This document shows, piece by piece, positions 1 through 31,916 of a DNA stretch of 31,916 nucleotides. The position numbers and the translations under genes were made by a program. This DNA comes from a virus: the IMG/VR virus record IMGVR_UViG_3300049043_000015, positions 1-31,916 of that record, one strand, 5' to 3'. The notes below the pieces were generated by a model, which saw only the letters and a list, made by a program, of their open reading frames with translations, did no database searches and had not been told where the DNA came from. Numbering within the stretch: the stretch's first letter is position 1; each line of letters begins with the position of its first letter.

Positions 1-8
1 GGCGTGTC

Positions 9-1335
9 TCATAGTTCGCTGACCTGTTGGATGCGTTTGCCGATCCAGCGCATGACAGGCACCGCCATGCTGTTCCCAAGCGCCTTGTAGCGCGGCCCAT
101 CTGGCGACTCCGGCTTCTTGCGCCACGGGATGTTGGTGTAGTTGTCTGGGAAGCCTTGCAGTCGGCTCGCACTCAACTGGCGTTAGGCGACGGACTTGCA
201 TTGCGGAAGTCATTACGCCGTCATGCCTGCCGCCATCCCCACCGCGCAGCATTGCTCCAGCAAGATTTTCTCTTGCGTTAAGTTCTTCGTCCCATGCGAC
301 CGGCTGCGCCACTACATCCGTCGCCCGAACGTCTCCTACATCAAAGCAGTTGATCGTGTTGCTGATTCCATCCTCTACCCACGTTTCGTGGTCGTTGACG
401 GACTGTGCGCGACGGCTTTTGCGGTAGTGGATAAGCCGCGCTGTTGCAATCGTTGGAACCTGGTTGGTTCCGCTTGCGCCAGCGCGCAAAGGTGGAGTCC
501 CTTCAACTGTCAGTCCAATTCCTCGAGAGTTACTGCTATTTCCTGCGCTAAACGCCATCGCCATCGGATTTGTAGCCTTGCAACGTCTGCATTAAGTCAA
601 TGTCGGTCTGTGGCACAGACATCTTTGCGCCGAAGCCAATGGGTTGCGCAACCATGTTGAATCCATCTGCACGACTGTTAATCGTGTGCGGTAGTTTCTA
701 GCGTAGCGGCTACGTCTGATTGACGATTGCCTGCAAAGCATCGCGCAGGGCTGTCGGAAGTTGCTTTCCGCGCTTCTCTGCTCGGCGGAGTATCCCGGCG
801 CACGCTTTCGGACTCAAAAAGAACCTTGGCGGGACGCTGCCAGTCTCCAAGGTATCCGACAACGAACACAGCGACGGCGGCGCTGGGCCACTCCGAACCA
901 TTGAGCGTCGAGAACTCTGTAGGCGAACCCATACCCCAACTCGCCCAGCGCCCCGAGGAAGGTACCAAAATCCCGTCCTCCGTTAGATGACAGGACACCG
1001 GGTACGTTTTCCCAAACATATCCATCGAGGCCGCTGACGTTGAGCGATTGCAAGAAACGTAAGCATGAGGTTGCCTCTGGGGTCGGCAAGCCCTTTGCGA
1101 TAACCCTGCGACGCTGAAGGATTGGCAGGGGGTTCCTCCAACAAGAAGGTCAATTGATTCATTTGGCCATTCCTCGTATTTGGTCATGTCGCCGTAGTTT
1201 GGGACGATTGGGTAATGATGATTGAGCACAGCGCATGGAAAGGCTCGATCTCGCGTAGCAAGCGGCTTTCCAGCCAAGCGAATGCCAGGTGACGGTTGCC
1301 GCCTCTATGCCGCTGCAAACGCTGCCGTATCTCAT
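9..1335 (-). CDS. dcm: DNA (cytosine-5) methyltransferase, Dcm type, frameshifted
   Basis: Phage-type C5 cytosine methyltransferase that would methylate DNA in the cell, probably to protect phage DNA from host restriction. The reading across frames starts MRYGSVCSGIEAAT (motif I, SAM binding). It then shows GGTPCQSFSVAGL (motif IV with the catalytic Cys), ENVPGVLSSNGGRDFGTFL (motif VI), a QRRRR stretch (motif VIII) and, at the end, ALGNSMAVPVMRWIGKRIQ (motif X). About 442 residues, normal for phage Dcm proteins. The ATG at 1335 overlaps the stop of the upstream gene (ATGA). Several one-base shifts break it: near 1240-1255 adding a G and a C restores AEIEPFPCAVLNHHYP, and more shifts lie near 1110, 860 and in 10-680. 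No restriction enzyme gene is adjacent, so it looks like an orphan enzyme. The family is clear; target sequence and activity are unknown. Confidence 0.88.
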
Positions 1336-1567
1336 TTCGTGCCCTTCTTCAGAATCTGCCGCCGCCCCTCTCGCGTCATGCTCAGCATTTGCAGCCGGTC
1401 ATAGTCTAGGTCCAGATCATGTCGCAGACCCAGCGCATCGACCCGATCGCCTTGCTGATCGGAGTAGATCCACTCCTTTGCTCGGCGCTGCGTATCCAAT
1501 GCGGTTGAGTCGAATCGCTTGGTCACACGACCGCGGCCCACAACGCCCGATATGACTGATCGTTCAC
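1332..1567 (-). CDS. Small conserved-type phage protein, frameshifted
   Basis: I cannot name a function. The GTG at 1567 overlaps the TGA of the preceding gene (GTGA). The first frame reads VNDQSYRALWAAVV, then stops. Reading continues in other frames as QAIRLNRIGY, then KEWIYSDQQGDRVDALGL, and ends MTREGRRQILKKGTK. The pattern of ALWAAV, then QAIR, then WIYSD followed by a short basic tail resembles small phage proteins of 80-100 residues found among early genes. At least two one-base shifts are needed. The downstream Dcm start overlaps its stop. The reconstructed start is preferred over the ATG-like start at 1541 because it joins the gene to its neighbour. Confidence 0.55.
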
Positions 1568-1857
1568 CAGTTCGCCGTCTGTCTGGCTAGGTCGATTGCT
1601 TTACATAGTTCCTCGATGATGGGTTTGATGGTCTTTCGCAGCCGGTACAGTTCTCGCTTTTGCTCCCGCCTGCGATCTCGTAACTTCTCGGCGTGCTGCC
1701 AGTAATACTCGCGCTGGTATTCCGTCCGCTTGTTGCCGAGTCTTACAGCCTCCGAGGCCGCGCGCTGGGCTTCTGGCGTGAGGGATTGGTGGAGGTGGTA
1801 GTTGTGCGGCTTCCCCCCGACCGACTCTGTTCCGCAAATTGGGCAATTACGGCGCAT
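1564..1857 (-). CDS. Small protein with N-terminal zinc-ribbon-like Cys pair and basic helix
   Basis: Intact frame of 97 residues. It begins MRRNCPICGTE, giving one CxxC pair, with two histidines (HNYHLH) shortly after that could complete a metal site. The rest is strongly helical and basic (REYYWQHAEKLRDRRREQKR), a pattern also seen next to HNH-type zinc knuckles, but no HNH motif is visible. A DNA- or RNA-binding role is plausible from charge and Cys spacing only. It starts 11 bases inside the end of the upstream gene, and its stop overlaps the start of the downstream one. Function unknown. Confidence 0.65.
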   Translation of the reverse strand: MRRNCPICGTESVGGKPHNYHLHQSLTPEAQRAASEAVRLGNKRTEYQREYYWQHAEKLRDRRREQKRELYRLRKTIKPIIEELCKAIDLARQTANW

Positions 1858-2259
1858 GACGTGTACACGCCTCCTCGGCTTGCTCGAAGGTTCTGGAACA
1901 AGCCCCAGGCACTTCGGAATGCGCCGTCCGTCCTCGTTGCTGCGTCCAAGCCACGTATAGGCCTTCTGGGCCGTTTTGGTCTTGGCGGATGGCGTAGGCG
2001 CGGCAGGCGCTGACGTGGCCCCAAAATGGATGAGAGAGCCATTGGAGAGGCTGACGGAGGCGTAGGGCGGCTTGGGTCATGGCGCGTCCTCGTCCGTGGC
2101 CCAACTTGGGCAGGGTGCCGACTTGGCCCTCGGCGTCTTGGTAGTGCAGCACCGCGCGCCGAAGGTCTGCTGGAAGGCGAGCATCATGGATAGCGCCTCC
2201 GGCCCTTCGTGACGCAGTAACCGCTCGCCGACCGCCGTGGTCGGGGTAGGCTTCGGCAT
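1847..2259 (-). CDS. Hypothetical phage protein, frameshifted
   Basis: Not recognised. The ATG at 2259 gives MPKPTPTTAVGERLLRHEG followed by a short helical segment (ALSMMLAFQQTFG). A one-base shift near 2145-2155 moves the frame into YQDAEGQVGTLPKLGHGRG, a segment containing SHPFWGHVSACRAY, and a C-terminus ending EQAEEACTRHAP. The joined length is about 137 residues. No transmembrane segment or metal motif is seen. It is the first gene after the ACTGGGG repeat cluster, so it could have its own translation start with only a weak ribosome site. Long versions starting further upstream would run through the repeats and are less likely. Confidence 0.45.
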
Positions 2260-2276
2260 CTTCAATCGCTTCGTTA

Positions 2277-2481
2277 ACTGGGGGAATGTCTCATCGTGTC
2301 TCACTAACTGGGGGAACAACTGGGGAAAAACCTAAACTCGCGTAAGTCATTGATTCTTCGTCCCCCAGTTGATCCCACTATATACAACTGGGGAACTGGG
2401 GAACTGGGGCAACCCCCAGTGTCCCCTCCAAGTTGCCTTCCGACTGGGGGAAAGACTTGGGATAACTGGGGAAACTGGGGG
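2277..2481. repeat. Cluster of eleven ACTGGGG motifs (iteron-like; candidate replication origin)
   Basis: ACTGGGG occurs on the plus strand starting at 2277, 2307, 2319, 2387, 2395, 2403, 2443, 2465 and 2474, and inverted at 2362-2369 and 2413-2420. Three copies (2387-2409) are spaced exactly 8 bases and two (2465, 2474) are spaced 9. These spacings are not multiples of three, so a coding repeat is unlikely. The cluster fills the gap between the primase-helicase gene and the next gene. Position and form suggest a binding array for the replication protein. This is inference; no experimental origin is known to me. Confidence 0.6.
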
Positions 2482-2493
2482 CAATTACGTTGC

Positions 2494-4752
2494 TCAAAAC
2501 GGCACAACCTCATCCTCATCGGCCTTCTTATCGCCAACCTTGAACGCCGAAATATACCGCCCCTTCGCATGATCGCGAGCCGACACTTTGACCAGGCTAC
2601 CCTCGGACACCCACTCATCGAGCACGCGCCGAACCATCGACCGCGCACCCGGCATCGTGAACATCCAAGCTCCATATGCCTCGCCACGATCTGCCCGGCC
2701 CATTGCGCGCTGCGAACATCCGCCCGCACCAACAACGGGTCGCGCTGATACGTCGCGTCTATGTCTGCCAGAATGACCGCCTTTTGACCCGGCGACATCT
2801 GCGCGTCAGTCGGCGGGTTCCACTCATCCACCACGCCCACCTTGTCGCCGTCTGGATACACCGCATCGCCGTTGCCTAAGTCAATGCTGACCAGTTGCCG
2901 CCACAGCCGCTCGTCCGTCGGCGGGTCTCATGTTGGCCTTTGGATTCTGAAGCCAGAAATACCGTCGCCGATCCTTCGCTTCGATACCGTACCGCTCCGC
3001 CTCGGGCTGTCCCATCGGCGAGGCAATCCGCACGCTACGACACGCCCCGAGCAATGCCGACGCACCGCGCACGTCCTCGCTCGACGCCCTCGTTGCCGTT
3101 GCCCTTTCGGAAGTGATGCACGATCTCGACCGCCAGGTTCGCCTGCTCGGCTATCGCGCGCCACTCCCACATCACCTTTTCCATCGCCGGGTTGTTGTTC
3201 TCATTGACCGCGTGCGTCGAAATGAACGGGTCAAGGATCATGGCGTCGATGCCCTCATCTCGAGCGCACTTCACGATCTGCTCACGCACGGCAGGCAGTT
3301 GCATTACCGTGCCATCCGCTTCCTCGGCCACGATGATGCGGGTATCACGGCCAGAGGTGAGGTACAGATTCTGCGCGACCTCCTGCGGGTCTAGGCTGTA
3401 GTGCTTACAGATCGCCACGAGCCTACGCTGCAATTCGTCCAGCGGGTCTTCCCCGTTGTGAATCCAGACCTTGAGCGCCCCGGTCGGCAGTTGCCACTTA
3501 CCGCGCAGTAAGATCGCGTCCAAGCGCCATGCTCACAGCCTCTACCATCGTCATCGACGACTTGCCGCCACCGCCCGCGCCTGCCGTCATCGACACCATG
3601 CGACGCATATAGTGGAAGCCATACAGCCACTGCCGAGGCGGTATGCAATCGGCATCGATAGGCTGCCAGCGCCGCGCGACGATGCTTTCAGCGTTGCGAC
3701 GCTTGCGCCGCTTTGGCCGGTTCGGTGGCCGGTTCCCTTACTGGCTCCATGCCGCGCGCCTCGGGCACGTCCGACCAGTCCGGCTCGCCTTCTTCGCGTG
3801 GTGGTGGGCCCAGCCGCACGGCCTCGGATACGTGGACATAGCCGCCAGCCTTTGCTGCGCTGAACACGCTACCGAACGTCACGCCGCCCGCCCGGTCGAG
3901 GTGGAACGACTGCCATCGGTGCTCGATGTCGGCCGCGCCCTGCGTAGTTGTGCGGCAGCGTGCCAGTCAGTCCGCCGCTTGACCATGCGTCCCAAAGTTC
4001 CAGCCCATCGTCAGCGCCGCCGCTCGCGTGGTGCAGCGCCATGCCGACCATGAGCCATGCGTCGTATCGCTCTGGGTCAATATGCGCCAGCGCATCCGTG
4101 ACGCGCGGCAGATCGCGCTGGAAGTCTTGGCTAGTGCCGAGCCGTGGCGGCAGTTTCGCGGCCACCTCCGACGGCAGTTCCAAATCCATGCGCCGCTCAT
4201 CGATCAGCCCAGCGGGCAGCGTGGCAATGTCAGCCAGCGGGCCGGACTGCCCAAAGTGCAGCGGCCACCAAATGACGTAGCCACCTTCGGCTCGGATATC
4301 CAGCCCACCCCGGCGCACCTTGCCGAGCGTCACGCTCGCGCCGCCTCTGATCTTTACGCCTGCCGGAGTCTGGAATAGGTAATGCCGCCCGCCGCTTCCG
4401 CCGCCCGTTTGGTGCACCCGCGTGGAGGTGAGGATCGACTGATTTTCGGACAGCCAGTCTTGCGCCTGGTCGTCGGCTACCCGCGCGTCGAAGTCGAGCA
4501 CAGCCAGATTAGTGCGCGATCCCGTCGGCACGCCCACGAGCGCGTCGGGTAGTTGCCCCACCATCTACGGATGGTCGCCTCGTCTTGGCTTGCATCCTTA
4601 AACCCGTTGCGGGTCAGAGGGGACTTGGCCTTTTGGATACGCCCTGTGGTGTCCTTCTCATCACGCCGTCGGCATGGGAATACGGGGTAACGCTTGGCGA
4701 GGTCGAGCACCTTTTCGACGGGTACGATTGCTGTGAGTTCGGGTTGTGTCAT
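2494..4752 (-). CDS. Bifunctional primase-polymerase / RepA-type hexameric helicase, frameshifted
   Basis: Main replication protein, about 750 residues when joined. The N-terminal third is a prim-pol domain: KSPLTRNGFKDAS, then LAVLDFDARV with catalytic acidic residues, then HQTGGGSGGRHYLFQ and GLDIRAEGGYVIWWP. A PriCT-like segment follows (YDAWLMVGMALHHASGG). The second half is a RecA/RepA-like ATPase: Walker A GAGGGGKSS near 3565, KVWIHNGEDPLDELQRRL, Walker B DAMILDPFISTH near 3230, and IVHHFRKG. It ends in a small winged-helix-like segment and an acidic tail, DEDEVVPF. Frameshifts lie near 4565, 3880-3930, 3690, 3500, 3070, 2880 and 2700. The ATG at 4752 overlaps the stop of the regulator gene. 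It should synthesise primers and unwind DNA at the phage origin, for which the adjacent repeats are the obvious candidate. Confidence 0.85.
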
Positions 4753-4964
4753 GGGTAGATATCCGGCCTCAAGGCATTTCTCCGTACTCCGGTAGCGGCC
4801 TCAATGTCAAGTACCCGCATGACCGGCACGCGGCCAGCCTCGACCCACTGGTGGACAGCCTGCGGCTTTATCTTGAGTTTTCGCGCGAGCGCGGCCTGTC
4901 CGCCAGCCTTTGCTATCGCAGCAAGGAGGGCGGACTTAGGACTTTGGTGTGGTTGTTTACGCAT
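4749..4964 (-). CDS. YdaS/Cro-like helix-turn-helix regulator
   Basis: 71 residues from the ATG at 4964 (MRKQPHQSPKSALLAAIAKA). The helix-turn-helix is AALARKLKIKPQAVHQWVEAG, followed by RVPVMRVLDIEAATGV and a short tail LRPDIYP. This is the pattern of the YdaS/Cro family, where G-Q-A-A-L-A starts the first helix. It would bind the paired operator-like repeats just upstream. It is the first gene of the leftward replication operon, as cro is in lambda, and its stop overlaps the primase start. The longer frame from 5063 is rejected because it would run through the operators. No ribosome site precedes the ATG, and a promoter fits just upstream of it, so the message may be leaderless. Confidence 0.8.
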   Translation of the reverse strand: MRKQPHQSPKSALLAAIAKAGGQAALARKLKIKPQAVHQWVEAGRVPVMRVLDIEAATGVRRNALRPDIYP

Positions 4965-4973
4965 ACGCGGCCG

Positions 4974-5003
4974 AGCATACCGTAGGGTGGACAGAAGTAT
5001 CAA
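4974..5003 (-). promoter_or_regulatory. Putative leftward promoter for regulator/replication operon
   Basis: On the minus strand TTGATA (4998-5003) and TATGCT (4974-4979) are 18 bases apart. The -35 matches the sigma-70 consensus at 5 of 6 positions and the -10 at 4 of 6. The -35 lies inside the first operator-like repeat. Transcription would start at about 4967, only a few bases before the ATG at 4964. Confidence 0.5.
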
Positions 5004-5031
5004 GTATTGCTTTTCTATCAAGTAGTGCTTG
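4998..5031. promoter_or_regulatory. Two direct operator-like repeats
   Basis: TATCAAGTATTGCTT (4998-5012) and TATCAAGTAGTGCTT (5016-5030) differ at one base and are spaced 18 bases start to start. The second contains a CAAG-5-CTTG palindrome (5019-5031). They cover the -35 regions of both divergent promoters, as expected for sites of the adjacent Cro-like regulator. Regulator binding is inferred. Confidence 0.65.
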
Positions 5032-5057
5032 ACACCCCAAAACCGGCATGGTTTACT
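5029..5057 (+). promoter_or_regulatory. Rightward early promoter
   Basis: Perfect -35 TTGACA (5029-5034), a 17-base spacer, and -10 TTTACT (5052-5057, 4 of 6). The -35 overlaps the end of the second operator repeat. Transcription would begin near 5064 and read the plus-strand early genes, whose first ribosome site AAGGAG is at 5097-5102. Confidence 0.65.
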
Positions 5058-5108
5058 ACACACATGGACGGCGCGGTGCCGGGCCAGAAGCGATAGAAGG
5101 AGACGACA

Positions 5109-5309
5109 ATGACCTACGAAACCGAAGAACGATGCACTTGTTGTGATCGCGTACTCAACAAGAAAACGCTGGTTTATTTAGAGTTGAACTGGCGCACCAG
5201 AAAGTACAGCAAAGACAGCGTGCCGTCGGAAGAAAGCCAGGGCTATTTCCCGTTCGGTCAAGGGTGTGCAAAAACCGTTTTGAAAAGAGGCGGCGAGGTG
5301 GCGGCATGA
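5109..5309 (+). CDS. Small Cys-rich early protein
   Basis: First gene of the rightward operon, 66 residues, intact, with ribosome site AAGGAG six bases before the ATG. It starts MTYETEERCTCCDRVLNKKT and has a later Cys in FGQGCAKTVLKRGG. The CTCC group plus one later Cys suggests a small zinc-binding fold, but the usual four-Cys spacing is not complete. No family recognised. A role as an early host- or DNA-modifying protein is only a guess from position. Its stop overlaps the next ATG (ATGA). Confidence 0.65.
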   Translation: MTYETEERCTCCDRVLNKKTLVYLELNWRTRKYSKDSVPSEESQGYFPFGQGCAKTVLKRGGEVAA

Positions 5310-5410
5310 ACCGCCCCTCCCTCTGGCCGCAAGCCATCGTATTTTTTTGTTGTGCCTTGTCGCCTGCGCTGTGGAGCCATGCGACGGGCATTCGTGTGAT
5401 CAAGAAGTAA
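5306..5410 (+). CDS. Tiny membrane-like peptide
   Basis: 34 residues, ATG overlapping the stop of the upstream gene. The centre (IVFFCCALSPALW) is hydrophobic and could form one short membrane helix; the ends are basic (VIKK at the C-terminus). Only position and the ATGA junction support it as a gene. Function unknown. Confidence 0.4.
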   Translation: MNRPSLWPQAIVFFCCALSPALWSHATGIRVIKK

Positions 5411-5430
5411 CCATTAAGGAGTTTAATTAA

Positions 5431-6068
5431 ATGAGCATTTTTGTTAGCGCATCATCTGGCGGCAACTATCCCGAGCGCAAGCCATTGGAAGCCGGAGCCT
5501 ACGCCGCAGTCTGCGATATGGTCGTCGATCTTGGAGTGCAGCCCTCACCTGGCGGACAGTTCGCGCCCAAGCGCACCCTGCTGCTGCGGTTCCAGATCCC
5601 GAGTGAGCGCGTCGAAATCACGAAGGACGGCGAGACGAAGAGTCTGCCCGCCGTGATTAGCCGCACCGTGGGCCTGTCATTAAACGAGAAGGCCACGCTT
5701 CGCCAATTGTTGCAATCGTGGCGGGGCCGTGCGTTTACGCCCGAGGAGTTGAAGAAGTTTGATCTGACGGCAGTCCTCGGCAAGCCCGCGTTCATCAACG
5801 TGACCCACAGCGACGAAGGGTGACAAGACCTACGCCAATTTGACCAGCATTATGCCCCTGCCAAAGGGCATGGCCGCACCGACCCTTGAGGGCGAGGCGC
5901 TGGTGGTTCTCGACCGACACTCCAAACCCAGACGCGTTCGAGCAAGTTGCCGACGTGGGTACAGGACAAGATCGCCGCGCGCATCATCGAGCAAGCCGAA
6001 TAGCCGCAGTCGCCTGCTCCGGCCTGCTGCCTGCGCCTGCGTTCGTTGACGATGAGGTGGCCTTCTAA
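5431..6068 (+). CDS. Putative single-stranded DNA-binding protein, frameshifted
   Basis: About 210 residues when joined. A clear ribosome site (AAGGAG, 5415-5420) precedes the ATG. The first 130 residues are in one frame (MSIFVSASSGGNYPERKPLE to KPAFINVTHSDEG). Shifts near 5820, 5925 and 5950 then lead through KGDKTYANLTSIMPLPKGM, TPNPDAFEQ and LPTWVQDKIAARIIEQAE. The C-terminus is Pro/Ala-rich and ends FVDDEVAF, an acidic tip with a terminal Phe like that of SSB proteins, which bind partners through it. Together with the nuclease that follows (TAATG overlap), this suggests ssDNA binding in replication or recombination. An OB fold cannot be proven by eye. A DUF669-like phage protein is the main alternative. 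Confidence 0.6.
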
Positions 6069-6779
6069 TGGCAACCGCAAGTTACGGATACAAACTGGCA
6101 GACGGCACGAAAGTGCCGTCCGTCACCACCATTCTCAAGATCAAAGACCCTGGCGCGCTCATCAACTGGGCTTATAAAACGGGTCGCGCTCATGGCAATT
6201 TGGAAGGCAAGGGCCAGTTCGCACCGGCCAATCTTGTACGATGGCAACGATGCCTTGCAGATCGGCACGTGCGTCCACGAAATGTGCGAGGTGTACGTAA
6301 AGGGCGGCGATCCGACCGCGCATCTTGACGCCGTGATGGAGAAAGCCGAGACGCTGGACAAGTCAGCATTCCGCGCGCAAGTCGTCAGCGCGTACAGTGC
6401 ATTTGAGTTTTGGTGCAAGGGCACGCAGTTGGAGATCCTCGAGTGCGAGGTGCCAGTGCTGTCCGAGACGCACCGCTACGGCGGCACGCTCGACTTCATC
6501 GGGCGGCTGAATGGTCGGCTTGTGCTCGGCGACTTCAAGACCAGCGGCGGGGTCTATCCAGAGTATCTGATCCAGTTGGTCGCGTATGCGAAGGCATACG
6601 AGGAATGCAAGGGCGTGAAGATCGACGGCGGGTATCACCTTCTGCGCTTCAGCAAGGAAAACGGCGATTTCGGGCACCACTTCTACCCGAAGCCTAGACG
6701 ACGATGCGTGGCCCGCGTTTCTCGCATTTGCGGGCGCTGCATGAATCTCAATGAGAAGTTGAAGAAACGGGCGGCTTGA
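6068..6779 (+). CDS. PD-(D/E)XK (RecB/Cas4-like) nuclease, frameshifted
   Basis: About 237 residues joined. It starts MATASYGYKLADGTKVPSVT, then TTILKIKDPGALINWAYKTG. After a shift near 6225-6240 it continues LYDGNDALQIGTCVHEMCEV, where the H follows the usual RecB-like GT-x-x-H pattern. Catalytic core residues are in GTLDFIGRL, LVLGDFKTS (D-x-K) and YLIQLVAYAKAY (Q-x-x-x-Y). A second shift near 6695-6705 restores LDDDAWPAFLA. The product probably degrades or processes DNA ends in phage recombination, with the SSB-like protein beside it as likely partner. Start and stop both overlap neighbours. Confidence 0.8.
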
Positions 6780-6876
6780 TTTTTTTACTGTCACGGCACG
6801 GCACTGCGAGTGGGCGCATGTGCCAAGCCCCAAATGGAGAGCCAAACTGGCGGAGAATACTAATGAGCGATTATAA
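6776..6876 (+). CDS. Tiny hypothetical protein, frameshifted at a T run
   Basis: A TTG at 6776 overlaps the nuclease stop (TTGA). If the seven-T run at 6780-6786 had eight Ts, the frame would read TTG-I-F-F then TVTARHCEWAHVPSPKWRAK and LAENTNERL before a TAA at 6874-6876, about 33 residues. It fits the tight packing of the operon. Function unknown; existence rests on the run length. Confidence 0.35.
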
Positions 6877-6878
6877 GA

Positions 6879-7064
6879 GTTAAAATCTTCGTTTCAAATG
6901 CGCGTATACGCAAAGCGATTGAGGCAGCAGGGTATACCTTCGTGCTTTCAGATGTGCAGGGTGAAAAACCTATCAATTAGCGCCACGTTTAATCTCGTGA
7001 ACATGAAAACCTCACCGCGCAACAAGAATGGAGAATGGAGATTGTGCGTGTTGAAGTTGGCTGA
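6879..7064 (+). CDS. Small hypothetical protein, frameshifted, start unclear
   Basis: The frame from about 6879 reads VKIFVSNARIRKAIEAAGYT, then FVLSDVQGEKPIN before a stop. The same frame resumes at EHENLTAQQEWRMEIVRVEV and ends G-stop at 7062-7064. The two in-frame stops near 6980 and 6992 vanish if the short stretch between them is read one frame over (LAPRLIS), so a compensating indel pair is likely. No standard start codon is visible at the N-terminus. About 61 residues, no family recognised. The stretch is AT-richer than the surrounding DNA. Confidence 0.35.
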
Positions 7065-7248
7065 TGCGTTGTATTCACTACCCGATGTATCTTTTTAGTG
7101 AGCAGCAAAAATTACTTGTCCTCAGAGACATTTACAGGCACTAGGGATGTTACTGAATTCAGAACTTGTCCGTATCAGCGAACAGTATATCTGGGACAAT
7201 CGTCTTGAAGATATGCAAGACAACGAAGGGGTTCGTCAGATTGCGTAA
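7064..7248 (+). CDS. Small hypothetical protein, frameshifted
   Basis: The ATG at 7064 overlaps the preceding TGA (TGATG). It reads MRCIHYPMYLFSEQQKLLVL, then RDIYRH and stops. One base added near 7140 joins it to MLLNSELVRISEQYIWDNRL and EDMQDNEGVRQIA, whose TAA overlaps the DUF3310 start (TAATG). About 61 residues, charged and probably soluble. The second half alone (7147-7248) could be a separate 33-residue gene. Function unknown. Confidence 0.4.
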
Positions 7249-7550
7249 TGGCCGATCCAATGTACACCGACGACGACGAAATGTTTCAAGACCTAACCCA
7301 CGACCCGGTAGATTCGCCACGGCACTACCAGTTGCGAATCGGCGGCGTGGACGCGGAAATGATCGACGTTATCCGCGCCATTCTTGGCGCTCGTGGCACG
7401 TTGACTTACTGCCACGGCTCGGCGCTGAAATATCTCGGGCGCGCTGGCAAGAAAGACGGCGCACCGACGGCGCAAGATCTTCGCAAAGCCGGGTGGTTTT
7501 GTACATTTGCGGCGCAAATCGCAGAAGATTTAGAGGGTGAGGACAAATGA
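7248..7550 (+). CDS. DUF3310 family protein
   Basis: 100 residues, intact. After an acidic N-terminus (MADPMYTDDDEMFQDLTHDP) it shows the DUF3310 pattern: SPRHYQLRIGGVDAEMIDVI, then TYCHGSALKYLGRAGKKDG and DLRKAGWF. In the family the conserved H-Y, the C-x-G-N/S-A-x-K-Y-L helix and the D-L-x-K-A segment are typical of phage proteins of unknown biochemical role, sometimes fused to nucleotide kinases. Both junctions are overlaps, placing it firmly in the early operon. Confidence 0.8.
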   Translation: MADPMYTDDDEMFQDLTHDPVDSPRHYQLRIGGVDAEMIDVIRAILGARGTLTYCHGSALKYLGRAGKKDGAPTAQDLRKAGWFCTFAAQIAEDLEGEDK

Positions 7551-7714
7551 TTAAGCAATCCTCGGCTGAAACTCTGCAAGCCATTGCCGATCTGCTCGGT
7601 ACGCGGCCGACCGCCGCAATGGTCGCAGCCGCGCTCGAGGCGGCATACTCGCTTGGTCGGTGCGACCAGGTGCTTGAGTCAACAAAGGTGGCGCAGCATG
7701 AACTGGCTTCTTGA
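7547..7714 (+). CDS. Small hypothetical protein
   Basis: 55 residues, ATG overlapping the DUF3310 stop (ATGA). It reads MIKQSSAETLQAIADLLGTR, then PTAAMVAAALEAAYSLGRCD. It is Ala-rich, predicted helical, and has no membrane segment. It overlaps the next small gene by 17 bases. Function unknown. Confidence 0.5.
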   Translation: MIKQSSAETLQAIADLLGTRPTAAMVAAALEAAYSLGRCDQVLESTKVAQHELAS

Positions 7715-7817
7715 CATGATCCGCCGCGTGCGGCACTCACGCCGCGAGGATTGGCGGCACGTCCCGCCGCCCAATTGGGCTTGCTCACGTAAACGTGCGG
7801 GAGGGCTTTACTGGTGA
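7698..7817 (+). CDS. Tiny basic hypothetical protein
   Basis: 39 residues: MNWLLDMIRRVRHSRREDWR, then HVPPPNWACSRKRAGGLYW. Strongly basic with several Trp; could bind nucleic acid or a protein partner. It is supported by overlaps at both ends (its TGA overlaps the next GTG). No family recognised. Confidence 0.4.
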   Translation: MNWLLDMIRRVRHSRREDWRHVPPPNWACSRKRAGGLYW

Positions 7818-8027
7818 AAGTAGAAATCTGTCCCGAAAGCATGGCAGAAATTACTCGGGCCTGAATTGCAGTTGACGCTGCAACTGTTCAAGAAGGATTT
7901 ACGCCAGCGGAAAGTGGGCAAAGGTACGGCGGTATTTGCTCACGATAAAGCAGCCGACATTGAGCAGATAAAGCGGCACGTGGAAGCAACGGAGATGCTA
8001 TTGCGATATTACGGTGAGCCTCAATGA
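7814..8027 (+). CDS. Small hypothetical protein, frameshifted
   Basis: A GTG at 7814 overlaps the upstream stop (GTGA) and starts VKVEICP. A one-base shift at the CCC near 7836-7838 gives PKAWQKLLGPELQLTLQLFK, then KDLRQRKVGKGTAVFAHDKA and EATEMLLRYYGEPQ. The stop overlaps the next ATG. About 71 residues, mostly helical and basic. Function unknown. Confidence 0.5.
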
Positions 8028-8272
8028 CCCACGACGACATCATCCGACTGGCGCAAGAGGCCAAGCTGCCTTACGAGTACGACACCGGGCGCGTTCTCCA
8101 CCTGAAAGAACTTGAACGCTTCGCCGCCCTCGTTGCTTCAGCCGAGCGGGAAACTTGCGCGCAAGTGTGCGAAGCAATTGCAGAAGAGTATGCATCTGAC
8201 CCGCGCAGCCCTGATCCAAATTATTGCGCCGCCGCTATTCGTGCAAGAGGAGAGGAGAGTTCTAATGGCTAA
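8024..8272 (+). CDS. Small protein with shared C-terminal Cys/RARGE module (copy 1)
   Basis: 82 residues. The N-terminus is MTHDDIIRLAQEAKLPYEYD, followed by a helical LKELERFAALV. The C-terminal part (AERETCAQVCEAIAEEY, then CAAAIRARGE) recurs in the genes at 8531 and 8917, with three Cys at matching places. The N-terminus also resembles that of the 8531 gene. The module is common in phage early genes, but its role is unknown; the conserved Cys may bind metal. Intact, with ATGA overlap at the start. Confidence 0.6.
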   Translation: MTHDDIIRLAQEAKLPYEYDTGRVLHLKELERFAALVASAERETCAQVCEAIAEEYASDPRSPDPNYCAAAIRARGEESSNG

Positions 8273-8534
8273 GTTACCGTACACATTTACCATTTATCCT
8301 GATCAACCTAACCCAAAGCAGGTCACTGCAAGTTGCGTTGAGATAGGGCTGTTACTTAAACACAGGGCTGATGGGGATTTAACCATTAGAAATGACAAAA
8401 AATATATCTGGGACTCATGGACGAACAGTGCTGTTAGTAAAGCAGCAGTCAGAGAAGTGACGGGTGGCGTGCATGAAATAATTGAAGATATGTTTAGAAA
8501 AAACAAACAGCCAACAAAGAAGATTAAGCCATGA
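8265..8534 (+). CDS. AT-rich small hypothetical protein
   Basis: 89 residues from the ATG at 8265, which lies 8 bases inside the end of the upstream gene and follows a purine-rich ribosome site (AGGAGAGGAGAG). It starts MAKLPYTFTIYPDQPNPKQV and ends NKQPTKKIKP. It is Lys-rich and AT-richer than its neighbours, suggesting a different origin. It sits between two genes that share a C-terminal module. No family recognised. Confidence 0.6.
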   Translation: MAKLPYTFTIYPDQPNPKQVTASCVEIGLLLKHRADGDLTIRNDKKYIWDSWTNSAVSKAAVREVTGGVHEIIEDMFRKNKQPTKKIKP

Positions 8535-8920
8535 CTCTTGACAATATTATTCAAATAGCGCGTGAAGTTGGATTCACTATAAAAGTAGAAGACGTTGATA
8601 AGTTTGAACGCTTCGCCGCCCTCGCGCAGCCGTCAGTAAAAGACACGCGAGACGAGGAAATTGCGCTGCTCCGAGAGGAAATCAAACGGCTACGCTTTTG
8701 CATACCTGAAGGCGATGCCGCAGCAGCGATGGAATATCTCGCGTATTGCGTGGAAAAGGCGGTAGCAGCCGAGCGGGAGGCGTGTGAGCAAGTATGTGAA
8801 CGCAGAAAAAGTCTTTACTGGATGGAGTTTGACAAAACAGGTAGCGATGCAGACAGGGCCGCTGCGATTGCATCCGAAGAGTGCAGCGACGCCATCCGTG
8901 CAAGGGGAGAAAGCAAATGA
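8531..8920 (+). CDS. Protein with shared C-terminal Cys/RARGE module (copy 2)
   Basis: 129 residues, intact, ATGA start overlap. The N-terminal part (MTLDNIIQIAREVGFTIKVE then KFERFAALAQ) resembles copy 1. The middle has a short charged coiled-coil-like stretch (EEIALLREEIKRLRF). The end carries the module: AEREACEQVCERRKS, then CSDAIRARGE. Function unknown. Confidence 0.6.
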   Translation: MTLDNIIQIAREVGFTIKVEDVDKFERFAALAQPSVKDTRDEEIALLREEIKRLRFCIPEGDAAAAMEYLAYCVEKAVAAEREACEQVCERRKSLYWMEFDKTGSDADRAAAIASEECSDAIRARGESK

Positions 8921-9213
8921 AAAGCGAAATTAAATTCATGTCTGGCGGTGTAGAAGGTATTGAGGTTTTATGCCTTTCAAAAGAAGGTGTTTGGGTTAAC
9001 CCGAACGTGCCTGTTGATGAAGCAACGAGATATGTTCTAAAGGCGTTAGGTTCTCACGTTAAAAGGTTAATTGATGAGGCAATCAAAGCCGAGCGGGAGG
9101 CGTGTGCGAAAGCCTGCGAGTGGGAAGCCGCTAAATTAGAGCAATGGCCCCAACGCGATGTGCTTACAGTTAGAGCCTGCGCCGCCGCGATTCGGGCAAG
9201 AGGTGAAACATGA
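8917..9213 (+). CDS. Protein with shared C-terminal Cys/RARGE module (copy 3)
   Basis: 98 residues from the ATG at 8917, which overlaps the previous stop (ATGA); an upstream start at 8881 is not needed. The N-terminus (MKSEIKFMSGGVEGIEVLCL) is unlike copies 1 and 2. The C-terminal module is clear: AEREACAKACEWEAAKL, then ACAAAIRARGE. Function unknown. Confidence 0.6.
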   Translation: MKSEIKFMSGGVEGIEVLCLSKEGVWVNPNVPVDEATRYVLKALGSHVKRLIDEAIKAEREACAKACEWEAAKLEQWPQRDVLTVRACAAAIRARGET

Positions 9214-9476
9214 AAGACGAATGGGATTTAGAAGTTGAACGTATGCCGTGGCGCTTCAATCCGCCGAAGCCGGATTTACGCGCGGCGCTCTTACAATTGC
9301 GCTCATTAGGATTTAACGCCGAGGCCGACTTGATCGCGGGCGAGGTTCTCAGCGTGCAGAAGGTGAGGGCCAAGGAGGCCGAGGCGTACATTCTGCTATC
9401 GGCTGCGTGGCCTGCGCTGGTACGTGCTGGCCGCACGGAATTGGCCGATCAGATTTCGCAGTTCCTCGCCGACTAG
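9210..9476 (+). CDS. Hypothetical protein, last gene of early rightward operon
   Basis: 88 residues, intact, ATGA start overlap. It reads MKDEWDLEVERMPWRFNPPK and then a run of helices (LRAALLQLRSLGFNAEADLI, LVRAGRTELADQISQFLAD). Helical, soluble, no motif recognised. Its TAG forms a CTAG with the stop of the opposing late gene, so the two operons meet with no gap and no visible terminator. Confidence 0.6.
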   Translation: MKDEWDLEVERMPWRFNPPKPDLRAALLQLRSLGFNAEADLIAGEVLSVQKVRAKEAEAYILLSAAWPALVRAGRTELADQISQFLAD

Positions 9477-9673
9477 CGCCGGACGTGGTAGGGGCTGGCC
9501 TTCTTGAAATGGTCAGTCATTGCACTGCACGGCTTGATCGATAGGCCGACGCGATCGCCGGATGCGAGCAGTGAAACTTTCGAGTTGCGATACACGAAGA
9601 AGGCGCAATTCTGGCAGAGTTCCGGTTCGGCCCATGACAACTCTGTTATCAGTTCACGATCCAGCACGCGCAT
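9473..9673 (-). CDS. Small Cys-containing hypothetical protein, last gene of late operon
   Basis: 66 residues from the ATG at 9673, two bases after the stop of the phosphoesterase; the longer frame to 9700 is not preferred. It starts MRVLDRELITELSWAEPELC, with a C-x-x-C pair (CQNC) and one later Cys (KPCSAM). Possibly a small metal-binding protein. No family recognised. Confidence 0.5.
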   Translation of the reverse strand: MRVLDRELITELSWAEPELCQNCAFFVYRNSKVSLLASGDRVGLSIKPCSAMTDHFKKASPYHVRR

Positions 9674-9675
9674 GG

Positions 9676-10675
9676 CTACACCGGAGCGCCTCGGAACCAC
9701 GCCTTGCCAGCGTCCACCGCGACGATCTCCGGCTTGAGCAGCCGCCCCTCGCGGTACGTCAGCACCACGAAGCCCGACGCCCAGTTCAGCGGCCCGGCTT
9801 CAACATACGTGAACTGCGGGCCTTTCGGCTCGGCCATCGTGCCGCAATCTACGCCGAAGCGTTGGCCGCGATAGTCAGCCCACGGCGTATATTGCAACTT
9901 GTGCAGATGGCCGTGGACGTAGTGCGTGCCAGCGCGCAGTGCCGAATTGTAGGCCGCGTGTATTCCACCGGATACGGGCCGATGCCGTAATGACCGTCCA
10001 TGCATACTGCTCTGCGTTCAGATGCACGGCCCAGCCCGCGCGCCAGCGTGGCAGATAGTCGATCAGTGTGGAACCTGGCACCTCTTCAAGTTCGGGCACG
10101 TTGCTCGATAAGTAATTCTCGAAGCGTGCATCGTGGTTCCCGATGGTGCGTAGCAACTGCGCTTTTCCAGCCGCGCGCTCAATCTCCGCGCATCGATCCT
10201 GCACCGCGTGCAGTTCGTCCTTCAGTTCGGGCTGCTTTTCCCACATGATCCGCGAATGCCGACTGATCCGCGCGCCGTCCAGAATGTCTCCATTCAGAAT
10301 CACGATGTCGGGCTTTAGCGCCTTCGCCAACTTGCAGAATGCCTCATGCGCTGGCGTAACCACGCCCGGCCAGTAGTGGCAATCGCTCGCCACCATCACC
10401 ACGCCGTCGTGCAGTTCGAGGTGCATTTCGGATTCGTAGCGCCGCGCGCGCTGCTCTGCGAGTCGGTTAGCAGCCTGCCCTGCTTCGGCCTTGATACCGG
10501 TCGTGCAAGTCGGAGCAACCTTACTCGGCAACGCTATGCCGTGTTTTGCCTCAAGCGAGCGCCTGCGCTGATGGACACTTCGCACCTGCAGAGACAGTGC
10601 GTCGGCTACTTTTTTAGGTGATCCGTAACGCTTCCATGCGTCGATGAATTCCTCGTCGGTGAAACGCTTAGGCAT
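9676..10675 (-). CDS. Calcineurin-like metallophosphoesterase with N-terminal HTH-like segment, frameshifted
   Basis: About 333 residues. The N-terminus (FTDEEFIDAWKRYGSPKKVA to VHQRRRSLEAKHG) looks like a helix-turn-helix of the kind that senses DNA. The catalytic domain has the metallophosphatase series: SDCHYWPG (D-x-H), NGDILDG (G-D-x-x-D-G), IGNHDARFE (G-N-H-D), and after a shift YVHGHLHKLQYTPW (G-H-x-H). The shift lies at about 9990-10010; joining restores a continuous domain ending AWFRGAPV. The family hydrolyses phosphate esters using two metal ions; the phage substrate (DNA, RNA or nucleotide) is unknown. The ATG follows the stop of the HEWTH protein directly. Confidence 0.82.
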
Positions 10676-10967
10676 TTAATCCTCAAAGGTGGTTAGGGAT
10701 TGCTGGAGCAGATGCCCCAGTTGATCGACGAATTGCTCGTCTCGAGACAGCGGGTGCGCCATCATATCAAGCATGGCGTGTGTCCACTCGTGGCAGAAGG
10801 TTTGCTGTAGTGATGTCATCGGCTGACCGCCGAGGATCTCAATGCGTAGTCGATCCGGTATCCAGATGCCGACGCAATCTTTATGCTTCCACCGGCTGCG
10901 CGGTATGACTCGAACCGTGATGTTGTGCCCTGAGAAGTTTGAAACTCTTAGGGATGCCGGTTTTCAT
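10676..10967 (-). CDS. Small HExxH (zinc metallopeptidase-like) protein, frameshifted
   Basis: This gene is visible only by reading across a shift. From the ATG at 10967, with ribosome site AAGGA just upstream, it reads MKTGIPKSFKLL, then, with one base removed near 10925-10935, HNITVRVIPRSRWKHKDCVG. Next come IWIPDRLRIEILGGQPMTSL, TFCHEWTHAMLDMMAHPLSR and a short helix ending LTTFED. CHEWTHAMLD is an HExxH zinc site in a helix, as in SprT/ImmA-like gluzincins. Length is about 97 residues, so it is a minimal version of such a fold. It lies between endolysin and phosphoesterase; whether it cuts a protein is unknown. Confidence 0.6.
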
Positions 10968-10976
10968 GTTTCGTCC

Positions 10977-11459
10977 TTATTGGCTCAAGAACATTGACCG
11001 CTCATCGTTCCGTCGCTTGACCAGCCCAGGCAATACCCTGCCTGCTGCTTTTGTCCACATGAGAAACGCATCGGCTGCGCCTTCGATATCGCCTCGGTTG
11101 TAGCGCATACGGATGCTGCTGCGCTGGAGGTTTCCGAGGCCAACGTTGAAGGCAAAACTTACCAAAGCGTCGAATTGGCCTTGATGACCAAGAGCAGCAG
11201 GGCAAAGTCGGGCCACGCCGCGCTCAAACTTCGCAAGGTCTTGAGCCAAAATAGCGTCCACCTCGTCCATCGTGAGTGTTCGATCCCACCCTGCGGGTAT
11301 CGGTAGACTGCGCCGCTCTTCATACTTCACCGCTGCGTGTGATGGGTCGATAACGTGTCCGACGCCGACACTCCAGAGTAGCGCCGGGCACTGATACGGC
11401 CGAGTGCGGACGCCCTCATGGTGCTTAATCATGCGGATGGCCGCTGCTGACACTTTCAT
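10977..11459 (-). CDS. Endolysin, GH24 lysozyme
   Basis: 160 residues, intact. Muramidase of the T4/lambdoid type that breaks the peptidoglycan glycan chain at the end of infection. The catalytic Glu is in IKHHEGVRTRPYQ (about residue 15), followed by the GVGHVIDPSH loop and the FDALVSFAFNVGLGNL helix. It ends LPGLVKRRNDERSMFLSQ, the usual GLVxRR pattern. No signal peptide or anchor helix is apparent (N-terminus MKVSAAAIRMI), so export should depend on the holin. The ATG overlaps the holin stop. Confidence 0.92.
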   Translation of the reverse strand: MKVSAAAIRMIKHHEGVRTRPYQCPALLWSVGVGHVIDPSHAAVKYEERRSLPIPAGWDRTLTMDEVDAILAQDLAKFERGVARLCPAALGHQGQFDALVSFAFNVGLGNLQRSSIRMRYNRGDIEGAADAFLMWTKAAGRVLPGLVKRRNDERSMFLSQ

Positions 11460-11941
11460 TTTTGACTGAAAGCGCGTCCACCAAAATGAAAGGCGATGAT
11501 GCTGGCAAGGATCGCCATCTCATCGTCGCTGAATACGTTTTCCATCGCAATCGCAAACGGAATGCCGGTCGTGTAGGCATACCACACGCCAGCCACGTTG
11601 AGCGCGACAAGTTCCAGCACGAAAATGTAGGTCACGACAGGCCGCACACTGGCGCGTAGATTTATCATCCACTGACTCGCGCCCTTGCCGATCTCAATAT
11701 CGTGCTGGTACAGGGCTTGCCGCTCTTCGCCAGCGGTCTCGGTCTGGATTTGTTCCAGTTTTATTTCCTCGACCCGCGCTTGTGCGATCAACCCGCGTTC
11801 AGCCAGCGCCAACTCGCGCTCTTTTTGCGCTGCGACAAGGGCAAGTTCGTGCTTCTTGTCTTGCTTGTCCTGCATCATCCCGAGGATTTTGGGCAGACCG
11901 CCCGCGAGGAATGACAGAAAGGTGCTGATCATCGTCATCAT
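11456..11941 (-). CDS. Holin of 3TM / gene-transfer-release type
   Basis: 161 residues, intact. It has an N-terminal hydrophobic part (ISTFLSFLAGGLPKILGMM), a long charged helix (KKHELALVAAQKERELALAE), and then WMINLRASVRPVVTYIFVLE, leading into two further membrane segments (VALNVAGVWYAY and MAILASIIAFHFG). Order and the conserved W-to-RP-V-T stretch match the phage/GTA 3TM holin family. It would permeabilise the inner membrane so the endolysin encoded next can reach the wall. ATGA overlaps at both ends. Confidence 0.82.
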   Translation of the reverse strand: MMTMISTFLSFLAGGLPKILGMMQDKQDKKHELALVAAQKERELALAERGLIAQARVEEIKLEQIQTETAGEERQALYQHDIEIGKGASQWMINLRASVRPVVTYIFVLELVALNVAGVWYAYTTGIPFAIAMENVFSDDEMAILASIIAFHFGGRAFSQK

Positions 11942-12195
11942 TTTTGACGCTCCTCCATCAACTTCACGCGCACTTTCAGATCGTGGATATCTTCCATGAT
12001 GTCATCCTTCATGTCCTGCCTACGGGCTGCGCTAACCGGGCTATCGGTCGGTACACCCTCTGACGTAATCAGAGCAGGCATCTTTGACTCAATAGACAGC
12101 AGACGATTGTTGAACGATGCAATCTCGGTAAGCAGCCAACCTACTGCGGCCAGCAGTACCGGGAAGAGCATATCGACCACTTTTTGCATATTCAC
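11938..12195 (-). CDS. Small membrane protein with coiled-coil tail
   Basis: 85 residues from the GTG at 12195 (GTGA overlap); an ATG at 12189 is equally possible. One N-terminal membrane helix (MLFPVLLAAVGWLLTEIA) is followed by NNRLLSIESKMPAL and a charged coiled-coil end (DIHDLKVRVKLMEERQK). Topology resembles an antiholin or an i-spanin-like protein, but no family is certain. Its place directly before the holin suggests a role in lysis timing. Confidence 0.6.
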   Translation of the reverse strand: MNMQKVVDMLFPVLLAAVGWLLTEIASFNNRLLSIESKMPALITSEGVPTDSPVSAARRQDMKDDIMEDIHDLKVRVKLMEERQK

Positions 12196-12347
12196 TTGTC
12201 GGCCTTTTTGTTTATCAGATCCCAGGCCGACTTCATCTTGTCCTCAAGAACCGCCACCCTTAGGTCAAGTTTTGACAAGACAATAATCAGCGTGATGAGT
12301 GCAAGAATGACGGGCCACGCTCTAGTAAACATTTCGAATATGTCCAT
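12192..12347 (-). CDS. Tiny single-helix membrane protein
   Basis: 51 residues: MDIFEMFTRAWPVILALITL, then IIVLSKLDLRVAVLEDKMKS and a short basic end KKADK. One membrane helix followed by a helix-forming charged tail. It sits in the lysis cassette; its stop overlaps the next gene's GTG. Function not recognised. Confidence 0.55.
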   Translation of the reverse strand: MDIFEMFTRAWPVILALITLIIVLSKLDLRVAVLEDKMKSAWDLINKKADK

Positions 12348-12355
12348 AGTGCCCC

Positions 12356-12547
12356 CTACTTTTTACTGTTTGCGATCTTCTCTCTGATAGTCAGAGCATG
12401 AGAAATGATTGCAAACAATCCGACGATAATGGCTGTGACACCAGCAATAAACGTGACGATCTCATTCGCACTTGAAAACCAACTGGTTCCCGCTGCTGCA
12501 ATCGATACCCCTGCGGCAATATCCGCGCCTCTGTTCGTGTTCATCAT
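12356..12547 (-). CDS. Small membrane protein, possible second holin-like protein
   Basis: 63 residues, intact. The ATG pair overlaps the J stop (ATGA). The N-terminal half is Ala/Gly-rich (DIAAGVSIAAAGTSWF). The second half has a clear membrane helix (IVTFIAGVTAIIVGLFAII) followed by a basic end (REKIANSKK). The layout is like small phage holins. First of four membrane proteins leading into the endolysin. Confidence 0.6.
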   Translation of the reverse strand: MMNTNRGADIAAGVSIAAAGTSWFSSANEIVTFIAGVTAIIVGLFAIISHALTIREKIANSKK

Positions 12548-14847
12548 GGCGGCACTCCCCCTCCACCCAGTCTCGTAATCGTTACCGGCACGTCCGCCGT
12601 TGCGGTCAGCGGAGTGCCACCTGTCGAATCCGTCACGGTGCAGCGGTAGATGCCCGAAACAAACTCATCCTCGTTCAGCGTGGCGCTAAATGTCGTCGTC
12701 GCCGCGCTGGCGCTTGTAATCGTGAAACTGTCGCCAGATACAAACGTCCAGGCGTAGGTATACGGAGCCGTTCCACCCGAGGGCGTCACCGTCGTAGATG
12801 CCGTCGTCAGCGTTGAGGCTGTGCCGGTCTTGCTCAACGTGCTGGGCGACGCGCTGGCTGTCATTGCCACGCGCGTAATCTCCACCGACACGATTGCAGT
12901 TTTCGTTGCGGCTGCTGCATCGGTCACGGTGCAAGTAAAGACCGCGCTATAGGTCGAGCCGCTTGCAAGACTTGAGCCTGTGAACGTGGTGGTTGCAGCC
13001 GTTGAGGATGTCGCCGTGATTGACGTAGAGCCGCTAGTGCGCGCCCATGAATAAGTGTAGGGCGCAGTGCCACCCGCAGCCGTGACAGTCACAGAGGCCG
13101 TCACAATGGTTGCTCCGGTGTCGGTCTTGCTGACAGAGGACGGGGCCACGGTAGCGGTCAGCGAACCGGGAATAGAGTCGGCCGCAGCGGCCACGCCATT
13201 GGTGGCTGGCTCGGTGGTCGAGGTGTTGCCCGCATCCGTCCGCACGCGCACCCAGTAGTACCGGGTTGTCGTGTCGTTTTTCGGGATGAATACCGACGTT
13301 GCTACGCCCGACCAGATGCGGACAGCCGATGAGAATGGCGTAACCGAGGTGTGCTCGTAGACTTCATACACCGAGCCGGTCGGAAGTACAGCCGGTGCCG
13401 TCCACGAAAGATTGAAGCCGCTTGCTAGGTTCTTGGCGGTAAGCCCAGTCGGCGGAGCAGGAATATAGGTCGATGGCACCGGAGTGCTCACAGATGTCGG
13501 GGTTTCGTAATCGCCCACGAGCGGATCGCTCCAGTCGCTTGAGTCTTCCTCGCGCACGACTAACTCAACGAACCCAGCCGGGTTGAACTGCCACGATTCG
13601 CAGCGGACGTACTTGTTAGTCCAGCCGAGTTCAGCAATCGTGATCTGGCCGACATCAAACGGACGAATCTTGTAGGCAGACATTCCCGCGCGAATCGTCG
13701 CAATCAGTGGCATTTCGCCCACGGCGCGACAGCAGGATCGCATGGCGCTGCGCTTCGTACTCGTTGGTGCAGGCTGCGAAATCAACATCAAGCCACGTCT
13801 GCTCGCCGTCGGCGGTCACATAGGATGTATTGATAACCGGCTGAAACTCCATCTGCTGCCAGTTCTTGCTCGGCATTCACAAACTGATCCGCGCACGCTG
13901 TTGTAGCGGTTGTTGTAAGGCAGTGCCGTTGTGACGTTTATCCCGCTGTCAATCAGATCGGATTCGTCAAGCGTGAAATGACGACGATTGCCACGCGCCC
14001 GCAAACATTCTCCACTGACCGCCAGAGTAATAGCAGACGCCAGCCATTGCATCGACTAACTTGGTGATGTTGTCCTCGAACGAGTCTGTAGCGAGTAGCA
14101 CCACATTGCACGTATATCGTTTCTGCGTAGCCGGGCCTGGGATGTTCACGAGTTCGTCGCAGATATCCGCAGCGTCAGCGACCAGCACCCAGTCTATGCG
14201 GTCGGTATCCTCGCCAAGCCCGAGCCGTGTGGAAATCAGATAGTCGGCAAGGCAGAGCGCAGGGTTAGACGAGTAGGCAAACGTGGATGGGTCATCAAGA
14301 CGCTGTGAGCCAACTCCGCCCGGCTGCGTGGAGTCCAGCCGCGGATCATAGACTCGCTTTCCTTCCACAAGCACGGTCACTTCCGGCTTTCCTGTCTTGT
14401 ATACCGTTTCGTCGAATTGGTACGTCAGCGCGAGATAGCCGACCTCGCGCCCCCGATGGCCCGAAGTCCACTCGGTAAATGCTGTATTCAGTTTGTAGTC
14501 GGCCGTCTGCTCATTGGTGCCACGATATGCACGCACCCATGCTTTATTGCTCCACGCGCCGCTTGTCACCTTGCCGTCGTCATCCGATCCGGTAATAGCC
14601 GTGATGGTGCCGATGGCCGTGCGATTGAAATAGATTTGGCCGATGCTGTTGAGTTCGTGACCGGACAGCGCCAAGACTTGATGCAAGTATTCGTTATTCG
14701 TGCCAGAGGTCAGCGGCGGAATCACGTTCATTCCAGAGACCAGCATCTCGCCGTATATGATTCTTCGAGGCTTCGATGTTGCCCAGAATACTCAACATCG
14801 TTTTGCGGCTTTGGAATTCTAGGAAGTTTGATTAGAGACTGCGTTAC
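12544..14847 (-). CDS. Host specificity / tail tip protein, lambda J type, frameshifted
   Basis: About 767 residues, forming the tail tip that contacts the host. The start is unclear: the frame begins at GTA (14847), perhaps a misread GTG, then TQSLIKLPRIPKPQNDVEYS. Shifts around 14760-14800 lead to RRIIYGEMLVSGMNVIPPL, the typical start of J proteins. Next comes the J body (QVLALSGHELNSIGQIYFNR, TEWTSGHRGREVGYLALTYQ, CLADYLISTRLGLGEDTDRI, FEDNITKLVDAMAG). Further shifts lie near 13980, 13885 and 13735. After AYKIRPFDVGQITIAELGW come a fibronectin III-like domain (PPTGLTAKNLASGFNLSWTA) and two Ig/PKD-like domains, each with GGTAPYTYxW. It ends GGGGVPP. Confidence 0.85.
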
Positions 14848-14986
14848 CTTTTTAGCGCATACATACTGCCGCCAATACTGGCGACCGCAAAAAAGACCCA
14901 GTAACGTATCCCGCTATGGCCGATCCGGTTGCATAAGCGACTGCGCCTGCAATCTGTCCAGCGACAACGAATATTGCTTGAGGCAT
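14844..14986 (-). CDS. Small membrane protein in lambda I position, frameshifted
   Basis: About 47 residues. The ATG at 14986 overlaps the previous stop (TAATG). It reads MPQAIFVVAGQIAGAVAYAT, then GSAIAGYVTGS. Adding one base to the six-base run at 14889-14894 gives FFAVASIGGSMYALKR. It is Gly/Ala-rich and hydrophobic, like the small I-type proteins encoded between K and J, thought to act in tail tip assembly. Its stop overlaps the J start. Confidence 0.5.
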
Positions 14987-15375
14987 TACCAGACCCCCAT
15001 CACCGAAGCCTTCGGCAATGTCACCGGGCCATTCAAGCCAAGCGCCGCAATCGCACGCCCTGTGCAGATGCCGAGCATCTCACGCCCTGCGTTCTCTATC
15101 AGCACGACATCACCACGCATTGGCCGAGTGCGCCGCATCTCGCCGAGGTACTCGCAGACCGCTGGGCCGATGCCGCCTTGCGCTTCGATGTACGCCAACG
15201 CGCTGGCCTCGTCGTGATAGCGCGCGGCCAGTGCTTCGGCGTGGTGCGTGTCGTGCATCGCATCGTAAACACGCGCGGCAAACAGACAGCAGTCATCCAC
15301 GCCCCACGCAAACGCGCGGCCCTCGTGCGCCTCGATGGTTTCCCACATTTTATCGAGCCAGTCTGCGCGCTTCAT
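14986..15375 (-). CDS. DUF6950 / NlpC-like tail assembly protein (lambda K position)
   Basis: 129 residues, intact, ATGA start overlap. It has W-D-K-M-W then FAWGVDDCCLFAARVYDAM, where the W-G-x-D-D-C motif carries a candidate catalytic Cys. RGDVVLIENAGREMLGICTG follows as the strand pair expected in an NlpC/P60-like fold, with GLNGPVTLP near the end. By position it matches lambda K, a tail tip-associated peptidoglycan hydrolase. Activity is not proven; many DUF6950 proteins lack a complete triad. Confidence 0.7.
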   Translation of the reverse strand: MKRADWLDKMWETIEAHEGRAFAWGVDDCCLFAARVYDAMHDTHHAEALAARYHDEASALAYIEAQGGIGPAVCEYLGEMRRTRPMRGDVVLIENAGREMLGICTGRAIAALGLNGPVTLPKASVMGVW

Positions 15376-16084
15376 TTTTTAGCCGGTTGTCCGCCAGTGC
15401 CACGCCCGCTGCCGTCAGTACCAGGCAAGCCGCCACCACCATAGGATGCGTCACGATTTCCCCATTGGGAAATAAAGCCGGGAATTGCATAGATAAGATC
15501 GAAAAATTGATCGTTCGGGAAAGATAATCTTCTGATCCTCGTCCGGTGAATCTTCCGATGCGAGGCTCGCGGCGCAGTCGGTATTCGCAAGTGAGTTTGA
15601 TATCTGCAACGCCCTTTGCAAGATTCAAGGACATTTGATTCATGCGACCTTCCCAGACAACCTCGGGCGTGTCTATGAATGTCCCGTCGGTTTGATTAAG
15701 GAAGCCGAGATAAATAACTACCGAGCGATTCTGGTAGTTCTCTGTCATGGTCGTTGAGACTAAAGACGACATCGACGCCGGAAAGCGTTAAGGTTATTGA
15801 TCTAGCGATAACCTCGATGCTTTCCGTCAACGATGTCGATTCCGCCAAACTTGCCCACGCCGTAGAAGGTTTCGGCTGCGGCCTCAAGTGAGATGTTCTC
15901 GGGTACTTCGGTTTGCAGATTGTCGCCGTCTTCCATGCGGAGCAGCCCGGCAAAGGTCAATCTCACCAACGCCGTCATGGACGCGAACAACGCCAGAAGA
16001 GAAGTCCAACTCGGCAAGCACCACCATGTAGACCGATGGCTTATCGGCCTCTGCGGCATTGTCGCCGCTGACTATTCTGCTCAC
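15372..16084 (-). CDS. Minor tail protein (tail tip, lambda L region), frameshifted
   Basis: About 237 residues. The GTG at 16084 overlaps the upstream TGA (GTGA). It reads SRIVSGDNAAEADKPSVYMV, then LDFSSGVVRVHDGVGEIDF. A shift at about 15955 gives GLLRMEDGDNLQTEVPENIS and FYGVGKFGGIDIVDGKHRG. A shift near 15800 gives SITLTLSGVDVV, and others lead into NRSVVIYLGFLNQTDGTFID, VADIKLTCEYRLRREPRIGR and FPNDQFFDLIYAIPGFISQW. The E-Y-R-L-R-R to R-F-T and F-P-x-D pattern is typical of phage tail tip proteins before an NlpC-like protein. It ends PAKK, overlapping the next start. Confidence 0.65.
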
Positions 16085-17092
16085 GCAATGTCCTCGATTA
16101 GTGACATCTCAACATCGCTGATAATGCCTGGGCGAGTTGCCCACGACACCCGATCTTCTGCAAGCATAAACCGCCCCATCGGGTTGCGGAAAATCACCGG
16201 AGCATTGTCAGCCGGTGAGGTTCGCAGCGTCGGCTCAAACATGAGGTAGCCCTGTCCAGAGCCGTTCGAGTTAAGGTCGGCTGTCAGCCGCTTCAGTTCG
16301 CCGCCGATCTCTACCCAATCGCCCGCCAGTGCCAAGCCCGTTGGTAGAGGCAGGCAGGCCGTCGATGTTCAGACCACCACCTACTTGACTAGCCCCGTTG
16401 ACTAACCCGCATCGGGCGACCGAGGCATAGGTTAGAAACTGGAAGTCGTTAGCCGCGCGTCCCGAAATGTAGTCGTAAAACGAAACGTGAGACGATGTAC
16501 CGGACGCCGTGAAGGTTTCGACGTACTTGCCCGCATCGGTGCGCATGCGTGCCAGAGAGCAGCCCAGATGCGCCCTGCGACGTGCCAGCCATAGCCGCCG
16601 CGCGCACGTTGCCCTTGCCAGCGCCGAGCACGAAGCCGCACGGCATACGGGCAGAGGTTACGGTGGTGAGGGCGGATTGGTAGGCGTAGCGGTCAGCGGC
16701 CACGCCCGTGCGGGTGAGCCGCAGCCCGAAGTGCGAGTCGGCAGACAGTGCCAACTCGGCATCGCTCGAGGCCCACCCGGTCGTGCTTGGTCACGGCGGC
16801 ATTGTTGGTCAGCAGTTCGGCGTTAGCTGAATGATCCCGCAAACGCGCCAGCCGGGTCGGCGAGGTGTAGCCGGTTGGCCCGACCGCGCAGCGCGGCAAT
16901 GAGCGACAGCAGCCGCCGACGCTTGGCGGCAGAGGGCGCGCGGAAGATCAGCCGACACGACCATCGATTGCCGGGCCGTGAGTACGTCCGCGTGGAGCCG
17001 GACAGCGCCGAGGAAAAGACAGCCGTGTTATCGATTAGCGACCACTCAACGTCCGAGGCGACCAGATCGGGAGGCAATACGTAGTCGGTCAT
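16081..17092 (-). CDS. Minor tail protein, frameshifted
   Basis: About 337 residues. The ATG at 17092 overlaps the tape measure stop. The N-terminal part (DYVLPPDLVASDVEWSLIDN, STRTYSRPGNRWSCRLIF, RRRLLSLIAALRGRANRLHL) resembles proteins that cap the tail tube and bind the tip (Dit-like). Shifts near 16830, 16760, 16640, 16545 and 16330 lead through ALSADSHFGLRLTRTGVAAD, YDYISGRAANDFQFL and LAGDWVEIGGELKRLTADL. It ends FEPTLRTSPADNAPVIFRNP followed by GIISDVEMSLIEDIA. Structural role inferred from order and the rich beta pattern. Confidence 0.6.
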
Positions 17093-18382
17093 CGTCCCAC
17101 CCCATAGCGCCGGTCAAGTTCTTCAAAGATGCGGCGGTTGTTCTCTTGCAGGATGCCCGGCAGCGCAGATTGAAGGTCGGCCGTCGCGCCTCGTGCGTCA
17201 ATATTGTACACCGGAGCGACCGTCATTCCGCCGCCCATCATTGCGCCGTTCGGCACGATGCCACCCGATGAGCCTGGGCACGAACAACTCCGGGCCACGC
17301 TCGCCGACGATGTACGGACGGCACTATTAGATACCGGGCCGCCAGTCGCGCGGCCTGTCGATTGGCTTAATGGCAGAATTTGCACAGTTAGCAAGAAACC
17401 CAGTTCCGCCTGTGAAACATTCCGAAGATAGCGACCGAGGAGTTGCTGCGATGCATGTTCGGCGCGAGCATTCTGCCGGGTTACGTCGACGAAAGCCTCT
17501 ACAGCATACCCGCGCAGGCCGCCCTTGGAACGGATCAAAAAGAAAGCTCAGCAAAAGCATTGACTGGATATTGTCGTGCGGCTTCTTCGGCGAATACTGT
17601 AAGTTGCGTTAGTTTTTCTTGCGCGCCCGGTATGATTTCGCGTTTCCCAGTGACTTCTATTTCTGCAAGAATCTTATCTATTCTTTTCCATCATCCGCGC
17701 TGTCGCGGTTTCGATCAATAACGCCAGAGCGCAATTAACCGATCTGGCGCTTCTTTGAACTTCTACATAACCAGCAATGGTTTCGTCATGAGGTCAGCGT
17801 CATTTCATTTAGACGGCGATCTCTGCCTGCAAACTTTTTAGCAGCCTCTGCGGTTTCTGTGCTTCCTCATGCGCGCATGCGGTCAAGTTCGCGCATCTGC
17901 TGACTAAACCTTCCACTGGTTTTCCATCCGGTTAAGTTCGGACGGCTGCGGAGCACGGCCACGCCGCCCGCCCTCACCCTTGCCAAGTTGCGAAGGGTCT
18001 ACCGGCTGCGCGAGTAACGCCCAAGTCGCGGCCAACTTTAGTGACCGCGCGTGCTGCATCTGCCGCGAACTTTAATCACCTCTGTAAATCCATTTATCAA
18101 CGTCGTGGTAAACGAATTAGCAGCCGCCACCAGAGCCGGGTCTTTTAACGCCTTGTTGAAGTTATCAAGCGCGCGCTGCCCTTCCTCTGTTTTCTTCGCA
18201 GCCTCAGTAATCTTGCCGAATGCACTAACGAGGATCGAACCAGTCAAGAGGCCAAACGCAAGGTTTACCGCCTTCGCCGTCACCTTCGCGGTACGCTCGA
18301 GCGTCTTCATGCTTCGCATCGCCGAGTTGATCGCGGCCTGCGTGCGATCAACTGCGGTGATTGTTACTTGTGCTTGCGCCAT
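17089..18382 (-). CDS. Tape measure protein, heavily frameshifted
   Basis: Sets tail length and guides DNA ejection. The ATG at 18382 gives MAQAQVTITAVDRTQAAINS, then KTLERTAKVTAKAVNLAFGL, a hydrophobic patch (LLTGSILVSAFG) and long helices. Six or more one-base shifts occur between 18070 and 17520: pieces read DAARAVTKVGRDLGVTRAAG, FSQQMRELDRMRA, TAEAAKKFAGRDRRLNEMTL and IDKILAEIEVTGKREIIPGA. The C-terminal part shows SKGGLRGYAVEAFVDVTRQN, then YIVGERGPELFVP, a signature of tape measure ends, and finally NNRRIFEELDRRYGVGR. Joined length is only about 430 residues, short for the family. Confidence 0.75.
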
Positions 18383-18528
18383 GCTCGCTCCTGGTCGTCC
18401 GCTTCCATCTTGCAAGCGGCGAGTAGGTGATAAAAGTCGGCCTCTGTCATGCTGAAAATCTGTTCTGGAAGGACGGACAACCGGAGGGAAAGGGCATAGA
18501 CCGCCCTAAGTTGTCCGTCCTCCATCAT
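18364..18528 (-). CDS. Tail assembly chaperone, T-like frameshift extension
   Basis: 54 residues in the -1 frame relative to the upstream chaperone, beginning at an ATG-ATG directly after an eight-A run: MMEDGQLRAVYALSLRLSVL, then PEQIFSMTEADFYHLLAACK and a basic end AWRKHK. By position and frame it matches lambda T, made only as a G-T fusion by -1 slippage. Its end overlaps the tape measure start by 19 bases, as expected for this gene set. Confidence 0.7.
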   Translation of the reverse strand: MMEDGQLRAVYALSLRLSVLPEQIFSMTEADFYHLLAACKMEADDQERAWRKHK

Positions 18529-18535
18529 TTTTTTT
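18525..18535 (-). promoter_or_regulatory. Programmed -1 ribosomal frameshift site
   Basis: On the minus strand the chaperone ends GAA AAA AAA TGA, so the last seven As form a perfect A-AAA-AAA slippery heptamer with a stop right after it. A -1 slip continues as ATG ATG GAG in the T-like frame and would give a 172-residue fusion. The run length (eight) matters and homopolymer errors exist in this sequence. Confidence 0.6.
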
Positions 18536-18881
18536 CGGCATCCTCCACGCTTTGCGGCGTGTCGTTCATCGCAGAAACGATCTTGGCGATCACCTCTGGG
18601 TCGTAGTTGTTCAGCAGTTCGATTCGCTCGGCCTTGCTGAACACCCGCCGTCCCTCGATATCTCGCGCTCGGACAATCAGCGTCGTCGCCATTGCCTCAA
18701 GATCGAGCACCGTGGCATCGCCTTGTTGCTTTGCGAGCAGGAAGATTTCCCGCCGCTCGGCTAAGGTCATATCGGGCCAGTAGTAAATCGTGGTGTTCCA
18801 CTCTGGAACCACGATTGGAATCAGAGTCTCCGGCGTGCGCCGGTCGGCAAACTGTGATTTTGCCTGCTCTTTCCAGTTCAT
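18525..18881 (-). CDS. Tail assembly chaperone (lambda G type)
   Basis: 118 residues, intact, ATG preceded by GAGGG. It starts MNWKEQAKSQFADRRTPETL, then VPEWNTTIYYWPDMTLAERR, a helical middle (LDLEAMATTLIVRARDIEGR), and DPEVIAKIVSAMND, followed by an acidic tail. The charge pattern and place between tube and tape measure fit the G-type chaperone that coats the tape measure during tail assembly. It ends in a slippery A run linking it to the T-like frame. Confidence 0.8.
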   Translation of the reverse strand: MNWKEQAKSQFADRRTPETLIPIVVPEWNTTIYYWPDMTLAERREIFLLAKQQGDATVLDLEAMATTLIVRARDIEGRRVFSKAERIELLNNYDPEVIAKIVSAMNDTPQSVEDAEKK

Positions 18882-18893
18882 AAACCCTCGCTA

Positions 18894-19287
18894 TTATGAC
18901 GTCGCCGCCGTGAGTGCGCCGTTGCCGATGAAGTTAAAGGTGATCTCAGTGATCGCACCGCGCTGGACATTGCGGGTGATTTCGGTCACGAGCGCATTGC
19001 CGCTGTAGCGGGTAGCGCCAGCGCCGACGCCTTCCGGTGCTAGCACGACAGACACGTTCGAGCCAGGCGTCAATGCGACCTGTCCGCTCGTGTCGGTCTC
19101 GTCCCAGAATGCCGTGATGGTGCCGTTCCACGACTTGATGGCGGTCACGTTATACGTCTTGTCGGTATCCGAAAGCGTGGTGTCCTCGGCATATTCTGCC
19201 GTTTGCGTGAACGAAAACGAGGTGACCTCCGCGACCGTGTTGGTCGAAGACGCGCACCAATCCTTCTGACCCATGATGATTTGCCAT
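18894..19287 (-). CDS. Major tail tube protein, frameshifted near N-terminus
   Basis: Forms the tail tube. The best start is ATG 19287, preceded by a perfect AGGAGG at 19291-19297, giving MANHHGSEGLVRV. One base added near 19249 joins it to SSTNTVAEVTSFSFTQTAEY. The rest is beta-rich: YNVTAIKSWNGTITAFWDET, ALTPGSNVSVVLAPEGVG, ALVTEITRNVQRGAITEITF, with a GNGAL turn near the end. This is the common fold of lambda/HK97-type tube proteins. Length about 131 residues. The start at 19274 would lose the ribosome site. Confidence 0.8.
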
Positions 19288-19295
19288 AACTCCTC

Positions 19296-19741
19296 CTAAC
19301 TAATAATAGTGCCCGCGTCGGTTTCTGCCGTGCGGTACACAACCCGAAACTGCATACGTGCCGACCCAATCGGGGCATCCCCGCTAAAGTCGAGCGATAT
19401 CTGCGTGTCGATTAACACGCAGTCCTTAACCACTGCGCCAAGCGTATTGTCTGCACCGATGGCGTTCTCTACGCTTTCGCACAGTCTGTCGAGCCGGTCG
19501 TCCAAATAGTCCGCATCTCGCGCCACGCACTCGATGACGACAGTCAGTTCTCGGTCTAAACTTTCTGGGATACGTCAGCGTCGTCTGCGCGACTGGTTTC
19601 GGTGTTGGTGTATACCAGCGCCATCGAAACCGTATCGGCTGGGATCGGATAGACACGCGACTTACTCACCGTGTCGGCTACTGCCGCATTCGTCAGAATC
19701 GTGACGATGCTATCTCTGATCGTTTTGCGTGCGTGCGCCAT
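19296..19741 (-). CDS. Tail terminator / minor tail protein (U-like position), frameshifted
   Basis: About 148 residues. The ATG at 19741 overlaps the upstream stop (TAATG). The first half is MAHARKTIRDSIVTILTNAA, then VYPIPADTVSMALVYTNTET and DVSQKV. Adding one base to the short A run at 19562-19564 continues SLDRELTVVIECVARDADYL, then LDRLCESVENAIG. The opening helix followed by strands and a helix with V-x-x-A-I-G fits tail terminator proteins that close the tail end. Position just before the tube gene supports this. Confidence 0.65.
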
Positions 19742-20151
19742 TATGGGTTGCCCGTCTCAAGTAGGATAAATCCGCCGTTCTCTTGCAGCATATTCGTGCC
19801 GTCTTGCAGCAACAGATTGTTTTCTTCTGGTGCCTCAAGTCCGGTCGTCACCTCAAGCGTCAGCACCGTTACGCCAGTGCCGTCTGCCTTGAAGTTGCGA
19901 ACGATGTACTTGTCACAATCAATAAAAAGCAGATCGCCGAGTGCAGGCTTGCAGGGTAGCGCCGCCGTGGGGATCGTAAAGATCGGCACGCTGCTGCTGA
20001 ATCCTGCCTCCGCGACATCGACGATCTGATAAGCGTTGTCGAATATGCCGACGATGTTAAACCTTGCGCCCTTGTTCTTGTAGATTGCCGCCACGCCCCA
20101 GTCGGCTGCGGTAAACATCGAGCGTCTGTCGAAGTCGCTCTCGAAAGTCAC
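19741..20151 (-). CDS. Head-tail connector, FII-like (copy 2) with LLLQDG tail
   Basis: 136 residues, intact, GTG start overlapping the stop of copy 1 (GTGA). It shares its plan with copy 1: FNIVGIFDNAYQIVDVAEAG against FNVRGILDSPYQAVAVAEPE, and DGTGVTVLTLEVTTGL against DGTGVTVLVLEATTDL. It continues with a repetitive NNLLLQDGTNMLQENGGFIL, a pattern seen at the ends of several phage virion proteins. Probably joins head to tail like lambda FII. The gene pair looks like a duplication. Confidence 0.7.
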   Translation of the reverse strand: MTFESDFDRRSMFTAADWGVAAIYKNKGARFNIVGIFDNAYQIVDVAEAGFSSSVPIFTIPTAALPCKPALGDLLFIDCDKYIVRNFKADGTGVTVLTLEVTTGLEAPEENNLLLQDGTNMLQENGGFILLETGNP

Positions 20152-20471
20152 GCGGGCGCGCTCAAGTCTGTAGTGGCCTCAAGTACCAGCACGGTCACGC
20201 CAGTGCCGTCCGGCTGTATCTCGCGCACCGTGTAAATGTCCTGCCCGTTGATGATCTTGTCGCCCTCTGCCGAGTCTTTCGGCAGTGATGCGCTCGGTAT
20301 CGTAAGTGCAATGCGCTCCGATGCGAACTCCGGCTCGGCTACTGCGACAGCCTGGTAAGGCGAGTCGAGAATGCCGCGCACGTTAAACCGCGTCTTGCCG
20401 CGGCGGTAGATAAGGTCGGTCGCTGCGTCCGAAAAGAACGCTCTGGTATCTGAACTGCTATAAACCGCCAT
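20148..20471 (-). CDS. Head-tail connector, FII-like (copy 1)
   Basis: 107 residues, intact. It starts MAVYSSSDTRAFFSDAATDL, then the beta-rich FNVRGILDSPYQAVAVAEPE, ALTIPSASLPKDSAEGDKI, YTVREIQPDGTGVTVL, and stops at LSAPA. The motif order (GIL/GIFD, IPSASLP, Y-x-V-R, DGTG) resembles the head-tail attachment family of lambda FII. The start lies 14 bases inside the methyltransferase gene. Why two such proteins are needed is unclear. Confidence 0.7.
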   Translation of the reverse strand: MAVYSSSDTRAFFSDAATDLIYRRGKTRFNVRGILDSPYQAVAVAEPEFASERIALTIPSASLPKDSAEGDKIINGQDIYTVREIQPDGTGVTVLVLEATTDLSAPA

Positions 20472-21004
20472 ATCTCACCGCCCACATTTCGCTCGTTGCG
20501 GTTGGCCCAATCCGCGATACCTCGCCAGAGAACACCGACCTAAAGAGTCGATCCCACTCGTGGTACGGTCTCGCAGACGGGTGAAGATTCACGCCGTCCC
20601 AGTACGTCGGATAGTCCGCCGCAGCGATCACTATCGTTCCGCGACATACCCGCTCAAGTTCTTTCAAGCCTGGAAATTATATCCGGCTCAAGAACGTGCT
20701 CGATCACGTCAATGCACGTGACGACATCAAATGACCGATCCTTAAACGGCAGTGCAGTGATGACCGCGTTTTGTACACCATCGCCGCACAACTCCGGCAC
20801 GGCTTCAGTGCCGACCGCATCGAATCCCATCTTGCGCGCTGCGGTCAGTAGTTCGCCGCGCCCGCAACTGACATCGAGAAGTGAACCCGACAACGTATCC
20901 AGCACAGAGACCACCGGAAAAAGCCGGTCGTCTGCCATGCCATAGTGCGAGTATTTCTTATAGACCTCGCGGTACTTCTCAATCTCTTTTTGGCGGGCGT
21001 TCAC
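20458..21004 (-). CDS. SAM-dependent class I methyltransferase, frameshifted
   Basis: About 182 residues from the GTG at 21004. Motif I is SLLDVSCGRGELLTAARKMG, with an acidic loop at DAVGTEAVPEL. Motif II/III lie around ALPFKDRSFDVVTCIDVIEH. A one-base shift near 20665 joins to LKELERVCRGTIVIAAADYP and then HPSARPYHEWDRLFRSVF. This is the UbiE/Methyltransf_11-like plan used on small molecules, sugars or lipids; no DNA target domain is seen. Since it lies between capsid and connector genes, it may modify virion or cell surface sugars. Confidence 0.75.
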
Positions 21005-21174
21005 GTTTCTTTTCCGGTGAGAATACTTCGGTTAAAAAGTCTTGACGAACATACTGCACGGCCATTTGCCGCCCAATGAGCCATCGACCAAAGCCATCAT
21101 CGACATCTACCACACGGCCGCGCTCAAGAGTTTGACCGTTGTAAAGTCTTGACCGGGATCATTTCGACTTTCAT
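20979..21174 (-). CDS. Small hypothetical protein, frameshifted
   Basis: The ATG at 21174 overlaps the stop of the upstream gene (ATGA). It reads MKVEMIPVKTLQ, then stops after a few codons. With one base changed near 21137 it continues GQTLERGRVVDVDDGFGRWL, IGRQMAVQYVRQDFLTEVFS and PEKKRERPPKRD, stop 20979-20981. About 65 residues, mixed charge, likely a small beta barrel with a basic tail. Overlaps the methyltransferase start. Function unknown. Confidence 0.45.
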
Positions 21175-21689
21175 AAACCTTGAAACACCTTTGTTAGACA
21201 ACCGGACGCTACCCGAACCTTCTCGGGTTCTTTCATGTAATCACGAACCTTGCCCCACGCTTGGATGTTTGACACGCCATCCTCGACGCGCAGATCGCCA
21301 TTCTTGCTGTGCCAATATCTGCGGCTCGTCATGTAGTTGTCGCAGCCGCAGATGTAAATCTGCTCGAATCCAAGATACTCGGCAATCCATACGGCAGTGC
21401 CGCCGCTGAATCCAAAATCTGGACAGATGCCAGACCAAATATCGCACGCATCTTTGTGGTGCGAAATCACCGGAGCGTGGCCCTGCAATATCGGCCACAG
21501 TTCTTTGTCTTGATAAACGATGTAATCCAAATTAAGCAAGAGAGCGTGCTGGTTTACTCCAACCAACACGCCCTCTCGCAGTAGCAAAGGCCGCACCGCT
21601 TTGATGTCATCCACCAAAGCGGGGCCACCACCGAGGACAGCACAACGCTGCCCCCGGTGACGCCCTGCGTATGCGGCTAGATCAATCAC
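21171..21689 (-). CDS. DUF115-like Rossmann protein (glycan-related candidate)
   Basis: 172 residues from the GTG at 21689, two bases after the capsid gene stop. It starts VIDLAAYAGRHRGQRCAVLG, with GGGPALVDDIK as a nucleotide-binding-type loop, then VNQHALLLNLDYIVYQDKEL. FSGGTAVWIAEYLGFEQIYI and CGCDN follow. The S-G-G-T-A then A-x-x-L-G-x-x-x-I-x-x-x-G-x-D pattern matches DUF115/MptE-like proteins, often found with flagellin or surface glycan genes. With the neighbouring methyltransferase it may make or modify a sugar. No substrate can be named. Confidence 0.65.
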   Translation of the reverse strand: MIDLAAYAGRHRGQRCAVLGGGPALVDDIKAVRPLLLREGVLVGVNQHALLLNLDYIVYQDKELWPILQGHAPVISHHKDACDIWSGICPDFGFSGGTAVWIAEYLGFEQIYICGCDNYMTSRRYWHSKNGDLRVEDGVSNIQAWGKVRDYMKEPEKVRVASGCLTKVFQGL

Positions 21690-21691
21690 TC

Positions 21692-24088
21692 TTAGGTCGT
21701 GACGATCTCGTTGCACTCGGCGAACGACTCGGGGTGACGCACCGCGAAGTCGCAGTCGTGGAACGCAACCACGCGAACCGTACCGGCATTGCTGCCCGTG
21801 TACTGGTCAACGAGGATGTCGATACCCGACCACTGGCCGATCAGCAACTCGCTCCACACGCCAAAGATCATCGCCGACAGGTTGCTGCCCGAACCCTTCG
21901 ACAGGTTGGAAGGCATCTGCTGGCTGACGACAATCGGGTAGCCGTAGAGGTTGTTGACATCGGGGCCGAGGATGAAGTTGCCTTCCACGCCCGAAGTCTG
22001 CTTCGAGGTGTTGGACAACTTCGCCTTGACCTGGCCGTTCGTCAAGAACGCCGCCGCGCCCGTGAGCGCGTTGTCGATATCGACTTCGCGAACGAGGTTC
22101 GTCACCATCGCCCACGTCGGCGCACCGCCGTTCGTGCCGAGCGTCACCGAGCCAATGCCCGAGGTGTTCAGCACGCCGGTCGGCTTGTTGCTGCCCGAGC
22201 CAGCCACAGCGGCACCGTCCATCGCCACCGCAATCGAGGTCGCCAGGTCATTGCGGACGAGGTTCTCGATGTCGAGCGACGACTGGAGCATCAAGCGACG
22301 GCTGATGTCCACGTAGGCGCCGAGGGTCTTCGGCGACATCGTGACTTGATCGAACGCCGGAGCATTGGTGCTCTCCGTCGGGGCCACGTTCTCAGCAACC
22401 CAGTAGGCGGCAGAGGCGGCGGTCTTACGCGGAATGGCAACGTTGCCCTGCAAGCCCGTGAGGAACTGCGCGCCGAGGGTGTTCAGCACCATCTTGTTAC
22501 GCAGCACGTCGATGAACGAAGCGGCCAGCAGATCGGTCGCCACGGTGTTGCCAGCCTTGGCAGTGCCCGAAGCAGTCGAGGTCGTCAGATCGCGCTTGTA
22601 CAGCACGTCCACCGGGACGAGCAGACCACGCGAGGTGCGGCCTTCCTTCTTCGCAGCAGCCTCGGAAACCTCAAACTCAAAACGAGCGGCTTCCTGCGCG
22701 GCACGATCCTGCGGGTTCGCAAGAGCGCGAATCGCCTTCACGAACGAGAAAGCGCGAACTTCCTTGTCCGAAAGGCCGACTTCCATATCGACGTTCAGCG
22801 GCTTGGAGGCCACCTTGTCGAGCAGGGCACCACGGAACTGCTCAATCGACGCGCCATCACGAATGGCGGACTCGCCAAACTCGCGCTGGCCGTGACGGCT
22901 GGCAAGGTCAAGAATAGCCGCAACGCGCTCGCGCTCGGCCTTTGCAGCGCCCTCTCGGGCGATATTGATATCTTCCATTTTCGTCTCCTTAACAAAAATT
23001 ACAGGGTCAGCAGCCGGAGCCGGTGCGGGCGATTCCAAAGAACGCCCGACGCCAACGCTGGTATCTGCCGGAATTGAAACAATGCTGATCTCAAGAGGCA
23101 TCCAACGGGTTGCGCGGTAAATCTCCCGATCACCTTGCTTCCCATCCGAAACCATCTCGTTGATGACGTAGCCGACAGACACGTTTGACCGTATCCCGTC
23201 TTTCACGTCTTGGTAGATTTCCTCGGCCCTTGCGCTTTTCCCAAAGCGCACGACTGCCCGCGCCACGCGGTCAGCCCCGAGGTTGATCTGCTCCACGACT
23301 CCGATCTGATCGGACATCTCGTGATCCACCAAAAGCGGCGCGCGGCCGCTTCCGATAAATTCTGTATTGATTGCGCCGGGCGAATGGTCGAGCACTTCCA
23401 TGCCCCAGCCGCGATCCACCGGCATTTCGCTAGAGAACGCGAGTGTCGCGCGGCGGTCATCTGTAACAACGCGCTCGAACACCGCAGAGCGAAACACGCG
23501 ATCGGTTGGCCCCTTGCGTTTGCCCGGCCCAACGTAGTCGGGATCGCCCGGCTCATGGCCGTAGATATCCTTCGGGCGCGCTGCCTCTGCCACAACTTCT
23601 GCGGCTTCTTCGGCGGCTTCCTCGAAAGCCTCGATCTGCTCGTCGGCCTCTTCGCTTTCGTCCATGTCGTACTCCGACTTGGCGAAAGTCACCGTCACTG
23701 TCGCTTCGTCTTCGACGACAGCGATCACATGGCGCTTTTCTATCGTGTCCATATTTCGGCCCTCATCTTCTCGATCCAGTTCTTCGCTCTTGCGATTAGC
23801 CCAGGCTTGGCCGGGGTCTCCACCCCAGAGTGCCCACGCGATACGGCCCGCCGAGGGGTAGCCCTCTTCGCCGGGGCTGAAGCCTTCGGCCTCTTTATCG
23901 ACTTCGTGTCTTGCAAAGTAACTCACCATCCTTCGGACTGTTTTGGGCGAAAGATTCGTCCGATTCTTGATGTCACGCGCTCGGGCCACACCGACGGCTG
24001 TGCCGCCGCGCCCAAACTCTTCACGCCAAGCAAGTCCGCGCTCGGCCTCTGCTGCCATCGCCTCTGTAGGCTGTAAATCGACCGCCAT
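21692..24088 (-). CDS. Prohead protease - major capsid protein fusion
   Basis: 798 residues, intact. Residues 1-110 are a separate region with EEGYPSAGRIAWALWGGDPG. After an acidic coil (about 140-175) the HK97-type protease spans about 195-345, with His256 in LLVDHEMSDQIG, Ser301/Ser304 in GIRSNVSVGYVI, and WMPLEISIVSIPAD. A Pro/Ala linker (351-365) leads to the HK97-fold capsid protein from Met371: a helical scaffold-like part (MEDINIAREGAAKAERERVA), then GRTSRGLLVPVDVLYKRDL, AAYWVAENVAPTES, DISRRLMLQSSLDIENLVRN and VVSQQMPS. It would cut its own scaffold domain and form the capsid shell. An internal ribosome site before Met371 may also give free capsid protein. Confidence 0.9.
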   Translation of the reverse strand: MAVDLQPTEAMAAEAERGLAWREEFGRGGTAVGVARARDIKNRTNLSPKTVRRMVSYFARHEVDKEAEGFSPGEEGYPSAGRIAWALWGGDPGQAWANRKSEELDREDEGRNMDTIEKRHVIAVVEDEATVTVTFAKSEYDMDESEEADEQIEAFEEAAEEAAEVVAEAARPKDIYGHEPGDPDYVGPGKRKGPTDRVFRSAVFERVVTDDRRATLAFSSEMPVDRGWGMEVLDHSPGAINTEFIGSGRAPLLVDHEMSDQIGVVEQINLGADRVARAVVRFGKSARAEEIYQDVKDGIRSNVSVGYVINEMVSDGKQGDREIYRATRWMPLEISIVSIPADTSVGVGRSLESPAPAPAADPVIFVKETKMEDINIAREGAAKAERERVAAILDLASRHGQREFGESAIRDGASIEQFRGALLDKVASKPLNVDMEVGLSDKEVRAFSFVKAIRALANPQDRAAQEAARFEFEVSEAAAKKEGRTSRGLLVPVDVLYKRDLTTSTASGTAKAGNTVATDLLAASFIDVLRNKMVLNTLGAQFLTGLQGNVAIPRKTAASAAYWVAENVAPTESTNAPAFDQVTMSPKTLGAYVDISRRLMLQSSLDIENLVRNDLATSIAVAMDGAAVAGSGSNKPTGVLNTSGIGSVTLGTNGGAPTWAMVTNLVREVDIDNALTGAAAFLTNGQVKAKLSNTSKQTSGVEGNFILGPDVNNLYGYPIVVSQQMPSNLSKGSGSNLSAMIFGVWSELLIGQWSGIDILVDQYTGSNAGTVRVVAFHDCDFAVRHPESFAECNEIVTT
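22976..22990 (-). promoter_or_regulatory. Internal ribosome site and start for free major capsid protein
   Basis: Inside the protease-capsid frame, AAGGAG (22985-22990) lies six bases before an in-frame ATG (22976-22978, Met371). This is a near-ideal Shine-Dalgarno and spacing, and the start falls exactly at the beginning of the capsid part, predicting a 428-residue product. Confidence 0.6.
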
Positions 24089-26409
24089 TATTCCAACCTC
24101 AAGAACGATTCTGCGCTTGTTGTCAAGGTGAGTGCAACTACACGTACCGTGCCGTCGCTGCCCTTCACCTTGATGGTGAGCGTCGAATTGTCCGTGATCT
24201 CAAAAACCATATCGCCATTGCTGGCCGGAGTTGCACTCGCGCTAGGCTGATATGTCACCGCGCCAATGCTGCCGCCCGTAATCGCTACGGCGCTCGCATT
24301 CTGCGTGGACATCGTGCCGAGGCCCGAAACCGCCGTGTTAGCGATTGCAATATTCGTATTCGATGCGGCAGTCAGTCGGCCCTGCGCGTCTACCGTGAAG
24401 GTGCCGACTTGCGAGGCCGAGCCATAAGATGCTGCCGTCACTGTGGTATTGGCGAGCGCAATCGACCGATTCGCAGTCAGATCGCCGCCGCCGCTCAAGC
24501 CAGTGCCAGCCGAAATCGTGATGGTCGATGCCGCAGCGCCAAGGCTTGTCAGTGCAGCCCCGGCCGTCGTCGCACCCGTACCACCGTTAGCGACGGCCAC
24601 CGTGCCGGTTACATTAGCAGCCGTGCCGGTGGTGTTTTGGTTCAGAGTCGGGACGTCTGCCGCCTGTATCGCGGCCATCACGACATTGGTGCCATTGCCT
24701 CGCAGATACTGGCCGCTAGTTACAGCGCCAGCAAACGCATTCATCGCAGCCTGTGCGCTGGTCTGTCCGCTGCCACCGTTCGCAATCGCTACCGTGCCGG
24801 TGACATTAGACGCCGTGCCGGTCGTATTCTGGTTCAAGGTCGGCACGTCACCGGCTTGGATAGCCGACATCACCACATTCGTGCCGTTGCCGCGCAAATA
24901 CTGACCGCTCGTCACGGCACCGGCAAACGTATTCATCGCAGACTGCGCGGAGGTCTGCCCAGTGCCGCCGTTAGCGACAGCAAGGGTTCCGGCTAGGGTA
25001 ATCGTCCCAGCCCCTGTAATCGGGCCTCCGCTCGCTGTAAGGCCGGTCGTGCCTCCGCTGACATCAACGCTTGTGACCGAGCCAACGCCGCCAGCGGGCA
25101 CCCATTCAACATCCGTCCCGCCGACGTTGACTGCGAGCACCTTGCCCGCGTTGCTGGAGTACGACGGCAGAAGGTTAGTCCGCGCGCCAGATGCGCTCGA
25201 TGCGCCCGTTCCGCCGTCAGTCACGGCAAGGTCGGTAATGCCCGAAATGGTGCCGCCTGTGATCGTGCCGCCGCTGATCGAAACGTTGTTGGCATTCTGG
25301 GTTGACATCGTGCCAAGTCCAGAAACCGCTGTGTTCGAAATCGAGATCGCGCTGTTTGCCGCCGCAGTCAGTCGGCCTTGAGCATCGACCGTAAAGGTCG
25401 CAACTGAACTCGAAGAGCCATACGATCCGGCGCTCACCGCAGTATCGGCGAGGCTGATGGTGCCTGTGGCCGTAATCGGCCCGCCAGTTAGTCCTGTGCC
25501 GGTTGCAACACTCGTTACGGTACCAACTTGCGGCGCAGCAATCGTAACAGTGCCCGCGCCGTTCGTAATCGTGATGCCAGCGCCAGCAGTAAGATTGGCA
25601 TTTTTCCAGAGCGAGGTCGATGCGTCATAAATGATTAACTGCCCATTGGCGGGTGAGTTGATCTGTACGTCGTGGATTTCGTCCAGTTCGTACCCGTTTT
25701 GCACCTTGACGTAAATTTGGCCGTTGCCAGCGTTAGCACGCTCGACCACGCCAATATAAACCATGTGATTCGGCGCTTTCGGCTTCGTCGCCGTCAAGGT
25801 TCCAGCACTTGCGCCAAGGTACAGAATGTCGCCCTCGTTGTAAGCGCCTGTATTCAGCCCATCAAGAACGCCCTGACAAACAATAAAACCGGCTTGGTTA
25901 GGGCCGATGCTTTCAGCCGCAAGACCGAATGTCGTTGCAGATGTCGGGTCTTGAAGATTGCTCGCTAACTTAACGCTCGCACGATTCCCGGTCGCTTGGT
26001 AAAGATAGACCGGCTGGCCCTTGTTGATCGTGACCGATTCGGCGCTTTTAACGTATGCGTGTACTGTTTGCCCAATTACAGATATTGCATTTCCGCCAGG
26101 CAGTCCGAGTTGCAAACTTCCGTCGGTTGCATCCCATCGAACTCTGCCAACTGCATTGGCTGGTGTTGCGGTCGTATCAAAGTCGATATAGTCTGGCGTG
26201 GCGATACCGCCAGTCAGCCCGTTCATCGAGGTGATGTCGCTGTTCGCGCCCTTCTTGGCCGCTTCCGGCCAGCCGGTGCGGACGATCACCTCGGTCTCAC
26301 TTTCTTCGATGATGACCGAGTTTAATTGCTCATCAACAACCATGTTCGTTGATGAGTCGTTAACGATCAAATTCTGATTTGTTTCGTTAACGATCAGTCT
26401 CGTACTCAC
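24088..26409 (-). CDS. Fibre-like virion protein with internal repeats
   Basis: 773 residues, intact, GTG start overlapping the upstream stop (GTGA). N-terminal part: LIVNETNQNLIVNDSSTNMV, then VGRVRWDATDGSLQLGLPGG and a beta domain (VTINKGQPVYLYQATGNRAS, GFIVCQGVLDGLNTGAYNEG). From about residue 290 it is low complexity and repetitive (Gly, Thr, Ser, Ala): FTVDAQGRLTAA twice, SGLGTMSTQNA twice, and two 64-residue units beginning GQTSAQ. It ends in a small beta domain (NGDMVFEITDNSTLTIKVKG). Typical of trimeric fibre or head decoration fibres. Its place between portal and capsid genes is unusual for a tail fibre. Confidence 0.75.
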   Translation of the reverse strand: MSTRLIVNETNQNLIVNDSSTNMVVDEQLNSVIIEESETEVIVRTGWPEAAKKGANSDITSMNGLTGGIATPDYIDFDTTATPANAVGRVRWDATDGSLQLGLPGGNAISVIGQTVHAYVKSAESVTINKGQPVYLYQATGNRASVKLASNLQDPTSATTFGLAAESIGPNQAGFIVCQGVLDGLNTGAYNEGDILYLGASAGTLTATKPKAPNHMVYIGVVERANAGNGQIYVKVQNGYELDEIHDVQINSPANGQLIIYDASTSLWKNANLTAGAGITITNGAGTVTIAAPQVGTVTSVATGTGLTGGPITATGTISLADTAVSAGSYGSSSSVATFTVDAQGRLTAAANSAISISNTAVSGLGTMSTQNANNVSISGGTITGGTISGITDLAVTDGGTGASSASGARTNLLPSYSSNAGKVLAVNVGGTDVEWVPAGGVGSVTSVDVSGGTTGLTASGGPITGAGTITLAGTLAVANGGTGQTSAQSAMNTFAGAVTSGQYLRGNGTNVVMSAIQAGDVPTLNQNTTGTASNVTGTVAIANGGSGQTSAQAAMNAFAGAVTSGQYLRGNGTNVVMAAIQAADVPTLNQNTTGTAANVTGTVAVANGGTGATTAGAALTSLGAAASTITISAGTGLSGGGDLTANRSIALANTTVTAASYGSASQVGTFTVDAQGRLTAASNTNIAIANTAVSGLGTMSTQNASAVAITGGSIGAVTYQPSASATPASNGDMVFEITDNSTLTIKVKGSDGTVRVVALTLTTSAESFLRLE
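24577..24960 (-). repeat. Two 192-base tandem coding repeats in the fibre-like gene
   Basis: Units 24769-24960 and 24577-24768, each 64 codons. Both encode GQTSAQ, FAGAVTSGQYLRGNGTNVVM and VPTLNQNTTGTA with few residue changes, but differ at many third codon positions. An old in-frame duplication kept by protein-level selection. Confidence 0.75.
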
Positions 26410-26753
26410 CGAGTAACCTCCGCGTCAACGGTGAAACATCCTTGGATAAGGCGCGTTACCGTTCCGCCGCTAGAGACCACCTCAAGGTCATAGACGTATT
26501 CGCCCGCAGTCACCGCAGCCGTATCGGTCGCAGAGACCAAAAGCGTGATCGTACCCGCAGCGCCGCCAAGTGTAATGCGGCTGTTCTCTGTGGTCAGAGA
26601 TAGCAGCACGGTCGAAGAGTCAGCCGTCGCACGTACTTGCATCCGTGCAGTGTATCCGGTCAGATTCACCGCATTGGCCGATGAATCCTGCCACGTCAGA
26701 ATGCGCGTGAAGGTTGCGCCTTGATCGCAAACGATGTCGTAGTTAGCCGCCAT
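26406..26753 (-). CDS. Small beta-sandwich virion protein (BppU N-terminus-like)
   Basis: 115 residues, intact. It starts MAANYDIVCDQGATFTRILT, then NLTGYTARMQVRATADSSTV, ITLGGAAGTITLLVSATDTA and GEYVYDLEVVSSGGTVTRLI. The order of Gln-Gly-x-x-F, G-Y-x-A-R-M-Q-V-R and Y-x-Y-D-L-E-V is common in small phage proteins with an Ig/BppU-like fold found beside fibre genes. Likely joins a fibre to the head or neck. Overlaps the portal end by 11 bases. Confidence 0.6.
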   Translation of the reverse strand: MAANYDIVCDQGATFTRILTWQDSSANAVNLTGYTARMQVRATADSSTVLLSLTTENSRITLGGAAGTITLLVSATDTAAVTAGEYVYDLEVVSSGGTVTRLIQGCFTVDAEVTR

Positions 26754-28190
26754 TGTTCACCTCGGGCGGAATGGGTGACGTGCCGCCGGGCAATGTCACG
26801 CCAAAACTGGAAATGATCTCTTCCTCTGCTTGACGCTCGCGCATCACGTCCTCGATGTCCAGCCCACGCTCGGCCAGCGCCTGCGTGCGGGTCATCAGTC
26901 CGTTGTTGATGGCGACAATCTGCGCCTCGGCCTCATTGCGCGGGTCTACCCACTGCCAGCCGCGCGGCACCCACTGGGTCGCGCTGAACTTGACAAACTT
27001 ACTTGCGGGAAGATTGACCACGCCAGCGTCGAGCGTCTGCCGCAGCCAGCGCAGATACACTGGCTGGCAGAAGTGCTCAATCACCCAATTCTGCACCATG
27101 CGCCAGTGATCGCGCTCTTCGAGCAAGCCCTGTCGAATGCTTGAGTACGAAACCGCCTCAAGATCGTTAGCCAGTGACGTATACGACACGCCGAGGCCCG
27201 ATGCGATACCGCGCAGCATTGCCTTCTCGAAGTCTCTGAAAAGCCGTGCTCGGGTGCTGCGGGTCATAAGACTTGAAATCGACACCGGCTGGCAACTGCG
27301 CGAACTGTCCAGGCTGCACGTCCATCGACAGCGAGCCGTCGGGGTTGTTGCCATCGCCTTGGTACTCATCGCCGCTTTCGCTGACGAAAAAGCCCATCTT
27401 GCTGGCCGAGATACGCGCGGCGACTAGTTCCGCCTCCTCGTACCCGCCCAGCATCTTGAGGCGCGTCATCGCCGTCGCAGTCCACCGGTGAGCCGCGATT
27501 CTGACCGATACGATCCGGCCGGAATGCGTGAATCATTCGGTCAGCCGGTATACGCTCGGTGCGCGGGTTCGTGCTGCCGATCTGGTAGTCATCGGGCGGA
27601 CGCACGCGAACGTGGTAAGCAATCGGTCTGCCCGAAGCGTCCACCTCGATGCCCATCCGAATCTGTCCGCCGTTGGCGAGAATCTCGTTCTTGTCTTGGT
27701 CGATCAGATCTGGGTCAATGAACTGCAATCGGAATCGGAATGGGTTTGCGTTGTCCTCAACAAATAGCACAAAGCATTCGCCATCGCGCGCGACCGATTC
27801 GATAAACACGCGCTGCGCGTCAATCCACGACAGCCGACCATCGACCGTGCAGACGCCCGGCTGGCCCCATGCGTAGAACGCTGCCTCGAGTTGCTGGTTA
27901 GCAATCTGATCCAGCGAGCCGGTTAACTCCCGCGCACGCACTTGCAGCGTGATCCCCTTCGGCCCGACTACGTTAGTCGAGACTAGGTTCAGATACCGCC
28001 GCGCGTAGTCGTTATTCTGGCAAAGGTCGCGCGACCGCGCGCGCATCGCTCGCAGAGCGTAGCGCAGATCGCTGTCGGCGGTCTTTGTTTGAGTCATCCA
28101 GTCGCTAAACAATCGGCCGGTGTTAGCGGCCTCGAATCCTCGCTTGCGAGAGGGCTTTGGCGTGCGCTTGAAGATATCCAATATGCTCAT
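26743..28190 (-). CDS. Portal protein, lambda gpB type, frameshifted
   Basis: About 482 residues. Forms the ring at the capsid vertex for DNA entry and exit. The ATG at 28190 overlaps the upstream stop. It starts MSILDIFKRTPKPSRKRGFE and shows DNDYARRYLNL-like NNDYARRYLNLVSTNVVGPK, then RLSWIDAQRVFIESVARDGE, LQFIDPDLIDQDKNE and DRMIHAFRPDRIGQNRG. One extra base near 27489 and one in a T run near 27235 break it. Restored parts read PWTATAMTRLKMLGGYEEAE, FFVSESGDEYQGDG and AMLRGIASGLGVSYTSLAND. It ends LPGGTSPIPPEVNNGG. Length and motif order match the Phage_portal_2 family. Confidence 0.9.
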
Positions 28191-28773
28191 GCCGAAAACC
28201 TCACGCGAATGGTGGCATTGGTGCCGAGACCCTTGCGAATCTGCTCGGCTCGCTGCTCGCGCACCACCTCACCCTTTAGCCGCTCGCGCTCAACGTAAAG
28301 ATCGGCGCGATTCCAGCGCGAAAGCGACCGGCCCGCAATTGAGTAGGACGCGGCTGCAATGTTGGTCGGGTCTTTAAGATAGGTCTCAATGTTGTCGAGC
28401 GCGATCTGTGCGAACGAGCGCGGATCAACAGAATCTGTACTTCGATTCGGCGAAATGTCAAAAACGCCGCGATCAACCTCGACGCGGGCAGAGTCCGACG
28501 TGCGGGTGATGTATGCCACCCAGTGATACCGTCCCGGCTCGTAATCGTCGGTCGTGTTTGATACCACCTCGACCGTATAAGCCGTCGTCGATCCTGTCGT
28601 GCTAATCGCAATACGCTCGCCGGTAATCTCGCGGCGCAGCACGTAAGACAGGCTGTAAGCCGAGGACGGGTAATCCGTCACAAGATCAGTGCGCTTCCAT
28701 GCCCACAGATCGCCAATCTGCAAGGAGGCAGGCTCGCGCGTGGGGTAGTTTGCGGAATCAAAAGATTAGCCAT
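28187..28773 (-). CDS. Neck/head completion-like protein, frameshifted at N-terminus
   Basis: About 195 residues. The ATG at 28773 gives MANLLIPQTTP. One base must change near 28740 to continue EPASLQIGDLWAWKRTDLVT, so the TTG at 28723 is not the true start. A beta-rich part follows (SAYSLSYVLRREITGERIAI, YTVEVVSNTTDDYEPGRYHW), then a helical end: QIALDNIETYLK, SYSIAGRSLSRWNRADLYVE, LKGEVVREQRAEQIRKGL. The last part resembles gpW-like head completion segments, and the place between terminase and portal fits. Its stop overlaps the portal start. Confidence 0.6.
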
Positions 28774-28790
28774 AGACCACCCCGCTCGAC

Positions 28791-28949
28791 TTACTGCTTC
28801 GGCGCGTCATCTTTCGGCAGATGCGGCTCGACCTGTTCGCGCAATTTTAACCACAAGCCGTGCGCGTTGGAGGATGTCGGCAACTGGCCGAGCATATTCA
28901 CGATGGCTACGGCCTCGGAAAGTTCAACCTTCAACTCGATCTCTTGCAT
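28791..28949 (-). CDS. Tiny hypothetical protein
   Basis: 52 residues: MQEIELKVELSEAVAIVNML, then GQLPTSSNAHGLWLKLREQV and an acidic/basic end. The ATG overlaps the upstream TAA by one base (TAATG); the longer frame from 29063 would lie inside the upstream gene. One strand and two helices, no family recognised. Confidence 0.55.
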   Translation of the reverse strand: MQEIELKVELSEAVAIVNMLGQLPTSSNAHGLWLKLREQVEPHLPKDDAPKQ

Positions 28950-29266
28950 TACTGCACCCACGGAAGCGGAGGATACACAATCGGCGGATTCTTCTGGTTC
29001 TCGATCTGCTGTGCGACAGCCGCCTCTGTGGCGTCCTTGTCTACACCGCTTGCCCAGATCCACCCGAGCACCTGGTCTTTGGTCAGATCAGCATATGGCG
29101 TAAACGATTCGCCCGACGGCTGGAAAGAGGCCGTGCTGTAGACCGATCCGCTGTAGTTGTCCTCGGAGCCATTGCACTGCCAATGCGCCACGATGACGTA
29201 ATCCGCGCCCTGCTCGGACTGCGGCAGGCAGTCGAGGCGGGAAATGTTCCAGTTGTATTCAATCAT
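28949..29266 (-). CDS. DUF7936-like phage protein
   Basis: 105 residues, intact. It starts MIEYNWNISRLDCLPQSEQG, then VIVAHWQCNGSEDNYSGSVY, FTPYADLTKDQVLGWIW and a proline-rich end NPPIVYPPLPWV. The Y-x-W-x-I-x-x-L-D-C then V-x-x-V-H-W-x-C plan and L-T-x-x-Q-V-L-x-W-I-W helix recur in small virion-region phage proteins. Function unknown. The ATG overlaps the upstream stop (ATGA). Confidence 0.65.
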   Translation of the reverse strand: MIEYNWNISRLDCLPQSEQGADYVIVAHWQCNGSEDNYSGSVYSTASFQPSGESFTPYADLTKDQVLGWIWASGVDKDATEAAVAQQIENQKNPPIVYPPLPWVQ

Positions 29267-29532
29267 TTTTTGATTTCCCAGTAATTGCGATTAACAACAT
29301 ACGCATACACGCAGCACAGCGGCTAGCGTCAGCCATCCAAAGGTTGACGTACCACAGCGCCCACACCGCCGACCAACTTGATGCCGACCATCACGGCCAG
29401 CGGGTAGAACTTGGCAAAGAGTTTTGCCATCACGGGGTTCAGTTCCCGCCCGCCTTGCTTGAGTACCGTCAGCGTCGTGTAAACGTCAGCGGCTTGCAGC
29501 AGGACATAGAGGATCAGTAGGCCGGTGTTCAT
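29263..29532 (-). CDS. Small membrane protein (DUF5658-like), frameshifted at C-terminus
   Basis: 89 residues when joined. The ATG at 29532 gives MNTGLLILYVLLQAADVYTT, then LTVLKQGGRELNPVMAKLFA and YPLAVMVGIKLVGGVGA. Two compensating one-base shifts near 29325-29360 give LWYVNLW and then VYAYVVNRNYWEIKK, whose TGA overlaps the next ATG. Three membrane helices with D-x-x-T-T and G-G-x-E-L-N-P, the DUF5658 pattern. The unshifted frame would stop at 29329. A membrane protein among head genes is unexpected; function unknown. Confidence 0.6.
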
Positions 29533-29540
29533 TTTTTGTC

Positions 29541-30248
29541 TCAATATCCAAGCGCAAGAGCATTTACAACATACGTCCCAGATGCCATCGCCAATTGTAG
29601 TGCTGATCCATTTCTTGTGTATGTTCTGGCAGTTGGAGTTCCAAATGCAGTAAAAGATGCAATCACAGTCGGATTTGCAGCAGTAGAGCAAAACACCAAA
29701 TCGCAGAATCTATCGCCGCCATTTGCTCCGTTCACAATTACAACTCTGCCTTCCGCGCCAGCCTCATCGAGTATTGTTGTTGCTGTAGATACGTTAATCC
29801 CTGTGTTTCTATTTTCAATCTTCGTCCCGACTTGGCTCCCGGTGAAACGCTGATTGCCAGAGACTTCCAGTTTCTGCGCCGGACTCGTCGTGCCGAGGCC
29901 GAGGTTGCCGGAGGAGTCGATGGTGGCCCGCAGCGTGTTTGCCGTGCTAAATCCAAGAGAGTTATCTGCCGGACGGAACACCGCACAGTCGGCTGTTGGG
30001 GCAGAGCCATTTGCCCGACCTATCCAAGAATTTGACCGAGCATCACCGGCCACATCTAACTTATATGACGGACTCGACGTGCCGATGCCGACGGCCGACG
30101 CGACGTTTAACACCCCGTTGATGAGGTCTTGCGCGACGATCTTCTTTGTCTCGGTTGCGCTCGTGTCAACGATTGCGAGCACGTCGGTGGACGGCGCAAG
30201 GTTGGCGGCGCTGAGTGCTGTTAACTGGCTGATCTTCTTGTCTGCCAT
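29541..30248 (-). CDS. Fibre-like virion protein with GIGT repeats
   Basis: 235 residues, intact, ATG three bases after the terminase stop. It starts MADKKISQLTALSAANLAPS and TDVLAIVDTSATETKKI, an N-terminal plan frequent in phage fibre-like proteins. Two repeats follow: VGIGTSSPSYKLDVAGDARS and LGLGTTSPAQKLEVSGNQRF. The end is beta-rich (RVVIVNGANGGDRFCDLVFC to YVVNALALGY). The G-x-G-T-x-x-P-x-x-K-L-x-V repeat is typical of trimeric structural fibres. Probably a virion surface protein. Confidence 0.7.
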   Translation of the reverse strand: MADKKISQLTALSAANLAPSTDVLAIVDTSATETKKIVAQDLINGVLNVASAVGIGTSSPSYKLDVAGDARSNSWIGRANGSAPTADCAVFRPADNSLGFSTANTLRATIDSSGNLGLGTTSPAQKLEVSGNQRFTGSQVGTKIENRNTGINVSTATTILDEAGAEGRVVIVNGANGGDRFCDLVFCSTAANPTVIASFTAFGTPTARTYTRNGSALQLAMASGTYVVNALALGY

Positions 30249-30251
30249 ATT

Positions 30252-31916
30252 CTATCTCCATCCGTTTACCCACCCACCTGGGCGGGGTCTTAAATTCGGT
30301 CGCGTCGATCTCTGCTGTATCTGCGGCTGCACTTGCGGGCGATTCTCGATCACCCTCGGCGCTGCCGCCTCTACTTTTCGATTCGGCAAAATCATCGGGC
30401 CACCACGGCCGATATACGCCGCGTAAGCGTACACCATGCAATCTAGTGCCTCGGTGCGTGCGCCCGCTGCGCGCGGCTTGTATGACCTCACGCGACGGCC
30501 CTGCACCATCCTGTAAATCAATGTCTCGGCGGTCAACTGGTCAAAGTAGACCTCATCGACCGATGCGGGAAAATGAATGTATCCCGCACCCGGCTCGGCG
30601 ACACGCTTTAGCCTTCCGAATAGAACGTCTTTCGCCGTGTCTACGCCGACAATAAAAACCTGCGCCGAGGTTTTACCCGCCTTGCCTGCGTGCTTCGGCC
30701 AGATCAACCGGCCGAACCCGCCCGCTCCCTTGATTGCCCACACGCGCCGCGACTTTCGCTTGGCTGCGTATCCGTAGACCTGTTGTGTAAAGTGTCCGCC
30801 CGAGTCAATCGCGCACGCTTCGATCAGCATCGGCGCGCCGTCTTCTCTTGATCGTGCGCGCTCTCAGGAATGCGTCGTGATCTTTCCACAGATCGTCCGA
30901 GCCGGGATCACCGCGCAAGATCGCGTGCTCTACTAGCCACGCTTCCTCATCTCGCCCCCACGCCCACACGCTGCACTCAAGCCGGTCGTCCTGCACGTCC
31001 GTGCCGACAGTTAGCATCAACGCGCCAGCAGGAATCGTCTGCGATCCGTACTGCTCGCGCCTTGCTGCTAACCCTATAGCCTCGACTTGCTCGCCCTTTT
31101 CCTCGAATGTCTCACCGAGCGCCGTGTTGATCCACGTTTGCAGCGTTTCGGGAAATCGTTTGGCCGCGACAAATGCTACGGCCATTTCCGACCATGTAGA
31201 CCAAGGCGAGTACAACTCCGAAATATGAAACGATGCAATCCCGCGAAACTCTTTCGTGCCGCGCCACTCGCCCTCGCGCAGCATCTGCGTCTTGTCTGCT
31301 TCGGTCAGCAGTACGCCGCACGCGACGCACGCATATTGCGCCGCTTCCGGCTGACCCTCCGGCCATCGTACCTGTGCCCACACGAGCCGCTGCGATTCTC
31401 CGCAATGCGGGCAGGGCACAAAGTAAAACCGCTGATCGCCCGACTCGAAACCAGCCTCGATGCGGCTTGATCCCTTAATGGTCGGCGTCGATCCTGCCAG
31501 CACCTTTCGATTCCAGAATGTCGCCGTGCGCTTTCGCCCCAGCGAAATCGGGTCGCCCTCGGTGCCCGCGCTCGCTGGGTATCTGTCCACCTCGTCAAAG
31601 AGCACCACGCGAATCGGACGTGATGCCAATCCGCTCGGGCTGTTGGCACCGGCCACCGTCAGATGCCCGCCTGCGAATTTTTTATGCAGTAGCGTGTTGC
31701 CCGTGTCGCGCGACTTCGGATCGGCTATGCGCTCGGTCAGCACAGCCGTGTCGCGCACCATCGGTGCAAGTCTGTCTTTGCTCCAACTCTCCGCCATCTC
31801 AAGCGTCGGCTGCACGAGCAGCATCGGCGCTGGGTCTTGATGGACGTGGTAGCCGATTACGTTGTTGAGGACTTCCGTCCATCCGACCTGGGCGGACTTC
31901 ATCACCCAGACTTCCT
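30252..31916 (-). CDS. Terminase large subunit, GpA family, partial at N-terminus, frameshifted
   Basis: Packages DNA into the prohead; the window edge removes its N-terminus. The visible part opens EVWVMKSAQVGWTE, the GpA-type Walker A, then IRVVLFDEVDRYPA (Walker B with D-E). A zinc pair CPHCG and CVACG sits in between, and the nuclease part has LTVGTDVQDDRLECSVWAWG. Near 30840 one base must be added so that RARTIKR continues EDGAPMLIEACAIDSGG, the usual GpA C-terminal part. It ends PRPGGWVNGWR. It is followed closely by a fibre-like gene, not by gpW directly. Confidence 0.92.

Follow-up and report, generated by a model that had tools for sequence, protein, structure and literature searches.

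The locus described here raises the question of whether a broken reading frame next to the lysis genes of a virus conceals a real protein and, if it does, which neighbouring gene gives that protein its context. The window that we analysed is the entire virus record of 31,916 bases. On its minus strand, the frame whose stop codon lies at 10676–10678 ends in ...TFCHEWTHAMLDMMAHPLSRDEQFVDQLGHLLQQSLTTFED* and encodes CHEWTHAMLD, the motif by which an earlier note on this DNA had picked out a hidden metallopeptidase-like protein. The only ATG that yields the amino end of the family, at 10967, is out of frame with the HEWTH-coding part, and a single frameshift at about 10929–10936, where the note had placed it, therefore divides the gene (Table 1).

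Table 1. Features of the small HExxH gene and its surroundings, in positions of the window
Feature	Position	Strand	Remarks
Metallophosphoesterase, phrog_221	9676..10675	-	PF00149; abuts the HExxH stop codon; private frameshift near 9987
Three-helix HTH-like amino end of the phosphoesterase, residues 7-45	10541..10657	-	AlphaFold helices 7-17, 20-27, 31-45
Small HExxH gene, phrog_1233	10676..10967	-	Intact, 96 residues; one frameshift at about 10929-10936
Asp81, second conserved residue of the DExFVD motif	10724..10726	-	37/37 alignment rows; 116/118 distinct sequences
Glu77, candidate third zinc ligand	10736..10738	-	37/37 alignment rows; opens the last predicted helix
HEWTH motif, His59, Glu60 and His63 of the intact protein	10778..10792	-	118/118 distinct sequences, by selection
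Endolysin, PF00959 phage lysozyme	10977..11459	-	124.1 bits; phrog_7; upstream neighbour
phrog_6637 protein of the lysis region, unknown function	11456..11941	-	Holin-like by position only

The frameshift and the private insertions of the record

The window fragment matches phrog_1233 at 9.8e-8 and a scan of viral contigs with the small HExxH protein returned 82 relatives, so the frame is not a product of chance. The hidden small protein proposed at 10676–10967 is thereby confirmed, although the 97 residues claimed for it give way to 96 in intact relatives. Such relatives, which the earlier note had thought worth seeking, all preserve the gene: across the matched region the frame is uninterrupted in each of the 80 examined (the best 80 of the 82), one of which, L080, begins within the gene at its contig end. 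The gene is unbroken in dozens of freshwater phages, the residues encoded by two relatives, L001 and L002, are the same as those of the window (100% over query residues 12–95), and the extra base is absent from 16 of 16 near relatives and thus private to the window.

Compared with three or more relatives, the 10,407 window bases covered within 5339–15960 contain 31 one-base insertions and 2 deletions that are private; the same treatment of 12 control relatives gave no private insertion and one deletion, in a single relative. The phosphoesterase gene is likewise split into two frames, by a change that is private against 15 of 15 relatives. Because the relatives are unbroken and the window is rich in private insertions, comparison of the sequences indicates that an error of sequencing or assembly in the record, and not gene decay, almost certainly accounts for the frameshift. 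That it is genuine, leaving a pseudogene or a gene expressed through programmed frameshifting, is barely conceivable: the frame is indeed broken in the record's only copy, but the single frame of all 80 relatives over the matched region and the many further one-base insertions private to this record, the phosphoesterase gene included, led us to reject both possibilities. Elsewhere in the window, at 26743–28190 and 30252–31905, adjacent frames resemble split portal and terminase genes, probably further record errors. Frequent one-base insertions in a record can conceal real genes, and gene splits in this one are not to be taken for pseudogenes.

Conservation and predicted fold of the small protein

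The small HExxH protein belongs to a real phage family that is known but unnamed, and all 23 members tested match the phrog_1233 profile (best 3.8e-12). Membership in three Pfam families was considered and rejected: for SprT-like (PF10263), which 21 of 23 members match at E ≤ 1 (best E 1.8e-4), L002 scores 13.0 bits against a gathering score of 25.6; DUF4344 (PF14247) gives 16.9 bits against a cut-off of 29.6; and Peptidase M78/IrrE (PF06114) is absent for L002 at E ≤ 1 and found for 1 of 23 members, at E 0.043. The protein likewise falls under the cut-offs of the other Pfam metallopeptidase families. Only chance-level matches came from NCBIfam and, save for a weak match to IrrE, from sequence searches of the PDB. 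By tblastn, neither INPHARED phages nor PLSDB plasmids gave a match to the window fragment, and a distant family member found no match in INPHARED, where a control search with the endolysin matched 1430 records; a nucleotide search with 9600–12600 gave no match among phages. A first scan of genome contigs returned no relative of the protein and a second returned one MAG contig, at 40% identity.

An alignment of 37 sequences has H59, E60, H63, D76, E77, F79, V80 and D81 in every row. Among 118 distinct sequences, which were picked by HExxH alone beside phosphoesterases so that the Glu of HExxH is part of the selection, 117 retain Glu77. AlphaFold modelled the natural relative L002 with a mean pLDDT of 93.8 and a pTM of 0.86 (of the five models, two scored lower, with pLDDT 72.0 and 63.2) and confidently predicts a small zincin-like protein with a single compact fold, in keeping with the zincin type that the earlier note had suggested looking for by structure prediction. 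In this model HExxH, present in 37 of 37 sequences, lies on helix 50–68, and Glu77 is the first residue of the following predicted helix, 77–92. Its conservation and modelled position make Glu77 a fitting candidate for the third metal ligand. Of the two outcomes that the note had named as refuting its reading, a frameshift confirmed in accurate reads and the lack of a third ligand in models, neither arose. Together with the helix after it (ExxVDxLGxLL), Glu77 resembles what we take to be the third-ligand helix motif of M78 proteases.

The exact zincin family is not fixed by these comparisons, because all matches to solved structures have Z < 8 and Foldseek against the PDB returned no match at E ≤ 0.001 (IrrE, E 0.07). 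The best solved structure is IrrE (3dti; Z 7.5, rmsd 3.4, 83 aligned), followed by PprI (Z 7.0), ArdC (6sna; Z 6.5), CapP (7t5t; Z 6.2), the DPC-repair protease 6mdw (Z 6.0), 5jig (Z 5.7) and the minigluzincins (Z 5.2–5.8). Comparison with predicted viral proteins gave 14 matches at E ≤ 0.001, headed by one named SprT-like (E 1.4e-6, TM 0.8); the others bear the names peptidase, metallopeptidase or uncharacterized. The remark that the protein is very small for such an enzyme does not hold up against the solved minigluzincin chains of 104–112 residues; with 96 residues in one compact fold, it has the size of these single domains of about 100 residues.

A gene pair with exchangeable partners

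Downstream of the small HExxH gene lies a metallophosphoesterase (MPE), and the two form a tight, conserved gene pair. Of 102 distinct contigs carrying the small gene, 6 end too early to show what follows it; in 95 of the 96 with room, an open frame of 100 aa or more begins at -103 to +7 from its stop, and in 69 of these 95 the MPE start overlaps the HExxH gene. The exception, L137, has MPE matches in place without a long open frame starting there. The intact MPE has 332 aa in L002, and the window frame scores 26.0 bits against PF00149 (gathering score 21.5). Clustering at 90% left 21 MPE representatives, which comprise proteins 64–92% identical to the first as well as classes at only 16–21% identity; the metal-site motif residues are invariant in all 21, Pfam Metallophos is matched at E ≤ 0.01 by 13 and HTH_8 by 6. 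Their PHROG labels read metallo-phosphoesterase and, in part, DNA repair exonuclease or exonuclease. By fold, the modelled MPE matches YfcE (Z 15.0), Vps29 and LpxH (about 14), DP1 (13.7) and Mre11/SbcD (13.2–13.5) and so does not single out nucleases; a PDB sequence search with it returned no MPE among its matches.

The pairing was also approached from the other side, through viral-contig scans that were seeded by four MPE classes only, ignoring the small gene, and from which the best 80 loci per class were taken (320 in total). Of the 320 loci, 212 have an adjacent HExxH frame, which lies upstream of the MPE in 176 and behind it in 36, against a background of 67 in 11,836 non-adjacent frames of the same loci; since the loci are related, the counts are not independent, and the 176 upstream matches amount to 118 distinct sequences. 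A small protein with CCxC..H and without HExxH occupies the same slot in 79 loci, an HslV-like frame is found in 4, and 7 loci with room bear none of the partners. The association is tightest in class C, with HExxH upstream in 76 loci, CCxC..H in 1 and 3 loci too short. Class A has 47 loci with HExxH upstream (one of them a lysozyme frame in which HExxH occurs by chance, retained in the counts), 29 with CCxC..H, 1 with both and 3 too short, and two of its frames are tagged HslV-like by pattern only. Class D has 26 with HExxH, 49 with CCxC..H, 1 with none and 4 too short, and class B has 27 with HExxH upstream, 36 with HExxH downstream, 4 HslV-like, 6 with none and 7 too short. No HExxH–MPE fusion protein occurs in the 320 loci, and a search for degenerate zincin copies in MPE loci that lack the zincin gave nothing significant (best E 0.05, lysozyme-like frames).

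Of the eight named phage records with MPE relatives that we examined, 4 have no such partner. An HExxH frame lies upstream of the MPE in MW202879 and MW202713 and downstream in MW202674, and MW202691 has CCxC..H upstream. The HExxH frames at locus position 2346 in L144 (MW202713.1) and 3676 in L141 (MW202674.1) look SprT-like and are missing from the gene tables, and the phosphoesterase of MW202713 carries the annotation archaeal DNA polymerase II.

The partners are exchanged independently of each other. HExxH proteins that are 88% identical precede MPEs that are about 21% identical (a weak local match), and an MPE 91% identical to that of the window lineage has a CCxC..H protein in front. In class B, SprT-like proteins sit behind the MPE; one of the two tested, in L263, lies above the Pfam cut-off (30.3 bits against 25.6) and the other falls 0.1 bit below. 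Ahead of class B MPEs, the HslV-like partner is phrog_1040 in 3 of 3 tested, and this HslV-family peptidase stands immediately before the MPE at L253:1673-2482, L256:1941-2498 and L291:1878-2393. Proteins with a WYRVKGYTHTECCDCALVHKE-type motif occupy the zincin's slot before the MPE at L316:2209-2508, L396:2128-2484 and L184:2286-2498, and three of three CCxC..H proteins had no match in Pfam or PHROGs. Behind another class B MPE, at L284:3493-4194, a 234-residue frame with HETCH has weak DUF6782/Tox-MPTase4 matches.

On the other flank of the pair, one of four lysis-type genes is nearby in 145 of the 255 MPE loci having 1.5 kb upstream, and its type varies between lysozyme, M15-like, amidase-like and other, the last three labels being our own. 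The earlier note was right to call the place between endolysin and phosphoesterase notable, but the meaningful neighbour is the phosphoesterase and not the endolysin, because the lysis genes change while the MPE stays attached. A dependence of the pair on the endolysin was rejected, because the lysis gene differs in type between phages.

Possible roles of the pair and known systems

We hold it highly probable that the gene is real, its frameshift an artefact and its pairing conserved. The fuller reading, in which this 96-residue minimal zincin and its MPE would act jointly on protein-bound DNA, is a tentative proposal to which we would give somewhat less than an even chance. The gene of the predicted HExxH...E zincin is the first of a packed pair closing a late, lysis-proximal operon, and the second gene encodes a calcineurin-like metallophosphoesterase, whose amino end is in most cases HTH-like. 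In the proposed mechanism, this end would recruit the phosphoesterase to DNA, proteins bound there would be cleaved or removed by the small zinc protein, and the phosphoesterase would serve as a nuclease or end-processing enzyme, with labour divided as between SPRTN/Wss1-type proteases and Mre11-type nucleases on DNA–protein crosslinks. SPRTN/Wss1-type proteases are described as handling such crosslinks. A share in processing them falls to the Mre11-type nuclease. Action on protein-bound DNA is suggested by the HTH-like end, by the labelling of some MPEs as exonucleases and by partners drawn from lesion-handling protease families; the proposal is weakened by the CCxC..H loci, by an MPE fold that is not specific to nucleases and by the position in a late operon, an unusual place for replication or repair genes. 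A broader version is doubtful: here the MPE would be coupled to any of a set of small partners that can replace one another (a CCxC..H protein, an HslV-like protease, a SprT-like zincin or a minimal zincin of the phrog_1233 type), and the two would form a widespread and undescribed phage module, a compact late protease–nuclease device on protein-bound DNA and a phage counterpart of SPRTN/Wss1 and Mre11.

Because 79 of the 320 MPE loci carry CCxC..H without HExxH, the slot may provide something other than proteolysis. It could be filled by a small zinc-binding accessory that loads, senses or holds metal for the MPE, or by a structural adaptor, and the presence of CCxC..H before MPEs up to 91% identical to that of the window lineage speaks for this. 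We nonetheless consider an accessory unlikely, since the Glu of HExxH (partly by selection) and the Glu at the putative third-ligand position are kept, although a simple scaffold could do without them, the SprT-like and HslV-like partners both belong to protease families, and zinc binding by CCxC..H is suggested by its motif alone.

Regulation by proteolysis, in the manner of IrrE, ImmA or CapP, is improbable. The zincin would here cleave the HTH part of the adjoining MPE and so switch it on or off, as favoured by IrrE being the top fold match, with CapP lower, by the three-helix HTH-like end in class A MPE models and HTH_8 in some representatives, and by the precedent of IrrE cleaving the repressor DdrO, as given in PMC7907104. 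The class C MPEs (256 aa) weaken this reading, because they begin at the catalytic domain, without an HTH, and yet show the tightest pairing. Equally hard to credit is a role in the envelope, with the pair helping to break that of the host late in infection: the pair follows lysis genes and the MPE fold is equally near LpxH and nucleases, but the pair persists while lysis genes vary in type, the predicted fold begins at the start of the small protein and would leave no room for a signal peptide, and the Pfam search returned no cell-wall family match for that protein. We also attach little probability to host takeover or anti-defence, in which the zincin would cut host proteins and the MPE destroy host signals or DNA. 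Exchange of partners suits a role in conflict, and a review of jumbo phages (PMC7824862) puts forward the idea that phage peptidases of the SprT-like and ArdC-like kinds have targets in the host and that certain calcineurin-like enzymes play counter-signal roles; against it, nothing observed points directly to a target, and none of five proteins matched PADLOC anti-phage profiles at E ≤ 0.01, a search that tests defence rather than counter-defence.

We found no description of the HExxH–MPE pairing in the open literature as far as it was searched, PMC7824862 and PMC10783043 included, and an open-literature search on phrog_1233 likewise yielded none; the conserved gene pair is apparently undescribed. 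Phages commonly carry unexplained genes for metallophosphoesterases and for small metallopeptidase-like proteins, and the pairing of the two offers a context in which both can be tested. Should the pair indeed clear protein-bound DNA, it would constitute a very small protease–nuclease system; if it does not, the exchange of zincin and CCxC..H still raises the question of what the MPE needs from its neighbour.

Among known systems, IrrE/ImmA (Pfam M78, COG2856) offers the best solved match to the small protein in 3dti, from which the protein differs in falling under the family cut-offs and in having a phosphoesterase, not an Xre-type repressor, as its neighbour; IrrE also has a longer loop ahead of its third ligand. 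With SPRTN/Wss1/SprT-like proteins it shares a related minimal zincin fold, and SprT-like proteins stand in the adjacent slot at class B loci. The third metal ligand of SprT is His, in contrast to the conserved candidate Glu77 here, and when the profile of the small protein was compared with that of a SprT protein from a pair, HExxH alone was common to both. The minigluzincins abylysin, jannalysin and selecase (PDB 4jiu, 4jix, 4qhf) are likewise soluble single domains of about 100 residues with HExxH, but searches by sequence found no match between them and the small protein, and their fold matches reach no more than Z 5.2–5.8. PHROGs lists unknown function for phrog_1233, of whose 306 profile positions the small protein matches about 100. 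Its partner belongs to the phage metallophosphoesterases (phrog_221, phrog_7339, phrog_704 and phrog_284), whose four classes are only about 20% identical and yet have the partner slot in common.

Follow-up and report, generated by a model that had tools for sequence, protein, structure and literature searches.

The protease-capsid fusion gene at positions 21,692 to 24,088 (minus strand) of the viral DNA analyzed here (31,916 nucleotides, hereafter the window) contains an in-frame start at codon 371 that is very likely functional; judged from the sequence, this is by far the best reading of the site. We propose that the gene is read both as a fusion and as a separate delta-capsid chain, which would co-assemble, with the fusion as the minority that delivers the protease, and we put the probability of this reading at roughly 0.84.

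The original prediction placed protease and capsid in one frame, and the 798-codon frame indeed carries both a Peptidase_S78 match (residues 246–343; 23,060–23,353; all coordinates of this gene and its parts refer to the minus strand) and a Phage_capsid match, the latter in an HK97-fold domain (residues 513–790; 21,719–22,552). With an S78 protease at the N-terminal side, a delta segment, and an HK97-type capsid at the C-terminal side of one frame, the protein is an S78-type fusion. It matches phrog_617 over residues 202–794 (E = 5e-152) and is related to NF045541 (scaf_prot_MCP2) as a non-member, scoring 154.7 bits against a curated cut-off of 525. His256 and Ser304 of the protease are invariant in alignments of 16 and of 50 sequences and are candidate catalytic residues, a role taken from HK97. 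The protease is preceded by an N-terminal domain (residues 4–109; 23,762–24,079) that belongs to phrog_2859; a PDB sequence search with this 112-residue region gave no significant match. A helical domain of this type (about 110 residues, phrog_2859, with the motif GRIAWALWGGDPG) precedes the protease in some members only. The primary start (ATG, 24,088–24,086) has an SD-like GAGG 8 nt upstream (24,097–24,100), with a duplex energy of −6.3 kcal/mol.

An AlphaFold2 model of the 798-residue protein, built with 50 sequences, has a mean pLDDT of 77.7 and comprises four modules (a well-folded N-terminal helical unit, the protease, a helical delta segment, and the HK97 fold) that are split by disordered stretches at residues ~112–145, 342–373, and 499–522. 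In a Foldseek search with this model, the C-terminal part was identified as an HK97 fold, the best match being the capsid of phage R4C (8gta), followed by gene-transfer-agent and HK97 heads. The linker that contains the internal start (residues 342–373; 22,970–23,065) has pLDDT values below 50 and is weakly conserved in the alignment. Met371 lies at its end, three residues ahead of the first delta helix, which begins at residue 374; delta, named by analogy with HK97, comprises the helices of residues 374–482 (22,643–22,969). Since disorder in the model extends to residue 373 and the helix begins at 374, Met371 would thus be a natural start for a delta-capsid chain resembling HK97 gp5.

Two other features of the window touch on its head genes. 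Between the portal gene and the capsid gene, an unusual location, lies a gene for a fiber-like protein of 773 residues that contains numerous G/T/A-rich repeats (AVANGGTGATTAG-like; 24,088–26,409) and has no PHROG match. The portal (26,743–28,190) and large terminase (30,252–31,905) genes each appear as two overlapping frames, which suggests either frameshift errors in the assembly or recent decay.

At the site itself, AAGGAG (22,990–22,985) is followed by a 6-nt spacer, ACGAAA, and by an ATG (22,978–22,976) in frame at codon 371; this agrees with the spacing and position originally described, to which we add that the site is on the minus strand. Counting both strands, the window contains only seven copies of the hexamer, three of which have a start codon 5 to 9 nt downstream. 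By duplex energy, that is, pairing with the anti-SD at the 3' end of 16S rRNA, the codon-371 start, at −9.2 kcal/mol, comes first among all internal ATG, GTG, and TTG codons of the gene (runner-up −6.8), and in this gene the internal SD is stronger than the primary one. A synonymous-codon test on the window gene alone gave p = 0.135, such single-gene tests being weak. The nested gene (21,692–22,978), delineated by the start site, the domain matches, and the model, would encode an HK97 gp5-like product of 428 residues.

Whether related fusions keep the site had been named beforehand as the test of the idea; this was assessed at two levels of relatedness, with an outcome strongly in its favor. 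In a close set of 80 IMG/VR loci, whose best segments are 72–99% identical, the single frame is kept throughout, and nearly all loci that reach the region keep the site, mostly as AAGGAG and also as CAGGAG, ATGGAG, or GAAGGT. The Met371 codon is conserved as well, and the site shows residue changes (VKETK, TQEST, KETPK) as well as short insertions in the spacer from SD to ATG. Among 23 dereplicated close relatives, the lysine codon of the SD is AAG in 16/16 cases and the glutamate codon GAG in 19/19, compared with a gene-wide GAG share of 53%. In a ranking by excess synonymous conservation, this Lys–Glu codon pair comes 15th of 674.

The distant set was obtained by profile search and consisted of 80 prophage loci, found in genomes from many phyla, and 78 further viral loci, together with 17 annotated phage fusions of the S78 type; an NF045541 search across 114 genomes gained little. 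The fusion occupies a single frame in 245/245 loci with a recognizable protease-end motif, and a search for split protease and capsid versions among these 245 relatives found none. Eight loci without the motif stand outside this count, including the phages phi39:1 and phiPsal1, which are known to be split. For statistics we used 104 representatives with less than 70% identity and looked for an ATG 8 to 68 codons past the VGxGR motif. Such a linker ATG is present in 103 of the 104, and 80 of these 103 have a perfect SD tetramer 4 to 10 nt upstream, compared with 54 of 1237 control in-frame ATGs (Fisher, nominal p = 1e-70). These counts, like the spacing plot, take the linker ATG with the best SD in each representative; when all linker ATGs are counted, the figures are 82/145 versus 54/1237.

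The best SD energy in the linker has a median of −6.05, compared with −2.4 in 743 stretches of the same size from the same genes, at a nominal p = 4e-37; because the representatives are related by ancestry, this and the other p-values overstate independence. Within-gene synonymous permutation, which preserves both protein and codon usage, gave a null summed energy of −481.6 ± 22, and the observed sum of −675.9 was reached in 0 of 200 permutations. Gene by gene, 12/103 genes have p ≤ 0.05, so that the strength of this test sits in the aggregate. The distances between SD and ATG form one peak, at 7 nt, and all fall within 4–12 nt, whereas controls are flat near 1%. The mRNA around the linker ATG is open (median MFE −6.9 versus −16.1). 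The residue after the linker Met is S, P, A, or T in 60% of cases versus 23% of controls, which resembles the residues found after real start codons. A chance match was considered and is ruled out by the linker SD energies, the codon permutation, the tetramer and spacing counts, and the open mRNA.

Although the linker between protease and delta is poorly conserved as protein, the ATG is retained. The SD tetramer begins in codon frames 0, 1, and 2 in 14, 41, and 25 cases, respectively, and after clustering at 40% identity the ATG is present in 13/13 clusters and the tetramer in 12/13. These changes of codon frame and the clustered counts argue against mere inheritance. In one representative, the linker ATG has no SD and a GTG with AAGGAG ahead of it stands at the usual place. 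The SD is not universal: the cyanophages S-CBS1, S-CBS3, and S-LBS1 have a linker ATG without SD, which makes sense because SD-independent initiation is common in cyanobacteria.

The ATG was predicted to stand exactly at the start of the capsid part and to give free capsid protein. It does stand at a domain joint, and a conserved site for a protease-less product is encoded, but what starts at this joint is delta, the shell domain beginning only near residue 512; the free product would therefore comprise both delta and capsid, a complete HK97-gp5-like precursor rather than the mature capsid. A relative with a solved capsid is R4C, which has 38% identity and the same gene plan, with CGGAGGACGCA-ATG at codon 189. 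The chain modeled from the R4C virion (8gta) corresponds to residues 362–629 of a 629-residue fusion, about the last 270 residues. Its first residue aligns with residue ~512 of the window protein (22,553–22,555), about 140 residues after Met371. This position lies in the disordered stretch between delta and the HK97 fold, a putative cleavage region, and we take it as roughly where the mature shell chain begins; since the deposited chain is the part that is ordered in the shell, the cleavage position is approximate. As the shell model of mature R4C contains neither protease nor delta, neither a 428-residue band nor a peptide starting at Met371 is expected in mature virions. By analogy with R4C, finding only full-length-derived products in virions, an outcome that the original prediction regarded as contrary, would leave the internal start standing.

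In the mechanism that we envisage, ribosomes would start both at the primary ATG, yielding the full fusion, and at codon 371, yielding the delta-capsid chain, and the two chains would co-assemble through the delta-capsid part that they share. The full-length chains, as a minority, would bring the protease inside the prohead; cutting near residue 512, it would remove delta and itself and leave the mature shell subunits. The excess of the short form that this entails is an assumption: in 21 annotated phage genes, the internal SDs (median −6.0) and the primary SDs (median −5.7) are alike (p = 0.78), and a large excess of the short form is therefore not implied by SD strength. The available space was estimated for a T=7 prohead with 415 subunits, the number of capsid copies reported for the R4C head (PMC10276861). 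If all subunits were full-length fusions, the non-shell protein would amount to ~28,000 nm3, or roughly 50–85% of an interior of 33,000–58,000 nm3 that follows from an assumed radius of 20–24 nm; with residues 371–511 alone, the corresponding volume is ~7,800 nm3. This estimate supports a need for the short form but does not prove it.

Three other explanations of the conserved site were weighed. The gene could make the full fusion only, the protease being freed by self-cleavage during or after assembly, and the ATG and its SD could be the fossil of a former gene boundary. The related phages phi39:1 and phiPsal1 do have separate protease and capsid genes, so that the fusion may have come from the loss of a stop codon; the composite gene of Gifsy-2 reportedly gave particles by itself; and the fact that R4C virions hold the C-terminal part only is explained equally well by self-cleavage alone. 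A fossil would decay, however, and in members as distant as ~36–40% identity the ATG persists, as mostly does the SD, in differing codon frames, and synonymous codons at the site are constrained. Proheads built from the fusion alone would also be crowded according to the volume estimate. We therefore consider this explanation unlikely.

A conserved protein motif, such as a Lys/Glu-rich protease site or a helix cap with a resemblance to an SD as a by-product, is still harder to maintain, and we regard it as very improbable. V-K-E-T-K-M is fairly constant among the close relatives of the window gene, and KE and EE codons are purine-rich, but across the representatives the residues vary (KET, QRS, IRGAE, EEERI), and the SD persists in all three codon frames. 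Moreover, its distance to the ATG is fixed, the Met itself is retained, and the signal is lost when codons are permuted with the protein unchanged. The third explanation accepts the internal start and gives it mainly a role in timing, or a separate role for the delta-capsid chain such as shell initiation with the portal, in place of stoichiometry. In its favor, internal SDs do not on average exceed the primary ones in strength. Heads generally require fewer proteases than capsids, as in HK97 with roughly 50–60 proteases per 415 capsids, and this requirement, together with the volume estimate, favors stoichiometry; a main use in timing or a separate role thus seems to us a minor prospect. The reading as a minority fusion plus a free delta-capsid chain remains our preferred one.

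The gene probably contains another internal start, at codon 113, for which fewer sequences are available and which is less certain than that at codon 371. Here, a GAGG (23,761–23,764) precedes an ATG (23,752–23,750) where the N-terminal domain meets the protease module, and nearly all close relatives keep both. In distant members the protease module begins with "M...RHI", at codons 113 to 406, and 9/10 representatives with such a start have an ATG, most with a GAGG upstream (median −6.0). The putative product of protease, delta, and capsid (21,692–23,752) would have 686 residues, the usual size of fusions without the N-terminal domain (Persinger, ep3).

The layout of the window gene resembles that of the lambda C/Nu3 pair, in which the head protease gene has an in-frame internal start from which an assembly protein without the protease is made (NC_001416 annotation). 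The window gene, too, has an in-frame start with an SD downstream of the protease domain, which could work in the same way; the annotated Nu3 start inside C, used as positive control, has an SD score of −6.9, weaker than the −9.2 of the window. Lambda Nu3 is scaffold only, with the capsid protein E encoded by a separate gene, whereas the nested product of the window is scaffold plus capsid, and the lambda C protease is S49/ClpP-like whereas that of the window is S78, which places the window gene outside the C/Nu3 family. The module order and protein families are those of HK97 gp4 and gp5, and the 428-residue product corresponds to gp5. In HK97, however, protease gp4 and delta-capsid gp5 are two genes, in contrast to the one frame with internal start of the window.

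Protease-capsid fusions as such have been named before (phrog_617; NF045541; phage MD8, PMC8508860; Arthrobacter AM/AU/AN and RRH1, PMC5513430). Protease, scaffold, and capsid are joined in the tripartite capsid gene of Gifsy-2, as Effantin 2010 is cited in PMC8814770, and in gp5 of Pseudomonas phage MD8/F10 (PMC8508860); these have a ClpP-like protease, unlike the S78 protease of the window. Nearly all of 12 representatives of the ClpP-type F10/MD8 fusions have AGGAG or GAGGA followed by ATG-P(E/N/K) at the protease/scaffold joint, and the F10/MD8 group shows a conserved AGGAG..ATGPEALK after the protease. Small actinophage fusions (RRH1, Gordonia, and Arthrobacter phages) have an SD and ATG at the protease/delta joint in six of seven cases: RRH1, Rahul, Jeanie, BlueFeather, KylieMac, and Adaia carry AGGA, AGGAG, or AAGGA there, and SallySpecial does not. 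The S78, ClpP-type, and actinophage fusions may have arisen independently. With somewhat better than even odds, in our view, a fusion is tolerated only with a start at the joint, of which each of these three groups keeps one; the window clade would then have three modules with starts at codons 113 and 371, a stop-less operon giving chains of 798, 686, and 428 residues.

The phrog_617/S78-type fusions of R4C, VP882, ep3, Persinger, and PPpW-3 and the actinophage "major capsid and protease fusion" have the same architecture, to which the window gene adds its N-terminal domain, and each is entered as a single capsid gene. Neither the 17 phage records of the S78 type nor the actinophage fusion records examined have an annotation for a capsid gene nested at the linker. 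Annotation varies in another respect in Roseobacter phage CRP-823, whose fusion gene (1486–4414) is entered as two overlapping "major capsid proteins"; the corresponding gene of CRP-831 is one 974-residue frame. The MD8 paper (PMC8508860) mentions no internal start, ribosome site, or stoichiometry, the Arthrobacter paper (PMC5513430) no internal start, and the R4C structure paper (PMC10276861) no protease. A literature search for an internal start in protease-capsid fusions, with few subscription papers in its scope, found none. Hence, the nested capsid start in such fusions appears to be unreported, although priority is not certain, and it is kin to the nested-gene principle of lambda C/Nu3.

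A fusion of protease and capsid creates the problem of one protease per shell subunit, to which a conserved nested start is, in principle, a solution. The phages concerned form a large group with proteobacterial, cyanobacterial, and other hosts, and their predicted shell precursor is without annotation in the database entries examined. The nested start therefore bears on how fusion genes are annotated and on how they are cloned for structural work.
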